A DNA stretch of 59,602 nt from a virus. Made by a program: the position numbers and the translations under genes. Numbering within the stretch: position 1 is the stretch's first letter; every line of letters begins with the position of its first letter. The DNA is taken from IMG/VR virus record IMGVR_UViG_3300044695_005052, positions 1 to 59,602 of that record; one strand, written 5' to 3'. The notes under the pieces were generated by a model, which worked only from the letters and a program-made list of their open reading frames with translations, did not search any database and had not been told where the DNA came from. Shown piece after piece: positions 1-59,602 of the stretch.

Positions 1-72
1 AGAGAAATTTACATAGTTTTCATGAAATCTTTGTATGATCTTTGTAGGTAAGGGGTATGTTAGGGAGTCATC

Positions 73-182
73 TTTACAAAGGAGATCAGAGTCCTTTATA
101 AAGAATCAGATAGAACTTTATAAAGAAATAGACATAAGTTTATAAAGAATCAGACATAAGTTTATAAAGAATCAGATAAAAC
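73..182. repeat. 22-bp tandem repeat (iteron-like) array, five units
   Basis: Five direct repeats start at 73, 95, 117, 139 and 161 with an exact 22-bp period. Each begins with TTTATAAAG (TTTACAAAG in the first) followed by a variable AATCAGAYA-type half. The core TTTATAAA is self-complementary, so each unit offers a symmetric protein site on the same DNA face about every two helical turns. No gene covers the array. Iteron origins and multi-operator control regions look like this; which applies here is not decided by sequence. Confidence 0.8.
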
Positions 183-217
183 TTGAAATAAGTTGTGATT
201 TGGTGTTTGTAAAGTGG

Positions 218-313
218 CATACACAACATATAGTGGGTGGGGGGCTAAATTTCGGATATTTGTATGGGGTTTTAGCCAATCAAATGAAACCTACCCACTA
301 TATGTTGTATATG
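218..313. other. Long stem-loop with nested inner hairpin
   Basis: Arms 218..238 and 293..313 are complementary over 21 bp with one mismatch (core CAACATATAGTGGGT with ACCCACTATATGTTG). The 54-nt loop holds a second inverted repeat, GGCTAAA at 243..249 with TTTAGCC at 271..277. There is no T-run after either arm, so it is not a simple terminator. It lies between the iteron array and a second hairpin, so it may belong to an origin or to a structured untranslated region for genes left of the window. Confidence 0.7.
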
Positions 314-327
314 TGAGATGCTCAAAA

Positions 328-360
328 TGTATTTCAAAGTGGTTTAAACTTTGAAATACA
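328..360. other. Perfect 13-bp inverted repeat
   Basis: TGTATTTCAAAGT at 328..340 pairs perfectly with ACTTTGAAATACA at 348..360 across a 7-nt loop. It is in the gene-free left end. Neither side has a convincing T-tract, so an operator or origin-associated hairpin is more likely than a terminator. Confidence 0.65.
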
Positions 361-460
361 TCAGAGTTAAGTTCTAAATTCATGTTTTTGGCATTGTAAA
401 AAGTAAATATTAATCAGAGTTTTTTGAGAAAAGTGTGGTTTTTTGGGGTTAAGTTAAATT

Positions 461-617
461 TGACTTTTTGGTAATAACCCCTCCTAACAGCCTATACTTT
501 GACTTTTTGGTAAACAAAAACACCTCAGATTCTAAATGAACCCAAGGTGTGATTTACTTTTGATCTATCTATATGGGGGGTAGGGGGTATCTCAAATATT
601 TGACTTTTTGGTAATAA
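461..617. repeat. Three copies of TTGACTTTTTGGTAA in the non-coding left end
   Basis: Copies start at 461, 500 and 600; the first and third extend to TTGACTTTTTGGTAATAA. The 12-mer TTGACTTTTTGG recurs at 9178, 12330 and 13469. The copy at 12330 lies just upstream of a minus-strand start codon; those at 9178 and 13469 are inside genes. The rest of 361-637 shows no ORF with gene-like features. If active as a control site, the left-end copies would serve minus-strand genes starting left of the window. Confidence 0.6.
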
Positions 618-637
618 TATAAATTAATACCTTATTT

Positions 638-730
638 TTACCTTCTACTTTTAGCTAAATAATCAGCAATTAACCACATACTTAGTAAGAATCCTAGTCC
701 TATACTTATTGTTATTAGTGTATCAATCAT
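638..730 (-). CDS. 30-aa single-pass membrane peptide
   Basis: The start ATG overlaps the stop of the upstream metallopeptidase gene as ATGA, which implies translational coupling. The peptide is one hydrophobic helix (about residues 3-24, rich in Ile, Leu, Gly) followed by a basic tail AKSRR. This suggests an N-out/C-in inner-membrane peptide. Last gene of the operon driven from the promoter at 3120. No family recognised; a holin-like or membrane-modifying role is possible but unsupported. Confidence 0.55.
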   Translation of the reverse strand: MIDTLITISIGLGFLLSMWLIADYLAKSRR

Positions 731-1110
731 TTAGTATAAGTATTCTTTGATGTTATTATTAGATTCATTAGTATTGGATTTAGATTCATTACTAGGAGTA
801 AGCCTCTGGACATTTTTGTGGTGAGGTCTTCATTCGTGTCCTCAAATAGCTTTTCATCGTCATTGGATGTATATCCAATAACTTCTAGTATGCAATGCGT
901 TATTTCATGCAAGAGTACTTCCCTTGCTTGTTCGTTATGCATTGCTGAATGCAGATATATTGTATGTGTACCTGTATTCGTAAATCCCCAACTTAAGTTA
1001 TCTCCTAAGTTGTCGGTTATTATTATTTTATACTTAGCGTAACCTAGGTCTACTTCTGTTATGTTTGCCCTTTGGAGAAGGTTAAATATATGATTTATGT
1101 CTTCTTGCAT
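727..1110 (-). CDS. Small zinc metallopeptidase (SprT/ImmA-like HExxH protein)
   Basis: 127 aa. The motif LLHEITHCILE has the zinc-binding and catalytic H68-E69-x-x-H72, and a downstream acidic stretch (FEDTNEDL, about 90-97) could give the third ligand. Phage genomes often carry such small gluzincin-like proteins; whether this one cleaves a host regulator or is structural is unknown. The start is preceded by GGGAGGAGGC, a strong ribosome site. It sits near the end of an early operon of small proteins. The family assignment rests on the HExxH context and length only. Confidence 0.65.
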   Translation of the reverse strand: MQEDINHIFNLLQRANITEVDLGYAKYKIIITDNLGDNLSWGFTNTGTHTIYLHSAMHNEQAREVLLHEITHCILEVIGYTSNDDEKLFEDTNEDLTTKMSRGLLLVMNLNPILMNLIITSKNTYTK

Positions 1111-1139
1111 GATGAATAGCCTCCTCCCTATTTAGGCTT

Positions 1140-1424
1140 TCAGGTGTCTTTCATTTGTGCTAGAACCTCTAATACTTTAGATTGCGCTAATTTAATTGCT
1201 TCCAAATAACTCTTGGTTTCGTTAATTAAAATCTCGTCTCCCATGGCTTTATTTAAAAGACTAAGGGCGGCAGTTTCTAAAGTCGGATGATACTCCTTAG
1301 GTAACTTCCAACCACCTTTGGTTAGTTGACCTTTAAATTTACCTTTGGAAATAACCTGACCTGAGTCCTGCCACTCTTCAATACACCAATTAAAAGGGTC
1401 AGGATGCGTGATTCTGTACTTCAT
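1140..1424 (-). CDS. Conserved-type phage hypothetical protein
   Basis: 94 aa, starting MKYRITHPDPFNWCIEEW. This HPDPFNWCIEEW opening followed by a short basic beta-rich part and a helical C-terminus resembles small hypothetical proteins I associate with bacterial and phage genomes, without known function. It overlaps the upstream gene by 4 nt (ATGA). No catalytic motif, no membrane segment. Confidence 0.6.
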   Translation of the reverse strand: MKYRITHPDPFNWCIEEWQDSGQVISKGKFKGQLTKGGWKLPKEYHPTLETAALSLLNKAMGDEILINETKSYLEAIKLAQSKVLEVLAQMKDT

Positions 1425-1762
1425 TTAATCTCCCCGTAAATACCGTCCATCGTAGAACAGAACTTATCTAACTCACTATCTTTTTTTTCATCCTTTTCTA
1501 CCTTTGCTTTGGCAATACCATCCTCAACTCCAGCTTCATAGATTAGCAGGTTTTGTAGGCTAGTAGGATCCATTGGTTTAGGATCTTTGACTCCAGTCTC
1601 ATGGAATAGCAGATCTTGGTACATTTGTTTGTACTTAAGATACATTGTATTGTAGTAGTCAGCTTCTTTGCTTACCGTCTCTAAGTCTTTATTGAGCTTA
1701 TCTACCATCTTGATAAGGTTATCTACAGACTTTTGTAGGATGTATTCTTGTGTATCGTTCAT
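1421..1762 (-). CDS. Hypothetical coiled-coil protein
   Basis: 113 aa, largely helical and charged. Residues about 10-50 form heptad-like repeats (VDNLIKMVDKLNKDLETV), followed by Tyr-rich YYNTMYLKYKQMYQDLL, consistent with a coiled coil and oligomerisation. Overlaps both neighbours by 4 nt, so it is translated from the same mRNA. No family recognised. Confidence 0.6.
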   Translation of the reverse strand: MNDTQEYILQKSVDNLIKMVDKLNKDLETVSKEADYYNTMYLKYKQMYQDLLFHETGVKDPKPMDPTSLQNLLIYEAGVEDGIAKAKVEKDEKKDSELDKFCSTMDGIYGEIK

Positions 1763-1986
1763 TTGATTTCCTTTAGCTTGTTGGCTACTTTTTCTAGTTC
1801 GGATAGTTTCTTACCTAAGAGGTTACAGACTTCCTCTACGGGCATCTGGTCTTTAATTCTTTCTGGGAACTTATTTTCGATGTAGTCCACACACTTGTGC
1901 ATATCTTCCATTGAGTTAAATGTTAGGGCTACATAGTCTCCCCCTATCCACCAACTAAATGTGTATGTCTTAGCTTTCTTCTTCAT
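1759..1986 (-). CDS. Hypothetical small basic protein
   Basis: Start chosen at 1986 because the ATG overlaps the upstream stop as ATGA, the junction type used throughout this operon; a longer in-frame start at 2094 would overlap the upstream gene by more than 100 nt. 75 aa, beginning MKKKAKTYTFSWW. The opening resembles that of 2307..2585 (MKRKAKTHS), suggesting the gene starts were copied together with the flanking DNA. The C-terminal half is helical and Lys/Glu-rich. Confidence 0.55.
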   Translation of the reverse strand: MKKKAKTYTFSWWIGGDYVALTFNSMEDMHKCVDYIENKFPERIKDQMPVEEVCNLLGKKLSELEKVANKLKEIK

Positions 1987-2285
1987 TGGTTTACGATTCC
2001 CTTGGATTGGTTTACGATTCCCTTGGGTTGCTTTACGATTTCTTCTTTTTCTGAACCAGATATCCATCCAAATGTATATCCTGCATTTGGACAACAGAGG
2101 GGTACTTTCTTTTGTGCATGAGCATATGCACGCTTAACTGATCTTTTGGTAGAATAAGACTCCATAAAACCTTTATGGCACTCTGTACACCCACCATATA
2201 AAACGAACTGGTTAGTGTTCGTTTCATCGGGGATAGCAAATCTCATAAAGTTTTTACGGCTTATCATCGGCTTACGGTTTAACAT
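1983..2285 (-). CDS. Zinc-finger paralogue 1 of a tandem family
   Basis: 100 aa. Contains GGCTECHKGF, then YSTKRSVKRAYAHA, then a CC pair: the pattern C-x2-C-x2-G-F ... T-[KQ]-R ... K-x-A ... C-C shared with 2307..2585 and 2582..2890. Four cysteines suggest one zinc knuckle. The C-terminus carries short repeats (PKGIVNQ, SKGIVNQ) from duplicated DNA at the gene junction. Ribosome site GAGG upstream of 2285. No match to a family I know; nucleic-acid binding is a guess from the finger and the basic linker. Confidence 0.6.
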   Translation of the reverse strand: MLNRKPMISRKNFMRFAIPDETNTNQFVLYGGCTECHKGFMESYSTKRSVKRAYAHAQKKVPLCCPNAGYTFGWISGSEKEEIVKQPKGIVNQSKGIVNQ

Positions 2286-2306
2286 CTGTGATTCCTCGTT
2301 GTTGGT

Positions 2307-2585
2307 TTACGATTGCCTCTTGTGCGAAATCATAGTCCTGTAAATGCGGGGAGCTTGTGCCCATCCACTAATCGAGGGTATAGTGTAGAAGTGTTTATGC
2401 TCCCAGATGAAACAAACAATTGTATAACTCTCGTCTATACAACAAGAGTATCTTTTGTTTTGGGCACGAGTATATGCACACTTAAGTCCTCTTTTGGTAG
2501 CATAACGCCTCTCAAAGCCTTTATGGCACTTCGCACACTCACCGTACAAGATATATGCAGAATGAGTCTTAGCTTTCCTTTTCAT
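2307..2585 (-). CDS. Zinc-finger paralogue 2 of a tandem family
   Basis: 92 aa. Starts MKRKAKTHSAYILYG and has GECAKCHKGFERRYATKRG, then the CC pair. ATGA overlap with the upstream paralogue. Its C-terminal end is out of frame with the copied junction: the DNA that encodes EAIVNQ in the neighbour is read here in another frame as SHKRQS. This is a sign of an indel after duplication. Function unknown; likely the same binding role as its neighbours. Confidence 0.6.
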   Translation of the reverse strand: MKRKAKTHSAYILYGECAKCHKGFERRYATKRGLKCAYTRAQNKRYSCCIDESYTIVCFIWEHKHFYTIPSISGWAQAPRIYRTMISHKRQS

Positions 2586-2890
2586 TGGTTTACGATTGCC
2601 TCTTGTGCGCCCAAATCATGCAGCCATTTAATCCTGAACCATCCATGTGGGCAACAGGACATTCCTTTATTTCCTGCACGGGTACTTGCGTTTTTTACAC
2701 CCCTTTGTGTAGCATACCGCCTCTCAAAGCTATTTCCACACTCACATTGCCCCCGCAGGATAAAAGGGAGTTTAATCGGCTCTTGTGCCTTTTCTTCCTT
2801 TTCCTGCGCCTCCTTGGTCTTTGCAGCGATTCTGGCGATCATGTACCGCTGCCCTTGGATGTAGTCCGACACAAAAGGTTGGTTGCTCAT
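2582..2890 (-). CDS. Zinc-finger paralogue 3 of a tandem family
   Basis: 102 aa. An N-terminal helical, Lys/Glu-rich region (about 20-45) precedes RGQCECGNSFERRYATQRG and a CC pair followed by PHGW. The finger has C-E-C-G rather than C-x2-C spacing, so one ligand is shifted. It is the second gene behind the leaderless promoter at 3120. No family recognised. Confidence 0.6.
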   Translation of the reverse strand: MSNQPFVSDYIQGQRYMIARIAAKTKEAQEKEEKAQEPIKLPFILRGQCECGNSFERRYATQRGVKNASTRAGNKGMSCCPHGWFRIKWLHDLGAQEAIVNQ

Positions 2891-2893
2891 GGT

Positions 2894-3112
2894 TTAAAGG
2901 CTAGTGATCTCACAGGTGCAACCATGGGATTGTCCGTTTCTAAGGTTTCGCCCGATAAGAGCAACCTCGAACGGAGGATAGTATGTGAAGTTCGCTTGAT
3001 ATGTAAGCTGATCTTGGATGAATGCCACTACCTGATGAACTTGTTCCTCATTAAAACCAAATTCATCGGGGATGGTCAGCTTGATCGTGAAGTCTTTGTG
3101 GTTGTCGTTCAT
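2894..3112 (-). CDS. Small early protein, paralogue of 3907..4098
   Basis: 72 aa. Shares with 3907..4098 the order FTIK[LI]T-PD ... Q-L/M ... [AF]F or DFT-YPP, so the two are diverged duplicates. The start codon sits only seven bases after the -10 box of the promoter at 3120..3148, with no ribosome site, so translation should be leaderless. First gene of the leftmost operon. No known domain. Confidence 0.65.
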   Translation of the reverse strand: MNDNHKDFTIKLTIPDEFGFNEEQVHQVVAFIQDQLTYQANFTYYPPFEVALIGRNLRNGQSHGCTCEITSL

Positions 3113-3119
3113 GGTAGGT

Positions 3120-3148
3120 ACTATAACCGATCAGGAAGGGATAGTCGC
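3120..3148 (-). promoter_or_regulatory. Leaderless sigma70-type promoter, copy 1
   Basis: On the minus strand: -35 GCGACT, 17-bp spacer, -10 TATAGT, then seven bases to the ATG at 3112. The spacer core TCCTGATCGGT is shared with the four following copies. Confidence 0.8.
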
Positions 3149-3155
3149 GGGTTTT

Positions 3156-3617
3156 TTAGTTTTTTCTGAACAAATGCACCATAGAGCAGCCGGACACCCG
3201 AGCCTTGTCGAACACCCGAGCTTTGTCGTACACCCGAGTTTTGTCGTACACCCGAGCCTCGTCGAACACCCGTGCGTAGCCGTACACCTGAGCTTTGTCG
3301 TACACCCGAGCCTCGTCGAACACCCGTGCGTAGCCGTACACCTGAGCATAGTCTAGCACCTGAGCCATGTCGTACACTAGAGCGTTGCCGTATACCCGTC
3401 CGTAGTTAAACACCCGTCCGTAGTTAAACACCCGTGCATGGCCGTACACCTGAGCATAGTGTAGCACTTGAGCATAGTCGTACACCCGAGCGTCAGGGCC
3501 AATGTACGCAGTATCAGCTACTGTTGCAGTATCGGCCACCCAGCCCCCACCGTCTGGGTGTTGGTGAGCAGGCACAGGGCCATTACCATCTGCAAAATCA
3601 AAGGTTGTGATGCTCAT
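3156..3617 (-). CDS. Hexapeptide-repeat (left-handed beta-helix) protein
   Basis: 153 aa. After an N-terminal segment (about 1-35) with HQHPDGGGW, residues about 36-145 are an uninterrupted period-6 repeat of the form [AG]-[RQL]-V-[YFL]-[DGN]-x, about 18 turns, such as ARVYDYAQVLHYAQV. This is the hexapeptide repeat of left-handed parallel beta-helices; related repeats are common in phage and prophage proteins, where function is rarely known. No acetyltransferase-specific elements follow. The repeat DNA is itself duplicated. Sole gene behind promoter copy 2. Confidence 0.7.
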   Translation of the reverse strand: MSITTFDFADGNGPVPAHQHPDGGGWVADTATVADTAYIGPDARVYDYAQVLHYAQVYGHARVFNYGRVFNYGRVYGNALVYDMAQVLDYAQVYGYARVFDEARVYDKAQVYGYARVFDEARVYDKTRVYDKARVFDKARVSGCSMVHLFRKN

Positions 3618-3624
3618 GGTAGGT

Positions 3625-3653
3625 ATTATAACCGATCAGGAGGGGATAGTCAC
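3625..3653 (-). promoter_or_regulatory. Leaderless sigma70-type promoter, copy 2
   Basis: Minus strand: -35 GTGACT, 17-bp spacer, -10 TATAAT, seven bases to the ATG at 3617. No Shine-Dalgarno sequence fits in the gap. Confidence 0.85.
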
Positions 3654-3668
3654 GAGCTTTTTGAGAAA

Positions 3669-3902
3669 TTAGTTAGGCTCAGTATACAATTTATACAAAG
3701 AAGTACATTGATCCTTCCAATACTTGATTTCTCGATGGGCAACAGTTAAATTTTCATCCTGATTATCCAAAAGCCTCCGAAGAGTGCAGATTAAATTCTT
3801 AAGTTCTTGGGCATCGTTGGTTTCAATGTCCTTGGGATTGTAGTACCCGTTTAGGTTAGGCTTCATGTTATTCATGGTAGGCAGTAGCCATTTTTTGTTC
3901 AT
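3669..3902 (-). CDS. Hypothetical small helical protein
   Basis: Start set at 3902 because GGGAG lies 7 nt upstream and the upstream gene stops at 3907; a longer in-frame start at 3953 has no such site. 77 aa. The C-terminal two thirds (AQELKNLICTLRRLLDNQ onward) are predicted helical and probably coiled coil. No family recognised. Second gene behind promoter copy 3. Confidence 0.5.
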   Translation of the reverse strand: MNKKWLLPTMNNMKPNLNGYYNPKDIETNDAQELKNLICTLRRLLDNQDENLTVAHREIKYWKDQCTSLYKLYTEPN

Positions 3903-3906
3903 AAAA

Positions 3907-4098
3907 TCACTCCCACACGATAGGGGAGATTTCACAGGAGATGATCTCGACACTCAGGGGAGGGTATTCCGTGAAATCTGCGTCATGCTCCAACATATCT
4001 TTGATGGCTTGAACAGTAGCTTCCATGCCCTGCTCGTCAAGGGGGGAGTCATCGGGGCAGGTGATCTTGATGGTAAACCACTTGTAGTTGTAGCTCAT
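3907..4098 (-). CDS. Small early protein, paralogue of 2894..3112
   Basis: 63 aa. The segment WFTIKITCPDDSPLDEQG and later DFTEYPPLSVEII align with 2894..3112. Both copies are first genes behind a copy of the same leaderless promoter, so promoter and gene appear to have been duplicated as a unit. No known domain. Confidence 0.65.
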   Translation of the reverse strand: MSYNYKWFTIKITCPDDSPLDEQGMEATVQAIKDMLEHDADFTEYPPLSVEIISCEISPIVWE

Positions 4099-4105
4099 GG
4101 TAGAT

Positions 4106-4134
4106 ACTATAACCGATCAGGAAGGGATAGTCAC
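4106..4134 (-). promoter_or_regulatory. Leaderless sigma70-type promoter, copy 3
   Basis: Minus strand: -35 GTGACT, 17-bp spacer, -10 TATAGT, seven bases to the ATG at 4098. Confidence 0.85.
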
Positions 4135-4153
4135 GGGTTTTTTGGGAAATTAG

Positions 4154-4480
4154 TTAGCATACATACTCCTTACCAAGTCCATAGCCACAACCATAGCCAT
4201 AGCTATAGCCATCGCCATACCCATCGTCATCGCCATAGCCATAGCCAGAGTCATTGCCATAGCCATAGCCAGAATCATTGCCATAACCATAGCCAGAGCC
4301 ATAGCCATCATCAAAGCCATAGCCAGCACCATAGCCATAGCCAGAGCCATAGCCAGAGCCATAGCGAGCACCAGAGCCATAGAGAGCACCATCGCCAGAG
4401 CCATCGCCAAAGCCATAGCCATAGCCAGAGCCATAGCCATAGCCATCGCCACTAACAGTCATATCACCTCTGATTAGCAT
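4154..4480 (-). CDS. Gly-Tyr repeat protein E (MLIRGDMT family)
   Basis: 108 aa. The N-terminus [17 protein letters not shown] is the family signature; the rest is an alternating G-x repeat with x mostly Tyr, then Ser, Asp, Ala, Phe, and a KEYVC end. At DNA level it is the hexamer GGC-NNT: the Gly codon is nearly always GGC and the partner codon nearly always ends in T, so copies differ at coding positions. The start overlaps the preceding gene's stop (ATGCTAA). Low-complexity composition suggests a disordered, self-associating protein; no function is known. Confidence 0.65.
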   Translation of the reverse strand: MLIRGDMTVSGDGYGYGSGYGYGFGDGSGDGALYGSGARYGSGYGSGYGYGAGYGFDDGYGSGYGYGNDSGYGYGNDSGYGYGDDDGYGDGYSYGYGCGYGLGKEYVC

Positions 4481-4671
4481 AAATCACTCGTGAAAGCGCA
4501 GATGTGTTCGTTCCCATAGAAGTCTTCCACATAACCGAAGAAGTCTGTATCGGTTTCGAAACTTCTACGGAATTCTCCATTCCAAGATTCTGTTTCGTTA
4601 CAGATAGGACACTTAGTCCAAGTATCATCCAAACCAGAATCAAGCAGGATATATGTTGCTTTGTTATTCAT
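4474..4671 (-). CDS. Hypothetical small protein with Cys pair
   Basis: 65 aa. TKCPICNETESWNGEF contains a C-x2-C knuckle and there are two further Cys near the end (HICAF, DLC), so a single zinc site is possible. The C-terminal TGC-TAA junction is of the same form as the ends of the GYG genes, which suggests the GYG module was inserted here by recombination at that junction. No family recognised. Confidence 0.55.
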   Translation of the reverse strand: MNNKATYILLDSGLDDTWTKCPICNETESWNGEFRRSFETDTDFFGYVEDFYGNEHICAFTSDLC

Positions 4672-4949
4672 TGGTGGGGTTCCGATTTGATTTCATCACC
4701 GTTCCAAACCCTGCCATTTTGGATCGTCTTGTTCACCTGAATGATCCTAGGTGAGGTATCTTCGTCTTCATAGATAAGTTCTGCGGTATCAGCAACGAGG
4801 GCAATATCGTTGACCCGCTCTTCGATCCAGAAACCAGTCATCTCTTGACCAAAGCCATTGTCATCATCGACGCGCAACTTAACATCGTAAGTGCCGCCAA
4901 CTCGGTCTGCCAGAACGGTTAGATCACGGATCAGTTGTGAGAGTCTCAT
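4668..4949 (-). CDS. Hypothetical early protein
   Basis: 93 aa. MRLSQLIRDLTVLADRVG opens a helix; the middle is acidic and beta-rich (YDVKLRVDDDNGFGQEMTGF, then ALVADTAELIYEDED). Short proteins starting with LIxxL ... G-x-YDVxLR are common in phages and unassigned. First gene behind promoter copy 4; overlaps 4474..4671 by 4 nt. Confidence 0.6.
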   Translation of the reverse strand: MRLSQLIRDLTVLADRVGGTYDVKLRVDDDNGFGQEMTGFWIEERVNDIALVADTAELIYEDEDTSPRIIQVNKTIQNGRVWNGDEIKSEPHQ

Positions 4950-4956
4950 GGTAGGT

Positions 4957-4985
4957 ATTATAACCGATCAGGTGGAGGTAGTCAC
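4957..4985 (-). promoter_or_regulatory. Leaderless sigma70-type promoter, copy 4
   Basis: Minus strand: -35 GTGACT, 17-bp spacer, -10 TATAAT, seven bases to the ATG at 4949. The -35 box overlaps the stop codon (TGA) of the upstream GYG gene 4982..5236. Confidence 0.85.
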
Positions 4986-5236
4986 GGGTTTTTTGAGAAA
5001 TTACTTACATCCTCCTCACCATAGCCATAGCCAGAGCCATAGCCATAGCCAGCGCCATAGCCAGAGCCATAGCCATAGCCAGAGCCATCGTCAGAGCCAT
5101 CGCCATAGCCATCGCCAGAGCCATCGCCATAGCCATCGCCATCGCCATAGCCAGAGCCAGCGCTATAGACATAGCCATAGCCATCACCAAAGCCATAGCC
5201 AGAACCCCGTCTAGTCATATCACCTCTGATTAACAT
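4982..5236 (-). CDS. Gly-Tyr repeat protein D (MLIRGDMT family)
   Basis: 84 aa: [19 protein letters not shown], then the G-x repeat including YVYSAGSG (shared with gene A). It ends DVSNFSKNP instead of the family DVC or YVC. Comparison with gene E shows that about 8 nt containing the stop codon are missing here, so the reading frame runs into the copied upstream part of the promoter cassette and stops at the TGA inside GTGACT. Function unknown. Confidence 0.6.
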
Positions 5237-5394
5237 ACATACTCCTTACCATAGCCAGAGCCATAGCCATAGCCACAGCCATAGCCATAGCCATCGCCAT
5301 AGCCACAGCCATAGCCATAGCCAGAGCCACAGCCATAGCCATCGCCACAGCCAGAGCCATCGCCACTAACAGTCATATCACCTCTGATTAACAT
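5230..5394 (-). CDS. Gly-Tyr/Cys repeat protein C (MLIRGDMT family)
   Basis: 54 aa. [17 protein letters not shown], then G-x repeats in which Cys is frequent (five G-C-G units), ending GKEYVC. Start and stop overlap both neighbours through the 7-nt ATGTTAA junction: gene B ends ..TATGTTAA, and this gene begins at the ATG. Same hexamer GGC-NNT structure as its paralogues. The Cys-rich version could cross-link or bind metal; unproven. Confidence 0.6.
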
Positions 5395-5582
5395 ACATCC
5401 TCCTCACCATAGCCATAGCCATAGCCATCGTCAGAGCCATAGCCGGAGCCATCGTCAGAGCCATAGCCAGCGCCATAGCCATAGCCAGAGCCAGAGCCAT
5501 CGCCAAAGCCATAGCCATAGCCAGAGCCATAGCCATAGCCATAACCATCGCCAATTCTAGTCATATCACCTCTGATTAACAT
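5388..5582 (-). CDS. Gly-Tyr repeat protein B (MLIRGDMT family)
   Basis: 64 aa. [17 protein letters not shown] opens the family signature, followed by G-x repeats with Asp-Asp interruptions (GSDDG twice), ending GEEDVC. ATGTTAA overlaps at both ends couple it to genes A and C, giving a head-to-tail chain with no intergenic DNA. Confidence 0.6.
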   Translation of the reverse strand: MLIRGDMTRIGDGYGYGYGSGYGYGFGDGSGSGYGYGAGYGSDDGSGYGSDDGYGYGYGEEDVC

Positions 5583-5800
5583 ACATCCTCCTTACCATAG
5601 CCAGAGCCATCGCCATAGCCAGAGCCATAGCCAGAGCCAGAGCCATAGCCATAGCCATCGTCAGAGCCATCGCCATAGCCATCGCCAGAGCCATCGCCAT
5701 CGCCAGAGCCAGCACTATAGACATAGCCATAGCCATAGCCATCGCCATAGCCACAGCCATAGCCATAGCCAATTCTAGTCATGTTGCCTCGGATCAACAT
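5576..5800 (-). CDS. Gly-Tyr repeat protein A (MLIRGDMT family)
   Basis: 74 aa. MLIRGNMTRIGYGYGCG, then G-x repeats including YVYSAGSG, ending GKEDVC. It begins 4 nt after the stop of 5804..6127 and is the first of four chained GYG genes in the operon of promoter copy 5. Upstream CGAGGC could serve as a ribosome site. Confidence 0.6.
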   Translation of the reverse strand: MLIRGNMTRIGYGYGCGYGDGYGYGYVYSAGSGDGDGSGDGYGDGSDDGYGYGSGSGYGSGYGDGSGYGKEDVC

Positions 5801-5803
5801 AGG

Positions 5804-6127
5804 TCAGTTAGCCCAAGGAGCCTTTTCCCAAGCTTTCACGGCTTCATCGGAAACCAGAGCGACTGCGGTAACATTCCGCACTTCAATCGTCGAGGGGGGG
5901 CCGACACGGCAATGCTTCGACGGGCCAGTTGCGGCGAGGCCAAAACATCCCTTCACATCCGCAGACCAATAGATAGCCATCCGAGCATCCTGCAAGGTGA
6001 TGGTATCACCAGAGTAGTCGTCGGTGTAGCCAAAGAAGACTCCACGGTGAAGGGTAGTGACGAGGACAGGGGTGAGATTAGAGTTGTTATTCATGATTCT
6101 TTTTCTTTCTTGTTGTTGCTGCACCAT
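5804..6127 (-). CDS. DUF6948-like small phage protein
   Basis: 107 aa from the first ATG; an in-frame ATG at 6094 is a possible alternative. The core VLVTTLHRGVFFGYTDDYSG, then LQDARMAIYWSAD, GLAATGP and VTAVALVSDEAVKAW has the order (TT-HRGVFFG ... DAR-A-YW ... GPS ... VTAV ... EA--AW) of small phage beta-rich proteins that I recall as the DUF6948 type; function unknown. It is first behind promoter copy 5, with 10 nt between -10 and ATG. Confidence 0.6.
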   Translation of the reverse strand: MVQQQQERKRIMNNNSNLTPVLVTTLHRGVFFGYTDDYSGDTITLQDARMAIYWSADVKGCFGLAATGPSKHCRVGPPSTIEVRNVTAVALVSDEAVKAWEKAPWAN

Positions 6128-6137
6128 TGCAGCAGGT

Positions 6138-6166
6138 ATTATAACCGATCAGGTGGAGGTAGTCAC
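6138..6166 (-). promoter_or_regulatory. Near-leaderless sigma70-type promoter, copy 5
   Basis: Minus strand: -35 GTGACT, 17-bp spacer, -10 TATAAT, ten bases to the ATG at 6127. The spacer (CTCCACCTGATCGGT core) is identical to copy 4. Confidence 0.85.
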
Positions 6167-6169
6167 GCT

Positions 6170-6274
6170 TTATTTATCTTTTTTTTCAAGATGTTTGACC
6201 CCGATATACAGGAACCAAACCATAAGTATTGCATATGGTATCCAAAAGTAAAGTTCTAAAGAGATGTTAGCCAT
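6170..6274 (-). CDS. 34-aa single-pass membrane peptide
   Basis: MANISLELYFWIPYAIL begins a hydrophobic helix (about 5-25), followed by a basic tail HLEKKDK. It overlaps the end of 6256..6378 by 19 nt in another frame. GGAG lies 11 nt upstream. Positive-inside charge suggests an N-out, C-in inner-membrane peptide. Family unknown. Confidence 0.5.
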   Translation of the reverse strand: MANISLELYFWIPYAILMVWFLYIGVKHLEKKDK

Positions 6275-6378
6275 AGGTAAGTTAAACTCCATTTAATAAC
6301 TAACAAAGGCAGGACAATCAAAAGGAAGATAAAGATTAGCCCTCTTATCACCCAAAAGATTGTCCTGTTGAGTTTCAT
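6256..6378 (-). CDS. 40-aa single-pass membrane peptide
   Basis: MKLNRTIFWVIRG, then a long hydrophobic run (about 12-34). The ATG overlaps the stop of the beta-helix gene as ATGA, which supports real coupled translation. Two consecutive tiny membrane peptides at an operon end resemble holin or superinfection-exclusion gene pairs, but nothing in the sequence proves either. Confidence 0.5.
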   Translation of the reverse strand: MKLNRTIFWVIRGLIFIFLLIVLPLLVIKWSLTYLWLTSL

Positions 6379-7391
6379 ACAATCTCTATGTGCCCATTAG
6401 GTCTTGGGCCACCGTAAGTTCCACCCAAACGATAACTCATTGGGCCTCCATATAGATAGCAGTTCTTAACCAACCCATATCTTATTCCTGAAAGGGATAC
6501 CATGGGTCTGGTTGCTGTACTAGATTCTGCACGGAACCTTTCGATAAGAACCTCATTAAAGCTATAGTTCCTACCTACCACATAAGTTCCATTTGTGACA
6601 TCTGTCCACAATACCATTGCTCCGTTCTTTGTGTTAAAAGAACTGCAATCCTTGACTTCTAGCTTACCCGTGCATCCCACAAAGGTATAGTCAGAACCTC
6701 CGCCGCCATAATCCGACATTTCATTTGCAACACAGTTCTTTACACTAATGTTACCAAACTGTGATGGGCCTGAAGTTGGGCGATTTGTGATTTGCATGAA
6801 AGTTCTACCATTGCGAATCCCAGAACATTTATCAATTAAAAGATCCCCTTGTGGGTTGTCAATGTAAATGCTATGTTCCTGACACGGGTCAAAGTTGCAA
6901 TCAGTAATTGTCCACTTCGCAGGGCCATGACCCCTTACACCCCATTTCATACCTTTGCCCAGCCAGTTAGTTCCTGTTCCGACAAAGTTACATTTATTGA
7001 TTGTGATATGTCCATGCACCTCGTTCATTGCTGTGCGAATAGGTGCAAACTCGTTTTGATCGTTCACCAAAGTAAGATTTTGAATGGTAATTGAGTCTAC
7101 CCCATTCAAAGTATCCCAAAAACGCAAGTTACCTATCTTGGAGTTACTATCCACTCCAGATAAAGTCAAACTTGTTATTGGACGATCCCAAAACACACAA
7201 TTAGATTTATTTTGATATCCTGCGGGGCCACCAATATCCAAGCCAGTTAAATGACTTCCATGGATTGCAATTACAGTAGGATCTGCGAAATCCCCTGCCT
7301 TTCGCATTGCTGTGGCTAGTGGTGTACTAGTGGCTACTTCTGGTTGATTGTTTATACTATACCCTGTGGGTGTTACTTTGATATGTGTCAT
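6375..7391 (-). CDS. Right-handed beta-helix (pectate-lyase-fold) protein, possible glycan-acting protein
   Basis: 338 aa. Begins with a short linker (1-60), then repeated beta-helix coils with buried Val/Ile and stacked Asn/Cys: SITIQNLTLVND, HITINKCNFVGT, WTITDCNFDP, LLIDKCSGIRN, ISVKNCVAN, LEVKDCSSFN. No signal peptide. This fold is shared by pectate lyases, phage tailspikes and depolymerases. It lies among small early genes, not with tail genes, so an intracellular or late-released enzyme is as possible as a virion fibre. Catalytic residues cannot be assigned. Confidence 0.65.
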   Translation of the reverse strand: MTHIKVTPTGYSINNQPEVATSTPLATAMRKAGDFADPTVIAIHGSHLTGLDIGGPAGYQNKSNCVFWDRPITSLTLSGVDSNSKIGNLRFWDTLNGVDSITIQNLTLVNDQNEFAPIRTAMNEVHGHITINKCNFVGTGTNWLGKGMKWGVRGHGPAKWTITDCNFDPCQEHSIYIDNPQGDLLIDKCSGIRNGRTFMQITNRPTSGPSQFGNISVKNCVANEMSDYGGGGSDYTFVGCTGKLEVKDCSSFNTKNGAMVLWTDVTNGTYVVGRNYSFNEVLIERFRAESSTATRPMVSLSGIRYGLVKNCYLYGGPMSYRLGGTYGGPRPNGHIEIV

Positions 7392-7400
7392 AAATTACCT

Positions 7401-7640
7401 TTACTTGTACTGATCTCGCCAATCTTTGCCAAATAGTGTAGGAACCTGCTTGGCTACAGTTTCCATCACAACTTCGTCAGGATAGTGTTTCAAAAGTCTC
7501 CTAGCCTCTTCCCTGATTTTAGTTGGAACTTTAGGCGTGACTTTCGGATTCAACAAATGGATTAAGAACATCCGAGTTGCATTGACCGATGCATATCTTT
7601 CATTACAAAGAGTCATGTCAGTCGTTTTGATCTTCGCCAT
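7401..7640 (-). CDS. Hypothetical protein
   Basis: 79 aa from the ATG at 7640, chosen because GGGGAT lies 9 nt upstream; a longer start at 7670 would overlap the preceding gene further. Basic, mostly helical: KIREEARRLLKHYPDEVV. The C-terminus FGKDWRDQYK is hydrophilic. No family recognised. Confidence 0.5.
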   Translation of the reverse strand: MAKIKTTDMTLCNERYASVNATRMFLIHLLNPKVTPKVPTKIREEARRLLKHYPDEVVMETVAKQVPTLFGKDWRDQYK

Positions 7641-7851
7641 ACTTGGATCCCCAATCATTGTATCTATCAATGCTATCCTGCATACGCTCGATCATTTCCA
7701 AACTTTCCATTACTACTTGATGATAGTAGTTGATGGTCGTTTCGTAGTTAGGCTTGACTTTCTCATTCTCCAAGATGTGCCTGCATACAGATTTAAGATT
7801 AGTAGCAGCCACAGCGAGAGCTTGCATCGGATCGCGGTTGGATAGATCCAT
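7618..7851 (-). CDS. Hypothetical helical protein
   Basis: 77 aa, mostly helical: LAVAATNLKSVCRHILENE, then YYHQVVMESLEMIERMQDSI. Resembles short helical phage proteins with no assigned function. Overlaps the downstream gene by 23 nt, giving translational coupling. No motif. Confidence 0.5.
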   Translation of the reverse strand: MDLSNRDPMQALAVAATNLKSVCRHILENEKVKPNYETTINYYHQVVMESLEMIERMQDSIDRYNDWGSKYGEDQND

Positions 7852-7856
7852 GACTT

Positions 7857-8276
7857 TCAGTTGGGCCAGCGAAGGGCGTTGGAGGTGTTGAAGGTGTATC
7901 CACTAGGTTGGATATCCCTATACAACCATTGGAAGTACAGCGTGGAGTTGGTGTTCAAGGTTTGCCAAGGAATAAAAGTACTAGCAGTACCATCAGGGCT
8001 AACCTGAACAGGCGTTCCCACACGGAAATAGTTATTGAATGGATTGATGCACATAGTACCGTTTGCAAACGGCACATTCATGGGCGTAGTTCCACACATA
8101 AGTTGTGCATAACCATTAGGAGTAGCATTCGTCAAACACATAGAATCCTGCGTAGGTTGGCAGAATCCCATATGTGCAACTTGCCCCGTGACATTGGGGT
8201 TAGATGTACAATAAATAGTTCCGTTTTGGGCTTGAGTCGTGAGGGTAAGAACAGCGATTGCGATCATGGTCTTCAT
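7857..8276 (-). CDS. Secreted Cys-containing protein of planctomycete type
   Basis: 139 aa with an N-terminal signal peptide (MKTMIAIAVLTLTTQA, cleavage near 16). The mature part has IYC, PNVTG, FANGTMCI, FRVGTPVQVSPDG and near the end LYFQWLYRD and FNTSNALR. This order (YC..N-TG..F-G--C....FR..........FQ-WYRD....FN-S-AL) is one I know from many secreted proteins of Planctomycetota, where FQFWYRDP and FNLSDAL are typical. Function of the domain is unknown. It is exported, so it would act at the host envelope or be released. Likely acquired from the host. Confidence 0.65.
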   Translation of the reverse strand: MKTMIAIAVLTLTTQAQNGTIYCTSNPNVTGQVAHMGFCQPTQDSMCLTNATPNGYAQLMCGTTPMNVPFANGTMCINPFNNYFRVGTPVQVSPDGTASTFIPWQTLNTNSTLYFQWLYRDIQPSGYTFNTSNALRWPN

Positions 8277-8278
8277 AG

Positions 8279-8536
8279 TCAGTCTCCTTCTACTGGTTGA
8301 ACCGTCAGGTTATTGAGATATTCCGTCAAATCCAAGGAATTTACAGGATTTAGTTTATACTGCACAACCTTGGCAGTAGCTATTGTTTCAGGCTTAAACC
8401 AACGCACTTGACGCTTAAGTTGTTCAACAGCATTGGTTTCTGTGTTTGTGAAATTAGTCATCATATACATATGAGGAGGTTTGGTGTCGTTAAATGTGAT
8501 CTCGACTTGCCAAATCTTTCGTTCATTGTTGTTCAT
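8279..8536 (-). CDS. Hypothetical small protein
   Basis: 85 aa. KIWQVEITFNDTKPPHMYMM gives a beta hairpin, then a helix NAVEQLKRQVRWFKPETI and another strand. It resembles small alpha/beta phage proteins with the fold order beta-beta-alpha-beta. It overlaps the upstream membrane-protein gene by 14 nt. Confidence 0.5.
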   Translation of the reverse strand: MNNNERKIWQVEITFNDTKPPHMYMMTNFTNTETNAVEQLKRQVRWFKPETIATAKVVQYKLNPVNSLDLTEYLNNLTVQPVEGD

Positions 8537-8801
8537 TTTTTGATACCTTTTCTGGGAAAAACTTAACTGCGATATAGGTTCCTAGGAAAGATCCTAATGC
8601 GATACTTACGATGTACCATGGGTTCTTCGTATATGCTATCACACCATATGAGAGTAGCACATACATAAAAGCTGCAACAATTCCTGCTTTTATTGCTGCT
8701 CTTTTACCGACATAGATATAATATACTGCGTACAAATAGTCTATGACGATGTAGGTTAGAAATAGGATTATTGCTATCCACCAGTTAAAAGGTTCAATCA
8801 T
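8523..8801 (-). CDS. Membrane protein with three transmembrane segments
   Basis: 92 aa. Hydrophobic segments at about 6-29, 38-58 and 63-82, separated by a basic loop VGKRAAIKAG and ended by a hydrophilic tail FFPEKVSKNEQQ. It belongs to the common class of small polytopic phage membrane proteins; transporter, holin or exclusion functions cannot be told apart. Overlaps both neighbours by 8-14 nt. Confidence 0.6.
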   Translation of the reverse strand: MIEPFNWWIAIILFLTYIVIDYLYAVYYIYVGKRAAIKAGIVAAFMYVLLSYGVIAYTKNPWYIVSIALGSFLGTYIAVKFFPEKVSKNEQQ

Positions 8802-9030
8802 CTAACTTCTCCGCGAAAATTATTGATACTATGTTGTGCATAGGAATTATCATTGTTTCATATGTTTTTGGTGCATTACCTTGTGAATCATCTCTTGGGA
8901 TAACTGTTATCCAATGATTGTTCATGTGCAGTAACCAAAAGTAATTCCATGAATCTTCTACCCAAATAAGAGTTATCTTACTTGGGAAAGATACTGTGGG
9001 ATCCGAGGTCATTCTGCTTTTAAAATCCAT
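8794..9030 (-). CDS. Hypothetical small beta-rich protein
   Basis: 78 aa, beta-rich: PSKITLIWVEDSWNYFWLLH, then HWITVIP and a C-terminal strand IVSIIFAEKLDD. Start overlaps the upstream stop. Family unknown. Confidence 0.5.
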   Translation of the reverse strand: MDFKSRMTSDPTVSFPSKITLIWVEDSWNYFWLLHMNNHWITVIPRDDSQGNAPKTYETMIIPMHNIVSIIFAEKLDD

Positions 9031-9212
9031 GCTGGCCTAGAGATTTGGTTTAGATGATAGAATGCGTCGATCCCATCAAAAGTAATTCTGTTTTTAATCT
9101 CATCTCTGGTTTCTGACCATGATTTAAGTTCACACCATTGTTTATGGTCGAACTCCCATTCAAAGGTAATGCTCACCTTGACTTTTTGGTTATTGGATTG
9201 CTTTGAGTTCAT
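9009..9212 (-). CDS. Hypothetical small protein
   Basis: 67 aa. KVKVSITFEWEFDHKQWCEL suggests a beta strand followed by a helix rich in Trp and charged residues. The N-terminal codons contain the 12-mer repeat TTGACTTTTTGG in antisense. Overlaps both neighbours by about 22 nt. Family unknown. Confidence 0.45.
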   Translation of the reverse strand: MNSKQSNNQKVKVSITFEWEFDHKQWCELKSWSETRDEIKNRITFDGIDAFYHLNQISRPAWILKAE

Positions 9213-9519
9213 GGATAATTACCATACCTAACTTTTCTGCCAACTCTTTTTCAATAGTAGCTCCCTTGCTATCTTGCCAATCGCTTAAAAGATAGATGGC
9301 AGTACATTCCATCATCAGTTTTACGCTTTCATGCATATAATACTTCCATAAACCATCTACTCCAAACCATTCATCTTGATCTAGTTTTGGGTATGGAATA
9401 TTGATAGGATTATAGATGATCGCATGGGGGTATACGGTTTGTAGATGCTTTTCAGCCTTACTGAATTTAACATCTGCATTCTTATCATTCGTGATTGATC
9501 CGCTAATATAAATCTTCAT
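9190..9519 (-). CDS. DUF4406-type (nucleoside 2-deoxyribosyltransferase-like) protein
   Basis: 109 aa. Starts MKIYISGSITND, a Rossmann-like strand and GS-I turn; later IYNPINIP, then a helix, CTAIYLLSDWQDSKGATIEKELAEKLG. The pattern YISGPIt ... P ... d-iy-L-gWe-S-GA--E---A is that of DUF4406, related in fold to nucleoside 2-deoxyribosyltransferases. The ring of SWxxSxGAxxE residues is conserved here as SDWQDSKGATIE. Enzymatic activity has not been settled for this family. ATGA overlap with the upstream gene. Confidence 0.75.
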   Translation of the reverse strand: MKIYISGSITNDKNADVKFSKAEKHLQTVYPHAIIYNPINIPYPKLDQDEWFGVDGLWKYYMHESVKLMMECTAIYLLSDWQDSKGATIEKELAEKLGMVIIHELKAIQ

Positions 9520-10115
9520 AGTGTAGTGTTTAGGATCTTACTAATAGCGTTGATTTCTTTGTCAATATTTCTCCAAGGAATATTTTCAATTGAAGCTAGA
9601 GCAAGACGATTAACTGTTCCATTGGGTTTAATAATTTCTGGATTGTTTACTACGATACTTACCAAATGCTTTTGGTAGTCGGTCATTTGGGTAAAGTAAT
9701 CTTCAACAAGAACTACTGTGTCAACGGCAAAGCTAGTCTTACCATCAATAAAAGTGTCCGAGTTACTTACAGAATTAAAATCATCATTGTTAGACAATTC
9801 CTCAATACTTAGCATATTCTTTACCTCTTTTTTCTTAGTAATCTTAGCACCGCGATTAGCTTTATAGTTCCAAAGACAACTCTTCAGATACTTATCAAAA
9901 GATTGTGATTCAAAAAATTCATCGAAGGTTTGATTTGTTTTTTCAGCAAAGGTTGCTACAGCTTCGACTGCAATGATATCCAAATCTGCTTTCAAATCTT
10001 CGCTAGTACAAAGGATATCATCCCCTGAAATATGATAACCCACCTTATGTGCTAGACCTTTGTACTTGTCGTCCAACTTTTGCCATTGTTGCTCAGTCAT
10101 TAGATTAGTTTTCAT
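9516..10115 (-). CDS. Putative sigma-70-like regulatory protein
   Basis: 199 aa. The N-terminal half (about 20-100) has LAHKVGYHIS, an acidic helix DLKADLDIIAVEAVATFAE, then FDKYLKSCLWNYKANRG, reminiscent of region 2 of small phage sigma factors (acidic helix followed by F/Y..Y...W N..). The C-terminal part (YQKHLVSIVVNNPEIIKP onward) could be a helix-turn-helix. Similarity is weak and judged by eye. It lies between DUF4406 and DUF3310 genes in an early operon, which suits a transcription factor. An alternative is an unrelated helical protein. Confidence 0.35.
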   Translation of the reverse strand: MKTNLMTEQQWQKLDDKYKGLAHKVGYHISGDDILCTSEDLKADLDIIAVEAVATFAEKTNQTFDEFFESQSFDKYLKSCLWNYKANRGAKITKKKEVKNMLSIEELSNNDDFNSVSNSDTFIDGKTSFAVDTVVLVEDYFTQMTDYQKHLVSIVVNNPEIIKPNGTVNRLALASIENIPWRNIDKEINAISKILNTTL

Positions 10116-10327
10116 TGAATTTCTTTCTCCAAGAGGTTGATTTTGCGTTCCAGATACCAGTTAGCTTTTTTTAGATCTTGTAGTTGATTACCCTTATGTG
10201 CTGATCGTAGTACATATTTAACCACATTACCTAGGTGATAGTCAAGATTCTGGTCTTCTATAATGTTAATTACCTCGATCTTACCTACGGTGTAGTGTTT
10301 AGGATGGTTTACTTGATCATCTTTCAT
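10112..10327 (-). CDS. DUF3310 protein
   Basis: 71 aa from the ATG at 10327, which follows AAGGATAATAAT and lies just behind the upstream stop; the first in-frame ATG (10399) would overlap the upstream gene. VNHPKHYTVGKIEVINIIED, then LGNVVKYVLRSAHKGN and DLKKANWYLERKI is the complete DUF3310 pattern, a very common phage protein sometimes annotated as nucleotide kinase without firm proof. Length fits the core domain. Confidence 0.85.
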   Translation of the reverse strand: MKDDQVNHPKHYTVGKIEVINIIEDQNLDYHLGNVVKYVLRSAHKGNQLQDLKKANWYLERKINLLEKEIQ

Positions 10328-10331
10328 ATTA

Positions 10332-11336
10332 TTATCCTTGGATGTGTGCATAGTTCTCTTGTTGTGATGAGGTTGAAATATGGATGAAGTCTGCTTCATC
10401 TCTAAATTGTTTCAAATTTCTTACTCCGCAATAACTCATTGCAGATCTAATACCGTCACACATACTACTGATAACTTTATTAGTGCTTCCCTCTGGTTTT
10501 GTTTTAATCATTACCGAAACACCTTCTTCGTATGCTAGTTGTAGACCAGTAGCCTTCTTTGCATCCATAGAGGCCATTCCCCTAAAATTGGTGAAACTGG
10601 AATTAGGATCCCAGTTAGGGGTTTTGTCAGTTCCTGCAAGCATACCCCCAATCATAACGAAGTTGGCACCGATTGCAAGAGCTTTTGCTGCATCCCCAAA
10701 ATTTTTAATACCTCCATCCGCGATGATAGGGATTTCAGTATCCATTAAACGAATCTCGGCCAAAGCACCGAATTGAGGATACCCACATCCAGTCTTGATA
10801 CGGGTTGTACAAGCAGAACCTCCACCAACCCCAACCTTAACGATGTCTGCCCCCCAATTAAATACATCTTCAACCCCAGTTGGAGTACAGACATTACCTG
10901 CGATTACGATATTTCCTGTATCATAATCACTAATGAACTTTAAAGTTCGTTCCATGTTTAGGGAATGCCCATGTGCAATATCAACGCACAATGAGATATT
11001 GTGTTTGATAAAAGTTAAGATTCTATCTTTATCTGTATCAATAGAACCAACTGCTGCAAAGACAGGCATTACTTCTTGTAGTTTAAGTACTTCTGCAACT
11101 GGAAGATTGCGATGCAAAATACCAATACCCCCTACAGAATGCATATACTTAGCCATTTCAATACCAGTAATGGTATCCATGTTAGCTGCAATGATAGGGA
11201 TTTGCAGTTTAGGTTTATTTTTTACATGATCACCTAAACCATAGTACGGAACTAAACTACATTCATTTCTACTTTTAATAGTAGAATACTTTGGGACGAT
11301 GAGAACATCGTCATATGATACTTGTGTTTTATTCAT
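10332..11336 (-). CDS. guaC: GMP reductase / IMP dehydrogenase family enzyme
   Basis: 334 aa, a TIM barrel. Visible are the N-terminal [17 protein letters not shown], the substrate loop with catalytic Cys in [20 protein letters not shown], the phosphate site [21 protein letters not shown] and FRGMAS. There is no CBS domain and the length fits GMP reductase (about 340) rather than IMPDH (about 490). Reaction would be GMP + NADPH to IMP + NH3, redirecting guanine nucleotides. ATGA overlap with the DenV-like gene. IMPDH activity cannot be excluded. Rare in phages. Confidence 0.85.
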
Positions 11337-11749
11337 TGGACGGGCCAGAAGTATTCGATGGTTACAGCGGTCTCTGATTCAATGCCCCAGTTGAACTGGG
11401 AGTAGAAGTGGGGGTCTTTGCGAATCAGGTTAGCACGATGGCTGTACCAGATCCTGTAGTCATTCAACCAAGGAGGCATGATGAGGTTGCTATCATCACG
11501 CTTTTCCATGGTGTTCTTGTAACCCCTACGAACCCACTCGTCAATACACACATTCATATACTGTGCAAGGGCTGGAGCATACCCTTCCCACATCTTAAGT
11601 GCGGGATGGCTACGCCAACCTTTAGTGGTCGTGCGATTAGTAAGAATATTGTGAAGTTGCATCGCCTCAACACGCTGCTTGCCGAGACGGCGATAGTCCA
11701 AGCAGCGTGCAGACTCTACAAAGTCAGCGTAGGGTAGGAAGGTTTGCAT
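11333..11749 (-). CDS. DenV-like pyrimidine-dimer DNA glycosylase family protein
   Basis: 138 aa. MQTFLPYADFVESARCLDYRRLGKQRVEA is the start of the MSMEG_6728/Pyr_excise family related to T4 endonuclease V. Later come HPALKMWEGYAPALAQYMN and EWVRRG. The start is placed at 11749 because the family begins MQTFLP and because the first in-frame ATG (11761) lies inside the -10 box. The expected role is base-excision repair of damaged pyrimidines. First gene of the operon behind promoter copy 6. Confidence 0.8.
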   Translation of the reverse strand: MQTFLPYADFVESARCLDYRRLGKQRVEAMQLHNILTNRTTTKGWRSHPALKMWEGYAPALAQYMNVCIDEWVRRGYKNTMEKRDDSNLIMPPWLNDYRIWYSHRANLIRKDPHFYSQFNWGIESETAVTIEYFWPVQ

Positions 11750-11759
11750 GGTCGTACCC

Positions 11760-11789
11760 ATTATAACAATACAGTCGTAGTTCAGTCAC
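11760..11789 (-). promoter_or_regulatory. Near-leaderless sigma70-type promoter, copy 6 (diverged)
   Basis: Minus strand: -35 GTGACT, 18-bp spacer, -10 TATAAT, ten bases to the ATG at 11749. The spacer sequence differs from copies 1-5, so only the boxes and the geometry are shared. Confidence 0.75.
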
Positions 11790-11808
11790 GCAGATTCCCA
11801 AAAAATTA

Positions 11809-11964
11809 TTAAATTTTAAGATCAATAGTTCTACACCCGCCACATCCACAATCAGGCCATCTTTTTTTCGCAATATCTATAGCTTCTGATTGTGTAAATG
11901 CTTTAATAAGTTCCACACGCTTACCCCAACCAGAAGTTATCATTGTTACTTCATACCATTGCAT
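11809..11964 (-). CDS. 51-aa protein with Cys cluster
   Basis: Too short for a standard ORF cut-off but well formed: MQWYEVTMITSGWGKR opens a strand, a helix FTQSEAIDIAKKRW follows, and PDCGCGGCRTIDLKI ends the chain with three Cys in CGCGGC, a likely metal site. AAGGA lies 10 nt upstream of the ATG. The layout (strand, helix, strand) resembles small single-domain phage proteins of unknown function. Confidence 0.6.
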   Translation of the reverse strand: MQWYEVTMITSGWGKRVELIKAFTQSEAIDIAKKRWPDCGCGGCRTIDLKI

Positions 11965-11999
11965 AAAAGTTAGTCCTTAGTTTAATATGATTTTTATTA

Positions 12000-12323
12000 T
12001 CAATACTTGCATTCGTCAGATGAAACATACACAACATATGTTCCAATCATATCTTTATCAATATTTGTTATTTTTTTATTCAAGAATTTAGAAACATATT
12101 TTTCAAAGCATAGATAAATGCCCTTCTTTTTATCATATGTTTCTGATGCCGAACATCTAGAAGTTACAGAAAAAGGTAATCCATTCTTAACAAAAGTAAG
12201 AACTGTATACCCTCCATTCTTCAAAATCCTCTTTTTATCGTAGTTACGATAATGATTGATCTTGAATTGGAATTCTTCTAGATTTGTAAATCCTTGTGTT
12301 TCTACTATTTCAACTGTTTCCAT
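12000..12323 (-). CDS. Hypothetical protein
   Basis: 107 aa, alpha/beta, basic: FTNLEEFQFKINHYRNYDKK, TVLTFVKNGLPFSV, YVVYVSSDECKY. No known motif. The 5' end is preceded by a copy of the TTGACTTTTTGGTAA repeat (12330..12344), read on the minus strand as TTACCAAAAAGTCAA a few nt before the ATG. It follows the tRNA array and may share its transcript. Confidence 0.5.
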   Translation of the reverse strand: METVEIVETQGFTNLEEFQFKINHYRNYDKKRILKNGGYTVLTFVKNGLPFSVTSRCSASETYDKKKGIYLCFEKYVSKFLNKKITNIDKDMIGTYVVYVSSDECKY

Positions 12324-12351
12324 ATTAATTTGACTTTTTGGTAAATAGAGT

Positions 12352-12427
<76 letters not shown>

Positions 12428-12432
12428 GTGTA

Positions 12433-12506
12433 TGGAGCAAGTAAAGGGACTCGAACCCTTGTCTTCAGCTTGGAAGGCTGAGGTAATACCCTTATACGAT
12501 ACTTGC
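12433..12506 (-). tRNA. tRNA-Gly(UCC)
   Basis: Acceptor GCAAGTA/TACTTGC, T-arm with GGGTTCGAGTCCC, anticodon loop CTTCCAA inside CAGCCTTCCAAGCTG, giving TCC. Discriminator T, encoded CCA. Reads GGA and probably GGN. Confidence 0.93.
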
Positions 12507-12507
12507 A

Positions 12508-12584
12508 TGGTACGCTCGACAGGATTTGAACCTGTGGCCGTTTGATTAGAAATCAAATGCTCTATCCAACTGAGCTACGAGCGC
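12508..12584 (-). tRNA. tRNA-Arg(UCU)
   Basis: Acceptor GCGCTCG/CGAGCGT with a G-U first pair, T-arm CAGGTTCAAATCCTG, anticodon arm TTTGATTTCTAATCAAA, giving TCT. Encoded CCA. Reads AGA. Confidence 0.93.
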
Positions 12585-12590
12585 GTGTAT

Positions 12591-12666
12591 TGGTAGCCTA
12601 GGTGAGACTCGAACTCACACTTGACAGATTTTAAGTCTGTTGACTCTGCCATTGGTCTACTAGGCC
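12591..12666 (-). tRNA. tRNA with UAA anticodon (Leu) but a short variable loop
   Basis: Acceptor GGCCTAG/CTAGGCT (G-U first pair), anticodon arm ACAGACTTAAAATCTGT (anticodon TAA), variable loop only CAAGT, T-arm GTGAGTTCGAGTCTCAC, discriminator A, encoded CCA. The anticodon reads UUA, but the body is class I, whereas bacterial tRNA-Leu normally has a long variable arm. Confidence 0.85.
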
Positions 12667-12683
12667 ATGATTGTGAAAGAGGT

Positions 12684-12733
12684 GGTAGGAAGGTTGTTCT
12701 GCCAGTCAACCTTACGGTTTGACTCTTCCTACC
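12684..12733. ncRNA. Structured RNA element between tRNA genes
   Basis: A 50-nt element closed by a perfect 9-bp stem GGTAGGAAG/CTTCCTACC. Inside, two hairpins exclude each other: AAGGTTG paired with CAACCTT around a 10-nt loop, or (minus strand) GTCAAACC paired with GGTTGAC around a GTAA tetraloop. It lies in the array between tRNA-Leu and tRNA-Ile genes, so it is likely co-transcribed with them. It is too short for a tRNA and has no T-arm. A processing signal, a decayed tRNA or a small RNA are all possible. Confidence 0.5.
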
Positions 12734-12737
12734 TGAT

Positions 12738-12814
12738 TGGTGCGACTGGGTGGGTTCGAACCACCGACATTTGCTTTATAAGAACAACGCTCTAACCGAC
12801 TGAGCTACAGTCGC
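12738..12814 (-). tRNA. tRNA-Ile(UAU)
   Basis: Acceptor GCGACTG/CAGTCGC, anticodon arm TTGTTCTTATAAAGCAA (one G-T pair), anticodon TAT, T-arm GGTGGTTCGAACCCACC, discriminator A, encoded CCA. Reads AUA. Confidence 0.92.
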
Positions 12815-12824
12815 GTGTGCTACT

Positions 12825-12840
12825 CTTTTATAATAGCCTA
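12825..12840 (-). promoter_or_regulatory. Putative -10-only promoter for the tRNA array
   Basis: Minus strand TAGGCTATTATA, 14 nt upstream of the tRNA-Ile 5' end. The same 12-mer occurs on the minus strand 5 nt before the start codon of the UDG/exonuclease gene at 38357. No -35 box is visible at either place. Confidence 0.45.
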
Positions 12841-12862
12841 GATCTAGCCTTTTTAAAAACAT

Positions 12863-12913
12863 ATAGTAAAAAAAAGATACCATTTTGTTGCTGTTAACAA
12901 AATGGTATCTTTT
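12863..12913 (-). terminator. Rho-independent terminator after the basic head protein gene
   Basis: 18-bp stem (12872..12889 with 12896..12913, AAAAGATACCATTTTGTT and complement), 6-nt loop, followed on the minus strand by a run of nine T. It ends the transcript of 12938..13813 before the tRNA array. Confidence 0.9.
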
Positions 12914-12937
12914 ATCTTCTAAATTAGAATTTTGAGA

Positions 12938-13813
12938 TTACCTATTTCTTAGTGCTCTTCTTCCTAGATTTCTTTGAATCGCTTCTACTCCTCTTTTTGT
13001 ACCTGCTTGAACACCAACCTCAGGACGCTGACCTTTTACTTCAGTTCCAAACATAGCTGCTTTCTTAGCTTTAACCTTTAGATTTTCTTCTTCTTCTGGG
13101 GTTTTAGGTTTCGTAGCGTCCTCTGTTCTACCTATCTTTGCTATGACTGCATCTTTTTCGGCTTTATTTTTTTTATTTCTTTCAAGCAATATTGATAATA
13201 CATCATTATATGTTAAATTAGAGGAATCTTCTCGTGCTGCGGCTGCTTTGCGTGCTGCGGCTGCTCTGCGTCCTTCATTTCCTCTTATAAATCCCTGCTG
13301 CATAACTTGGGGATTAACTTCTTCTCTTCTTTCCCTACTCGCGCTAACTTTATCTGATTCTTTTTTGGAGGCGGCGAGGAGTTTGGCTTTTTTTTCTGGT
13401 GATATTCCTTTTTTTTCAGCTTCGTGGCGTAATCTTACAGCTTTCTCTACACCTTCATCTTGTCTGTCTTGACTTTTTGGTTCTGGGATTGGAGATACTT
13501 TACTACCTCCAGAACCTCTATCAGCTTGCTTCTTTTTAAGGCTACGCTTCATACCACCTTTCTCTCTTCCAGTTAGAGGTTCCTTAGCTGTTTCAGGAGA
13601 AGGTGATTTACTACGGAAAGGATATTTTCTTCTTTGTTCTGTAGCCCCTTCATAATCCTTTCCAAAGCGTCTTTTATTTCTTTCTGATTCTACTGCTTTT
13701 CTAACTTCTTCTTCAGATTTACCTTGGCCTCTTAATTTATCAGCCATGATTTTATCAGCTTTGGCTTCTAAAATACTTGATATCAATTCATTATTGTAAT
13801 AATTTTCGCTCAT
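12938..13813 (-). CDS. Basic, low-complexity protein with a head-targeting leader
   Basis: 291 aa. Start set at the ATG at 13813; a GTG three codons upstream (13822) is possible. Residues 1-16 (MSENYYNNELISSILE) followed by A17 look like a capsid-targeting peptide cut by a gp21-type protease at [IL]-x-E/A. The rest is rich in Lys, Arg, Glu and Ala (RRAAAARKAAAARED, KKKQADRGSG), probably disordered and DNA-binding. The likely role is an internal head protein. Followed by a strong terminator. No homologue recognised. Confidence 0.55.
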   Translation of the reverse strand: MSENYYNNELISSILEAKADKIMADKLRGQGKSEEEVRKAVESERNKRRFGKDYEGATEQRRKYPFRSKSPSPETAKEPLTGREKGGMKRSLKKKQADRGSGGSKVSPIPEPKSQDRQDEGVEKAVRLRHEAEKKGISPEKKAKLLAASKKESDKVSASRERREEVNPQVMQQGFIRGNEGRRAAAARKAAAAREDSSNLTYNDVLSILLERNKKNKAEKDAVIAKIGRTEDATKPKTPEEEENLKVKAKKAAMFGTEVKGQRPEVGVQAGTKRGVEAIQRNLGRRALRNR

Positions 13814-13818
13814 TTTAA

Positions 13819-13977
13819 TCACTCTTCTTCCTTTTTAACTTTTTTCTTAGTTATTTTTATTTCTTCCTTAACCTGTACTACTTCCTCTACTTTGGCTGGT
13901 TCTATAATTTTAATAGGCTCTACAGTAACTTTTTTTTCCTGTAAAGCGGCATCTCTAAATTTTTTAAGTGTTCCCAT
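13819..13977 (-). CDS. 52-aa Lys/Glu/Val-rich protein
   Basis: MGTLKKFRDAALQEKK is followed by an alternating stretch of Val, Glu, Pro and Lys (VTVEPIKIIEPAKVEEVVQV) and a basic tail KITKKKVKKEEE. The start overlaps the upstream stop as TAATG. Probably disordered and multivalent. It lies between two other basic genes. Function unknown; a second head-internal or DNA-compacting peptide is possible. Confidence 0.5.
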   Translation of the reverse strand: MGTLKKFRDAALQEKKVTVEPIKIIEPAKVEEVVQVKEEIKITKKKVKKEEE

Positions 13978-14069
13978 TATCTTCTTCCTCCGCGAGCAGC
14001 TTTTATGGCATTAATTCTTGATCTAAAAGTCTGTATTTTTGTTGGTCTTATAACTTTTAATTTGCCCAT
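13977..14069 (-). CDS. 30-aa highly basic peptide
   Basis: MGKLKVIRPTKIQTFRSRIN, then AIKAARGGRR: 10 Lys/Arg and no acidic residue in 30. AAGAGGGC lies 5-10 nt upstream and the stop overlaps the next start (TAATG). This supports a real gene despite its size. Composition suits binding DNA or RNA. Confidence 0.5.
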   Translation of the reverse strand: MGKLKVIRPTKIQTFRSRINAIKAARGGRR

Positions 14070-14092
14070 AAAGCCCTCTTAGTTATATAGAC

Positions 14093-14121
14093 AAGAAGCC
14101 CACAAATTTTGTGAGCTTCTT
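14093..14121 (-). terminator. Imperfect hairpin, possible terminator after the Clp-like gene
   Basis: AAGAAGCcCACAAA pairs with TTTGTGaGCTTCTT with one mismatch. The minus-strand tail (TTCTTGTCTATAT) is only weakly T-rich, so it may be a partial terminator or attenuator. Confidence 0.4.
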
Positions 14122-14171
14122 ATTAAAAAAATTATTTAACATTATCCAAAACCCAATCAACCAAACTTAAT

Positions 14172-15674
14172 TTATTTATTGAAGGGTATCGGCCTTGTAT
14201 TGTTTTTAAGGCACACTGTAGAACTAACAGTTTTTCCTCCAACTTCATTCGTGGGTGTAATCTTATTCTCTCCCCCGACATGAATTTCCAGTACTTTACT
14301 TGCTGTTTCTTTTTGTTGCTTTTCTTCATTTTTGTTAAAAACCACTGGCCTGCCATCTAAAAAGTTTACCTTAAACATTGGCTTCTTTTTGGAAGATGTT
14401 TGAAGCATACTTTCAGCTAATATAGTTGCTATGTTATTTTTTATGTATCTTGCTACATTTCTTGCCCCATACTCATAAGAATACGAGTTATCAATAATAT
14501 AGTCTATAAGTTGATCAGTTATTTCTACTGGGTATTTAGATAGTTTAATAGTTACAATCTTCTTCACATCTTCCTTCGATAAGGTATTGAAAAAGATTAT
14601 ATCATCTATTCTATTTATGAACTCTGGATTAAACTTCTTTTTAATAGATTCAAAAATAGTATTTTCTATGGCCTTTCGGCTAGGCTCGTTTTTTCCAAAT
14701 CCAATACTATTGTATTTGATTTCAGAAACTCCTTGATTTGATGTAAAGATAAATAACGATTTGCTGAAGTCCAATATGTTACCCATATTGTCCGTACAGG
14801 TTCCATCATCCAATAAGGATAGCAGGAAGTCTTGAAACTTACCATCAGCCTTTTCTATTTCATCAAACAGAAATACCCATTTATTAGATATCTCAGCCTT
14901 TTCCTTCAAAAGGCTCTTATCAGTATGCCCAACATATCCCGGAGGTGATCCAATCAGTTTGGCATACTCATGTGCTCCTGCATATTCTGCACAATTGATT
15001 TTGAAGAAATTACCGCTAAACTTTTCTCCTATGATCTTTGAAAGTTCTGTTTTCCCTACTCCAGTTGGACCAACAAAGAAGAATGTGGAGAAGTTAGATA
15101 ACCCTGCGGACATCAACTTTAGATGCTTGATTAAAACCTCTACGGCGTGGTCTTGACCTACAATCTTATCTTTTATATCCTTCTGCAACTTAGTAAACCC
15201 ATCCAAACTTTTAATGTTTGGGGTGTTTGGATTCACTTGTCTGACAATCTTTTTCTTTGTTTCTTTGGCTAACTTTAATTTTAGATTAGCAGCAAGATTC
15301 TTTAAGAATTGATTTGGCTCCTCAAAATTTGTCGTTTGCATAAACTTCTCTGTATTGAGGTCTGTGCAAACAAAGTCTAAGGATAGCGGTGGATATGCTG
15401 ATGTGACAGCCAAATACATATTAGCTATCAACATTTGATAGGATTCGGAATCTTCACCTTCCGAATATTCTTCTATGATCTTGTCATAGTCCACGATTAG
15501 TTTCTTAGATACAAACTCTTTGTATTCGTGATATACAAAAGCAGATTCTATCTTAGATATCTTTTCTCTGATTTGAGTGTAAAGTTCTTGTTCTTCTTGT
15601 AAGGAAAGAACCTTAACCTGAAGAACAAGATCCACTGTTTCACAGACTAACTTGTATGTGTTTGAATCACTCAT
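14172..15674 (-). CDS. Clp/Hsp100-type AAA+ ATPase (single D2-like module)
   Basis: 500 aa. An N-terminal helical region (1-155) without Clp N-repeats is followed by one AAA+ module: IVGQDHAVEVL (171-181), Walker A VGPTGVGKT (201-209), pore loop GSPPGYVG (242-249), Walker B VFLFDEIEK (267-275), sensor 1 IFTSNQG, arginine finger region NPEFINRIDDIIFF, sensor 2 GARNVARYI. These match the second ATPase domain of ClpA/ClpB/ClpC. Such proteins unfold or remodel other proteins in hexamers. With no D1 domain and no clear IGF/LGF loop, a phage-specific unfoldase or assembly chaperone is more likely than a ClpP partner. Confidence 0.85.
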   Translation of the reverse strand: MSDSNTYKLVCETVDLVLQVKVLSLQEEQELYTQIREKISKIESAFVYHEYKEFVSKKLIVDYDKIIEEYSEGEDSESYQMLIANMYLAVTSAYPPLSLDFVCTDLNTEKFMQTTNFEEPNQFLKNLAANLKLKLAKETKKKIVRQVNPNTPNIKSLDGFTKLQKDIKDKIVGQDHAVEVLIKHLKLMSAGLSNFSTFFFVGPTGVGKTELSKIIGEKFSGNFFKINCAEYAGAHEYAKLIGSPPGYVGHTDKSLLKEKAEISNKWVFLFDEIEKADGKFQDFLLSLLDDGTCTDNMGNILDFSKSLFIFTSNQGVSEIKYNSIGFGKNEPSRKAIENTIFESIKKKFNPEFINRIDDIIFFNTLSKEDVKKIVTIKLSKYPVEITDQLIDYIIDNSYSYEYGARNVARYIKNNIATILAESMLQTSSKKKPMFKVNFLDGRPVVFNKNEEKQQKETASKVLEIHVGGENKITPTNEVGGKTVSSTVCLKNNTRPIPFNK

Positions 15675-16002
15675 CTATCATATTGTCCAGTTCAGAAAAC
15701 ACAGATGTGATTGAGCCACTTGCTTTTGTTTTTTCTGGTGCTGATTCTTCATTCAATTTACTCATCAAAGTAATAACTTTAACTGTATATTGTTTTGAAG
15801 ATTGAGCCACTTTAAGACAATCCACCATTAATGCTTTAGAAACATTGTCTGCTGGATTCTCTTCCACACGCACCCTGAAATAACGGTGTGCATCTAAAGC
15901 TAATTGTCTATCCTCTTCGGCTTCCTCAATTAGTTTCTTAGCTATCTTCTGTATTCGTGTCTGGGCGAAGTGTTGTGTTTTGGGAATATATGTCGTAACC
16001 AT
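15667..16002 (-). CDS. Hypothetical helical protein
   Basis: 111 aa from ATG 16002, which has GAGGG 6 nt upstream. Nearly all helical: RIQKIAKKLIEEAEEDRQLA, then ALMVDCLKVAQSSKQYTVKV, and an acidic C-terminus SELDNMIDE. Length and helical layout are loosely like terminase small subunits, but no specific motif supports that. Overlaps the Clp-like gene by 8 nt. Confidence 0.5.
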   Translation of the reverse strand: MVTTYIPKTQHFAQTRIQKIAKKLIEEAEEDRQLALDAHRYFRVRVEENPADNVSKALMVDCLKVAQSSKQYTVKVITLMSKLNEESAPEKTKASGSITSVFSELDNMIDE

Positions 16003-16195
16003 AACTAGCCCTCCATTCAATATTATCTAGGTATTCTGCCATCTTTACAGTGCAGTAATAATCAGTTAAATCTTTAAACTGCCAAAATGGCATAGGGATA
16101 CCATCTTCGGTAATTGAAAATTCTACAGGCTCCCATTCAAAGATTAAATGGGTATCCAAAGGTTCATTGTTCGTTTGGTTTTCGTTCATCATCAT
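15938..16195 (-). CDS. Hypothetical protein
   Basis: 85 aa, acidic and aromatic: LIFEWEPVEFSITEDGIPMP, WQFKDLTDYYCTVKMAEYL. Overlaps both neighbours. It probably folds as a small alpha/beta domain. No family recognised. Confidence 0.5.
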   Translation of the reverse strand: MMMNENQTNNEPLDTHLIFEWEPVEFSITEDGIPMPFWQFKDLTDYYCTVKMAEYLDNIEWRASYGYDIYSQNTTLRPDTNTEDS

Positions 16196-16361
16196 CCCTT
16201 AAAACTTTTTCTACTTCTTGAAAGGTATTTCGCCAATCCTCCGAGGAGGAGCCTTTATCTCCTTTTACCCTCGGAGGTTGGCGACGAGGTTTAGGCTTAG
16301 GGCGTTTATTACCACCATATTTATAACTATCTTCTGAGTTACGCCTAAAAGTCTTTCCCAT
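16164..16361 (-). CDS. Basic Pro-rich hypothetical protein
   Basis: 65 aa from ATG 16361, just behind the upstream stop at 16363; a start at 16403 is also in frame. The centre is KRPKPKPRRQPPRVKGDKG, a disordered basic stretch, followed by an acidic helix FQEVEKVLRDDDERK. Charge segregation suggests a linker or nucleic-acid binding peptide. Confidence 0.45.
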   Translation of the reverse strand: MGKTFRRNSEDSYKYGGNKRPKPKPRRQPPRVKGDKGSSSEDWRNTFQEVEKVLRDDDERKPNEQ

Positions 16362-16362
16362 T

Positions 16363-16629
16363 TCAGTCAGCAGATTGAATAAACTCTCTAAAAGCTTCCT
16401 CACGAGAAATGCCTCTTTGCAACTGCTCCTTGGTCATTCTAAACCTTTTACCAGTTGCTTCGGTATATTCCTTAATTGTGGAATACTTACAGGGAGTATT
16501 TTGGGTATTCTTAACTTGTGTATTTGAACTAGGTTGAGGTGTTTGCATAATATTTTTCTCCTTGAACAGATCCTTAAAAGCAGAATCAATAAGGGACTCC
16601 AATTGTTTGTACAAATCTTGTTCTCTCAT
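16363..16629 (-). CDS. Hypothetical protein
   Basis: 88 aa. N-terminal helix EQDLYKQLESLIDSAFKDLF, Gln/Asn/Thr-rich linker, then a basic helical C-terminus FRMTKEQLQRGISREEAFRE. AAGGG precedes the ATG. A -10-like ACTATAAT (16647..16654) lies 17 nt upstream with no -35 box, so this may start the 16629-12938 transcript. Confidence 0.5.
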   Translation of the reverse strand: MREQDLYKQLESLIDSAFKDLFKEKNIMQTPQPSSNTQVKNTQNTPCKYSTIKEYTEATGKRFRMTKEQLQRGISREEAFREFIQSAD

Positions 16630-16645
16630 GGTGTTCCCTTACTTA

Positions 16646-16656
16646 AATTATAGTAG
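16646..16656 (-). promoter_or_regulatory. Putative -10-only promoter (ACTATAAT type)
   Basis: Minus strand CTACTATAATT, -10 TATAAT at 16647..16652, 17 nt before the ATG at 16629 with AAGGG in the leader. The 8-mer ACTATAAT also precedes the genes starting at 39392 and 42407. Confidence 0.4.
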
Positions 16657-16671
16657 TGTTCTTCCCTTTAT

Positions 16672-17661
16672 TTAAATAAATTTAATTAATTCTCGTATGT
16701 GTTGAAATGCTTGTTCTTTATTATTTTTTAACATTTCAATAAAATCTTTAGATTGGAACTTCTTTTCTGTGCCAGAAACAGTATACCATGCACCTGATCT
16801 CTGCACTAAATTATCCTGTTCTAGCAAAGGTAAAAGTCCTGTAAAAGGGCTAATCCCATCATCGTAAATTAATTCAAACTCGCATTCCTTAAAAGGAACA
16901 GATACTTTGTTTTTCGTATTCCTTATAGATCCCTTAATGCCTATAACCTTGCCTGAGTCATCCTTAATTAGGTCTGAGGTCTTATTAGAAATGGTCTTTA
17001 GATTAACCCCGAGATAGTATTCTAAGGATTTACCTCCCGCTGCCATTGTGTCTGGGCTACCATACATTACACCTACTTTATTTCTTATTTGGTTAATTAT
17101 AACTAAGGCAACCTTGTACTTACGCATCAAGGGATTTATCTTCCTTAGGCAGGATCCTGTGGCTTTGGCCCTTACTGCTCCCTGCATATTATTGGCTTCA
17201 TAACCAACAGCTTCGTATTCTGCCTTAGAAGGGCTTACCGCAATACTATCATAAACCACGACTATCGGAGTATCCTTATCAGACTCCCTTATAGATTTTA
17301 TGGTGTCTTCAATTACATTGAAACAATCTTCAAGAGTTTCTGGAGCAGCATAAATTAAAGTTTCTGGATTTAACCCCAATTTTTCAGCAAACTTAGGGTT
17401 ATAAGCATTTTCGCTATCGACAAGCATTGTATAGTATTTCAATGCTTGCGCCTCTCTTAAAATGTGAGTAGCAAATACAGTTTTAGCTGTAGATGCTTCC
17501 CCATGAATTTGAGTTATCATACCTACAGGAACTCCTTTAGTATAATCCCCAGATATGATTTTATTCAATGCATAACTACCAGTAGGTATAAACCCTAAGT
17601 CGGTAGTTGTGTCAGACAGCAATCCTGCGTTTTTTAGTTTTTTCAAAACTGATTGATCCAT
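16672..17661 (-). CDS. uvsX: RecA/UvsX-family recombinase
   Basis: 329 aa from ATG 17661, chosen for GGAG 7 nt upstream (a start at 17685 is in frame). Walker A is GEASTAKT, where RecA has GxxxxGKT, so Ala replaces the usual Gly before Lys. LVDSENAYNPKFAEKLG matches the RecA DxExA-like region; VVVYDSIAVSP is Walker B; VALVIINQIRNKVGVMYG matches the L1/L2 neighbourhood (NQ motif). It should form filaments on ssDNA for recombination-dependent replication with the SSB, helicase and gp46/47 pair encoded nearby. Confidence 0.9.
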   Translation of the reverse strand: MDQSVLKKLKNAGLLSDTTTDLGFIPTGSYALNKIISGDYTKGVPVGMITQIHGEASTAKTVFATHILREAQALKYYTMLVDSENAYNPKFAEKLGLNPETLIYAAPETLEDCFNVIEDTIKSIRESDKDTPIVVVYDSIAVSPSKAEYEAVGYEANNMQGAVRAKATGSCLRKINPLMRKYKVALVIINQIRNKVGVMYGSPDTMAAGGKSLEYYLGVNLKTISNKTSDLIKDDSGKVIGIKGSIRNTKNKVSVPFKECEFELIYDDGISPFTGLLPLLEQDNLVQRSGAWYTVSGTEKKFQSKDFIEMLKNNKEQAFQHIRELIKFI

Positions 17662-17998
17662 TAAATTCTCCACTGTAAACCACATTTGTGATTCCGTACT
17701 TGTTAATTAAAGCTTGGCAAAACTTACAAGGCTTTGCCAAATTATTGTTTTTTCTGTAAATGTAAATGGTAGCACCGTTTAGATCTAAACCCATTCTAAT
17801 AGCCTTATAAATGGCGTGCCCCTCTGCATGAAGATTCATGTATTTACCTGATCCAAACTCGGGATGTGTCTTCATGATGTTATGAGCAGCAGAAAGGATC
17901 TTATTGCCTCTAGCAATAGCAGCTCCTATTTTAAATCTAGATCTAGACTGATAAGCTTGTTTTTTGGCTACACGCATCGGCGGCGGGACATCATCCAT
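17612..17998 (-). CDS. Cytidine/deoxycytidylate deaminase-family enzyme
   Basis: 128 aa. Zinc-site motifs HAEGHA (H57, E59) and PCKFC (C91, C94) are in the deaminase order, with R-F-K-I-G-A-A and substrate-side residues upstream. Short length and one domain fit dCMP or cytidine deaminase feeding dUMP to ThyX. The start codon directly follows the T-run of a terminator-like hairpin; its AGGAG sits in the hairpin's 3' arm. Overlaps the RecA gene by 50 nt. Deaminase substrate is not determined by sequence. Confidence 0.8.
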   Translation of the reverse strand: MDDVPPPMRVAKKQAYQSRSRFKIGAAIARGNKILSAAHNIMKTHPEFGSGKYMNLHAEGHAIYKAIRMGLDLNGATIYIYRKNNNLAKPCKFCQALINKYGITNVVYSGEFNGSISFEKTKKRRIAV

Positions 17999-18035
17999 AA
18001 AAAAACTCCTACCAACTTATTAGAGTTGGTAGGAG
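17999..18035 (-). terminator. Terminator-like hairpin that also holds the ribosome site of the next gene
   Basis: CTCCTACCAAC (18006..18016) pairs with GTTGGTAGGAG (18025..18035), then seven T on the minus strand, immediately followed by the deaminase ATG at 17998. The AGGAG that would serve as ribosome site is in the stem. Confidence 0.85.
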
Positions 18036-18054
18036 CCAATAATTACCTTTTTTT

Positions 18055-18837
18055 TCAGTATGTGACATACTGGATCTTATCCAACGATATGTCCCAATAA
18101 CTATTAAATTCATATGCCATGCCTGAATTGCCCCAAGGATGTTCTATCTGTGGGAATGCACCAGACTTGAATGTTAGCTCAACTACACCATCAGGGTCTG
18201 TAAAAGTTTGTAGATAGAATGGATGCTGTATGATACAAACAGCTTCTGTCCAATAGTTAGGCTGTAAGCAGACACTCCACTCCGTAAAATCTATACCACC
18301 ACTATCTCCTTGGAAGTCTAGCGTACCATCAAAAGGAGCAATATATCCGTAGAAGCAGTCATCTATTGTTATACTAGGGAGTTGTGATAGGGCTAACATA
18401 TTACCACCCTCTGTGGTTGCCCAAGCCCAAGTATACCAATTAAATCCCCAAGGTAGGCCGTTCAATGGATTTAGTGTTCCGGGGTTGCCAATCTCATTTG
18501 TGGGATCGTTCCAGAAATGGGTTGGATGCAAGTTCTCATACTTGCCTGCCCAACTTATATGCCACCGCAACTGCAATCTAACTTCCCGTAATGGAGCAGT
18601 GCCTGTGTATGCAGGGAATCTTAGGAACTTAAGATCACACTCTTGATCCTGACCGTAGTAGAACCAACAATCTTGAGTTCCTTGTAACTCTACAAAATCG
18701 TAATCCAAACCATTTGTCGTAGTGGCTGGATGGCTCTGTGGAGTTACCTCAACAATCCGGCCTCTCCTGACCTGAGAGATTAGAACAGGGACTGCCACCA
18801 TTAATGCTATAACTACACCTAGTAAATATTTTCTCAT
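18055..18837 (-). CDS. Secreted protein with choice-of-anchor-E-like domain
   Basis: 260 aa with an N-terminal hydrophobic segment (MRKYLLGVVIALMVAVPVLI, about 5-21) acting as signal peptide or anchor. The rest is beta-rich; FLRFPAYTG, WAWATTEGGNMLALSQLP, YIAPFDGTLDFQGDSGGIDF and the end YWDISLDKIQYVTY recall the choice-of-anchor E domain (PFDGT-DF-G-SG pattern), seen in secreted proteins of planctomycetes and others. Assignment is by eye. Likely exported to the host envelope. Last gene before a terminator. Confidence 0.5.
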   Translation of the reverse strand: MRKYLLGVVIALMVAVPVLISQVRRGRIVEVTPQSHPATTTNGLDYDFVELQGTQDCWFYYGQDQECDLKFLRFPAYTGTAPLREVRLQLRWHISWAGKYENLHPTHFWNDPTNEIGNPGTLNPLNGLPWGFNWYTWAWATTEGGNMLALSQLPSITIDDCFYGYIAPFDGTLDFQGDSGGIDFTEWSVCLQPNYWTEAVCIIQHPFYLQTFTDPDGVVELTFKSGAFPQIEHPWGNSGMAYEFNSYWDISLDKIQYVTY

Positions 18838-18841
18838 AATT

Positions 18842-19162
18842 TCACCTATTATCTCCAGATCCTTTAATCTTATTGCGATTCATTCTATCCTGTAGTTTTA
18901 TAATGTTGTCTGAGGCTACTGTGTTCATGTCTAGATCCAAATCCGAGCAGACTGCTGCAATATACCAAAGTACATCACCTAGCTCTGATCTTATCTGTTC
19001 TTTATCTTCAGGAGAGAAGAAACCTTGTGAATCTCTAAGTACTTTTTTAACTTTACCACACACTTCTCCTGCCTCAGATGCAAGACCTAGTGTAGGGTAT
19101 AGGATTCGATCCTTATAAATTGCGTATTGTTTAGCTTGTTGTTGGTATTGACTAAAGTTCAT
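18842..19162 (-). CDS. mazG: MazG-like nucleotide pyrophosphohydrolase
   Basis: 106 aa from ATG 19162, which removes overlap with the upstream methyltransferase. Motifs are GLASEAGEVCGKV (E30, E33) and RSELGDVLWYIAAVC (E60, D63), the paired acidic Mg-binding helices of the all-alpha NTP pyrophosphatase superfamily. It would hydrolyse (d)NTP or ppGpp-like substrates. Cyanophages carry comparable MazG genes. Function inferred from motif only. Confidence 0.85.
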   Translation of the reverse strand: MNFSQYQQQAKQYAIYKDRILYPTLGLASEAGEVCGKVKKVLRDSQGFFSPEDKEQIRSELGDVLWYIAAVCSDLDLDMNTVASDNIIKLQDRMNRNKIKGSGDNR

Positions 19163-19211
19163 ATTGGTATTAGAGTGAGGTTGGTTACTATTTTCTAAAT
19201 TATATAGGTAA

Positions 19212-19805
19212 TCATGATTTATTTTTTTTATACCAATCCTCATAAGGTCCTGTAGGGCATTTAACATCTTCAACGACACGAGTATATCCATTAGAAGACA
19301 TTAAATGATATATCAAGTTTTTTTGTGTCGGACCTATTAAGTATGAATTATGTTCTATGGTAAATAGATTAACATCCCATTTTAAAAATGGAAAACTTGC
19401 TAGAACATTATATTCATGACCTTCTATGTCTAATGACATATAATCTATACTAGAAGGACATTTTGCTAAGGTTAAAATAGAATCTAATAAATCGCAAGAA
19501 ACAGAATTATAAACACTTCCATTTTGAGATGGATAAGTATTAATTCCATTAAATACGCAAAAACCAGAATAAGGCATTACCGCTTTATTTGTAGTTTTAC
19601 AAGATCTATTTTTAATTAGGTTTGCATAAAAATTAGGATTTGCTTCTATACATAAACCATCCCAAAGTAGTTCTTTTTCTAAGAAATAAGTGTTACTGGA
19701 TTCGACTCCATCATAAGCACCAACATCTACGAAAAATCCATTCTTTTTATCCTTAAGAATATTTCTAACCCATACTTCTTGCCCTGCTTGATTATAAGAG
19801 TTCAT
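19212..19805 (-). CDS. FkbM-family methyltransferase 1
   Basis: 197 aa. SAM site FFVDVGAYDGVESSNT, then CIEANPNFYANLI, and downstream IDYMSLDIEGHEYNVL and FTIEHN, the complete FkbM pattern (VDVGA-G ... EP-P ... LDIEG-E). Probably O-methylates a sugar in the glycan made by this cluster. It begins the 7.4-kb glycan cassette from its left end. Confidence 0.85.
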   Translation of the reverse strand: MNSYNQAGQEVWVRNILKDKKNGFFVDVGAYDGVESSNTYFLEKELLWDGLCIEANPNFYANLIKNRSCKTTNKAVMPYSGFCVFNGINTYPSQNGSVYNSVSCDLLDSILTLAKCPSSIDYMSLDIEGHEYNVLASFPFLKWDVNLFTIEHNSYLIGPTQKNLIYHLMSSNGYTRVVEDVKCPTGPYEDWYKKNKS

Positions 19806-19806
19806 G

Positions 19807-20466
19807 TTATTGCTTAGGGACCCAAAGGTCCATAAATCCTCCTGATATATTAGAATTTTTTAATTCGTAATTAATTGATTCAAAAAATTTATTAAACTTA
19901 TTAGGTGGACATACCAAAGGATAACCATGATTTAAATTTTCAATAAAAATTATAGGTTTATTTCTTAATATCGTATCCCTTGCACCCTCTAAGACCTTTA
20001 ATTCGTGATTCTCAACATCTATTTTAATCATAGTTACTTCATTAAGATTTAATGAATCTAAAGTGACTTTATTAACTGTCACTCCCACATCTACTGGATT
20101 ATGATTTGGGAATTTATCGCTCTCTAAAGTAAAACCTCCAAAATTAAAGTCTTGTGTATTATAAACTTTAGCTGTGCCCTCTTCATTACTTAAAGCATAT
20201 TCTTTTACAAGAATATTCATACCTTCTGTATTAGACTTTAATAAATGTAAATTGACTGGGACTGGCTCAAATGATATTACTTTTGAGCTTTCTAAAATAT
20301 TAGCAAAAAATATTGAATGATTTCCTACATTTGCTCCAATATCTAATATTACTTTGTGTTTTGGGTAATTTTTTAGAATCCATTCTAAAAAATCAACCTC
20401 ATAAAATGTTCCTGTATTTATGACCGCATAGCCTATAGGATCGTTAGGAAACACATTAACTGACAT
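19807..20466 (-). CDS. FkbM-family methyltransferase 2
   Basis: 219 aa. KVILDIGANVGNHSIFF is the SAM site, VISFEPVPVNLHLL the ribose acid, and MIKIDVENHELKVLEG with IIFIENL the catalytic-side motifs. Diverged from 19212..19805 and thus a separate substrate is likely. Only 1 nt separates it from the first copy. Confidence 0.85.
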   Translation of the reverse strand: MSVNVFPNDPIGYAVINTGTFYEVDFLEWILKNYPKHKVILDIGANVGNHSIFFANILESSKVISFEPVPVNLHLLKSNTEGMNILVKEYALSNEEGTAKVYNTQDFNFGGFTLESDKFPNHNPVDVGVTVNKVTLDSLNLNEVTMIKIDVENHELKVLEGARDTILRNKPIIFIENLNHGYPLVCPPNKFNKFFESINYELKNSNISGGFMDLWVPKQ

Positions 20467-20496
20467 TTTTAAAATTATTGTATTTTAATGGATATC

Positions 20497-21741
20497 TCAT
20501 TTTGTTATTACCTCAAATCTAGGGCATGGTACAATAAATTTCCCACCATTATAAAGATAATTAGATTCTCTTTGGCAAAATTCATTAATGAAGTGCCAAG
20601 GTAAAACTAACATATAATCAGGTTTTTGCGCTCTAACATACTCTTCAGAGTATATAGGAATATTTGTTCCTACAGTTTTATGCCCATATTTTTGTGGTTG
20701 TCTTTCTGCTATTCCTTTAATTAAAGTATGATCTAATCCAAAATATTGAAGTAGAGTATTTCCTTTTGTCGAAGCACCATATGCCCAAACTGATTTACCA
20801 GCAGCAACTTCAGTTTTTATAAAGGATACCGTTTGCTCCTTTAACTTTAGCAATTTTTTGTACCAATTTAAATAAGTATCTGGATTTTTTAAGTCATACA
20901 ATTTTTCATTATTTAATGTAGCTTGAACCCTAAAATTACACACATCTCTATAGGGGGATGTACCAAATAATGTAGGATCAGCAATATTTTTTTGTATGTA
21001 AATTCTAAAACTTCCTCCGTTGATATCATTTAATTGACAATCAACAATCTTAAAATTAGTTTTATCTAATAAATATTTCATGGTTTCTAATGAGTAATAC
21101 TCCAAATGTTCATGACAAATATTATCAAATGCTAATTGATCTAACATCAAAGGAAGATAACTCATTTGCACAACCCACAAACCATTATCATCTAAAGACT
21201 TATAAATATCTTCACAAAATTTGATTGGATCAGGCAAATCGTAAAACATTGCTATCGAAGTTATAACTTTAGCTTGTTTATTTACTTTTTCTTCATATGC
21301 TTTATAAGTAAAATAATCGTTAATTATAATATTAGCATGATCATATGCTTTTTGGCAATTATTTTCTGCTGGATCAAATCCAACAGAAAAAATAAATTTT
21401 GGTACAGCGGATAATAATGTACCATCGTTACACCCAATATCAATCCAAACATCATCAGATTGTAATTTTACAAGACTTTGTATATTTCTTACTAATCCAT
21501 GAAGTTCATCTGTCATTGTTTTATTAGTTCCAGAATGATACCAATATCTTTTATACATTTTATCAAAATCAGCAGTATCTTCTAATTGAACTAATCCTGA
21601 TTTAGTAGATAAACAAAGACTCAGTGGAGTTTTTGCTGCTTCATCAGCATTAGACTCCATAGGTATAAAATCTGAAACATAAATATTCCCTAAAGAAAAT
21701 AGTTTTATTAAATCGTCATTTTTTTCTATTCTGCACTTCAT
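20497..21741 (-). CDS. Sugar C-methyltransferase-family protein
   Basis: 414 aa. The N-terminal region (1-60) corresponds to the zinc-binding domain of this family but has only a single early Cys. The SAM domain follows: WIDIGCNDGTLLSAVP, VGFDPAENN. IAMFYDLPDP and HEHLEYYS (the HEH pattern) and the C-terminal nucleotide-sugar-like domain with VWAYGASTKGNTLLQYFG match NDP-hexose C-3 methyltransferases. May methylate a GDP-linked deoxyhexose produced from GMD product. Overlaps the upstream GT by 26 nt. Confidence 0.8.
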   Translation of the reverse strand: MKCRIEKNDDLIKLFSLGNIYVSDFIPMESNADEAAKTPLSLCLSTKSGLVQLEDTADFDKMYKRYWYHSGTNKTMTDELHGLVRNIQSLVKLQSDDVWIDIGCNDGTLLSAVPKFIFSVGFDPAENNCQKAYDHANIIINDYFTYKAYEEKVNKQAKVITSIAMFYDLPDPIKFCEDIYKSLDDNGLWVVQMSYLPLMLDQLAFDNICHEHLEYYSLETMKYLLDKTNFKIVDCQLNDINGGSFRIYIQKNIADPTLFGTSPYRDVCNFRVQATLNNEKLYDLKNPDTYLNWYKKLLKLKEQTVSFIKTEVAAGKSVWAYGASTKGNTLLQYFGLDHTLIKGIAERQPQKYGHKTVGTNIPIYSEEYVRAQKPDYMLVLPWHFINEFCQRESNYLYNGGKFIVPCPRFEVITK

Positions 21742-22675
21742 AAATAATCCCTTCGTAGTTTTTTAAAAAATTATCCTCTGACCATTCATTTTGTAATTCT
21801 AATACATTAGAATTACCAGAGTCAATTGCATGTTGGATATTTGTATTTATTATAGACGGTAATTTAGTTTTTACATGGTTAAATTGATACGATTCAGAAA
21901 TAATAATAGGTTTACCTGCTGCTACAGCGTAGTCTATTGCAGAAGATGGACCCATACCAAAATTTTGAGAATATAAAAATATGTTTACATCATTTTCAGA
22001 CAAAAAATTTATTTGTTGTTGATCTGAAATATATTCGGATGTAATATACAACTGAATTTGAGTTTTCTCAAGAGTTTCTTTTGCCCATATTTTAAATTTA
22101 TCAAATTCATTTTTAGTGCCATCACTAGAAAAATGAGCTTTTGTTATGTGTAATCTAATTATTGCCTTCTCATATTGTTGTTTTACAATATTTATAAGCT
22201 GTGCAAAATTTTTATGAGGAAAATAAAAACCAAAAGATCCTATCGTTGGAATTTTATTTCTAGAAGAATTTTTTAATGCATAACCGAATAAAGGTCTAAC
22301 GGATGTAAACCATTTTGAATTAGTTTTCAAAGTTGGGTCTAACGCAATTCGAAAATCAAATCCATCTATTTTATACCCTAGATCAATTTCTTGTTGAACT
22401 ACATCATGGCATAATGCTAAATGTTGGATATTTGGATATTTCGTTTTTATATTTTTTGCCCAAGGCATCAAACCCTCTGTATAATTATAAATTATACAGT
22501 TTGGGTTGAAAGTTTTTATACTTTCATTCAAATCATCTAAAGAATTACATTCACAATATATGAAATTGTATTTTTTACTATTCTTTAAAATATTGAACAT
22601 TCTAACCCCATGAGCATAAATCCCACAAAGTTTACTTATTTTATGATTAATCAATAGTATTTTTATCATTTTCAA
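21716..22675 (-). CDS. Glycosyltransferase (GT-B, GT4-like)
   Basis: 319 aa. N-terminal Rossmann half starts MIKILLINHKISK; the C-terminal half has IPTIGSFGFYFPHKNFAQLI, and the donor-site region NIFLYSQNFGMGPSSAIDYAVAAGKPIIIS replaces the classic EGFGLPLLEAMAxGxPVI. Role: transfer of a sugar to the phage-specific glycan. Overlaps GMD by 29 nt. Confidence 0.75.
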   Translation of the reverse strand: MKMIKILLINHKISKLCGIYAHGVRMFNILKNSKKYNFIYCECNSLDDLNESIKTFNPNCIIYNYTEGLMPWAKNIKTKYPNIQHLALCHDVVQQEIDLGYKIDGFDFRIALDPTLKTNSKWFTSVRPLFGYALKNSSRNKIPTIGSFGFYFPHKNFAQLINIVKQQYEKAIIRLHITKAHFSSDGTKNEFDKFKIWAKETLEKTQIQLYITSEYISDQQQINFLSENDVNIFLYSQNFGMGPSSAIDYAVAAGKPIIISESYQFNHVKTKLPSIINTNIQHAIDSGNSNVLELQNEWSEDNFLKNYEGIIYEVQNRKK

Positions 22676-23693
22676 TCATATCCTTTACCATATCTTCAAA
22701 GGAAATTTGTGGTTCCCATCCTAAGTGGTTCTTTATTGCAGTGTAATCACCCCTTTGAATGCCTACTTCTGTTGGTCTGTAAAGATTTTTATTTATTCTT
22801 ATTGCTACATAAGCATCTGGAACATAAATTTCATATTTTTCATTTAAAGGATTTTGATCATCAATCCACTTTCCGTCAATAGATGCTGTTTGGAACGCAG
22901 CATGAACAAATTCTTTTATAGTCCTAGTTTTTCCACTTGCTAAAATAAATTCTTTTGGCGATTCTTGTTGGAGCATCATCCAAATCCCTCTAACCATATC
23001 TCTTGAGTCAGACCAATCTTTATGAGCGTAAACATTACCTAAATCAAATGAATGGGTGACTTCTCCAGTGCTTTCCAATTCAACTAATATTTTAGCTATA
23101 TTTTTAGTTATTTTTCTAGTAACAAATTCAATACCTCTTTTTGGCCCTTCATGATTAAATAAAGTACCATGAATTGCAAATAATCCGTAAGATCTTCTAT
23201 ACACATCAACTAAATGTCTAGCTGCTGTTTTAGAGACTCCATATGGGCTTACAGGAATGAATGGATGTTTTTCATCTTGTGGTGAATATAGGGTGTCACC
23301 AAATTCTTCGGATGATCCGGCTGAGTAGAATTTACAGCTAGGTGAAAATTTCCTAATTGCCTCCAAACATTTTAAAACACCCAATGTATTTACATTAAAT
23401 ACTTGTTCTGGGGTTCCCCAAGAGGTTCCAACAAAACTATTAGCAGCAAAATTTATAAAATAATCAGGGCGTATATCTTGCACTATATTATCTAAAGAAG
23501 TTTGATCAGTTATGTCTCCAGCTACTAAATTAAATTTTTTATTACTTTTGATCTCATTTATATTATCCGTGTTTGGATTTGATCCTCTTTTGTAAACTCC
23601 ATAAATGAAGCAATCATCCTGAGTATTTAATAAATACTCAGCTAAATTTGATCCATCTTGCCCCAATATACCAGTAATTATAATTTTTTTCAT
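22647..23693 (-). CDS. gmd: GDP-mannose 4,6-dehydratase
   Basis: 348 aa, the usual length. NAD(P) site TGILGQDG (7-14), substrate motif AGSSEEFG (catalytic Ser/Glu about 127-130), SPYGVSKTAARH (Y151, K155), then FNHEGPKRGIEFVTRKI and NVYAHKDWSDSRDMVRG characteristic of GMD. Converts GDP-mannose to GDP-4-keto-6-deoxymannose, precursor of GDP-fucose, rhamnose or perosamine. No reductase or aminotransferase follows, so the next step may rely on the host. Confidence 0.92.
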   Translation of the reverse strand: MKKIIITGILGQDGSNLAEYLLNTQDDCFIYGVYKRGSNPNTDNINEIKSNKKFNLVAGDITDQTSLDNIVQDIRPDYFINFAANSFVGTSWGTPEQVFNVNTLGVLKCLEAIRKFSPSCKFYSAGSSEEFGDTLYSPQDEKHPFIPVSPYGVSKTAARHLVDVYRRSYGLFAIHGTLFNHEGPKRGIEFVTRKITKNIAKILVELESTGEVTHSFDLGNVYAHKDWSDSRDMVRGIWMMLQQESPKEFILASGKTRTIKEFVHAAFQTASIDGKWIDDQNPLNEKYEIYVPDAYVAIRINKNLYRPTEVGIQRGDYTAIKNHLGWEPQISFEDMVKDMIENDKNTID

Positions 23694-23695
23694 AG

Positions 23696-24034
23696 TTATG
23701 TTTTTCTTTCTGTTATTCTTGAATCAGGAAAAAATTTTTCTTGCAACTCTTTCTTAGCAATAAATCTTTTTCCATTACAATCATCAACTTCTTTGGCCGA
23801 GATTAAATCATATCTTGCTTTTTCTACGGCATCAAATGTTTTTTCATTTGCTTCATATAACTTTTTATATTCTTCTGAGTTTATTATAGTATCAAATAAA
23901 GTTATTAATTGTAACTCTAAGTGATTTTTACATTGCTGCCAATTATGCAAATTTTTGGCATTTTTATTTTTTTTAACTTCTAAAATTGCTAAATAATCAA
24001 ATGCATAACATTCATCGACTAAAAGATTGATCAT
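23696..24034 (-). CDS. Hypothetical helical protein in the glycan cassette
   Basis: 112 aa, helical with Cys and Tyr: DECYAFDYLAILEVKKNK, then NHLELQLITLFDTIINSEEYKKL. It resembles short uncharacterised proteins that accompany glycosyltransferase genes in phages. Not an enzyme that I can recognise. ATGA-type overlap with upstream gene. Confidence 0.5.
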   Translation of the reverse strand: MINLLVDECYAFDYLAILEVKKNKNAKNLHNWQQCKNHLELQLITLFDTIINSEEYKKLYEANEKTFDAVEKARYDLISAKEVDDCNGKRFIAKKELQEKFFPDSRITERKT

Positions 24035-24771
24035 ACTAGTATCATATTTTTTTTGTTAGGGAAATCAGTCAACCTATTTACTTTGTCCACTTCTTGAATT
24101 ATTGATTTATTTGGTAACCCAACTGCTACCGCAAGCCCAAATGTACTGTTAGAAATAACTTTTTCACAACCTGAAATAATTTTTGCAACATCTAATGCAG
24201 AATTAGTATCAAAAAATTCTATTTTTGTGTTGAAAGTCCACTCAAACAAATCATGCTCTTTTCTGCTACCTAAGAAAACACCGTCTTCACTAATAATAGA
24301 TCTATTTGCAGCCAAAAAAGTATAAGCACCTTGATATCTTGGACTTCTAGTCACTGCAATTTTTTTTTCCAAATAAATTGGATCACCACAGTCTAACCAA
24401 GATTGATTAACATCGTAATCTGGTAATGAAAAAGATTCATGATAAGCGTTAAGTAAACAATGCTGTTTTTTTGGATTGTTTTGATTCATGAGTGTAAACC
24501 TCATTTTGTTTAAATTAAAATCAATATTTTCACCATTGTAAATTTTCACATCGTGAATATATGATTGATTTTTTAATAAGGGTAATAAAAAATCAAAACC
24601 GGAACGATTAAATTTTGTGGATCCCCCCCATATAGATAACTGCTGCTGACAATAAGGATCGTCTTTACCAGCTTCAATATCTAAATAAAGTGTCCCTCCT
24701 CCCAAAACTTTAATTACAGATAAAGAATATACTATATCTCCCAAATCCCCAGAGTGTTTGAATGTTTTCAT
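24031..24771 (-). CDS. Glycosyltransferase family 9-like protein
   Basis: 246 aa. FKHSGDLGDIVYSLSVIKVL is the N-terminal G-D-xGD-xxx-P pattern of heptosyltransferase-like GT-B enzymes, and the C-terminal part has VISNSTFGLAVAVGLPNKSII, matching the acceptor/donor loop of that family. The protein is shorter than full GT9 (about 350), so some regions are reduced. Possibly transfers a sugar or acts as a glycan-modifying partner. Confidence 0.65.
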   Translation of the reverse strand: MKTFKHSGDLGDIVYSLSVIKVLGGGTLYLDIEAGKDDPYCQQQLSIWGGSTKFNRSGFDFLLPLLKNQSYIHDVKIYNGENIDFNLNKMRFTLMNQNNPKKQHCLLNAYHESFSLPDYDVNQSWLDCGDPIYLEKKIAVTRSPRYQGAYTFLAANRSIISEDGVFLGSRKEHDLFEWTFNTKIEFFDTNSALDVAKIISGCEKVISNSTFGLAVAVGLPNKSIIQEVDKVNRLTDFPNKKNMILV

Positions 24772-25412
24772 CTATGCTCCCCTAATATATTATCACAGTA
24801 TCGAGCACCAAAAACTTCAACAAATTTTTGGTACATATTTCCATCAGAACTTTCTGATTTATCATACCAACCACCAAAACCAAGCCAAGTTTTAGTCTTC
24901 ATTACTAACTGCATACAATCAATATTAAATTTTATGGCAGGTGATCCTGTAAAAATCAAAAACTTCTTGTCTGCTTGTGATTTTTCTCTCCATAAAACAT
25001 AACCGTTTGTTTGCATCCCTCTCATTATGACAGGGAATATTAAAATTTCTGATGTTGGTTGTTGTTTAATTTCTCTTTTGCTTAATTTATCCAACTCTTC
25101 CAGACAAGTATCATAAAGAATATTATCTGGGTTAAAATGCACTATGTACTCACCTTTTGCCACTCGAATACCCATATCTCTAAGTGAATGACCCCAATCA
25201 TTATATCTTTTTTTAGTAATAGTTATTGTAGAGTTTGGAATGTTTACATCAGGTGTGGGTCTGCTTGTTGGGCCATCATGATAAATCAATACTTCAAAAT
25301 CTTTAAAGGTTTGATTCTTTAAACATTGCATACCTTGAATAAAAGATTCGTCAGAGATTACTCCATCATAATGAGGAACAATGATAGAAAACTTATACTT
25401 ATATTCACTCAT
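24768..25412 (-). CDS. Glycosyltransferase family 2-like protein
   Basis: 214 aa. FSIIVPHYDGVISDESF, then CLKNQTFKDFEVLIYHDGP, GHSLRDMGIRVAKGEYIVHFNPDNIL: the GT-A fold with a D-x-N metal motif in place of DxD. Usual GT2 length. The ATGA overlap shows operon coupling with the GT9-like gene. Confidence 0.75.
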   Translation of the reverse strand: MSEYKYKFSIIVPHYDGVISDESFIQGMQCLKNQTFKDFEVLIYHDGPTSRPTPDVNIPNSTITITKKRYNDWGHSLRDMGIRVAKGEYIVHFNPDNILYDTCLEELDKLSKREIKQQPTSEILIFPVIMRGMQTNGYVLWREKSQADKKFLIFTGSPAIKFNIDCMQLVMKTKTWLGFGGWYDKSESSDGNMYQKFVEVFGARYCDNILGEHR

Positions 25413-26572
25413 GATGCTATCTCAATTGGTTTCCTCAATAGTTGCTCATAGATCTTAAGTCTATTTATAGCAACTTTGTTAAGATCAAAATTTTCTTCTG
25501 TTAGCTTATGAAGTCTTCTACCCATCTCCTCTCGATGATCTCTTTCTTTAGCTATCTTAGTCAATATACGCACCCATTCAGTTTTAGGTGCATCATGATC
25601 TATTAGGTATCCAGTCTCTCCATTTATTATCCATTCATCATAGCACCCAACATTAGAAGCTACCAAAGGAATTTGATATCTTCCACATTCTGCTACCTTA
25701 ATCTCAGACTTGGAATCGTTAAACTCATTCATTTCTAATGGTGCTAATGCAACATCCATATTAGTAAAAAATGATCCATATCTATCTGTAGGTAATGCAT
25801 AATGAATTCCAAAATTATTGTCCCTCTTCATATTACCTAGGAACTTAGCTTTGTAATTCTTCCAAACAGATACTTGCCAATCGTCTTTCTTTGTGTCTGG
25901 TGGAGGATGCCCATAAAAATCCCATCTGCAATTCTGTGGGCCTACACGCTGATTAACCATTGCAGGGACACCAGCAAATACATGGAGATCCTGCTCATGG
26001 TGAATCCCTCCTGCCCAACCAAAACGGCAAATGTTCTTCTTCAACAGAACCCTTTGCATATTCCAGCAAGGAAGATTATAATCTATTGAATTCTTTATAA
26101 CTGCTAAGTATTTTGTACAGAATGGTTTTATTCTACTAGCAAACTTTTGTTGAGTTACTGAGACTAAATCTGAGTGATGATATATAAACTTAGTTATTTC
26201 TCCTAACCCTCGCTCTTGATAAACACCATACAATCTATGTCCTTTGTACAAATCAGTTAATAGATCATCTGTATCGTAGTGTACAAACTTGCCAAACTCT
26301 TTAGCCTTACCTACGATTCTAGCTGTATAGTTTCCACCGTAGTTACTAAGGTTACTAACCATTACTATATCAGCCCATTTCATATCCTCAAAAGGCCAAT
26401 TAGGTATCCATTGTCCTGAACTGGGATCAACTCCCAAGGGGTTAAAGTTCATTCTAACTTCTACCTTATCAGGATATAATTCAGCAAGTTTTTTATATGG
26501 AACTATGGCCCTGTAATAAGCACAACCGCCTTCATTAGCAGGGCAAACCAATATTTTTAATTTATCACTCAT
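25409..26572 (-). CDS. Glycosyltransferase (GT1/GT4, GT-B)
   Basis: 387 aa. N-terminal ILVCPANEGGCAYYRAIVPYKKL, VHYDTDDLL, and C-terminal RFGWAGGIHHEQDL, ALAPLEMNEFNDSKSEIKVAECGRYQIPLVAS with the E-x7-E pattern of retaining GT4 enzymes. The ATG directly follows the T-run of a terminator and has no ribosome site. It is the first gene of the glycan cassette, so either readthrough or a promoter within the hairpin region must supply mRNA. Confidence 0.8.
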   Translation of the reverse strand: MSDKLKILVCPANEGGCAYYRAIVPYKKLAELYPDKVEVRMNFNPLGVDPSSGQWIPNWPFEDMKWADIVMVSNLSNYGGNYTARIVGKAKEFGKFVHYDTDDLLTDLYKGHRLYGVYQERGLGEITKFIYHHSDLVSVTQQKFASRIKPFCTKYLAVIKNSIDYNLPCWNMQRVLLKKNICRFGWAGGIHHEQDLHVFAGVPAMVNQRVGPQNCRWDFYGHPPPDTKKDDWQVSVWKNYKAKFLGNMKRDNNFGIHYALPTDRYGSFFTNMDVALAPLEMNEFNDSKSEIKVAECGRYQIPLVASNVGCYDEWIINGETGYLIDHDAPKTEWVRILTKIAKERDHREEMGRRLHKLTEENFDLNKVAINRLKIYEQLLRKPIEIAS

Positions 26573-26611
26573 AAAAAAAATAAGAGCAGGGAGGGTAAAT
26601 CCCTGCTCTTA
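26573..26611 (-). terminator. Rho-independent terminator directly before a start codon
   Basis: TAAGAGCAGGGA (26581..26592) pairs with TCCCTGCTCTTA (26600..26611), then eight T on the minus strand, immediately followed by the ATG at 26572. It ends the lipoprotein transcript. Confidence 0.9.
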
Positions 26612-26630
26612 TAAAAGTCAGTTATTTAAA

Positions 26631-27254
26631 TCAATCATGCATTATTTCTTGATTTTTTTGCTTAACAATAACATCCTGAGATTCCTTAGGTGCCAAAGTG
26701 ACTGCCTTAGTCAAGTCAATCACAGCCTCACGCAAGTCATCAAAATCAGGCACCTTTCCGTCTTGGTTCGGACCTTCAACTCCGGGGACAATTCTCCTAA
26801 CAGCCGTTACAGTATGCTTGCGGAAGCGGCTGGATAGGAAGGGTAGAATGACGATCAGCAATTGCATCCACGGTGCTGATCCCGGAATCGTTGACCCAAA
26901 AACATTTGCAATTAAACTAATTACATTCGGTGAAAGTACCTCTTGTGTTGCATTAGCATCCAAAGTAACCACCATAGCACCTGCGGCATTTGTTAGATGA
27001 TCCTTTGTAGTAATAACAGGTTGAGTACCTCGCCGTTCAAACTCGCCCTTTAATGCATCCCCAACATCACCACCTAGAGTTTCTATTGGAATCACTACCG
27101 ATTGCTGATTTTTCAAGGATTCAGCAGTGACATTACTAGTTTCTGTAATAACAAGGGGTGCTACAGGTTGTTCAGTATGCCCACTTCCAAAAGTGAAGCC
27201 AGCACAACTAAACAGCCCAAAAGCAAGCAAGCCAACAATAACAAAGTTTTTCAT
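26631..27254 (-). CDS. Lipoprotein with a C-terminal transmembrane segment
   Basis: 207 aa. Signal peptide MKNFVIVGLLAFGLFSC with lipobox L-F-S-C (C17), then a beta-rich region; a hydrophobic segment IPGSAPWMQLLIVILPFLSS (about 125-145) precedes a basic C-terminus. SD AAGGAG. It should be lipid-anchored and possibly span the inner membrane. A spanin-like or envelope-modifying role is conceivable; no homologue known to me. It sits 3' of the SSB gene, which is unusual for lysis genes. Confidence 0.6.
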   Translation of the reverse strand: MKNFVIVGLLAFGLFSCAGFTFGSGHTEQPVAPLVITETSNVTAESLKNQQSVVIPIETLGGDVGDALKGEFERRGTQPVITTKDHLTNAAGAMVVTLDANATQEVLSPNVISLIANVFGSTIPGSAPWMQLLIVILPFLSSRFRKHTVTAVRRIVPGVEGPNQDGKVPDFDDLREAVIDLTKAVTLAPKESQDVIVKQKNQEIMHD

Positions 27255-27257
27255 TAA

Positions 27258-28007
27258 TCAACTCCTTAGTTTAGAAATATAATCTCCACCTTCTTCTTCA
27301 GATTCTTCGTTGGGAGCATCTTTTTCAGAGGGGGTCAACTTACCTCCAATGGCAAGTGTTTCAGCAATTCTCTTAACCTCATCATACTCTTCCAACTTGA
27401 CTAGACCATGGATATCGTGGAGTGTATCCATAACCTTTGCGATTTCAGCCTTTGTTCCCAAAGGTGAAGACTTTGGACGGGGCTGGGACTGATCATAGCG
27501 GGGCCATTGACCCTCCATATGCTTAACAATCTTGAAATCATGACCCTTCTCAATGTCAGTGATATCGCCAAAGTCTGAATCAATCATGGCCCCAACAATC
27601 TTCTGGAAGAGAATCATCCCGATGGAAAGAATCTTAACATCGTTAGTCTCTCGATCCAGAATATTCATGTAATATCTTGAACGAGGCTTGATTAGCCGTG
27701 CCAGAGCTTCATCTTCCTTCTTCGCAGTCTTCCAAAGACTGTAATAAAGATCACACAACGGGCAAGATTCGTTATGGATCTTGCGACAATGGACATTCTT
27801 TACTTGCCCATTTTCCATCGGAATTCTATGGATCTTAGTCTCAGCATAGAATTCTTTTTCTTCTGTCTTAGATGGTAGGATACGGATGGTATTGGATCCA
27901 TCCTTTACCTGATAAAACTTCTTGATGAAGTCATCTCCTCCTCCACCCTTGTTCTTGCCCATAAGTTCTTCGTGCTTCTTACGAAGCGCATTAAGATCAA
28001 TACCCAT
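27258..28007 (-). CDS. ssDNA-binding protein, gp32-like
   Basis: 249 aa. FYQVKDGSNTIRILPSK starts the OB-fold; the zinc ligands H73, C74, C82, C85 in HCRKIHNESCPLC match the gp32 zinc region. The middle contains the OB barrel, and the C-terminus is acidic (EESEEEGGDY), the interaction tail of SSBs. Partner of the UvsX-like recombinase and gp41-like helicase. GGAG lies before the start. Confidence 0.88.
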   Translation of the reverse strand: MGIDLNALRKKHEELMGKNKGGGGDDFIKKFYQVKDGSNTIRILPSKTEEKEFYAETKIHRIPMENGQVKNVHCRKIHNESCPLCDLYYSLWKTAKKEDEALARLIKPRSRYYMNILDRETNDVKILSIGMILFQKIVGAMIDSDFGDITDIEKGHDFKIVKHMEGQWPRYDQSQPRPKSSPLGTKAEIAKVMDTLHDIHGLVKLEEYDEVKRIAETLAIGGKLTPSEKDAPNEESEEEGGDYISKLRS

Positions 28008-28021
28008 ATTCAGTTCTCCTG

Positions 28022-28456
28022 TTATTTGTAAAGTTTAGTTTCTTCACGCTTGTTTGCGGACACCTGTTGCAGCATATCTTTCTTCTGCTCAAGTGCCCTA
28101 ACCAAACCCTTCAATAGCTCGTAACGGAACGATAGCTCATTGATTAAGTTTAGGTGTTCTTTGTTGGTTTCGTCAGCCAGTACAGCATCATCAAGATCTT
28201 TGGCAGTTAATTTAGAGGTATTCTCAATACGAACATTCTTACGGAGCGTTGCCATGTACTGACCATGGTCAGTTTCGGCATCAGATAGCTTTTTCTTAGC
28301 TAGTGCCATTAGCGCATGGTAGTACGAGTATGTGGACGCTTGTTTCGATAGTTCAGAGTCTACACTAACATCGTCAAACTTCAACACATTATCAGAAATA
28401 ATGTGGTAGTTTTCCCAAGTAAAGTTATCTAGTGATTTTTCTAAAGTTTGGCTCAT
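28022..28456 (-). CDS. Hypothetical protein, possibly recombination mediator (UvsY-like)
   Basis: 144 aa, helical. YSYYHALMALAKKKLSDAET and LINELSFRYELLKGLVRALEQKK give two long helices separated by an ordered region TSKLTAKDLDDAVLADETNK. Size and helix layout recall T4-like UvsY, and the position next to the SSB fits, but sequence identity cannot be judged. A -10-like TATACA lies 10 nt upstream of the ATG. Confidence 0.4.
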   Translation of the reverse strand: MSQTLEKSLDNFTWENYHIISDNVLKFDDVSVDSELSKQASTYSYYHALMALAKKKLSDAETDHGQYMATLRKNVRIENTSKLTAKDLDDAVLADETNKEHLNLINELSFRYELLKGLVRALEQKKDMLQQVSANKREETKLYK

Positions 28457-28498
28457 TGTAGTGCTTTGTATAGTACGGTCATGAATTTATAAGAGTAG

Positions 28499-28819
28499 TC
28501 AAGTAGATTTATTTTTATTTAAATTAGGATTTTTCAATAAAAAGTTAGCTTCTGTAAGAATATCTAGGTTTCCTAGTTGATCAACACTTAAATAATCTCC
28601 AGCCTCTCCAATTTTTTGTAAAATATTTGGATTAAACTGTCCAGAATCAAGCACCCCAAACTTAAAAGGTATTTTATAATAAAAAACACCATCTATGACA
28701 TTTGTAATTGTATAATTATTATAGTTTTCAAATCCCCAAATACCAGATCTTTGTACTGAAAATCTACTTCTTTTTGTTTGTCTTCTAACGAAAATTTCTC
28801 TAGGGTTAATATCACTCAT
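28499..28819 (-). CDS. Hypothetical protein
   Basis: 106 aa. Basic N-terminus IFVRRQTKRSRFSVQRSG, then beta-rich NYTITNVIDGVFYYKIP and a helical C-terminus. Overlaps the helicase gene by 8 nt. No family recognised. Position suggests a replication accessory. Confidence 0.45.
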   Translation of the reverse strand: MSDINPREIFVRRQTKRSRFSVQRSGIWGFENYNNYTITNVIDGVFYYKIPFKFGVLDSGQFNPNILQKIGEAGDYLSVDQLGNLDILTEANFLLKNPNLNKNKST

Positions 28820-30125
28820 TTTCTATACTCCTTACAGGGTCATCACACTCTGACATTCGAAGAATGTTATAGTCTACTTTAGCTGGAACCGTAAATCTAG
28901 GGACCCCGTTTCTAGACTTCATAATATATACTCTCATCATACCATTATCAAATTCTTCTTCAGTCTGATTTAAAGACATGGAGAAATCACAAGGGCGAAT
29001 TTTACCATAAGAATCTCCAAGCTCGACATCCGTGATAATACTACGCATTCTACCTTGGCGGTTAGTTTGTGTCGCAGTCCAAATTAAAATATCTTGTTCC
29101 ATGGCTAAACCACGAAGTTCTTCTGCAATTCGTTGCTGGGCTTGATACTCATGTTGAATATCTCTAGTGGAACGCAATAGTTCAAGATAATCAATAATAA
29201 TAATTTGTGGGACAAAATCATTATGATTCTTAAGTTGAACAAGTAAACTTCTAATTGTATTGACTGATGCCATCAAAGTTGGGTATTCTTTAATAACCAA
29301 TTTACCTTTGAACACAGTCTGAAACTTATCCAATCGTTCCTTTACAGTTAGTTGATGCTTAGGATCTTTCAACTTAGCTTGGGGGACTAGAGTCATGATT
29401 GAATCAAACCTCTGTGCAATCTTATCTTCACTCATTTCAAGAGAAATATAGAGCACATTGTGGCCGTCAATCAGAGCTTGAACACCTTGATTAACTAGAT
29501 AAAGAGACTTGCCTACTCCGGGGGGTGCAACAACCATGGCTAGCTCCTTAGAACCTAATCCGCCTTCCAAAGATTTATCTATTGAAGGGAATACAGTTCT
29601 AAATTTTACCGATGTTTTATCCTTACTAAAAGTTCTAGTCCAGCGATCAGAAAAATCAGTAAAATAATCTTGCCCAATATCTACTGTTTTACCAACTAGA
29701 AGTGCCTTCCTTACTAATTCCTCAACCTGCTCAACCTTGTTCTCCTTGATTAGAAGGATGCTTTCTGCAATAGCAGCTTTCATAGCTTCTTTCTTGGCAA
29801 ACGATTCAATCAAATCAACAACATATTCTGAATTATTGATTGTTGAAGTATCCAAGGAGTTAATATAATTTAACTCATCTTCATAATCTGAGATATGTTC
29901 TCTAGATCCAAGATCTTTCTTAAGATCTTCTAAGATAAATACATCTGATGGTAGTGTATGATATTTATCATAGTAAGACTGGACTACAGTAAAAATCTTA
30001 CTGTGACTAGGAAACTCAAAATACTGAGGTTTTACAAGTCCTACGATTTGTAGATAGAAATCGTTGTTGGACTTGAGGAAATAAAGTATTGCCCGTTGAA
30101 TGTTCTCGTTGAATTGGTATGCCAT
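28812..30125 (-). CDS. Replicative DNA helicase, DnaB/gp41-like
   Basis: 437 aa. N-terminal helical domain (1-150), then RecA-like helicase: Walker A APPGVGKS (200-207), SLEMSEDKIAQR, Walker B IIIIDYLELL (about 307-316) and ATQTNR. This is the DnaB_C/gp41 pattern. The protein unwinds the fork 5'-3' and would load a primase that is not in the window. Confidence 0.92.
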   Translation of the reverse strand: MAYQFNENIQRAILYFLKSNNDFYLQIVGLVKPQYFEFPSHSKIFTVVQSYYDKYHTLPSDVFILEDLKKDLGSREHISDYEDELNYINSLDTSTINNSEYVVDLIESFAKKEAMKAAIAESILLIKENKVEQVEELVRKALLVGKTVDIGQDYFTDFSDRWTRTFSKDKTSVKFRTVFPSIDKSLEGGLGSKELAMVVAPPGVGKSLYLVNQGVQALIDGHNVLYISLEMSEDKIAQRFDSIMTLVPQAKLKDPKHQLTVKERLDKFQTVFKGKLVIKEYPTLMASVNTIRSLLVQLKNHNDFVPQIIIIDYLELLRSTRDIQHEYQAQQRIAEELRGLAMEQDILIWTATQTNRQGRMRSIITDVELGDSYGKIRPCDFSMSLNQTEEEFDNGMMRVYIMKSRNGVPRFTVPAKVDYNILRMSECDDPVRSIENE

Positions 30126-30126
30126 T

Positions 30127-30597
30127 TCACTTCTTCTTCTTGGTTACAGAAGTATGTCTATTAGAGATATCCTCGGTTATTTTTCTTGACCTTTCAATTT
30201 TTTCTGAAGTCTCCTTATCAGACAACTTTTTAATTACTCCATCTTTAGCCATTTTTTCCCAATTAAAACTTACTTGTTTATATCTACCTTCTTTTTGGGA
30301 AAGTCTTTCCCCAGACTCTGCTATGGATCTTTTTAAGAATTTATTAGCTGAATCCTTGTCAAATCCCTTTGCAGCAAATTTACGATACCTTTGCTTTACT
30401 GTGTAGAAATCCATAGCACCTTTATTAGCTGCTCCACCACAACCATCATCGCCAAAACTAAAATTTATTTCACAGAAATATCTTTCACATTTAGCTTTGC
30501 ACTGTTTACATTTGATTTTTTTGGGAGCCTTGCCTATACGAGCTTCTGACTCCCAAATAATCATACAATTTTCACAGTTGTATTCGTAGATAGGCAT
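30127..30597 (-). CDS. FmdB-type zinc-ribbon protein
   Basis: 156 aa from ATG 30597, the family start MPIYEYNCENC. Two Cys pairs (CENC, CKQC) form a zinc ribbon, then a basic helical C-terminus (FNWEKMAKDGVIKKL, SRKITEDIS). TGATG overlap with the RNR gene. Zinc ribbons of this type are usually of unknown function; long basic extension suggests DNA or RNA binding. Confidence 0.75.
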   Translation of the reverse strand: MPIYEYNCENCMIIWESEARIGKAPKKIKCKQCKAKCERYFCEINFSFGDDGCGGAANKGAMDFYTVKQRYRKFAAKGFDKDSANKFLKRSIAESGERLSQKEGRYKQVSFNWEKMAKDGVIKKLSDKETSEKIERSRKITEDISNRHTSVTKKKK

Positions 30598-32498
30598 CAG
30601 GCACCACAGCCTCCTCCAACCATAGAACACGCTTGTCCATCAGCTACGCCAGTCTCTACTGAAGTTTTCATGTATTTTTCAATATTTTCAGTAGTGAGTG
30701 GGATTGCTGCTAGTGGTTCTTGCCCCTTAGAACCTGCACGATATACAGTTAACCCCTTCAAGTATTGTGCATATTCCAAAGAAGATTGATTAAAATCTTC
30801 AGGCTTGGCTGATGCTGGTAGGTTAATTGTTTTACTTATGCAGGAATCAATATACTTTTGAATTGTAGCTTGTACTTTAATATGCTCTTCTGGAGTTACA
30901 TCGTAAGCACCTACGAATACATCTAACTTTTTATTTTGGTTATAGTACTCTTGGAACAAGGGGTCCACTACAACTTCTTCCTTCCAAACATTCGCATGTC
31001 TCCAACGACGATGATACATGGCAGCAAAAATAGGTTCGATTCCGCTTGATACACCATGCAACATAGAAATTGTACCACAAGGTGGTATTGTAAGCATTAC
31101 AGCATTACGAATACCATATCTCTTGATTAACATACGGATTCTAGCTGGGAGTGTCTTGGCAAATTCTTCTCTTAAGTATAGACCAGATTCAAATGCAGGG
31201 AATGGAGCCTTGTCTCTGGCTAGATATACCGATTGCATATAAGCCTCGTCACGGATTGTTGAGAATAGTCTTTCTAGGAACTCCAAGCATTTCTCTGATC
31301 CATACCGTATACCGAGCTTGATTAGCATATAGTGTAACCCTGTTACACCCAACCCGATTCTACGAGAACGCTCCCCTACTTGCTTGCATTCTTCTGTTGG
31401 GAATGAATTTACAGTAAGAACATTATCCAAGAATCGAACACCTGTTCTTATTGTCTTTGCTAGTCGCTTCCAATCTACATCCTGTCCGTTTTCAGTAACC
31501 ATATTGCTTAAGTTAATATTACCTAAGCAGCAATTACCATAACTAGGTAAACTAATTTCTCCACATGGATTAGTTGAATCCAACTTTTCGAAGTAAGAAA
31601 CATTAGTATAACTATTAGCTAGATCAATATTGTAAATACCCGGATCCCCGCTTTCAACAGCGTTAGTCCAAATCTTATTCCATAAATCTCTAGCACGGAA
31701 GTCTTGCTTCCCAACAACCTCAAATTGATCCATCCAATGTTGCTTATGGAAATTATTTGCACGAGCAATTGCATCTTGCTCATTTAAAGCAACAACAGTT
31801 ATATTTTCTCTTCTGTTCTGGTCAGTATTAAATCTAATTACATCATAACAATGATATTCCTTGTTATTAAATGTAAAATGCCAAGGTTCATTAAACTCAA
31901 TAGCTTCTAAGAATCTATTAGTAATAGCTACTGAGATATTAAAATTAGTTAATTGCTTTTGATCTAATTTAACATGAAGGAACTCAAGAATATCTGGATG
32001 AGTTACATTCAGAATACCCATTAGAGCAGTTCTACGATTCTTTCCTGCACGAACATGGTTTCCTACTTCGTTGATCATTTGTAGGACGGAAACTGCTCCG
32101 GGGGCAGAATTAGCAACATTTCCTATATCATCACCACGGGGTCTAATTTTACTAACATTAAATCCAACCCCTCCTCCTGCACAGGATATACGATACATAT
32201 CCATTACAGTTTTTCCAATTGAATCAACATTATCCTCTGGTATGATGACAAAACAGTTTAGCAGATTCTGTCTACGGCTTCTACCTGAGCCGTAAATAAT
32301 TCTACCTCCGGGAATGAAGTCTCCAGATGCAATAGCTTCATAGAAGGCTCTCTCGACCCTTTCCTTTTCATCGTCTTTTTCAGCAGAAGCGATTACTTTA
32401 GATATTGCTTTTGCTCTATCAGACCACTTAGTCTCTCCGGGATAAGCATAGCGAGCTTCGAAAATTTCTTGACCTAGTTTATTTAATTGCGTAATCAT
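30597..32498 (-). CDS. nrdJ: Ribonucleotide reductase, class II (adenosylcobalamin) NrdJ-type
   Basis: 633 aa. NLLNCFVI (C82), SCAGGGVGFNVSKIRPRG, STNPCGEISLPSYG (C312, E314) and the C-terminal redox pair C624/C631. GGGVGFNVSKIRPRG and lack of an R2 gene in the window favour class II. An extra stretch of about 55 residues (207-265) sits between FLEAI and ARDLW; it includes NEQDAIARANNFHKQHW and is not in ordinary class II enzymes I know. Provides dNTPs independent of oxygen. Start overlaps gp46 stop (TAATG). Confidence 0.85.
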   Translation of the reverse strand: MITQLNKLGQEIFEARYAYPGETKWSDRAKAISKVIASAEKDDEKERVERAFYEAIASGDFIPGGRIIYGSGRSRRQNLLNCFVIIPEDNVDSIGKTVMDMYRISCAGGGVGFNVSKIRPRGDDIGNVANSAPGAVSVLQMINEVGNHVRAGKNRRTALMGILNVTHPDILEFLHVKLDQKQLTNFNISVAITNRFLEAIEFNEPWHFTFNNKEYHCYDVIRFNTDQNRRENITVVALNEQDAIARANNFHKQHWMDQFEVVGKQDFRARDLWNKIWTNAVESGDPGIYNIDLANSYTNVSYFEKLDSTNPCGEISLPSYGNCCLGNINLSNMVTENGQDVDWKRLAKTIRTGVRFLDNVLTVNSFPTEECKQVGERSRRIGLGVTGLHYMLIKLGIRYGSEKCLEFLERLFSTIRDEAYMQSVYLARDKAPFPAFESGLYLREEFAKTLPARIRMLIKRYGIRNAVMLTIPPCGTISMLHGVSSGIEPIFAAMYHRRWRHANVWKEEVVVDPLFQEYYNQNKKLDVFVGAYDVTPEEHIKVQATIQKYIDSCISKTINLPASAKPEDFNQSSLEYAQYLKGLTVYRAGSKGQEPLAAIPLTTENIEKYMKTSVETGVADGQACSMVGGGCGA

Positions 32499-34123
32499 TA
32501 AGATCTCCTTGATAGATACGATACACCGTTTTGTTTTGTTACTGTTAAGACTTTACAATTATCTATTAACGATTTTAGATAATTGTTATGTGTTATTATA
32601 AATAAAGTCTTATCTTTCTTTAGTTCGGATAGTAGTATGTAGAGTCCATCTAAACCATCCTGATCTAAATTTTCACCAACTTCATCCAAAAACATTAAGT
32701 TAGTGCTATCTCTTTTAGTATTAGTGAGTAAACTTTGTAATCCTAACATTACTGCTAGGCTTATTTTACGCTTTTCACCACCAGATAAAGATATAAAAGA
32801 CAACTCTTTTCGATTTGTATAGATTTTCTCGTTTAATTCTTCGTCAAATTTAATAAAGAATTTTCCATTTGATAAATAAGAAAGATAATAGTTAATTCTA
32901 CCATTAAAAAAGTTAAGGATATTTCTAATAATGTATTTTATTAATCCTGTTTCCGAGAAAGCTTTTTCCCAAAACTTCATTATCTCTAAATTTCTTAATA
33001 ATTTAGCTTTATCATTATTTAAAAAATCAATCTTTTCCTCTATTTCAGATTTAGATATTTGTAAATATTCTTTTCTAGAGTGTAATTCATTTAGTTCTGC
33101 TATTAGTTTATACTTACTGGAAGGTATGGGTATTTTTTCTTTTAATTCTCCTATGTAAGTTTCAATTTTTTCTTTTTTCTCTGTCTGCCTATCTAAACTC
33201 TCTTTTGCATCCTCTATACTTTTTTCTAACTGTAAAATATCTTTTTCTGTTACATTAGGCTTAGATGAAACTCCACAAGCTTTACATGTTTTAGGTTTAT
33301 TTTCTTTATAGAATTTTAATTTCTTCAAATAATCATCTAATTCTCGTTCTTCAGTAAAAACTTTATTATTAATATTTTGTAAGATAGCAGTTTGAAGTTT
33401 AATATCCTCTTCTATTTTTAGGATCTCATCTAGGCTAAGTTTAATTAATTTTTCTTCAGTTATATTATTTTCCTGAAAAAATTCTTGCTTACCTACTTCT
33501 ACAGATTCAATTTGCTTGTTTAATTTTTCTAACGATATTTTAGAATCTTGAATTAAAGCCTCAAGTGTTTTTATTTCTGTATTATACTTCGATTTAAGAT
33601 CCTTTACAGAATCTCTTTTATCGAATATTTCATTTAAATTTAAAAAGTTTTTTATTATTGATCGTTTATCTTCTGGAGTGGCATCAATAAAATCTACATT
33701 ATTGTGTTGCCCAAAAACAGTAGATGCTAAAAATGTTTTATAATTTATGTTTAAAACTGATTCAATAAGCTCTTGTGTTTTTAAACTACTTTCTTGAGTC
33801 TTATCAACCTCTCCCAAAAAAAACTTAAGAAAGGTGGGTTTTTTACTCCTGCGTATGATCATGTTATTGTTCAGCGTTATCTCAACGGAGCAATTCTTGT
33901 TATCATACACATTGATTAGAGCTTCTTCTGTAGATTTACGGATGGTTCTCCCAAAGATACCCCAGACAACAGCCTCGATTATGGAACTCTTACCAGAACC
34001 ATTTGAGCCACCAATGTCTTTATTTTTTCCTTCGATTAAAACTATCCCACTATGGTTATCAAAATTAATTTTGATATCTCTAATCGAGTAAAAATTTTTT
34101 ATTTCTATTCTATTGATTTTCAT
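32498..34123 (-). CDS. Recombination endonuclease subunit gp46-like (SbcC/Rad50)
   Basis: 541 aa. Walker A GSNGSGKSS (39-47), coiled coil (about 180-400) with zinc hook CKACG (C281, C284), signature LSGGEKRKISLAVMLG and Walker B LMFLDEVGENLD. Works with the gp47-like nuclease in end resection for recombination. Slightly shorter than T4 gp46 (560). Confidence 0.92.
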   Translation of the reverse strand: MKINRIEIKNFYSIRDIKINFDNHSGIVLIEGKNKDIGGSNGSGKSSIIEAVVWGIFGRTIRKSTEEALINVYDNKNCSVEITLNNNMIIRRSKKPTFLKFFLGEVDKTQESSLKTQELIESVLNINYKTFLASTVFGQHNNVDFIDATPEDKRSIIKNFLNLNEIFDKRDSVKDLKSKYNTEIKTLEALIQDSKISLEKLNKQIESVEVGKQEFFQENNITEEKLIKLSLDEILKIEEDIKLQTAILQNINNKVFTEERELDDYLKKLKFYKENKPKTCKACGVSSKPNVTEKDILQLEKSIEDAKESLDRQTEKKEKIETYIGELKEKIPIPSSKYKLIAELNELHSRKEYLQISKSEIEEKIDFLNNDKAKLLRNLEIMKFWEKAFSETGLIKYIIRNILNFFNGRINYYLSYLSNGKFFIKFDEELNEKIYTNRKELSFISLSGGEKRKISLAVMLGLQSLLTNTKRDSTNLMFLDEVGENLDQDGLDGLYILLSELKKDKTLFIITHNNYLKSLIDNCKVLTVTKQNGVSYLSRRS

Positions 34124-35102
34124 TTATTATTTTTAAGCCATCAAGTAATTCTTGCTTACTTAATGTAGTATTAGTATTATTAATGTAATCCTCTATCAAA
34201 GCTTCATCAACTTTAGTTATTATTTGTTCTGGATTGTAACTACTTTGAGGTTTATTTTCATCAACCACTGGTTTATACTTTACATCCACATACATAGGTT
34301 TAATATGATCTAAAACCTCTCTTAAATTATCTTGATCTTTATCTAAAGTATTGACCATTATTCTAAGCAAAGTAAAGTAATTATCATTTTCTATGAATTC
34401 CTTGTTTTCAACAACAGAATTTAAATCCATAATTAAATGACGAATACCAAAATTAATTGGTTTTATTTTATACTTTCCTTTTGAATCTACTACAGCATAA
34501 AAACTATCTTTATTAGCTTCTTGAAAAGATGTAGTATATGGAGTCCCTACTATAGCTACATTCCCTGCTTCTTTGAAGTGGTGAATATGTCCCAGAAAAG
34601 TTGGATTGGTAAACATATCCAATGAAATAGTAAAATCAGGGTCCCCCATAGGGTTAAGACAACCATTATACCCAAAATGACCCAAAACGATATCAGAATC
34701 AGGAACCCTTCCAAGATCGTCGATAATAGTTCTTTCATTTTCGTAATGAGGGATGAAGGTATAGCCATTGATAGACCTAGTATGCTTTATTACAGTAACA
34801 TTTCTTTTATACTCAAACAATGAAAGTGCTGTCAACCCATCATCAGCTTTTGTTTGTGAACAATGATTACCTCTTAAAAGATAAACTTTTTTATCTCTAG
34901 GAATATAATCTAATATTGATTGTAAGGCCAATAATACTCTAGGACTTGGTGATCTTTTTTCAAAAAGATCTCCTAAAAAAATAATATCATGTGAATTTTC
35001 ACAATCTATTATCTTTTTTATTGATTCAACTTGAAAATCTAAATATCCATTATATTTATCATCAAGATGTATGTCACCGATTATCTGTGTTTTTTTCATC
35101 AC
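34110..35102 (-). CDS. Recombination endonuclease subunit gp47-like (SbcD/Mre11)
   Basis: 330 aa. Metallophosphoesterase motifs IIGDIHLDD, IIFLGDLFEKRSPS, LLRGNHCSQTKADDG, GHFGYNG, FLGHIHHFKEAG. C-terminal capping domain binds gp46. 14 nt overlap with gp46 and 29 nt with ThyX. Confidence 0.92.
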   Translation of the reverse strand: MMKKTQIIGDIHLDDKYNGYLDFQVESIKKIIDCENSHDIIFLGDLFEKRSPSPRVLLALQSILDYIPRDKKVYLLRGNHCSQTKADDGLTALSLFEYKRNVTVIKHTRSINGYTFIPHYENERTIIDDLGRVPDSDIVLGHFGYNGCLNPMGDPDFTISLDMFTNPTFLGHIHHFKEAGNVAIVGTPYTTSFQEANKDSFYAVVDSKGKYKIKPINFGIRHLIMDLNSVVENKEFIENDNYFTLLRIMVNTLDKDQDNLREVLDHIKPMYVDVKYKPVVDENKPQSSYNPEQIITKVDEALIEDYINNTNTTLSKQELLDGLKIINENQ

Positions 35103-35754
35103 ATAAAGCTTTCCAACTTACTGGATAAAACTTCTCTAATATGCTTCCTATGGCTTTGGCATATTCTTGGGTTTCTTTTTGAGCATGAGAATCAGTTCTT
35201 TGTTTATATAAATGATTCCATCCTAACAAACTTCCGGTAACAACAGTAGTAGTATACATTGATTGAGGCAGTATCATTCTAGCTTGTTCAGCACAAACAC
35301 CCTCTTTTATCATAAGAGAATAAAATTGTAAAGCTGTTTTATTTACAAAATCTGAATCTTGTTTGTATAAGTCGCTAATATTTGATATTTCCTCAGAACT
35401 ACCTTGTTTAACATTAGGAGCTTTTAATCTCCACTCGTTGGGAGAATAAAATTCAGGCTCTGTACTTATATATCGTCTAGAAACTTCCGACCAACTAAAA
35501 CCTACTTGATGCTTACCTAATTGCCTAAGGACAAAAATAGGGCAGTGTATCCTGAAAGTTGCGTGGGGATGTCTAAATGGTAAAAGATGCCCGTGTTGTG
35601 CAAGATAATGTATAAGTTTAGTATCTTTTGCTTCATCAAAAATATCATGTTCTTTATCAAATGAACATCTCGCCGCATTAACAACGAGTAAATCCCCATT
35701 TTCATATTGTGAAATACTTTGAACATAGCCTTTATCTAAACAATCTATTATCAT
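35074..35754 (-). CDS. thyX: Flavin-dependent thymidylate synthase ThyX
   Basis: 226 aa. RHPHATFRIHCPIFVLRQLG, then the signature as KHQVGFSWSEVSRRY (81-95), where most ThyX proteins have RHRxxSxNxxSRRY. Later ARMILPQSMYTTTVVTG, SLLGWNHLYKQRTDSHAQKE. Converts dUMP to dTMP with folate and FAD, complementing the deaminase. The two Arg-to-Lys/Gln changes are seen in some phage ThyX variants. Confidence 0.88.
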   Translation of the reverse strand: MIIDCLDKGYVQSISQYENGDLLVVNAARCSFDKEHDIFDEAKDTKLIHYLAQHGHLLPFRHPHATFRIHCPIFVLRQLGKHQVGFSWSEVSRRYISTEPEFYSPNEWRLKAPNVKQGSSEEISNISDLYKQDSDFVNKTALQFYSLMIKEGVCAEQARMILPQSMYTTTVVTGSLLGWNHLYKQRTDSHAQKETQEYAKAIGSILEKFYPVSWKALCDEKNTDNR

Positions 35755-36863
35755 TTTATATACTCTAAAAGTTCAGGAACATTCTCAGGTACACCATTAT
35801 TAAAATGGACTTCCTTCCCATCACCAAATGATCTACCTACTTCAGCATCAATTTTTAATGGAACAGAAAATTCCAAATTAAATACCTTCTTTATTAGAGG
35901 CGTATTTACTAATTGTTCGTAGATAATCTCCAATACTTTTCTGACCTCGTGAGGAGGACAGATTACTTCTAAACTGTCATGCACAGAAGCACAGGGTCTA
36001 GCTTGCAAACCTTTTTGGCTAAACTCTCTACAACAACCTAGTAACCCGCACAATAAAATATCTGATGCAGTACTTTGAATTGTAAAATTTAAACCTTGAC
36101 GAAGTGCCCTGTTTACTACAGTTTGATCTTCTGATCTAACATCAGGTAAATTTCTTCTTCTTCCAAAAATCGTATATGCGTAATGATTCTCCCGGATAAA
36201 TCTATTGACAAACTCCATGTATGAGAAGATTCCGGGGTAAACCTTTCTGTAGTTATCAATGATTTTCTCAGCCCTCTTTAAAGGGATTCCCATAGTCTCA
36301 GACAGGTTGAAGGCTCCGCCTCCATATACAATCAAGAATGATACAGTTTTTGCAATCTGCCGTTCTTCCTTAGAAATATTCTTTTTATTAAACAGGAGTT
36401 CCGCAGTATAAGTATGCAGATCAGCACCTCCTAAGAATGCCTTTTGCATAATCTTCTCTTTGGCAATGTGAGCCAAGACTCTTAGTTCCATGGCTGAGTA
36501 GTCCACGGTTATAAAAGCCCAATCCTTAGGTGCTACGAAGATAGATCTAATATTGTGCTTGGTGTCTCTAGGCAGAGTATGGAAGGATACTCCCATATCT
36601 TCTTTAGCAGAATAGGCTGCACAAGATAGACGGCCTGTAGCAGTTCCATCAAATCTAAAATCAACAAAAACTTTATTTATCCCATTGTATTCAATGGCAG
36701 CTTTTGTTCCTTGGATATAAGTCTTCTCTAGCTTTTCAGACTTACGAAGTTCTAGCAATCCTTCAATGAACTTCTTTGCATCACGCAGTTCTTCAACACT
36801 CTTACTGGATATAACCGATTTGGCAATATCCTTATGTTCTTCACGATTTTTCCACTTTGACAC
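35751..36863 (-). CDS. Family A DNA polymerase, palm-fingers subunit (third ORF)
   Basis: 370 aa from a GTG start at 36863, 23 nt inside the upstream ORF in another frame (+1). Motifs FDGTATGRLS, motif A TVDYSAMELRVLAHIAKE (D121), motif B ERQIAKTVSFLIVYGG (R168, K172, Y180) and motif C SVHDSLEV (D296). In motif B, Ser replaces the usual Asn. All polymerisation residues are present. The N-terminal thumb portion is partly in 36841..37335. In ordinary PolA these parts are one chain. Confidence 0.88.
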   Translation of the reverse strand: MSKWKNREEHKDIAKSVISSKSVEELRDAKKFIEGLLELRKSEKLEKTYIQGTKAAIEYNGINKVFVDFRFDGTATGRLSCAAYSAKEDMGVSFHTLPRDTKHNIRSIFVAPKDWAFITVDYSAMELRVLAHIAKEKIMQKAFLGGADLHTYTAELLFNKKNISKEERQIAKTVSFLIVYGGGAFNLSETMGIPLKRAEKIIDNYRKVYPGIFSYMEFVNRFIRENHYAYTIFGRRRNLPDVRSEDQTVVNRALRQGLNFTIQSTASDILLCGLLGCCREFSQKGLQARPCASVHDSLEVICPPHEVRKVLEIIYEQLVNTPLIKKVFNLEFSVPLKIDAEVGRSFGDGKEVHFNNGVPENVPELLEYIK

Positions 36864-37335
36864 GGGATTCTAACTCCTGATTAATGTATTCCAACAACAG
36901 GTTTAGTGTAGGGGCTGAAACAGAGGGAGACCCTTTAGTTGTTTTGTCCGGTGGATAAAGTTCTAAAGCATTCTCCCTAGTGTACAAAATCTCTATTAGA
37001 TTATTATTAGAGGATAGATTATCTGTTTTTTGCACACCTTTACAGGAATAGAGAAAATCTTCAGCTTCTATGTTTGCATCTCGTAAAACTTTACCTACTT
37101 CAGACAGCTTTTGCTCTGATACTAAAATGCCTGCTCCTTCAATCTCTGCAAATTCTTTAATTGAAGGACCAATAATATTATCAAACAAATTGACCATATT
37201 TAACTCTTTCATTTTTTCATATAAGATATGATAGATTTGAAGAGTGTAGTATGCATCTGAGTAATTTCCATTGGCACAGGCTGACAATGAAATATTTTCC
37301 CAATCAAATTTATTTGGGTTTTGAATACCAAGCAT
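36841..37335 (-). CDS. Family A DNA polymerase, exonuclease III motif/thumb subunit (second ORF)
   Basis: 164 aa. It begins after the first ORF in a TAATG stop-start overlap. The segment NGNYSDAYYTLQIYHILYEK provides the third exonuclease motif (D27), then a thumb-like helical region. Residues needed for exonuclease activity in 37335..38357 (D223, E225, D293) lie on another polypeptide. Read-through of a single-base slip would fuse it; two neat coupled junctions argue for real fission. Sequencing error must be excluded. Confidence 0.75.
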   Translation of the reverse strand: MLGIQNPNKFDWENISLSACANGNYSDAYYTLQIYHILYEKMKELNMVNLFDNIIGPSIKEFAEIEGAGILVSEQKLSEVGKVLRDANIEAEDFLYSCKGVQKTDNLSSNNNLIEILYTRENALELYPPDKTTKGSPSVSAPTLNLLLEYINQELESRVKVEKS

Positions 37336-38357
37336 TATAGTTTCTCCAAGTATTCAGGGAAGTACTGTTTCACCAAATCTTTTAGTGCGTTTTTTCCTTC
37401 TTCATTGACCATGTGCGACATCATTTTAGTATCCGCTACCTTATTGATAGTTACGCCATGACGATTCAAAAACTTAAGATCAAATTTAGCATTATGCAAA
37501 ACCTTGATAGCATTATTATTGAGTCCATATCTAACTAAATCAAATACTTCTGCGTGATCAGTGTAATCGTCTACAGAGGTCCAATCAAACTCCTTATGAT
37601 AAATAGGTACGACTGCTGATCTCTCATCAGTCACAATTGCAATGGTCATGATTTTGTCTTTAAGAAAATTTAGACCCGTGGTTTCTATATCCAAAGCAAT
37701 TGGCTTTTGATAAGTCTTCAACCAGTATGCAAAATTGGTCAAATCCTTTATAGATTTAATCAATTCATAGTCCATCTTAGTCTGTTTGACCTTGCCTAGA
37801 ATATGTTTGTTATATCCATTAAGGATATCACTCTCAAATACAGGCTTGTGTCTAGGTTCTTGGATGATTGCATAAGGGTGCAAAACAGGGACTACTACAC
37901 ACTTGTGTCCATTAGGGGACTCAAAATCATAAGAGTTCCCACGCTTATCTGTAATGCCACTCTTTTTAAGTAACATCTTCATAGCTAGATTTCCACACGC
38001 GAAAACAAGCTTTGGTTTAATTTTATCTATCGTAGCATTTAAATGATTGCGGCATGCATTTAAACTAGCAGGATTCATATCCCCATCTTTGACAGATGGG
38101 CATTTAACAGATGCTGCCATCGCAAAAGGATGTTTAAAAACTTCCTTGATTATTTCCTCTTCAGAGTCAGTAAATGCATAAGTCTTTCCAAATCTAGACT
38201 TTAATGAATCTGAGAGGAATAGTACATCACACTGGTCCTGTTGTTCATAATCCAGAACTGCATAGCATGGCTTTGTCTTTGTGAGAATTACGCACCCGCT
38301 ACACAAAGGATTGTCTGGAGCAACCTCCAAACCCTTATAAAGCTTTTCTAGGTCCAT
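37335..38357 (-). CDS. UDG-like domain fused to 3'-5' exonuclease (first polymerase ORF)
   Basis: 340 aa. Domain 1 (1-180) resembles family 4/5 uracil-DNA glycosylase: C19, C22, C86 and C102 have the spacing of the 4Fe-4S cluster (C-x2-C ... C-x15-C), LVFACGNLAMKMLL and VLHPYAII are present, but the GEAPG uracil-pocket motif is replaced by SDSLK, so catalysis is doubtful. Domain 2 (195-340) is DnaQ-like exonuclease with ALDIETTGL (D223, E225) and HNAKFDLKFL (D293). Similar UDG-fusions are known in SPO1-type polymerases. Ends before the exonuclease III motif. Confidence 0.85.
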   Translation of the reverse strand: MDLEKLYKGLEVAPDNPLCSGCVILTKTKPCYAVLDYEQQDQCDVLFLSDSLKSRFGKTYAFTDSEEEIIKEVFKHPFAMAASVKCPSVKDGDMNPASLNACRNHLNATIDKIKPKLVFACGNLAMKMLLKKSGITDKRGNSYDFESPNGHKCVVVPVLHPYAIIQEPRHKPVFESDILNGYNKHILGKVKQTKMDYELIKSIKDLTNFAYWLKTYQKPIALDIETTGLNFLKDKIMTIAIVTDERSAVVPIYHKEFDWTSVDDYTDHAEVFDLVRYGLNNNAIKVLHNAKFDLKFLNRHGVTINKVADTKMMSHMVNEEGKNALKDLVKQYFPEYLEKL

Positions 38358-38374
38358 ATAAATATAATAGCCTA
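38357..38374. promoter_or_regulatory. 16-bp divergent start region
   Basis: The start codons of the UDG/exonuclease gene (minus, 38357) and the gp55-like gene (plus, 38374) are only 16 bp apart. The spacer ATAAATATAATAGCCT carries a -10-like TATAAT 5 nt before the plus ATG, TATAAATA (T4 late-promoter consensus) at 38357..38364, and on the minus strand TAGGCTATTATA. No ribosome site fits on either strand. Confidence 0.6.
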
Positions 38375-38724
38375 TGAGCGAAAAGAATTACATAAATAAT
38401 AAAGAATTTGAAAAATTAATTAGAGATTATAAAAAGAATCCTAAAAAATATGAAGATGAGTTAATGGCAAATTTTGATCTGTTAATTAATAATATAATAG
38501 AGTCTTTTAAATTTAAACTAGATAAAGATGATGCAAAGCAAGATTGCTTTGTTCTAATATTAAAAACTCTCCCAAATTTTAATAATAAAAAAGGAACAGC
38601 TTTCAATTATTTCACGACAATAATCGTTCATAATTTAAAGCTGTTGTATACAAAAAATAAGCGGTATGATTCTAAAATTAAAAATTATTTAGAGTCTAAA
38701 AATGATACCCTCAATCAAGATTGA
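38374..38724 (+). CDS. Late sigma factor, gp55-like
   Basis: 116 aa, one of two plus-strand genes. NYINNKEFEKLIRDYKKNP resembles the T4 gp55 start YVNNKELLQAIIDW; the region FDLLINNIIESF, KDDAKQDCFVLILKTLPNFN, AFNYFTTIIVHNLKLLYTK follows sigma region 2 order (acidic helix, then F-Y-T-I-x-x-N). It is shorter than gp55 (185 aa). It would direct host RNA polymerase to late promoters such as TATAAATA-type boxes. Converges with 38711..39028 at the 3' end (14-nt overlap). Confidence 0.65.
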   Translation: MSEKNYINNKEFEKLIRDYKKNPKKYEDELMANFDLLINNIIESFKFKLDKDDAKQDCFVLILKTLPNFNNKKGTAFNYFTTIIVHNLKLLYTKNKRYDSKIKNYLESKNDTLNQD

Positions 38725-39028
38725 AGTATTCATAAATTTTAGGTAAGTATTTCTCTAAATAAGTTTTATCTTTTCCAACAACTACCAATTGAGGTGTTTT
38801 GACAACTTCATAAATTACAAAGCTGTGCGGCATATGAAAGCTGTCAATAACAAATACCTCTTCACCTAAGTCATCCTTATACTTTTCTTTTAGTTTATCT
38901 ACTAGGATATTACAATGCTTATCCCAAAGTGATATAAACAAAAGATTTATGGTATCCTTGTTCTTTTTTTGGTTTCTGAGAATTTTATTAAGATCGTTTT
39001 CCTTACTCAGAAAAGTTAGCTTAAACAT
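38711..39028 (-). CDS. Thioredoxin-fold-like protein without CxxC
   Basis: 105 aa from ATG 39028; a longer start (39076) is in frame. LFISLWDKHCNILVDKLKEK has a single Cys at the N-terminus of the helix, and VVKTPQLVVVGKD gives the cis-Pro (TP) strand of thioredoxin folds. Without a second Cys it is not a canonical thioredoxin; it may bind glutathione or act as a scaffold. Next to the late sigma factor. Confidence 0.5.
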   Translation of the reverse strand: MFKLTFLSKENDLNKILRNQKKNKDTINLLFISLWDKHCNILVDKLKEKYKDDLGEEVFVIDSFHMPHSFVIYEVVKTPQLVVVGKDKTYLEKYLPKIYEYFNLD

Positions 39029-39035
39029 ACTAAGA

Positions 39036-39392
39036 TCATTCGTTTGGAGTTTCTTGGAGCTTAACATCACCATCATCTCCTTCGATTACGGAGATTCCAG
39101 AGGCTTCTAACTCAGCTTTATTATCTTTTGCATATTGTTTTATAATCTGAGTTAACTTATCATTCATGGTTTCAACCCCTGTAAGGAAGATAGTCTTTAA
39201 AAAATCATCATCAGATATTTCTTGAGGTTTTACAATCTTAGAAAAGTTTTTGAATGCAAGGGATTGATCCTTGTCCAAATTAATAATCAGTCTCATGTTA
39301 TTACCATCTCTTCGGCTTTGGTGCCGTATTTTCCATCTTGAAAAATCAAAATTGGAGTTTTGGGTTTCATTTATTTTTGCATCAGTGGACAT
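39036..39392 (-). CDS. Hypothetical protein
   Basis: 118 aa from ATG 39392; a start at 39434 would abut the plus-strand nuclease as CATATG. IINLDKDQSLAFKNFSKI, then a helix-rich region and acidic C-terminus. -10-like TATAAT lies 21 nt upstream. Resembles small phage helical proteins. Unknown. Confidence 0.5.
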   Translation of the reverse strand: MSTDAKINETQNSNFDFSRWKIRHQSRRDGNNMRLIINLDKDQSLAFKNFSKIVKPQEISDDDFLKTIFLTGVETMNDKLTQIIKQYAKDNKAELEASGISVIEGDDGDVKLQETPNE

Positions 39393-39411
39393 TTCACTGT
39401 CGCTAACACTA

Positions 39412-39421
39412 CTATTATAGT
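39412..39421 (-). promoter_or_regulatory. Putative -10-only promoter (GAACTATAATA)
   Basis: Minus strand -10 TATAAT at 39414..39419 within GAACTATAATA, the same 11-mer that precedes the 823-aa gene at 42407. 21 nt to the ATG at 39392. No -35 box is visible. Confidence 0.4.
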
Positions 39422-39434
39422 TCAGAGGTATCAT

Positions 39435-39950
39435 ATGTTACAAGATTCTTTCGATCCTAATGTTTTTAAATCGCAATTGTCCAAAAAGAAAAGACTTAAT
39501 AGTCGTTCTAAAGGAAACTCTTTTGAAAGAAAAGTTTGTTCTTTGCTAAATAATAAATTTAATACAACAGAGTTTGCAAGAACTCCCGGATCTGGGGCAT
39601 TTGCTACAATGCATAATCTTCCAGATCATATGAAAATGTTTGGGGATCTTATAACTCCATTAAACTTTAAATTTATTATAGAATGTAAAAAAGGCTATAA
39701 CAAAGCAAATATTTACAGTCTATTTAATAAGAGTTCTGAAGTGTGGGATTTTATAACGAAAGCTGAAAGAGATTCAGTTAGAGCAAAAAAAGATTTTATA
39801 ATTATTTTTCAGCAAGATAGGCAACCAATAATAATTATTTCTAGAAAAAACATATTCCCCAAACTCTATAATACTATAGGGTTTGAGGAATATGAAATAA
39901 ATATACTTGATCAAATACTAGAATTAAATGATTCTTTATTTATTAACTAG
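39435..39950 (+). CDS. PD-(D/E)XK nuclease, Holliday-junction-resolvase-like
   Basis: 171 aa from ATG 39435, the second plus-strand gene; an upstream in-frame ATG at 39360 overlaps the minus gene. SFERKVCSLLNNKF (E), TPGSGAFAT, MFGDLITP (D), FIIECKKG (ExK) is the PD-(D/E)XK order. RTPGSGA is typical of Hjc-like resolvases. Likely resolves recombination branches before packaging. Converges tail-to-tail with 39936..42407 (15-nt overlap). Confidence 0.7.
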   Translation: MLQDSFDPNVFKSQLSKKKRLNSRSKGNSFERKVCSLLNNKFNTTEFARTPGSGAFATMHNLPDHMKMFGDLITPLNFKFIIECKKGYNKANIYSLFNKSSEVWDFITKAERDSVRAKKDFIIIFQQDRQPIIIISRKNIFPKLYNTIGFEEYEINILDQILELNDSLFIN

Positions 39951-42407
39951 TTTAAATAATTGATTTTGTATCTTAAAAAATTCTTTAAATAACATTAATT
40001 CTTTTTCTATATTTTCTGTCATTGGGATAGAATTTATATCTGGTGTTTGATTTAGTTGTGAAATTACTTGTTTCTTTATTTTAGATGTTAATCCTATGCT
40101 ATTTTTATTAGTTCCAATATTTAAATCCAAGTACATTCCAGCAAATAAAAATTTAGCTCCTGTTCCAGTTACTTCAATTTTTAAATTTCCAGCCTTTCTA
40201 GCTTCTAATAATAAATCAAAAATTTCATTATGCCGTATGACAGAAGTAGACCCATCATCAGCAATAATTGTTTGATACATGTTATCATCTATTGTAGAAC
40301 CGCTAATTAATGTTTGTTTTATTAAATAATCTTCACAAGCTTTTCTTTTTTTAGCATCAGTAGAGGTTAGTAATTTTTGATATTTGTTAATTAAATCAAA
40401 TTTATTTATTTTTGTTGCTATTCTACCGAGTAAATTACTTTCATCTATATATTTTCCAGTTTCATCTTTTTTTAATTTAGATGCTTTTTTAATCATCTTA
40501 ACTATTTCTTTAGCTGATGTGTTTGTTTCTAATGTTCTATCTTTTAATATTTGAGATACTCTTTCTAAAACTTGTTTTGGATCCGCAAAGTCTGGTTTTT
40601 TTCCTGTAGTTAAGTTATACTTAGATGTTATTGTTGATTCAATAGCTTCTCTTGTTGTCTTTAAATCATTATGTATTTCTAAAACTGCATCATAAGATGT
40701 TTGATCTAACCCCATTTTTTGATCTACTAACTGTAAGAATCCTTCTGCTAATCTATTATCTCCTCCATAATTAGGAGTAAATAATTGATCCATTCTATCC
40801 AAACTAGCAATTGATCCTAATGTTATTTCATCTAGTTCTTTATATCTTTTTAGTCCAGAAGAAATTAAATATAATTTAGTGTTATTTGATTTATCTATCA
40901 ATCCACCAGAAGATAACATTGCTTCAAAATCTTTTTGTTCTTGACAAGACATAGCTCCAGCACATCTAGCTTGCACAGCTTGTTTTAAATTTCCTAAAGT
41001 TGTTTCTTGAACTTTTTGGGTTCCTCTTTTCTGTTTAGATAAGTCTGCCATTGCAGCATTTTTATCAGTATAAATAAATTGTCTATCTGGACGATCACCT
41101 GTTTTAGCTGTACCGGGATCAGAAGAATTGTATGCACATGATGCATTTGGAAAAAATCTATTTATTACTCTTGATTGATATAACATTTCTCTCGCTATAA
41201 ATTTTTTCACTTGAACCAAATCATTAACCACTAATGAATCATTTTTAAAAACTTCATTAATAAATGCAGATTCAACATCAGTAGGATCTTCACCTACCAA
41301 TGCTAATTCATCTGCTATAGTTTTTATTGTAGCTATTTTTTCTTGTAAATAACCTGCTACAAATTGTGAAATTTTTCTTTTTTCTTTTAAATCTGATGTT
41401 GAATTATATTTTTTTAAAAGATAATAAAAATCAACTGTAGTCTCAGACAAAGCACCTTTTACTTGGCTTTTTGCTCCGCTATAAATAGTTTCTAATTTTA
41501 CCCTATTTATTTTTTTACAATTTTGCTTTGCCATTTCTATAAGTTGTTTTTCATACTGACCTATTTTTAAAACAACCCCCTCGGAATTTTCTCCAGAACT
41601 AGATTTAAGCAAAAGATGAGGTTCTGCTCCAGCCACATAAAAAATAGAGGATTGGAAAGATTCACACGAAGAATCTTTATTTTTTATAGCAGTATCCACT
41701 AACAGATCGTAAGCATCTGCTGCAATATCAACATTTGCATCCTCTAATTTGTCTTTTACATAACCATTTATTTCAGTATTAAATGTTACTTTTGTTGCAC
41801 GCTGTAATCTTCCATATATCGCAGTATTTGCAGACGAAGTAAATTTTTCTCCTGTGGAAGTTTCTAATCCTGATTTTTTAATATTACAAACTGGGGCATT
41901 AGGATTTTCTTTACAAAAGTTTTGTATTTTTTTAAATGCATTAAGGAGGGTATTTTGTGTTACATTTATTAATGGTACAATAGGTTCTTGTTGTACCAAT
42001 GCTTCAGTAGGCGCGGCTTGTTCTTGTGATGCTTGCTCTTGTTCAGAACCTTGTGATTGTCCCCCTAATAAATTTGCAAACTCAGCAAAGTTCATAGCTC
42101 CTGCGGCACCCGCAGCTTCTACAGGTATACCTTTTCCTTTTCTAAAATCAGGAAATCCATTAAAAACTACTTTACCCGCCGACTTACCTTCTACAGCAAC
42201 CCAAACATAAGAATCAGGTATTTCTTGCACTAATACTTTATTATTTGGAGGTTCTGCACTAGCTGCTGCTTTTGCTCTATTAATATAATCTTCGGCTTTA
42301 ACTTTTAACTGTGGATTTATTTGAGCAGCCTCTTCGATATAAATTAATTTAAATTTCCTTTTTTTTAGATCATCAAAACTATTTAGTAATTGTTTAAAGT
42401 AATCCAT
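39936..42407 (-). CDS. Large putative head protein of unknown fold
   Basis: 823 aa. Residues 1-26 (MDYFKQLLNSFDDLKKRKFK, then LIYIEE) followed by A27 look like a head-targeting leader cut by the prohead protease at I-x-E/A. A Gln/Ala-rich linker (about 115-140) separates an N-terminal domain from a helical body with Cys pairs. It has no domain I recognise. Start codon only 5 nt after -10-like TATAAT, so possibly leaderless. Lies 3' of the tail tube gene. Possibly an internal or ejected protein. Confidence 0.5.
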   Translation of the reverse strand: MDYFKQLLNSFDDLKKRKFKLIYIEEAAQINPQLKVKAEDYINRAKAAASAEPPNNKVLVQEIPDSYVWVAVEGKSAGKVVFNGFPDFRKGKGIPVEAAGAAGAMNFAEFANLLGGQSQGSEQEQASQEQAAPTEALVQQEPIVPLINVTQNTLLNAFKKIQNFCKENPNAPVCNIKKSGLETSTGEKFTSSANTAIYGRLQRATKVTFNTEINGYVKDKLEDANVDIAADAYDLLVDTAIKNKDSSCESFQSSIFYVAGAEPHLLLKSSSGENSEGVVLKIGQYEKQLIEMAKQNCKKINRVKLETIYSGAKSQVKGALSETTVDFYYLLKKYNSTSDLKEKRKISQFVAGYLQEKIATIKTIADELALVGEDPTDVESAFINEVFKNDSLVVNDLVQVKKFIAREMLYQSRVINRFFPNASCAYNSSDPGTAKTGDRPDRQFIYTDKNAAMADLSKQKRGTQKVQETTLGNLKQAVQARCAGAMSCQEQKDFEAMLSSGGLIDKSNNTKLYLISSGLKRYKELDEITLGSIASLDRMDQLFTPNYGGDNRLAEGFLQLVDQKMGLDQTSYDAVLEIHNDLKTTREAIESTITSKYNLTTGKKPDFADPKQVLERVSQILKDRTLETNTSAKEIVKMIKKASKLKKDETGKYIDESNLLGRIATKINKFDLINKYQKLLTSTDAKKRKACEDYLIKQTLISGSTIDDNMYQTIIADDGSTSVIRHNEIFDLLLEARKAGNLKIEVTGTGAKFLFAGMYLDLNIGTNKNSIGLTSKIKKQVISQLNQTPDINSIPMTENIEKELMLFKEFFKIQNQLFKLVNK

Positions 42408-42420
42408 ATTATATTATAGT
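42408..42420 (-). promoter_or_regulatory. Putative leaderless -10-only promoter
   Basis: Minus strand GAACTATAATATAATATG: TATAAT at 42413..42418, five bases before the ATG at 42407. No -35 box; geometry as in T4 late promoters, where the start lies about 5 nt downstream. Confidence 0.5.
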
Positions 42421-42427
42421 TCTAAGG

Positions 42428-42470
42428 AAAAATACCCAATCTAAAATATTTTAGATTGGGTATTTTTTTA
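42428..42470 (-). terminator. Perfect-palindrome terminator after the tail tube gene
   Basis: AATACCCAATCTAAAAT (42431..42447) pairs with its exact complement (42448..42464). T-runs follow on both strands (seven on plus, five on minus), so it could stop transcription in both directions. Confidence 0.9.
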
Positions 42471-42483
42471 ATATTTATTTATT

Positions 42484-43074
42484 TCACTGAGGCTTTGTGA
42501 TAGTTCTTATATCCATAGTATCAAAGGAGAACTTAACATCTATGGTATTAACTGTATTTGATTCAGAGTATTTTTGTTCTGCTATTGCATACTCCATAGG
42601 AAATACTCCCCAGAAGGTTGTTTCAGATATTGGAGTATTTTGCCCACTTAATTGACGCACTATTATCTTAGAAGTTTTAATTGAAGCAATTGATCTAGCT
42701 CCAGTCGCTGGAGTGTAGTATTGTCCAGTTAATGGATTAAAGACTGATTTGATATATTCCCAAAGATGAGCATATTGTGGGATTAATAATTGATTATCGA
42801 ATGTAATTGATAACCCTTCAAATTTCATCTTTCCGGGATATTTAACAATATCATTTACCCTATGGATTTCAACCATGTCTATTTTTGGTCCATAAGCAGT
42901 TACTTTATTAACACCAATCTGTAGATCGCCTTCCTTGTAATCTCCTAGAGCAGGAATATTTCTAAAATCTACTTCAAATTGATATGATCTTATTGCATCA
43001 AGTGAAGTAGAAATTTTTAAAGGTGTTGGGCTTTCTGCATTTATCGCGCCACGGTAGTCAGAATAAGTTGCCAT
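42484..43074 (-). CDS. Tail tube protein, gp19-like
   Basis: 196 aa. SYQFEVDFRNIP, KYPGKMKFEGLSITFDNQ, LWEYIKSVFNP, and TTFWGVFPMEYAIAEQKYSE match the gp19/T4-like tube pattern (beta-sandwich). Polymerises around the tape measure to form the inner tube. Just 12 nt from the sheath gene. Length near T4 gp19 (163) plus loops. Confidence 0.9.
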   Translation of the reverse strand: MATYSDYRGAINAESPTPLKISTSLDAIRSYQFEVDFRNIPALGDYKEGDLQIGVNKVTAYGPKIDMVEIHRVNDIVKYPGKMKFEGLSITFDNQLLIPQYAHLWEYIKSVFNPLTGQYYTPATGARSIASIKTSKIIVRQLSGQNTPISETTFWGVFPMEYAIAEQKYSESNTVNTIDVKFSFDTMDIRTITKPQ

Positions 43075-43086
43075 ATAATCTCCTTA

Positions 43087-45216
43087 TCAACCTATTTGTG
43101 CTGATTGATTTGTAAGGTTAAGTTCAAAGACTACGATTTCAGCAGTCTTAGTAGGTTTAATTAAAACCTTGCACCACATTTCATTTCTATCAATTCTTAT
43201 TGGAGTGTTTGTTGTGGAGTCGCAAACAACTTTGAATTGTGTAATACCTCTTCTTTGAGCAATGTCAGCGAAGAATGGATTGAGTAAGCTTTCAACTCTT
43301 GCCCAAGTAAACTCATCATTAGGTTCGAATACAAGTCTTCTTGTTGAAGCCAAGATAACCTTTCTAATGTAAATCATCATTCTTCTGATGTTAACTCTAT
43401 CCAAGGCTGAAGGATCTCTTTGGGCTGTTCTTTGACCAAAGATTGTTATACCTTGTTGAGCAAAGTTGACAACAGGGTTTATAACATTTCCGCCACTATA
43501 CATTGTATCTCTATCACCTTGGTTGAGTTTAACTTCAACATCAGTGGGTTTAGTAAGTCTTCCACGGACGAATCCGGCAGGAGCAAACCAAGTTTCTGAT
43601 ACGCTATCAGTGAAAGCCATTTGTCTAGCAGCAAAGATTGTTGGATCATACCAACGATCCTTACCATCGAATGTGCTGAACACTTTCACATGAGGGAAAT
43701 AGATTGCTGCATAAGAACTATTTATGGCAGCAGTTCTTGATCCAGCAGTGCTAGAAGATTTACCATTGGACCAATCTATAGCATCCTGTACTGTTCCTAT
43801 TCCATAAGGAGGAGAAACCAACGCAAGGAAGTTTTGGCTTGTTTCAGCTAATGTAACGAGAGCATTTTGAACGCTTTGATTATAGACTCCGGGGATCAAA
43901 GCAATACTGATGTTTAGTAAATCATCATCTAAAGCATAGAGTCCAGTCTTAGGTTCTGTAGTAGCATCACCTATGAGAACTGTTGCTTTGCCATCAGTTG
44001 ATGCTGGAATTCCATTATCACCACCAGCTAAATCGTAAGTACCCTCTACTGCTTTTACGAAGCGAGACTCTATGCAAGCAGCACCTGTAAATGCTCCGGG
44101 CTGAGTACCTTTTAGATTATCAAAAGATGCGCCAACCAAACCACTCACTTGGCTTGCAAAGTTATTGAGTTTCGTGACCGTTGCAATGTCTCCATTTTCA
44201 GCATACAAGTTTCCTTGGATATACTTAGATGTAGCATTAGTTGCCCCAGTATTAATTACATCTTCTAGGAATGCTCCACTTGCAAATAGTGATGCTTTAA
44301 AGTTTTCAGCTACAGCACCATTCTCATTAATATCTACAGCAAAGTTACCAGCACCCAAACCTCTAATGGTAATTGAGTTTCCACTAGTATCCCCATCAAC
44401 AGTAGTTCCTGCATTGTAGCCTGCTCCGGGATATAAAGTCTCAACTAAGTAAGTTAATCCGCTAGCAGTCAACGCATCAAATGTTGCACCATAAACAGTT
44501 ATGGATGATACTCCAGTTCCAGATGCTCCGAAACTAGTTGATCCAGTAGAGTGTCTAACAGGGAATAGAACCGCAGCCCCTGCCGTTCTTGCAGAAGAAG
44601 TCCAAGAAGTAACACTCAAAGAAGCTCCAGATCCTGCAAAAGACCCAACTAAAGCTCCAGATAATCCTAATCCAGTATCTGAATTGTTATCAAAAACACC
44701 AACAGCGTCCGCATCTAAAGAACCACCTATTACTTTCTTTAATGCTCTAGCTTGGCAAGCACCGGGATCTCCAGCAGTTAAAGTGCCTGATGGTATATTA
44801 AATTGTTTAGCAGAAGCAAATTGTTCTATACCAGCATTATTTTTTACTTGAATATCCAAGTAAATATTTTGTGTTAATCCATATTGATTACCAGAAACAA
44901 TTACGGCTGGGCAAGCTCCAAAAGTAACTGCGACAGAAGCTTCCACTGCTGAAGCTGCTGCTGCTCTAACGAAATACATTGAGTTTGTTGTCTCCAGTAT
45001 TTCTAATGAGCCTTCTAATCCTTGTCCATAGATGTCTTCACTTGGAGGGCCGAAAGTGTCTATTAATTGATTCTGGCTTGTTATTAATGTAGCTTCGTTT
45101 ACTGGTCCTTTGGAGGCGAATCCAACAACACCAACTACGGAACTATTCAGAGATGGCGTGTACTCTGAAAGATCTTTTTCTATGACATATACACCGGGGC
45201 TAACAAAGTTTGGCAT
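43087..45216 (-). CDS. Tail sheath protein, gp18-like
   Basis: 709 aa. PGVYVIEKDLSEYTPSLNSS, VVGVVGFASKGPVNEATLI, later IYFPHVKVFSTFDG, FAPAGFVRGRLT, and the C-terminal NPVVNFAQQGITIFGQRTAQ, VNIRRMMIYIRKVILASTRRLVFEPND. These are sheath signatures. A large variable insertion (about 130-320) is of low complexity and beta-rich. AGGAG precedes the start. Confidence 0.93.
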   Translation of the reverse strand: MPNFVSPGVYVIEKDLSEYTPSLNSSVVGVVGFASKGPVNEATLITSQNQLIDTFGPPSEDIYGQGLEGSLEILETTNSMYFVRAAAASAVEASVAVTFGACPAVIVSGNQYGLTQNIYLDIQVKNNAGIEQFASAKQFNIPSGTLTAGDPGACQARALKKVIGGSLDADAVGVFDNNSDTGLGLSGALVGSFAGSGASLSVTSWTSSARTAGAAVLFPVRHSTGSTSFGASGTGVSSITVYGATFDALTASGLTYLVETLYPGAGYNAGTTVDGDTSGNSITIRGLGAGNFAVDINENGAVAENFKASLFASGAFLEDVINTGATNATSKYIQGNLYAENGDIATVTKLNNFASQVSGLVGASFDNLKGTQPGAFTGAACIESRFVKAVEGTYDLAGGDNGIPASTDGKATVLIGDATTEPKTGLYALDDDLLNISIALIPGVYNQSVQNALVTLAETSQNFLALVSPPYGIGTVQDAIDWSNGKSSSTAGSRTAAINSSYAAIYFPHVKVFSTFDGKDRWYDPTIFAARQMAFTDSVSETWFAPAGFVRGRLTKPTDVEVKLNQGDRDTMYSGGNVINPVVNFAQQGITIFGQRTAQRDPSALDRVNIRRMMIYIRKVILASTRRLVFEPNDEFTWARVESLLNPFFADIAQRRGITQFKVVCDSTTNTPIRIDRNEMWCKVLIKPTKTAEIVVFELNLTNQSAQIG

Positions 45217-45228
45217 AATTATCTCCTA

Positions 45229-45405
45229 TCAAGCGTTAACTATTTTGAGTATTCTTTTTTTTGCTAAATTTAATACTTGTTCGGTGATGTAATGGTCAGG
45301 AACAACTACACCTTCTCCGGGTTTTAACCATCTTTCATCACAACCTTTTTCAGTTGAGAAGAATATGGTAAATGATTGCAAGCTTGTGTTTTTTACTAGT
45401 TTCAT
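45229..45405 (-). CDS. 58-aa hypothetical protein in the tail block
   Basis: MKLVKNTSLQSFTIFFSTEK, then DERWLKPGEGVVVPDHYIT, then a Lys-rich end LNLAKKRILKIVNA. The strand-rich W-L-PGE-x-V pattern recalls small beta-barrel virion proteins; a comparable W-x-PGE occurs in 48735..48959. AGGAGA precedes the ATG. Sits between sheath and sheath-stabiliser genes. Confidence 0.6.
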   Translation of the reverse strand: MKLVKNTSLQSFTIFFSTEKGCDERWLKPGEGVVVPDHYITEQVLNLAKKRILKIVNA

Positions 45406-45459
45406 AATTAACTCTCCTGATTATGTACTCTAATACAAATTATTTTTAGAAATATTTTT

Positions 45460-46206
45460 TTAAAATTCTAAATTTAATCTTTCTATAGCTCCATTTGAGG
45501 TTAAAATAAACTTAGGATTATTTAAATATGTTGATACTGTTACTGTATAACTTCTTTTTATTATCCTATCATCTTTATCTTCTGCTTGTAAATCTTGAGC
45601 AGTAGAACCATCCTCACCTAAATAAGCCTTTACTAGATTATGCCCGGGAATACTTAAATCAGCATCTGGATTAAATTTTAATCTAATTTGTTCTACTATT
45701 TGATCTAAGTCTGATTTATACTTACACCAAACATTAACATTGTAAGTTATTTCTACTGGAACTGGGGCTAAACTTAATATACGAATCGCTCTATTTTTTA
45801 CAGGGTCATACTTAGTTTCATGTATTAATAAGGTTTTGTACCTAGATCTAGCACTATCTAAGGCTGATTTTTCTTGGGATACAGAAACTATGGGTAATAT
45901 AATATTATTCTCTTGTTGTATTTTTGCTATGGCTCTTTCTGGATTTGCATAAATACATTTAACATTAACTATATTATTTTCATCATTGATGCAAACCAAG
46001 TCAGAGAAAAAGTTAATTATAGATCTTAATAATTCTTTGTATATTCCTGATATGGTCGATTCTTTTTTTGTTATTTTTAGTATCTCATTTCTAATATAAG
46101 ATTCTCTAGTTAAATAACTATCACTTCTACTACTTAAAGAACCTATCTCAGTTTGTCCAAGTATAGATTCATTGCGTAAAATAATTTCAATTCCTGAAGT
46201 ACTCAT
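45460..46206 (-). CDS. Tail sheath stabiliser/completion protein, gp15-like
   Basis: 248 aa. ARSRYKTLLIHETKYDPVKN, RILSLAPVPVEITYNVNVWC, SDLDQIVEQIRLKFNPDADL is the T4 gp15-type order (baseline P-x-P and EQI-x-FNP). It caps the tail and binds the neck. Overlaps gp14-like gene by 4 nt. Confidence 0.75.
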   Translation of the reverse strand: MSTSGIEIILRNESILGQTEIGSLSSRSDSYLTRESYIRNEILKITKKESTISGIYKELLRSIINFFSDLVCINDENNIVNVKCIYANPERAIAKIQQENNIILPIVSVSQEKSALDSARSRYKTLLIHETKYDPVKNRAIRILSLAPVPVEITYNVNVWCKYKSDLDQIVEQIRLKFNPDADLSIPGHNLVKAYLGEDGSTAQDLQAEDKDDRIIKRSYTVTVSTYLNNPKFILTSNGAIERLNLEF

Positions 46207-46775
46207 TCGTGGCTGTAACCTCCTAATGGATCAGAAATTTTATTTAAAGGTGTATCAACTGTTTCAGTATTATCCCTCAGTAATTTAGCATTACAAACTA
46301 AGTGATAAACTCCGTAAGCCTCAAAAGAATCTTCAACTACTTGGAAGATTTGATATTTTTGATTTTGGAACAAAGGTTTAATTACATCTCCGGGAATTAC
46401 TGATCTACCTAATTTTCTTTCAATATAAGATTTATTAAAAGTAAATATTTGATTACTGTTTAATTCTACACCAAAATTAGTTAAATTTTCATTAAGTGCT
46501 TCTGGTTCGTAATGGCCGTGAACTAGTATTGGAATCTTTGACAATGGTTTATTTCTGGATTCCATATAAACAGGATCAAAATCAACTGATTGATTATACT
46601 TGTAGAAGTGCATTTTACTTCCACCTAATTTGATTAATTCATCATCTACTAAATTAAATAAGTTGGTATCTGGATTGTTTTGATCAAATAAACTTAACTC
46701 CGATTCTTCCGAGTCTATATCTGGAAGTTCTGGGAGTTTAGTAGTAATTTTGAAATTATCTTTTTTATTTGTCAT
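46203..46775 (-). CDS. Neck protein, gp14-like
   Basis: 190 aa. FDPVYMESRNKPLSKIPI, LVHGHYEPEAL, and GDVIKPLFQNQKYQIFQVVE, beta-rich C-terminus. The FDPVYGE-type start and GDVI element are seen in cyanophage gp14 neck proteins. Forms the head-tail collar with gp13. Confidence 0.65.
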   Translation of the reverse strand: MTNKKDNFKITTKLPELPDIDSEESELSLFDQNNPDTNLFNLVDDELIKLGGSKMHFYKYNQSVDFDPVYMESRNKPLSKIPILVHGHYEPEALNENLTNFGVELNSNQIFTFNKSYIERKLGRSVIPGDVIKPLFQNQKYQIFQVVEDSFEAYGVYHLVCNAKLLRDNTETVDTPLNKISDPLGGYSHE

Positions 46776-46778
46776 TTA

Positions 46779-47366
46779 TCAGCAGTTCCATTTTCTTAAT
46801 GCTTTATTTATTCTGCTGTTTGGATCATTAGCAGTTTTACTAGAAGTTAATCTTTTTTTCATTCCACCCATTCTAGCACAAAATGATTTTCTTCTCTTGG
46901 CAGATTTAGAACCCTTTTTTAATTTTGAAGGTTTTGTTGTCACAGCCATAGAAAGTTTTGATCCCGGATTAGCAGCACGGTAGGAAGCTATTCCTTTTTT
47001 ATTTAATCCACCCTCTGGATTTTTTCCTTCGCTTCTTTGCCAAGCAGGTGTACCTTCTATTAACTGCATAAAAAAGTTAGAATATATTTCAATTGAGTCA
47101 TTCATTTTCTTTTTTCCCTTTGCAAAAGTTGCTACATTTGTTGGTTTAGGACCTGTATTCCCCGCTGCTCTTTTTCTTTTTACTGCTGATTTTCTTTGAC
47201 CTTTAGACATGGAATGTGCTTTTGCTAAAGGCACGCATTTAGGATACCCTTTACGCTTCTCCCCTTCTTGCCTTCCGCATGGCTTGAACCCACCACCTTT
47301 TTTAGGTGCTCCGATGTCAACCCATTTTTCAGCAACCCATTTTCTCAAGTCTTCATTTATATTCAT
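46779..47366 (-). CDS. Two-domain head protein (DUF5872-like plus DUF6321-like)
   Basis: 195 aa. Domain 1 (about 1-85): WVAEKWVDIGAPKKGGG, CGRQEGEKRKGYPKCVPLAKA as in DUF5872. Domain 2 (about 105-195): TPAWQRSEGKNPEGGLNKKG, KSFCARMGGMKKRLTSSKTA, NDPNSRINKALRKWNC as in DUF6321. Between them, M88-E104 (MNDSIEIYSNFFMQLIE) then G105 look like a head leader with its own AAGGG site, so domain 2 may also be made alone. Both domains are common in phages; function unknown, probably in the virion. Confidence 0.7.
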   Translation of the reverse strand: MNINEDLRKWVAEKWVDIGAPKKGGGFKPCGRQEGEKRKGYPKCVPLAKAHSMSKGQRKSAVKRKRAAGNTGPKPTNVATFAKGKKKMNDSIEIYSNFFMQLIEGTPAWQRSEGKNPEGGLNKKGIASYRAANPGSKLSMAVTTKPSKLKKGSKSAKRRKSFCARMGGMKKRLTSSKTANDPNSRINKALRKWNC

Positions 47367-47902
47367 TTTTTCTTACCCCCGGGTTTAACCTTCCCCGAGC
47401 AAACTGCTGAAGCGTACATGTTTGCGTATGCAGAAGGGTAAACATCAAACTTGCGTTTAGCAGCAGCCTTACCTTTAGCACAAAGTTTTTCTATTAGTTG
47501 AGTTCCGTAATATTCTGTTGATGAATCTTGTCTAGATTTCTTTTTTCCAAAAGGACCTTTAGGACCTAAAACAGGCCCACCTTCTTTTGGGGAGCGACTC
47601 GTTATTGGAGGTTTTGGTCTGGGCAAATCTTTTGGTTTTGGTTTTTCACCTTTTGGACCCATCGCAGCTTTTCTTACTTCTTTCCAAAATGGACTTACTT
47701 CATTTTCCTCATTTAGCAACTTCCCTGCTAACTCAACTGATTCTCTGGCTTTAGATAAAGCTATTGCTACAGCTTGCTTCTGAGCTTTCTTAGAGCTTGC
47801 AGGTTTGCTTGTACCAATAGTTCCTTTCTTCTTATATTTTTTCATCATCTCTTTGATGTTACTACTAACTACTTTTTTACTTGATCCTGATTTTAAAGGC
47901 AT
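47363..47902 (-). CDS. Basic virion-associated protein, DUF6496-like
   Basis: 179 aa. KSGSSKKVVSSNIKEMMKKY, IGTSKPASSKKAQKQAVAIA LSKAR is the DUF6496 start; a Pro/Lys/Gly linker (about 80-120) leads to LCAKGKAAAKRKFDVYPSAY, ANMYASAVCSGKVK, a short domain seen in cyanophage proteins. Very basic throughout. ATGA overlaps on both sides. Probably DNA-associated or structural. Confidence 0.65.
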   Translation of the reverse strand: MPLKSGSSKKVVSSNIKEMMKKYKKKGTIGTSKPASSKKAQKQAVAIALSKARESVELAGKLLNEENEVSPFWKEVRKAAMGPKGEKPKPKDLPRPKPPITSRSPKEGGPVLGPKGPFGKKKSRQDSSTEYYGTQLIEKLCAKGKAAAKRKFDVYPSAYANMYASAVCSGKVKPGGKKK

Positions 47903-47905
47903 ATA

Positions 47906-48781
47906 TCACCATACTGTAAATGTTGGGGGTTCTTCGAATTCGCTACGAAGTTCTTCTTCCAAAGTTTGTTTTTCTTGTTGGCTTGCTTGTAACAAAGCAG
48001 TACCATTCAAATTAGCTCCTCCACCGGGAGATGGAATTGAGTTATACTTTCCTCTTATTTCCCCAAGTATACCTTTGGCTATTGCTAATGCATATTTTTG
48101 TATCCAATTTCTATACGCAGGGTGTATTGTGTTTGTATCAATTGCTCTAAACTCTAAAATAACTTTTTCCCCATTTATTACTGGAGCAGGATATATTTGC
48201 AATAGATTACCGTTTATTAAATCAAATGCACCTTCTTGACCTAAAACTTTTTTTGCTAGTTCTAAGTGTGATTGCATCAAATAAAAATCTCCGATTCTAA
48301 AATCACCATAAATAAAATTATCTTGGAAATATTTTATAAAAAAATCAAATTCCAAATCATGTGTTGCTTGTTGTAGTGTTAGTAATGTTTTTCTATGAAC
48401 AACATAAGTTAGATTATGTGCTATGTGTGGAGGAAGGATGTATTGATTTATTCCAGCAGATGCCTCAAATGCTGCAAACTGCCTGTTCCAAAAAGGTGCA
48501 TGGTAAGAAAACTTATTTATAGATTCTTCTATGGAACTTTTTAATTGAAAAGAACTTAACTCTACTCTTACAACAGGATGCCCTAATCTAGCTAAGATGT
48601 AATCTCTTATAGATAATTCAAATCTGTTAAATTCAACACCATCTTGTAGAAGTCCTGTATTAAGTTCTTCAGTTTTTATTTCGCCATTGGTTATAGTATC
48701 TGTTAGTAACCTACCTCCATAGGTTCCAAAAGAATCACCGTAACCCAATATCTTTGGCTTGGCTATCACTGGTGTTGACAT
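47906..48781 (-). CDS. Neck protein, gp13-like
   Basis: 291 aa. RDYILARLGHPVVRVELSSF, IEESINKFSYHAPFWNRQFA, and later YRNWIQKYALAIAKGILGEI, RGKYNSIPSPGGGANLNGTA LLQASQQEK. This is the T4-like gp13 pattern. Binds the portal after packaging. Overlaps the next gene by 47 nt. Confidence 0.78.
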   Translation of the reverse strand: MSTPVIAKPKILGYGDSFGTYGGRLLTDTITNGEIKTEELNTGLLQDGVEFNRFELSIRDYILARLGHPVVRVELSSFQLKSSIEESINKFSYHAPFWNRQFAAFEASAGINQYILPPHIAHNLTYVVHRKTLLTLQQATHDLEFDFFIKYFQDNFIYGDFRIGDFYLMQSHLELAKKVLGQEGAFDLINGNLLQIYPAPVINGEKVILEFRAIDTNTIHPAYRNWIQKYALAIAKGILGEIRGKYNSIPSPGGGANLNGTALLQASQQEKQTLEEELRSEFEEPPTFTVW

Positions 48782-48959
48782 CTTCTACAACTCTTTTCTT
48801 TTTTAAGTCTATGTTTATTTTAGGCTCTAAAATTAATTCTATAAAAGGTGAGTCCACTTGATGAGAAGCTTCAAAAAATTCTCCCGGTCTAATTTCAACT
48901 ATTTTATTATTTATACTTAATAATTGATTCCATTTACATTTAGATCTATATTTAAACAT
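48735..48959 (-). CDS. Hypothetical small protein
   Basis: 74 aa from ATG 48959, which has GGGAG 7 nt upstream; a longer start at 48998 lies in a terminator. FKYRSKCKWNQLLSINNKIV, EIRPGEFFEASHQV is beta-rich and resembles 45229..45405 in the W-x-x-L and PGE elements. First gene after the MCP terminator. Confidence 0.55.
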   Translation of the reverse strand: MFKYRSKCKWNQLLSINNKIVEIRPGEFFEASHQVDSPFIELILEPKINIDLKKKRVVEDVNTSDSQAKDIGLR

Positions 48960-48982
48960 AAAACTCCCTAATATATATAGGT

Positions 48983-49024
48983 AAGAAAAAAGAGGCAAGG
49001 AGTTTTATTTCCTTGCCTCTTTTA
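48983..49024 (-). terminator. Terminator after the major capsid gene
   Basis: AGAGGCAAGGA (48991..49001) pairs with TCCTTGCCTCT (49010..49020), followed on the minus strand by six T. Limits MCP transcript readthrough into neck genes. Confidence 0.9.
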
Positions 49025-49039
49025 ATTTAGTTATTTAAA

Positions 49040-50689
49040 TCAGAGAGTATTACCCCACTTCTTAGTTACCGCAACGAAGGGGTAAGTAAGGAAGTTGAGT
49101 GAGGGGCCTACGATTCTAATTACACGGTAGAATCTTGTGTTAGGCTCGATAGAAACCTTACCATAACGGGTGAGGATACCCTTTCTTGGTTGGAAGCTAT
49201 CGGGATCAGTTACTGTTGGCAACTGTTGTAGTGGGATATAAGGAGCATAGATGTAACCAGCATCCATGGCGTTTGAACCCTTATAACCAACCATTATCTC
49301 GTCATCTGGGAACATTGGATCTACATAGAGATCGTAACGACCCATGAACTTGCCTCTAAATTGAATTGAGTTATTGGTGATATTGGTAGGACCATCTTCT
49401 CTAGCAATTCCACCTTCCAACTTAGCAGCACTCTCAAGTAGTGATGCAACAACAGGTGAAGTTAGCAACCAACTACCGGGACCACGCATTGTAGTCTTGT
49501 AGATGTCTTGAGCAGCAAAGTTAATTACTGCCAATAGGTTTGCATAAACTTCTCCGAGGTGACGGGGATTAAGTGTGCCAGTGAAAGCACCAAAGTCTAC
49601 TACAAAAACATTTCTGTTGCTTGGTAGTGCGCCAAACTGATTAGCTGTGGCCGTAGCATTCAATCCAGTGAAATCATATGTAAACTGTCCGGGAACAAAA
49701 GTTCCTGTTGCACCAGTATCTCTGTTAGCAAGACCATCAAAAGTACCAAAGTTTAGATAGCTGCTATCCATATTTTGTAATGAAGCACCACCTAGCTTTG
49801 TAGTTGCATCATTACGGTCAAATCCATAAGCAATCATACGCAAATCTTCGATTAGCTCACGGTCTATCTCCAACTGTAGTTCTTTTGAAAGAAGATCAGT
49901 TAATTCTCTTTCAAGATCTAGGTTGTGGTAAGCCTTGAGGTCTTGGGATGCTTCAAGAGTCCACAATGCACGCATCTTACGAGTACGAGCAATGACAGCC
50001 TCTTGTTCAATGTGCATGGTTAGTTCAGGAATACCTGTACCATTTAGACGCTCACCTGCACTCATTACCCATCCGTAAGTTGCGGATGCAGTTGGGAATG
50101 CAGCAATCTTACCGCCCATTGTGCCTGAAGGAGCACCATTACCAAAAATTGCTGAAGCTGAGTTTGTTTGTAACACATTTGATAGGTCGAAACCAGTTAC
50201 AGCAACATCACCATCAAGACCAGTGCCTGTTCCAGCAGTTGATCCTGTGTAGAATGTACCAACTTCTCCAGCATTTACAGAGTTTCCAGAAGTTGAACCG
50301 ATTGGGTTTGAGGTCAAACCACGGTAGGTCATGTTAAACTTGCTGTAAACAGTCTGAGCTTCATTTGTACCATACTTACGGCTGTGACCTAAGTAGAATA
50401 CTTGGCTGACTGGAGCTTGCATTGGCTGAACGCCCACGAAGTTCTTAGCAATTAGCTCAGGGAACACTCTTCTTACGAGTGGGAAAGCAAACTTAGCGAA
50501 GGTTCCTAGGTGACCAGTTGTGGTGGTTCCTGTTGAAATATCTTCACGAAGTTTGTCTTCTACTATAGCCTTAGCTTGGTTTTCTAGAAGTTGGGCTGTT
50601 ACTCTACGGTCGTAGTCGTTATTAATGCCTTCAAGTACAGGCCCCCACTTCTGCGTTAATTTTTCATCATGAATATACATTGAGTCCAT
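49040..50689 (-). CDS. Major capsid protein, gp23-like
   Basis: 549 aa. FAKFAFPLVRRVFPELIAKN, VGVQPMQAPVSQVFYLGHS, LWTLEASQDLKAYHNLDLER ELTDLLSKELQLEIDRELI, and FMGRYDLYVDPMFPDDEIMV GYKG are T4-like MCP signatures. V18-L-E20 followed by G21 suggests prohead-protease removal of the first 20 residues. Highly expressed gene with a terminator. Confidence 0.95.
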   Translation of the reverse strand: MDSMYIHDEKLTQKWGPVLEGINNDYDRRVTAQLLENQAKAIVEDKLREDISTGTTTTGHLGTFAKFAFPLVRRVFPELIAKNFVGVQPMQAPVSQVFYLGHSRKYGTNEAQTVYSKFNMTYRGLTSNPIGSTSGNSVNAGEVGTFYTGSTAGTGTGLDGDVAVTGFDLSNVLQTNSASAIFGNGAPSGTMGGKIAAFPTASATYGWVMSAGERLNGTGIPELTMHIEQEAVIARTRKMRALWTLEASQDLKAYHNLDLERELTDLLSKELQLEIDRELIEDLRMIAYGFDRNDATTKLGGASLQNMDSSYLNFGTFDGLANRDTGATGTFVPGQFTYDFTGLNATATANQFGALPSNRNVFVVDFGAFTGTLNPRHLGEVYANLLAVINFAAQDIYKTTMRGPGSWLLTSPVVASLLESAAKLEGGIAREDGPTNITNNSIQFRGKFMGRYDLYVDPMFPDDEIMVGYKGSNAMDAGYIYAPYIPLQQLPTVTDPDSFQPRKGILTRYGKVSIEPNTRFYRVIRIVGPSLNFLTYPFVAVTKKWGNTL

Positions 50690-50703
50690 TTTTTAAATCC
50701 TAA

Positions 50704-51342
50704 TCAACGAGAAAAAGGCATTAATTTCATAGCCTCTGGGGATAAGAACGGGTTACCTACCTGTTCTCTAATAGAGACTGGTTTTTCTGATTCAGAAATA
50801 AGTACAGCCTTCTCAGAAGAAACAAATTCTTCATCTCTAGAGGCTTCTAAATTTCTCACATTTTCAACCAATCTCATTCTGTCCTTTTCAAGCTTTCTCG
50901 TCTTTTGCTCGGAAAGGTTTACTTTGCTAGATAGAACTTTAATTGTATTTTGTAATTTTTCATTCTCTAGAACTAGCTTGTTAATTTGCTCAGATAGAAC
51001 ATCAACTTCCTCTTGTAGTTCGGAGGATTGCTCTTTCATCTCATTAACAACGCTCTTTTCATCTTCTTCAGAAAGTTCTAGAGTCATCAAAGTTCTAACG
51101 GATTCAAATAGTTTTGCGTTTCTGAAAACTTCGTTTTCTTCTGCTAACTCAGTAATAGCTTGTTCCTTTAATTGATCTATTTTTGTTCTTAAGAAAGCAT
51201 TAACTTTTGCTTCTAATAAACTAATTTTAGATTCAACTTGTTCATTTATTACTGAATCAACTAGGGTAAATATTTTTTCTACTGTGGATTCATCTAATCC
51301 TTCAGGTAAAATCTCTGCTATATTTGTTAACTTTTTATCCAT
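50704..51342 (-). CDS. Prohead core scaffold, gp22-like
   Basis: 212 aa, mostly coiled coil (about 20-170: LSEQINKLVLENEKLQNTIK), with acidic N-terminus and conserved-type C-terminus NPFLSPEAMKLMPFSR. L12-P-E14/G15 and L42-L-E44/A45 are potential gp21 cut sites, as expected for a scaffold that is degraded. AGGAGC before the start; a 7-bp inverted repeat ATAGATA-C-TATCTAT (51364..51378) in the leader. Confidence 0.85.
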   Translation of the reverse strand: MDKKLTNIAEILPEGLDESTVEKIFTLVDSVINEQVESKISLLEAKVNAFLRTKIDQLKEQAITELAEENEVFRNAKLFESVRTLMTLELSEEDEKSVVNEMKEQSSELQEEVDVLSEQINKLVLENEKLQNTIKVLSSKVNLSEQKTRKLEKDRMRLVENVRNLEASRDEEFVSSEKAVLISESEKPVSIREQVGNPFLSPEAMKLMPFSR

Positions 51343-51363
51343 GGAAAATGCTCCTAGCTTTAA

Positions 51364-51378
51364 ATAGATACTATCTAT
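51364..51378. promoter_or_regulatory. Inverted repeat in the scaffold-MCP leader
   Basis: ATAGATA, one base, TATCTAT: a perfect 7-bp inverted repeat 22 nt upstream of the scaffold ATG. It overlaps a TATAACATAG element that could be a late -10 box. The remaining intergenic DNA (51379-51453) is AT-rich with no other signal. Confidence 0.35.
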
Positions 51379-51453
51379 GTTATAATTTTTTAATTTTTTT
51401 TAAAAAATGTATTAGTTAGTATTAACTCCGGTTTAATAAATACTTTTCAAATT

Positions 51454-52956
51454 TTAAAGTCTTCTTTTTAGACGGTTAACTAAGTTATTAAAGGCCCCAC
51501 TTTCTGCTATTAATTTTCCTATACCTATGTAAGCCTTAGATGAAGTTTCCATTTTTGCCTTCATTGCAGCTTCTTTTTCGGCTTTCATGCGTGCGCGGTC
51601 TGCCTTCAATATGACAGCCAATTCATCTCTTGTACCTTGATCCTCTAATCCTGCCTGTCTAGATGACAACCCTCTTCCCATTCCTGCTAATCCAGATGCT
51701 ATTCGGGTTGCCTTAGCATCCATAGCATCTCTAGAGGCTCCTTTTATTTTTGGATTTTTTAACTTCCTGTTATAAGAGGCTCCTCTAGCGGCTCTAATCG
51801 TTGCTAACGCCCCCCCTAAAGTTCTTTGATTTCCACCCTTGTCAAAAGTTTCTTTAGGTGTTGGGGGTGCTTCTGGGGTAGGTGTTGGGGGTGCTTCTGG
51901 GGTAGGTGTTGGGGTAGGACGGGGAGTATCAAATATAGGTTTTCCTGCATATCCAGCGTCAAAACCTTTTTTAGCTGCACCATAAATACCTCCTAGACTC
52001 TGCCCTATTTTACCAAATAATCCGGGTTTTTTAGGTGCTACTGCTGTGGCTGCTGGTGCTGCTGCTGGTGCTCCAGCAGGAGGGTCTGCAAAAAATGCTT
52101 GCCCTGCACGCTTGACTCTACCTTTTAAGCTTTCAAAAGCTTCATCAATATTCTCATTTTCTTCACTTAATTTTTTTTTTAAAAAAGCTAACTTTTGCAT
52201 CTTTTTTAGATTTGTTTTAGCTTGCTTCTTGCCCTTACCTTTAATAGATTTTTTACCTTTTCTCTTTCTTAGCATAGCTAAATCAGAACCTTCAATTTGA
52301 CCATCACGATCAACATCTAAGTTTTTTTGTTTACCAATCAGTTTTGCTTCATTATATTGTGAGTAAGCTTCATCAAATCTTGCTTTAAGAATCTTTACTA
52401 AATTAGATTCTTTTTCTAACTTTTGTTTAGATTCATTTATAAACTTAGATTTCTTTGATTCAGTTAATTCTGGATAGGCTCCTCGTGTTGAAGGGTCAGC
52501 AACCAAATCAAATGTAATTAAATTAAAGTCTTCATTGACTATCTTCTTACCTTCTGAGTTTTCTGATAAAGTCCCCATTCCTCTCGATGATATACCTATT
52601 TTTACACCACCATTAATTAAGGCTCTAGCAGTAAGACCAGCAGGAGTATTTAAAATTTCTGCTTCTCCAATAACCTCATTACCCTTCATTTCTAGCTTGG
52701 TTATTAGGTGTGATGCATTAGATAACTTAACAGTATCATTAGTAGGGTGGTCTAATTCTCCACAAAGTCTTCTGCCTTCAATCAAAGGTTGAAGTTTATC
52801 TAGTTGTTTATTTAAAACATTTTGGGGATAAATTCTACCATTGCTATTAGATTCTTCAGCCCTTTGGAATACCCCACGAACGCGCATGGTCTTCCCTTCA
52901 GAACCTTCGTTTATTATTTGTAATCTCTCAATTAAAAATACATCAGTTAATAGCAT
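51454..52956 (-). CDS. Prohead protease, gp21-like, with long C-terminal extension
   Basis: 500 aa, twice the family length. Protease domain 1-165: RGVFQRAEESNSNGRIYP, CGELDHPTNDTVKLS (H70), VKIGISSRGMGT (S123/S124) and LVADPSTRGAY. The extension has a Ca-binding loop DVDRDGQIEGSD (214-225), a basic Lys/Arg region, a Pro-Thr repeat (TPTPEAPPTP, about 350-385) and a helical end. The extension may act as scaffold. LIAES near the C-terminus may be a self-cut site. Confidence 0.88.
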   Translation of the reverse strand: MLLTDVFLIERLQIINEGSEGKTMRVRGVFQRAEESNSNGRIYPQNVLNKQLDKLQPLIEGRRLCGELDHPTNDTVKLSNASHLITKLEMKGNEVIGEAEILNTPAGLTARALINGGVKIGISSRGMGTLSENSEGKKIVNEDFNLITFDLVADPSTRGAYPELTESKKSKFINESKQKLEKESNLVKILKARFDEAYSQYNEAKLIGKQKNLDVDRDGQIEGSDLAMLRKRKGKKSIKGKGKKQAKTNLKKMQKLAFLKKKLSEENENIDEAFESLKGRVKRAGQAFFADPPAGAPAAAPAATAVAPKKPGLFGKIGQSLGGIYGAAKKGFDAGYAGKPIFDTPRPTPTPTPEAPPTPTPEAPPTPKETFDKGGNQRTLGGALATIRAARGASYNRKLKNPKIKGASRDAMDAKATRIASGLAGMGRGLSSRQAGLEDQGTRDELAVILKADRARMKAEKEAAMKAKMETSSKAYIGIGKLIAESGAFNNLVNRLKRRL

Positions 52957-52957
52957 A

Positions 52958-53380
52958 TTATTTTACTCCGAATTTCTTTTTCAAACTTCTACTTCCATAT
53001 TTAGAAGCTAATTTTTTATTTCCTTCACCATATCTTAATTTTGTTCGTACAGAATGTTTTTTTATTGAATTAAAACTAGAATCAGGTGTGGAACTTCCGG
53101 GACTAAACCCTTTTGCGATTTTACCTCGACCACTCTTAGCACCCCATTTTCCCTTAGATACTACATATAATCTATTTGCAGCTTTAGTACTAAAAATGTC
53201 TCCATAATTAGCTTGGTCTAAAGCTTGTTTTATACTCCCATAAGTAGTAACTCTAGCTTTTGTTGGTAAGTGTTTTTCTTTTTTAGTACCTTCCCTAGAT
53301 GTATAATAAGATCTACCCGCCTCTGATCCACGGGCTTCAAATATCATTTTTATTTCATCTAGAATTTCAACTAAATTCAT
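52958..53380 (-). CDS. Basic head protein with a cleavable leader
   Basis: 140 aa. MNLVEILDEIKMIFE then A16 fits a capsid-targeting peptide cut at I-F-E/A. The remainder is basic and Gly/Ser/Lys-rich (SKYGSRSLKKKFGVK). Located directly 5' of the protease in the head block. Probably an internal head protein. Confidence 0.55.
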   Translation of the reverse strand: MNLVEILDEIKMIFEARGSEAGRSYYTSREGTKKEKHLPTKARVTTYGSIKQALDQANYGDIFSTKAANRLYVVSKGKWGAKSGRGKIAKGFSPGSSTPDSSFNSIKKHSVRTKLRYGEGNKKLASKYGSRSLKKKFGVK

Positions 53381-53829
53381 TTCTTACCTTTAAATTTCTT
53401 TAATTTTTGAGCAAAAATTAAAACAGCATCTGAAGATTTTTTATTTCTTCCAGATGGCTCTGCTACTTTAGGTCCACTCATTGAACATCCACAACATCCA
53501 CCAGTAGTCATTTCAAGAAGTTGTTTAACATCTTCTAATAAAGTAATTAATTTATCTGCTTTTTCTTCAGTTATTAAATTTACTTGTTGTTTGTTTTCTA
53601 CTATGCTTTGTTTAGGTTTAATATCTGGTTTTTTTGTTTGTATTTTTTTTCCTAATACTTGGGACATAAACTCTTCTGGAACTACCGTTTCAGAAATATC
53701 GAGTTGCTTTTCAACTTCAGGAGTTTTAGTTACAAACTTTTTAGCTTTTTGCGGAGTAGTCATTTCATTCATTATCAACTGCTCCGCAAAAGAACCTATG
53801 CTAAATCCAGATTGTTTTAAAGTAGTCAT
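53377..53829 (-). CDS. Hypothetical head-region protein
   Basis: 150 aa. N-terminus MTTLKQSGFSIGSFAEQLIM could be another leader (no clean cut site). A helical middle EEKADKLITLLEDVKQLLEM leads to a Cys cluster GGCCGCSMSG and a basic end LKKFKGKK. ATGA overlap with 52958..53380. Function unknown; the Cys cluster may bind a metal. Confidence 0.5.
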   Translation of the reverse strand: MTTLKQSGFSIGSFAEQLIMNEMTTPQKAKKFVTKTPEVEKQLDISETVVPEEFMSQVLGKKIQTKKPDIKPKQSIVENKQQVNLITEEKADKLITLLEDVKQLLEMTTGGCCGCSMSGPKVAEPSGRNKKSSDAVLIFAQKLKKFKGKK

Positions 53830-53850
53830 AGAATAATCTAAAAATTTATA

Positions 53851-53880
53851 TAGCAGCCAAGTTTTTTATACTTGACTGCT
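53851..53880 (-). terminator. Hairpin upstream of 53829, possible attenuator
   Basis: AGCAGCCAAG pairs with CTTGACTGCT (one mismatch) around a T-rich loop. The minus-strand tail is ATATAAATTTTTAG. It separates 53887..54465 from 53377..53829. Confidence 0.5.
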
Positions 53881-53886
53881 TAAAAA

Positions 53887-54465
53887 TCAGCAAGACTTCT
53901 TGCCCTTCATAGGCATTTTCATTTTGCCTTTTGCAGGCTTCTTAGACATCTTAGCTTTTTTTCCGGCTGGGGTAGAGGATCCATATCCACCCATATCGCC
54001 TTCTTCAACTACATCATCAGACTCTTCTTCATCATACTCATCATCCGAAATCTCATCGTCTGAATCTTCTTCGGAATCCTCATCTAGCATCTCTTCTGAT
54101 TCCAAAAGAACTTCGTTTACACATTCAGCTATGATTGATTCTAAATCTTCTTCACTTTCATTGATGCTGCTAAGACGATCTAAAACATTAGCTATTATAT
54201 GTAAATGCTCTAGAACTCTTTCTTCATCTATGGCTTCAGGTAGGAGGGAAGTGCAAAGTGGGCAAACATGAGTTTCCCCTTCTTCAACAACTTCTTGCTC
54301 TTCTGAATCTTGGATTTGCTCGTAACCTTGAGCATCAACAGCTTCTTTGAGGCTTTGTTGGCCCTTTTCAGCCTTGCCCTCATTTACATTTAGGCCAATT
54401 TTTCCCCAAGCGGCTGACTCAAGGAGCTTATTACGAAAATCATCATTTAAATTAATATGTTGCAT
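53887..54465 (-). CDS. Acidic head-core-like protein with a zinc knuckle
   Basis: 192 aa. MQHINLNDDFRNKLLE then S17 resembles the head leader pattern imperfectly. A C-x2-C knuckle THVCPLCTSLLP (about 66-77), a helical part EEDLESIIAECVNEVLLESE, then a strongly acidic region (SEEDSDDEISDDEYDEEESDD) and a basic tail KGKMKMPMKGKKSC. Acidic-basic polarity is typical of core proteins. GGAG before the start. Confidence 0.55.
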   Translation of the reverse strand: MQHINLNDDFRNKLLESAAWGKIGLNVNEGKAEKGQQSLKEAVDAQGYEQIQDSEEQEVVEEGETHVCPLCTSLLPEAIDEERVLEHLHIIANVLDRLSSINESEEDLESIIAECVNEVLLESEEMLDEDSEEDSDDEISDDEYDEEESDDVVEEGDMGGYGSSTPAGKKAKMSKKPAKGKMKMPMKGKKSC

Positions 54466-54542
54466 GGCTTATCTCCATTAAAAAATGTAAGCTCTAAACT
54501 TATGTAGCATCCTTCTTTAAAATAATATAATTTTTTATTTTT

Positions 54543-54845
54543 TTAGTATGCTTTTACATTTAACCCGTTATTGGTATATAAACTATCTGATTCAGAATGA
54601 GGTGAAGACCCATGCTCGGGTAATCCATCCTCTTCAACTACTATAGGAATATTATTAATAAATACTTTACTAATATTATTTGGATTTTTAATTATTGCAG
54701 GATAAGTAGCAGTCGGGTGAGGTTTAGTTTCATCCCCTTCAACTACAACTAACTTTTCACTTATAAAAACATTATTTTGATTTTGTACCAGTTGTTCAGC
54801 CCCACAGGTAGTTCGATCAGTTTGGACTATTAAAGAAAAAGGCAT
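54543..54845 (-). CDS. PAAR-like spike tip protein
   Basis: 100 aa. VFISEKLVVVEGDETKPHP, then KVFINNIPIVVEEDGLPEHG with HSES. The repeated V-x-[IV]-x-x-x-V-[IV]-x-x-D ... H units match PAAR repeats (T4 gp5.4) that cap the tail spike. His residues could bind the tip metal. Between the huge structural protein and the head block. Confidence 0.6.
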   Translation of the reverse strand: MPFSLIVQTDRTTCGAEQLVQNQNNVFISEKLVVVEGDETKPHPTATYPAIIKNPNNISKVFINNIPIVVEEDGLPEHGSSPHSESDSLYTNNGLNVKAY

Positions 54846-54846
54846 A

Positions 54847-57800
54847 TTATTGTAATGGTTTTATTTGTTTAATTGCTGAAGTTAATATCTTAGCAGGCTC
54901 AGTTTGTGTTGGCGGTTCTATGTATTGACCACTATTCATTGATCTAAGCTGTGGGTAAGAATCTTCAGTTGCTGCTGCTCTTCTTTTTAATAAAGCAGTT
55001 TTATTTAAATAAGCATCCCCAGAGTATTTAGTAACTTCATATATTTGAATATTATCTACAGCACCAGATTTTATTCTTTCAAATATCGTCTTATTAGCTG
55101 GAGATGATATAAATTTATTAAAGTCTGTAAAAGGTAGTCTAGAGAAAACATCGAAGGTTGTTAAACCTCTATCTAAAACATAATTAGAATTTAATTCACT
55201 TATAATTTCTTTAATTTTTCTTAGTGGTGTTTTTGGTCTAACTGTAGATTTATTTTCATCTTTATAACCTGACCTAAAGAAAGTGCTACTTGGATCAAAA
55301 ATAACTTTTCTTGCATCTAGCTCATATTCACCTATGACATTAGGATCAGGGTAAGTAGTCGTTAGATCCACAAATTTTGTAGTCGTAATATTGGCATCAT
55401 ATTCGCTCTTGTCAATACTTAGTTCGTAAATTAATTCTCTAATATTAGTTCCGTTAGTTTGGAATTGAATAAGTTCTGATTGTATATCAAATGGATTATT
55501 CTCTTCCTTATTAGTTGGGAATAATAAAATATACCAAGGTAATTGCCGTACTAGTAATGGAACATTTTTATTTGTTTTTCTTGCATGTCCGTCAAATCGG
55601 ATATCTTGTTGCTGTAAATAAATGTGACCAGATGACACTACATAATCAATAAAAACATCATCAGGGTGTACTGGGAACATGTAATGATTTGCTTTAAATT
55701 TTACATATTCATTAATAGCACTTAAATCTTGTTCAGTACTTATGGAGCAAAGATCATATCTGGCTTTTGTAGTATCAATATATTCAGTCGTTCTAATTGT
55801 TTCTACAGTCTCTGTTTTTAATTTTAAGAAATAAACATTTTCCCTTTCACCACTTAAAGAATAATTATATTCTAAGTTAGATGTGTAAGGTGAGGATACT
55901 GTTAAAATTATAGAAGAATCACCATTCAATAATTCTAAAGCAATCATCTTATCTATATCACGAATTAAATAAGCATGATCCTTTTCTGTATCTAAATAAA
56001 TTCTTCTTTGATTTACGCCAAGACCAACTTCAATATAATCTCCATCGGAAATTTTTAAATTTGCTCTACCAATTACAATATCATCATCATTAATATAATA
56101 TTTTCTAGGTTGACCATCAACCTCTACTGTTAATGATTTTTCTAAATCACTTGCTAGAACTTTTATCAGTGGAGTTATTTTAGCAGTTCTTCCTGTTGAT
56201 TTAGTTTCATCTAGAGGAATTAAATTATTTTCTAAATATGCAAAAGCTTTTAAAGTATTTGCTACTTGATCTTGAGTTTTTTCAGGTACAATTGTTTTTG
56301 CAGTTCGATTCTCAGCTAACTTTCTATAATAAGAAATATCAAAAGTTTCTATGGTTCCATTAATTAACTTCCTACGAATCACATCTAAGAAATAATCCTT
56401 ACCTATTAAATTACCTAACTGATCCGTAATGTTTTCAAATATTCTTATTACACTTGGTTTTAAGCTTTTTTCTATATTATAAATTGTTAAATCCGAAGAG
56501 TAATAAGATCTCCAATCTTCAGATGTATTATTTTTATCTAAATAATAAGCAATAGATTCGTGAATTGTGTTAGAAAATAAATTAGTTAGTTTAAAATTAT
56601 AAACAACTGCTTCGTTGTAGTCTGTAGTTGGGGGTACATAAACTGCAACTGCGGGGTCTAGATTAACTACTCCAGCGCCAGCATTTTCTGGTAATTCATA
56701 GAATGGTCTAGTTCCAACATTTATATCAGCAGGGTTTTGATTTGAAGGATTATTATTTCCTGTAAAAATAACTTCACCGACAGTATCCGCGTCTGGTAAT
56801 CTTTCATTAAAAATAGGTCCATTATCATCTGCCCCACCATCATCTAAAATTACAGGCTCTGTTTGAATACCCGCTCCAACAGAAGTTGAATTTACAGGTC
56901 CATCATTATTACAATAATTTCTACATGATTGGAAAGTTAAATGATATTCTGGTCCTTGAGCTTGTGTAGGAGTTGCAATAGTGGATATACAAGCATTGTT
57001 TACACATTTAAAATAATTTCTAACTTGAGTAGGGTCTGAAATTATTCCACCCCCTGATTCTCTTTGAGAAAGACCTCCTAAAACCTGTCTAGATAATCTA
57101 TCTACTTCAGCAGTATTAGATTGGCAACGCAATCGACACTCAGTTAAAGTTGTAAAATATCCTTGAGCTTGCGCGAAACTTAAAGTAGTAGTCATACCAG
57201 CACAAGTTCCAGTACTCTTATTACATTTAAAGAAAGTTGATATTGGGTCAGGTCTATCTCCAGCCGTGGATAAAGTATCACCTTCTTGTCTAGCTCTACA
57301 ATCTGATTCACATTGTGCCAAACTTCCGTATGTCCCAGCAGTTTGGTTTTGTGGTACTGTTAATTGTCTACATTTACCATTGATTGTATTACAAGAATAT
57401 CTTTGCACTAAAGGAACTGGTCCTCCAGTAGTTGAGGGTCCATCTATTGGTGTTGTTCTAGGTCTTGAACAAACGGCTTCACAAGCTTGTAAATTTTCAA
57501 ATGCCCCGGGTGGTTTTGAAGTTGCTCGGCGCTCTACGCAGCCCCCAATTAAAATAGTCCCTCCTGTGGATGCGTTTTCTCTTATACATACATAATAAGT
57601 TTTTACTTGAGGAATTGGAGTTCCTCCAGTTTCGCCCAAAGGTCTAGGTTCTTCAGGACATACTGGTTCACCTAACTTTCTTTCACATGGTGAACCATCA
57701 TTGGCAGCGCAATTACTATAAGGTGCAGAATTTACAACTAAACCTGCTGGTAAAACAGAAGCACATTCAGGAAAAGTTCCATCAGGTCTTCTGTTTACCT

Positions 57801-59124
57801 GCGTTAATTTACATTCTCTATTGTAGATAATTGCACACCTACAACCTGCTCCGAATTGAGGGCAGGGAATAGTTCCTGTGGATGGAGTTTGAATACAAAA
57901 TCTACAGGTTTTTGTTATAGTGGTAGTACCCCCAGTTTCACTTGGCCCGGGTCCGGGAGTTGCTGGTCCGGGTCCTGTTGGACCTCCGGGTGTGCTTGGT
58001 CCGGGACCGGGAGTTAAAGGACCAACTCGTTCCCTATCTCCACAATCTTCTTCTATTTCATCTCTACATAATGCTTGGCATGTTGCTAAAGCATTAGGTT
58101 CACATCCATAGAATCCGGGTCCGGGTCCAGTAGTTGGCGGGTAAACACACCTACCTAAATCACGATCAAATGTACCTTGTTGGATTGAATGTACGCGACA
58201 TTCTCTATCTTGCCTTATCCTACATCTACATAATGGATTATTAGGGGGTGTACAAGGAAACCATCCAGTTGTTGGGTTGCCAGTATTTACACAATGATAA
58301 CAAGTTCTTGGTGGACAAATTTGATCAGTAGGGCCTCTAGTAGAAGGTCCGGGTCCTGCGGGGCCGGGAGTTGATGGTCCGGGTCCTATTGGAACGGGAG
58401 TCGCAGGCCCAGTTGTTTCTCCGGGGCATATTGGAGGACCTATGACATCAGCACACCATGGAGCATTACAGGCTTCAGTACTATTCAAAGAATAACCTAG
58501 TAATCTGTCTCCATTAGGGCATAATCCACCGAAGGTTATAGGGGGGCATTGTTCATTAATAGCAACGGTGCCACCATTATATATTTGACAATTTGCTGAT
58601 TGAAGTAATGGGCAAGTACATCCCGGTCCATATTGTGGACAAGGAACCCGTTGCTCATTTTCCTCTTTTATACAACATAAATAATATAAGCAAGGTTGTT
58701 CTGGACAAACAATCTGTACCCCGTCTCTACAAACTGAAGCACAAGCAGGTTCCGATTGAAACTCATTTACAGGGCAGTTAGTTGCCCCGGGCAAATCTGG
58801 AACCCAAGTTTCTTTTCTTTCACAAAACCGATCTGTAATTAATCTACATCGACATGGGCCATTTGATACTGGAGTGCCATCTCTTGCACAACTAAATCCT
58901 TCTGGATCAGTTGCAGGACGCTCTTTACATACCCAGCAAACTCTTAGAATTAATCTAGTTGGTGGTCTATCCCTAATAGGTCCTTTAGGTCCCCAAGGTT
59001 CACCATCCCGTCTTCTTCTCCTAGGATGCCTTTTAGGAGTGACTGGAGGCTCTCTATCTCTACGGTTTCCGGGTCCTTGACCGGGATAAAATTTACCGCA
59101 CTCAAAGGATGGTGTTTCAGTCAC
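54847..59124 (-). CDS. Giant cysteine-rich modular virion protein
   Basis: 1425 aa from GTG 59124, GGAG 9 nt upstream. The N-terminal half (about 1-720) has about a dozen Cys-rich modules of two kinds: C-C dense ones (CRCRLITDRFC, CYHCVNTGNP) and repeats [YF]-x-C-x5-C ... Y-x3-[EQ]-C-x3-C (YSCNTINGKC ... AQCESDC). They are joined by Pro-Gly linkers (GPGPSTPGPAGPGPS). The C-terminal half (about 800-1425) is Cys-poor, alpha/beta, with TYPDPNVIGEYELDARKVIF. It is probably a baseplate or tail-surface protein with disulfide-stabilised outer arms. No homologue identified. Confidence 0.55.
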   Translation of the reverse strand: MTETPSFECGKFYPGQGPGNRRDREPPVTPKRHPRRRRRDGEPWGPKGPIRDRPPTRLILRVCWVCKERPATDPEGFSCARDGTPVSNGPCRCRLITDRFCERKETWVPDLPGATNCPVNEFQSEPACASVCRDGVQIVCPEQPCLYYLCCIKEENEQRVPCPQYGPGCTCPLLQSANCQIYNGGTVAINEQCPPITFGGLCPNGDRLLGYSLNSTEACNAPWCADVIGPPICPGETTGPATPVPIGPGPSTPGPAGPGPSTRGPTDQICPPRTCYHCVNTGNPTTGWFPCTPPNNPLCRCRIRQDRECRVHSIQQGTFDRDLGRCVYPPTTGPGPGFYGCEPNALATCQALCRDEIEEDCGDRERVGPLTPGPGPSTPGGPTGPGPATPGPGPSETGGTTTITKTCRFCIQTPSTGTIPCPQFGAGCRCAIIYNRECKLTQVNRRPDGTFPECASVLPAGLVVNSAPYSNCAANDGSPCERKLGEPVCPEEPRPLGETGGTPIPQVKTYYVCIRENASTGGTILIGGCVERRATSKPPGAFENLQACEAVCSRPRTTPIDGPSTTGGPVPLVQRYSCNTINGKCRQLTVPQNQTAGTYGSLAQCESDCRARQEGDTLSTAGDRPDPISTFFKCNKSTGTCAGMTTTLSFAQAQGYFTTLTECRLRCQSNTAEVDRLSRQVLGGLSQRESGGGIISDPTQVRNYFKCVNNACISTIATPTQAQGPEYHLTFQSCRNYCNNDGPVNSTSVGAGIQTEPVILDDGGADDNGPIFNERLPDADTVGEVIFTGNNNPSNQNPADINVGTRPFYELPENAGAGVVNLDPAVAVYVPPTTDYNEAVVYNFKLTNLFSNTIHESIAYYLDKNNTSEDWRSYYSSDLTIYNIEKSLKPSVIRIFENITDQLGNLIGKDYFLDVIRRKLINGTIETFDISYYRKLAENRTAKTIVPEKTQDQVANTLKAFAYLENNLIPLDETKSTGRTAKITPLIKVLASDLEKSLTVEVDGQPRKYYINDDDIVIGRANLKISDGDYIEVGLGVNQRRIYLDTEKDHAYLIRDIDKMIALELLNGDSSIILTVSSPYTSNLEYNYSLSGERENVYFLKLKTETVETIRTTEYIDTTKARYDLCSISTEQDLSAINEYVKFKANHYMFPVHPDDVFIDYVVSSGHIYLQQQDIRFDGHARKTNKNVPLLVRQLPWYILLFPTNKEENNPFDIQSELIQFQTNGTNIRELIYELSIDKSEYDANITTTKFVDLTTTYPDPNVIGEYELDARKVIFDPSSTFFRSGYKDENKSTVRPKTPLRKIKEIISELNSNYVLDRGLTTFDVFSRLPFTDFNKFISSPANKTIFERIKSGAVDNIQIYEVTKYSGDAYLNKTALLKRRAAATEDSYPQLRSMNSGQYIEPPTQTEPAKILTSAIKQIKPLQ

Positions 59125-59127
59125 TTA

Positions 59128-59602
59128 TCATGCTCCGTTAAGTGAAATTAATGGATTGGATGAATTTAAATTGGCATAGTGATATGATGCACTATTTTGA
59201 GATATACCAACCATTCTCCATTTAATTGTTGGGTATGTGCATTTTCCTACTTTAACATTTCCTAAAAATCCTGCGCCACATGTTGGTACGGCAGTTGGTT
59301 CAGAATACAATATATCTCTTACTGGAACAAGAAAAGATGCAAATCTTTGGCTGTCTCTATTTCTATGAGGAAGTAAATCTTGTGTAACCCCTGTATTTTT
59401 CATATGATCTACTGTCACAAAGCCAACATAAATTGTAAATTCATTAAATCCTTTTTCAACCCAGATTCCTGTATAGCCAGCTAAATCTTGTGAATTAGGA
59501 TTATTCAATCCAGATCCTCTATATGTTAACCCTATGCTATTTAAAAATTCTGCGTCAACATGATAATCTAACATCCAAGAAGGTCTATTAAATAGAATTC
59601 TT
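59128..59602 (-). CDS. Partial virion protein, 5' end beyond the window
   Basis: The frame stays open to the window edge: nine codons precede the first internal ATG (59574) without a stop (RILFNRPSW), so the gene continues to the right. 158 codons visible; beta-rich: FTIYVGFVTVDHMKN, FLVPVRDILYSEP, IKWRMVGISQNS. GATAA follows the stop. Likely tail or baseplate protein. Confidence 0.55.
   Translation of the reverse strand, partial: RILFNRPSWMLDYHVDAEFLNSIGLTYRGSGLNNPNSQDLAGYTGIWVEKGFNEFTIYVGFVTVDHMKNTGVTQDLLPHRNRDSQRFASFLVPVRDILYSEPTAVPTCGAGFLGNVKVGKCTYPTIKWRMVGISQNSASYHYANLNSSNPLISLNGA

What the first reader, a model, noticed from the sequence alone, without database searches (positions are those of the whole stretch)
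4154..5800. Five chained Gly-Tyr repeat genes with a constant MLIRGDMT start
Genes A-E are 54-108 aa, linked by ATGTTAA/ATGCTAA overlaps. The DNA is GGC-NNT hexamers: the Gly codon hardly changes while the partner codon varies at positions 1-2 (Tyr, Ser, Asp, Cys, Ala, Phe) and keeps T at position 3. This pattern of coding change without silent change suggests repeat-driven diversification. Composition (GYG, DG, SG, CG) suits condensate or dityrosine/disulfide-forming proteins. I know no described phage family like it.
Basis: partly seen in the sequence, partly recalled or inferred. Interest (0 to 1): 0.68.

Follow-up and report, generated by a model that had tools for sequence, protein, structure and literature searches.

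The report
Phage module with hypervariable Gly-Tyr protein
These five small Gly-Tyr repeat genes belong to a widespread two-gene phage module that appears undescribed: a small protein with a predicted RNA-binding-type (Sm-like) fold, followed by a floppy repeat protein whose sequence differs even between phages that are otherwise identical around it.

Summary
The five ORFs are real (minus strand), but only E-D-C-B form one chain; two unrelated ORFs separate A. They belong to a near-obligate phage module. Of the 80 best matches to a DUF6948 gene (window 5804-6127) in IMG/VR, 75 have a (Gly-X)n array gene just downstream; 4 of 5 exceptions are contig ends; 6/511 control ORFs show this. Conversely, 69/81 independently found arrays have DUF6948 upstream. 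DUF6948 is predicted to have an Sm/LSm-like fold (pLDDT 91). X is Tyr, Ser or Asp in 91% of units in every codon dialect, while silent sites are homogenised within each array: variation is 12-fold higher at X positions 1-2 than at silent positions. Among eight isolate phages, array genes differ in steps of 6 nt and in order; Ymer and Amona differ in the array although 5.8 kb around it is identical. The 'LIRG' start is a conserved peptide anchor. Best reading: arrays turn over by in-frame hexamer recombination under selection for a Y/S/D mix, giving an acidic, aromatic, disordered partner of the Sm-like protein, perhaps a condensate or brush. That function is inferred. A reverse-transcriptase diversifier, phase variation and a one-phage oddity are not supported.

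The parts
5804..6127 (-). DUF6948 gene, first gene of the module; predicted Sm/LSm-like fold (domain about 5807-6091)
   Evidence: Pfam PF22253 E 1.9e-20; AF2 pLDDT 91.3, pTM 0.84; Foldseek and VIA lists almost all Sm/LSm
5576..5800 (-). array gene E, MLIRGNMT-(GX)n-GKEDVC, 74 aa
5388..5582 (-). array gene D, 64 aa, overlaps E
5230..5394 (-). array gene C, 54 aa, Cys-richest (5 Cys), overlaps D
4982..5236 (-). array gene B, 84 aa, overlaps C; lost the common C-terminus and reads into the next promoter-like module
4154..4480 (-). array gene A, 108 aa, separated from B by two other ORFs
4474..4671 (-). small ORF without family match, overlaps the start of A (ATGCTAA)
4668..4949 (-). small ORF without a confident family match, between B and A
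6137..6153 (-). core of promoter-like module (CCTGATCGGTTATAATA) upstream of DUF6948
   Evidence: 5 copies, 0.19 expected in shuffles; promoter function not tested
4956..4972 (-). copy of the promoter-like module upstream of ORF 4668-4949, which leads to A

Best explanation
A conserved two-gene phage module: DUF6948, a small protein with an Sm/LSm-like fold, translated together with one or more (Gly-X)n array proteins. SHOWN: the near-obligate gene pairing; a short conserved N-terminal peptide on the array protein (LIRG type here); arrays restricted mainly to X = Tyr/Ser/Asp in every codon dialect; silent sites homogeneous within an array; arrays that change length in 6-nt steps and change order while their flanks stay identical. 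INFERRED: arrays turn over by slippage or homologous exchange in register 6, which never breaks the frame; this homogenises silent sites, while selection keeps the Tyr/Ser/Asp mix but not its order. The product is a disordered, acidic, aromatic sticker-and-spacer polymer that docks on the Sm-like partner through its N-terminal peptide and gives it a multivalent brush or condensate-forming shell, probably in an RNA-related early function.
For: Pairing: 75/80, 9/9 in bacterial genomes and MAGs, reciprocal 69/81, control 6/511, median distance 40 nt. Sm-like fold. Composition and dialects: X = Y .39, S .275, D .24; one Gly codon and one X third base per array (median 1.00) in GGC-NNC, GGC-NNT, GGG-NNC, GGT-NNC and GGA-NNC dialects. 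Departures from the array majority at hexamer positions 1-6: 0, 0.024.298.326.029; ratio of X1+X2 to silent positions 11.8, 95% CI 8.3-18.9; a simple neutral duplication/deletion simulation gives no excess at X. Turnover; block repeats 210 versus 68 expected. Conserved N-terminal peptide with 12 different codon pairs for its Arg/Lys-Gly. Net charge of A-E -3 to -10.
Against: No experiment shows expression, binding or condensates. DUF6948 has no significant sequence match to Sm/Hfq families, its Z scores (6 to 7) lie within the range in which chance matches occur, it lacks the usual N-terminal helix in the model, and it is neutral in charge. The N-terminal peptide type follows the DUF6948 type, but linked inheritance alone explains that. 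Isolate arrays come from short-read assemblies.
Confidence: 0.42

Rival explanations
1. The array is a multi-acceptor tail: Tyr, Ser and Asp are side chains that can be modified (for instance ADP-ribosylated or phosphorylated), and the array soaks up or displays such modifications.
For: In about 20 relatives the array is fused to a C-terminal domain whose model best resembles ADP-ribosyltransferases of the Arr/PARP type on second look (rows 1-14 all ART fold, best Z 6.0). X is dominated by hydroxyl or acidic residues.
Against: Foldseek itself gave no significant hit for that domain (best E 1.8), Z 6.0 is within the chance range, and the window genes lack the domain. Catalytic residues were not checked.
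Confidence: 0.12
2. The array is a silk-, elastin- or eggshell-like structural polymer (beta-sheet or dityrosine-linked) used in the virion or on the cell surface.
For: Strict Gly-X alternation with Tyr and Ser resembles fibroin-type repeats (general knowledge).
Against: About one X in four is Asp and Ala is only 1%; Cys is rare; the genes sit among small genes of unknown function or recombination genes, and no virion evidence was found.
Confidence: 0.12
3. The arrays are under diversifying selection (for example to escape recognition by hosts or rival phages), rather than merely order-free turnover.
For: Extreme variability between isolates that are otherwise identical locally.
Against: The variation stays inside the same three-residue alphabet and composition; no recognition partner is known. 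The data do not separate this from neutral order turnover.
Confidence: 0.15
4. Selfish or neutral hexanucleotide repeat that happens to be open in frame, with no protein function.
For: Tandem repeats expand easily; block duplications are seen.
Against: Protein-level constraint across five codon dialects, a conserved N-terminal peptide with varied codons, near-obligate linkage to DUF6948, and overlapping or near-overlapping start.
Confidence: 0.05

Closest known systems
Borg element Sm ribonucleoproteins with amino-acid tandem repeats (PMC9879509)
   Same: Sm/LSm-type protein of an extrachromosomal element coupled to fast-evolving, in-frame tandem repeats that are predicted to be disordered
   Different: There the repeat is an N-terminal extension of the Sm protein itself, has units of 4-17 residues, and occurs in archaea; here it is a separate, adjacent gene with a two-residue unit, in phages
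Pfam DUF6948 (PF22253)
   Same: The upstream gene is a member; the family is in Pfam as a domain of unknown function
   Different: No paper in the library mentions it, and its pairing with arrays and its Sm-like fold are not in the Pfam description line returned here
Hfq and LSm proteins with disordered tails
   Same: Predicted fold of DUF6948; disordered, partly acidic partner segment
   Different: No sequence similarity detected; the partner is a separate and hypervariable gene
Silk fibroin-type (GX)n proteins
   Same: Strict Gly-X alternation and DNA-level homogenisation (comparison from general knowledge)
   Different: X is Tyr/Ser/Asp rather than Ala/Ser; acidic; no evidence of a structural role

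Membership tests
Pfam DUF6948 (PF22253) | profile match above the curated cut-off | tested here: met
   window 5807-6127: 73.2 bits versus cut-off 27
Sm/LSm/Hfq | five-stranded Sm-type barrel | tested here: inconclusive
   model pLDDT 91; nearly all top hits are Sm/LSm, Foldseek probability about 1.0 but E 8e-3, Z up to 6.8; Z under 8 can be chance
Sm/LSm/Hfq | N-terminal helix before the barrel | tested here: not met
   the model starts with a strand; helices at 49-55 and 82-89
Sm/LSm/Hfq | Sm1/Sm2 sequence signature detectable by profile | tested here: not met
   no Pfam LSM/Hfq hit, no PDB sequence hit, hhalign with E. coli Hfq not significant
Sm/LSm/Hfq | hexameric or heptameric ring; RNA binding | not testable with these tools
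   needs biochemistry
Diversity-generating retroelement | reverse transcriptase gene | tested here: not met
   no PF00078 match in the window record, the L113 record or the complete Ymer and Amona genomes
Diversity-generating retroelement | broad NNY variation from adenine mutagenesis | tested here: not met
   91% of X residues are Y, S or D
Phase-variable contingency locus | repeat changes shift the frame or switch expression | tested here: not met
   all length differences among eight isolates are multiples of 6
Borg-type amino-acid tandem-repeat protein | in-frame repeats that evolve faster than flanks | tested here: met
Borg-type amino-acid tandem-repeat protein | repeat within the Sm protein itself | tested here: not met
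   separate downstream gene
RTX calcium-binding repeats | nonapeptide GGxGxDxUx | tested here: not met
   strict G-X alternation without GG doublets in the window arrays

The most novel reading that the evidence does not exclude
Phages broadly carry a dedicated RNA-protein condensate system: an Sm-like ring plus a separately encoded, compositionally constrained but order-free polymer whose gene is kept hypervariable by in-frame hexamer recombination.
Probability: 0.25. Interest if true: 0.88.

Novelty: categorically new. Interest (0 to 1): 0.72.

Why it matters
If right, a common but unstudied phage gene pair links a small protein of RNA-binding-type fold to a low-complexity polymer. It would offer a natural experiment on what disordered proteins need, composition or order, because arrays with the same composition and different order occur in phages that are otherwise identical around the locus. 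It also explains many metagenomic contig ends and mis-annotated frames. The parts are known kinds (Sm-like fold, tandem-repeat disorder); the pairing as a phage system was not found described in the open-access library searched, so 'categorically new' refers to the system, not to its parts.

Tried and rejected
(1) That MLIRGDMT is only a Shine-Dalgarno and stop-codon overlap translated by mistake (suggested by L113): rejected as sole explanation, because [ILV][ILVT]?[RK]G precedes arrays in 50 of 85 type-I loci and 2 of 92 others, with 12 codon pairs, only 15 of 49 containing GAGG. In the window the same bases may also serve as a ribosome site, so which ATG is used stays open. (2) DGR: no reverse transcriptase, wrong variation. 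(3) Homology of DUF6948 with the two C-terminal domains fused to arrays: hhalign negative. (4) Codon preference as cause of GGC: GGC is the rarest Gly codon in this phage. (5) Direct relatives by tblastn or blastn in isolate phages: no hit, low-complexity filter; the profile-style search also failed, so patterns and DUF6948 were used instead. (6) One search failed on coordinates; nothing is drawn from it. (7) My first pattern scan fixes T at X position 3 and C or T in Gly codons, so it was not used for codon statistics.

Full report
WHAT IS THERE. The window is a 59.6 kb virus record with genes of a T4-like tailed phage by my reading of its ORFs. Five minus-strand ORFs encode (Gly-X)n proteins at the stated coordinates. 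E, D, C and B overlap each other by ATGTTAA. A does not continue that chain: ORFs 4668-4949 and 4474-4671 intervene. The chain is headed by a DUF6948 gene at 5804-6127 (Pfam 1.9e-20). A promoter-like module, CCTGATCGGTTATA[AG]TA, stands before DUF6948 and before ORF 4668-4949, and occurs five times in the region (0.19 expected). Pfam and PHROGs give nothing above cut-off for the arrays.

THE MODULE. One contig found by a repeat pattern (L113) had a DUF6948 gene directly before two array genes with the LIRG start. I therefore searched with DUF6948. Contigs end within 600 nt downstream of DUF6948 in 30 of 80 cases, but upstream in 2, as expected if assemblies break in arrays. All nine DUF6948 loci in bacterial genomes or MAGs (Rhodopseudomonas, Acidobacteria, Aequorivita, Myxococcales, Syntrophomonadaceae, Nitrosomonas, Leptolyngbyaceae and two Bacteroidetes-group MAGs) have it as well. 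Independently, 69 of 81 arrays found by DNA pattern with at least 1 kb upstream have DUF6948 within 1.5 kb upstream. Other ORFs in the same loci have an array behind them in 6 of 511 cases. Isolate phages with the module include Iodobacter phage PhiPLPE (array unannotated), Pectobacterium phage Taid and relatives, Vibrio phage IKEMa6-1 and Chlorobiaceae phage CV-1-33, where the array was annotated in another frame.

PROTEIN-LEVEL CONSTRAINT. In arrays anchored by DUF6948 (not chosen by codon), X is Tyr 39%, Ser 28%, Asp 24%. Each array uses essentially one Gly codon and one third base for X (medians 1.00), but the choice differs between phages: GGC-NNC, GGC-NNT, GGG-NNC, GGT-NNC, GGA-NNC. In 92 distinct arrays (2776 units) departures from the array's own majority are 0, 0, 2.4, 29.8, 32.6 and 2.9% at the six hexamer positions. 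Positions 4 and 5 vary 11.8 times more than the two mostly silent ones (95% CI 8.3-18.9); a simple neutral duplication/deletion simulation shows no such excess. Tyr is never absent, Asp is absent once, and 90 of 92 arrays have Tyr, Asp and one of Ser/Asn/Thr. So silent positions are homogenised while the Tyr/Ser/Asp mix is kept. In the window GGC is used against the phage's codon habit.

TURNOVER. Repeated blocks of six units are in excess (210 versus 68 expected). Among eight Pectobacterium/Dickeya phages the array gene is 162 to 270 nt, all differences multiples of six. Ymer and Amona, about 92 to 96% identical along their aligned genome, are 100% identical for 1704 nt on one side and 4057 nt on the other side of the array gene, yet the array differs in length (222 versus 204 nt) and order. 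Metagenomic pairs behave alike: L041/L112 have 95% identical aligned DNA with unrelated arrays; pairs at 99.9-100% have identical arrays, including the window and L005. Caveat: the Ymer-genus genomes are short-read metaSPAdes assemblies (PMC11445585).

ANCHOR PEPTIDE. Array proteins behind type-I DUF6948 carry [ILV][ILVT]?[RK]G before the array (50 of 85; 2 of 92 behind other types), with 12 codon pairs for the last two residues. The window's MLIRG[DN]MT is of this type. Type-II partners start M[SP]KL[IN][KN]P. The peptide type follows the DUF6948 type, which shows co-inheritance and is compatible with docking but does not prove it.

FOLDS. AlphaFold2 models DUF6948 with pLDDT 91.3. The top PDB matches are almost all Sm/LSm proteins: archaeal Sm 1i8f (probability 1.00, E 8e-3), Lsm1-7 (VIA Z 6.8, rmsd 2.0 over 61 residues) and 3by7, described as Sm/LSm-like (Z 6.7). 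Sequence comparison does not support it on its own, so I call it Sm-like in fold, not a member of the family. Many relatives' arrays are fused to a C-terminal domain; 4 of 24 copies weakly match DUF7666, and its model resembles ADP-ribosyltransferases weakly. The window's genes lack this domain.

MECHANISM. Shown: pairing, composition constraint, silent homogenisation, hypervariability, anchor peptide. Inferred: turnover by in-register slippage or recombination (every hexamer exchange keeps the frame; Ymer and Amona encode an Erf-like annealing protein and an exonuclease VIII near the locus), order-free selection on composition, disorder, docking on DUF6948, and a condensate or brush function. 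I put this whole chain at 0.42.

KNOWN PARALLEL. Borg elements of archaea carry Sm proteins with fast-evolving disordered tandem repeats (PMC9879509). Here the repeat part is a separate gene, in phages. No paper in the library mentions DUF6948 or such arrays in phages; subscription papers and preprints were not searched.

Noticed in passing
window 3119-3135, 3624-3640, 4105-4121, 4956-4972, 6137-6153 (-): Five copies of a promoter-like module with TATA[AG]T; in four the ATG of the next ORF lies only 7 nt after the -10 box, which would give leaderless early mRNAs. Possibly a mobile early-promoter cassette.
   Followed up: partly
window 3156-3617 (-): ORF with YdcK beta-solenoid repeats (PF18836, E 1e-16): a second tandem-repeat protein next to the arrays.
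   Followed up: no
window 12433-12506 (-): The phage's own tRNA-Gly has anticodon TCC and should not read GGC, the codon used in the arrays.
   Followed up: no
L134, L140, L171, L180, L223 and others, downstream of the array: A C-terminal domain (FWRS..GG..GPLxLC..LHAT..PxKWKGERxWxVAL) fused to arrays; its model resembles Arr/PARP-type ADP-ribosyltransferases weakly (Z 6.0).
   Followed up: partly
L019, L030, L037, L049, L082, L088, L119, L121, L224, L229, L230: A second, different C-terminal domain fused to arrays (IDxxPTxIxSVxxNxAKG...FAHGxTL...WHxxLTGSC), without a confident Pfam match in the one copy scanned.
   Followed up: partly
L206 about 1190-1408 (Iodobacter phage PhiPLPE) and L208 4280-4525 (phage CV-1-33): In deposited records the array gene is missing from the annotation or is annotated in another frame (MAMALAM).
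   Followed up: yes
L007, L016, L038, L064: Tandem sets of 4 to 7 array genes with a shared N-terminus in one phage, as in the window.
   Followed up: no
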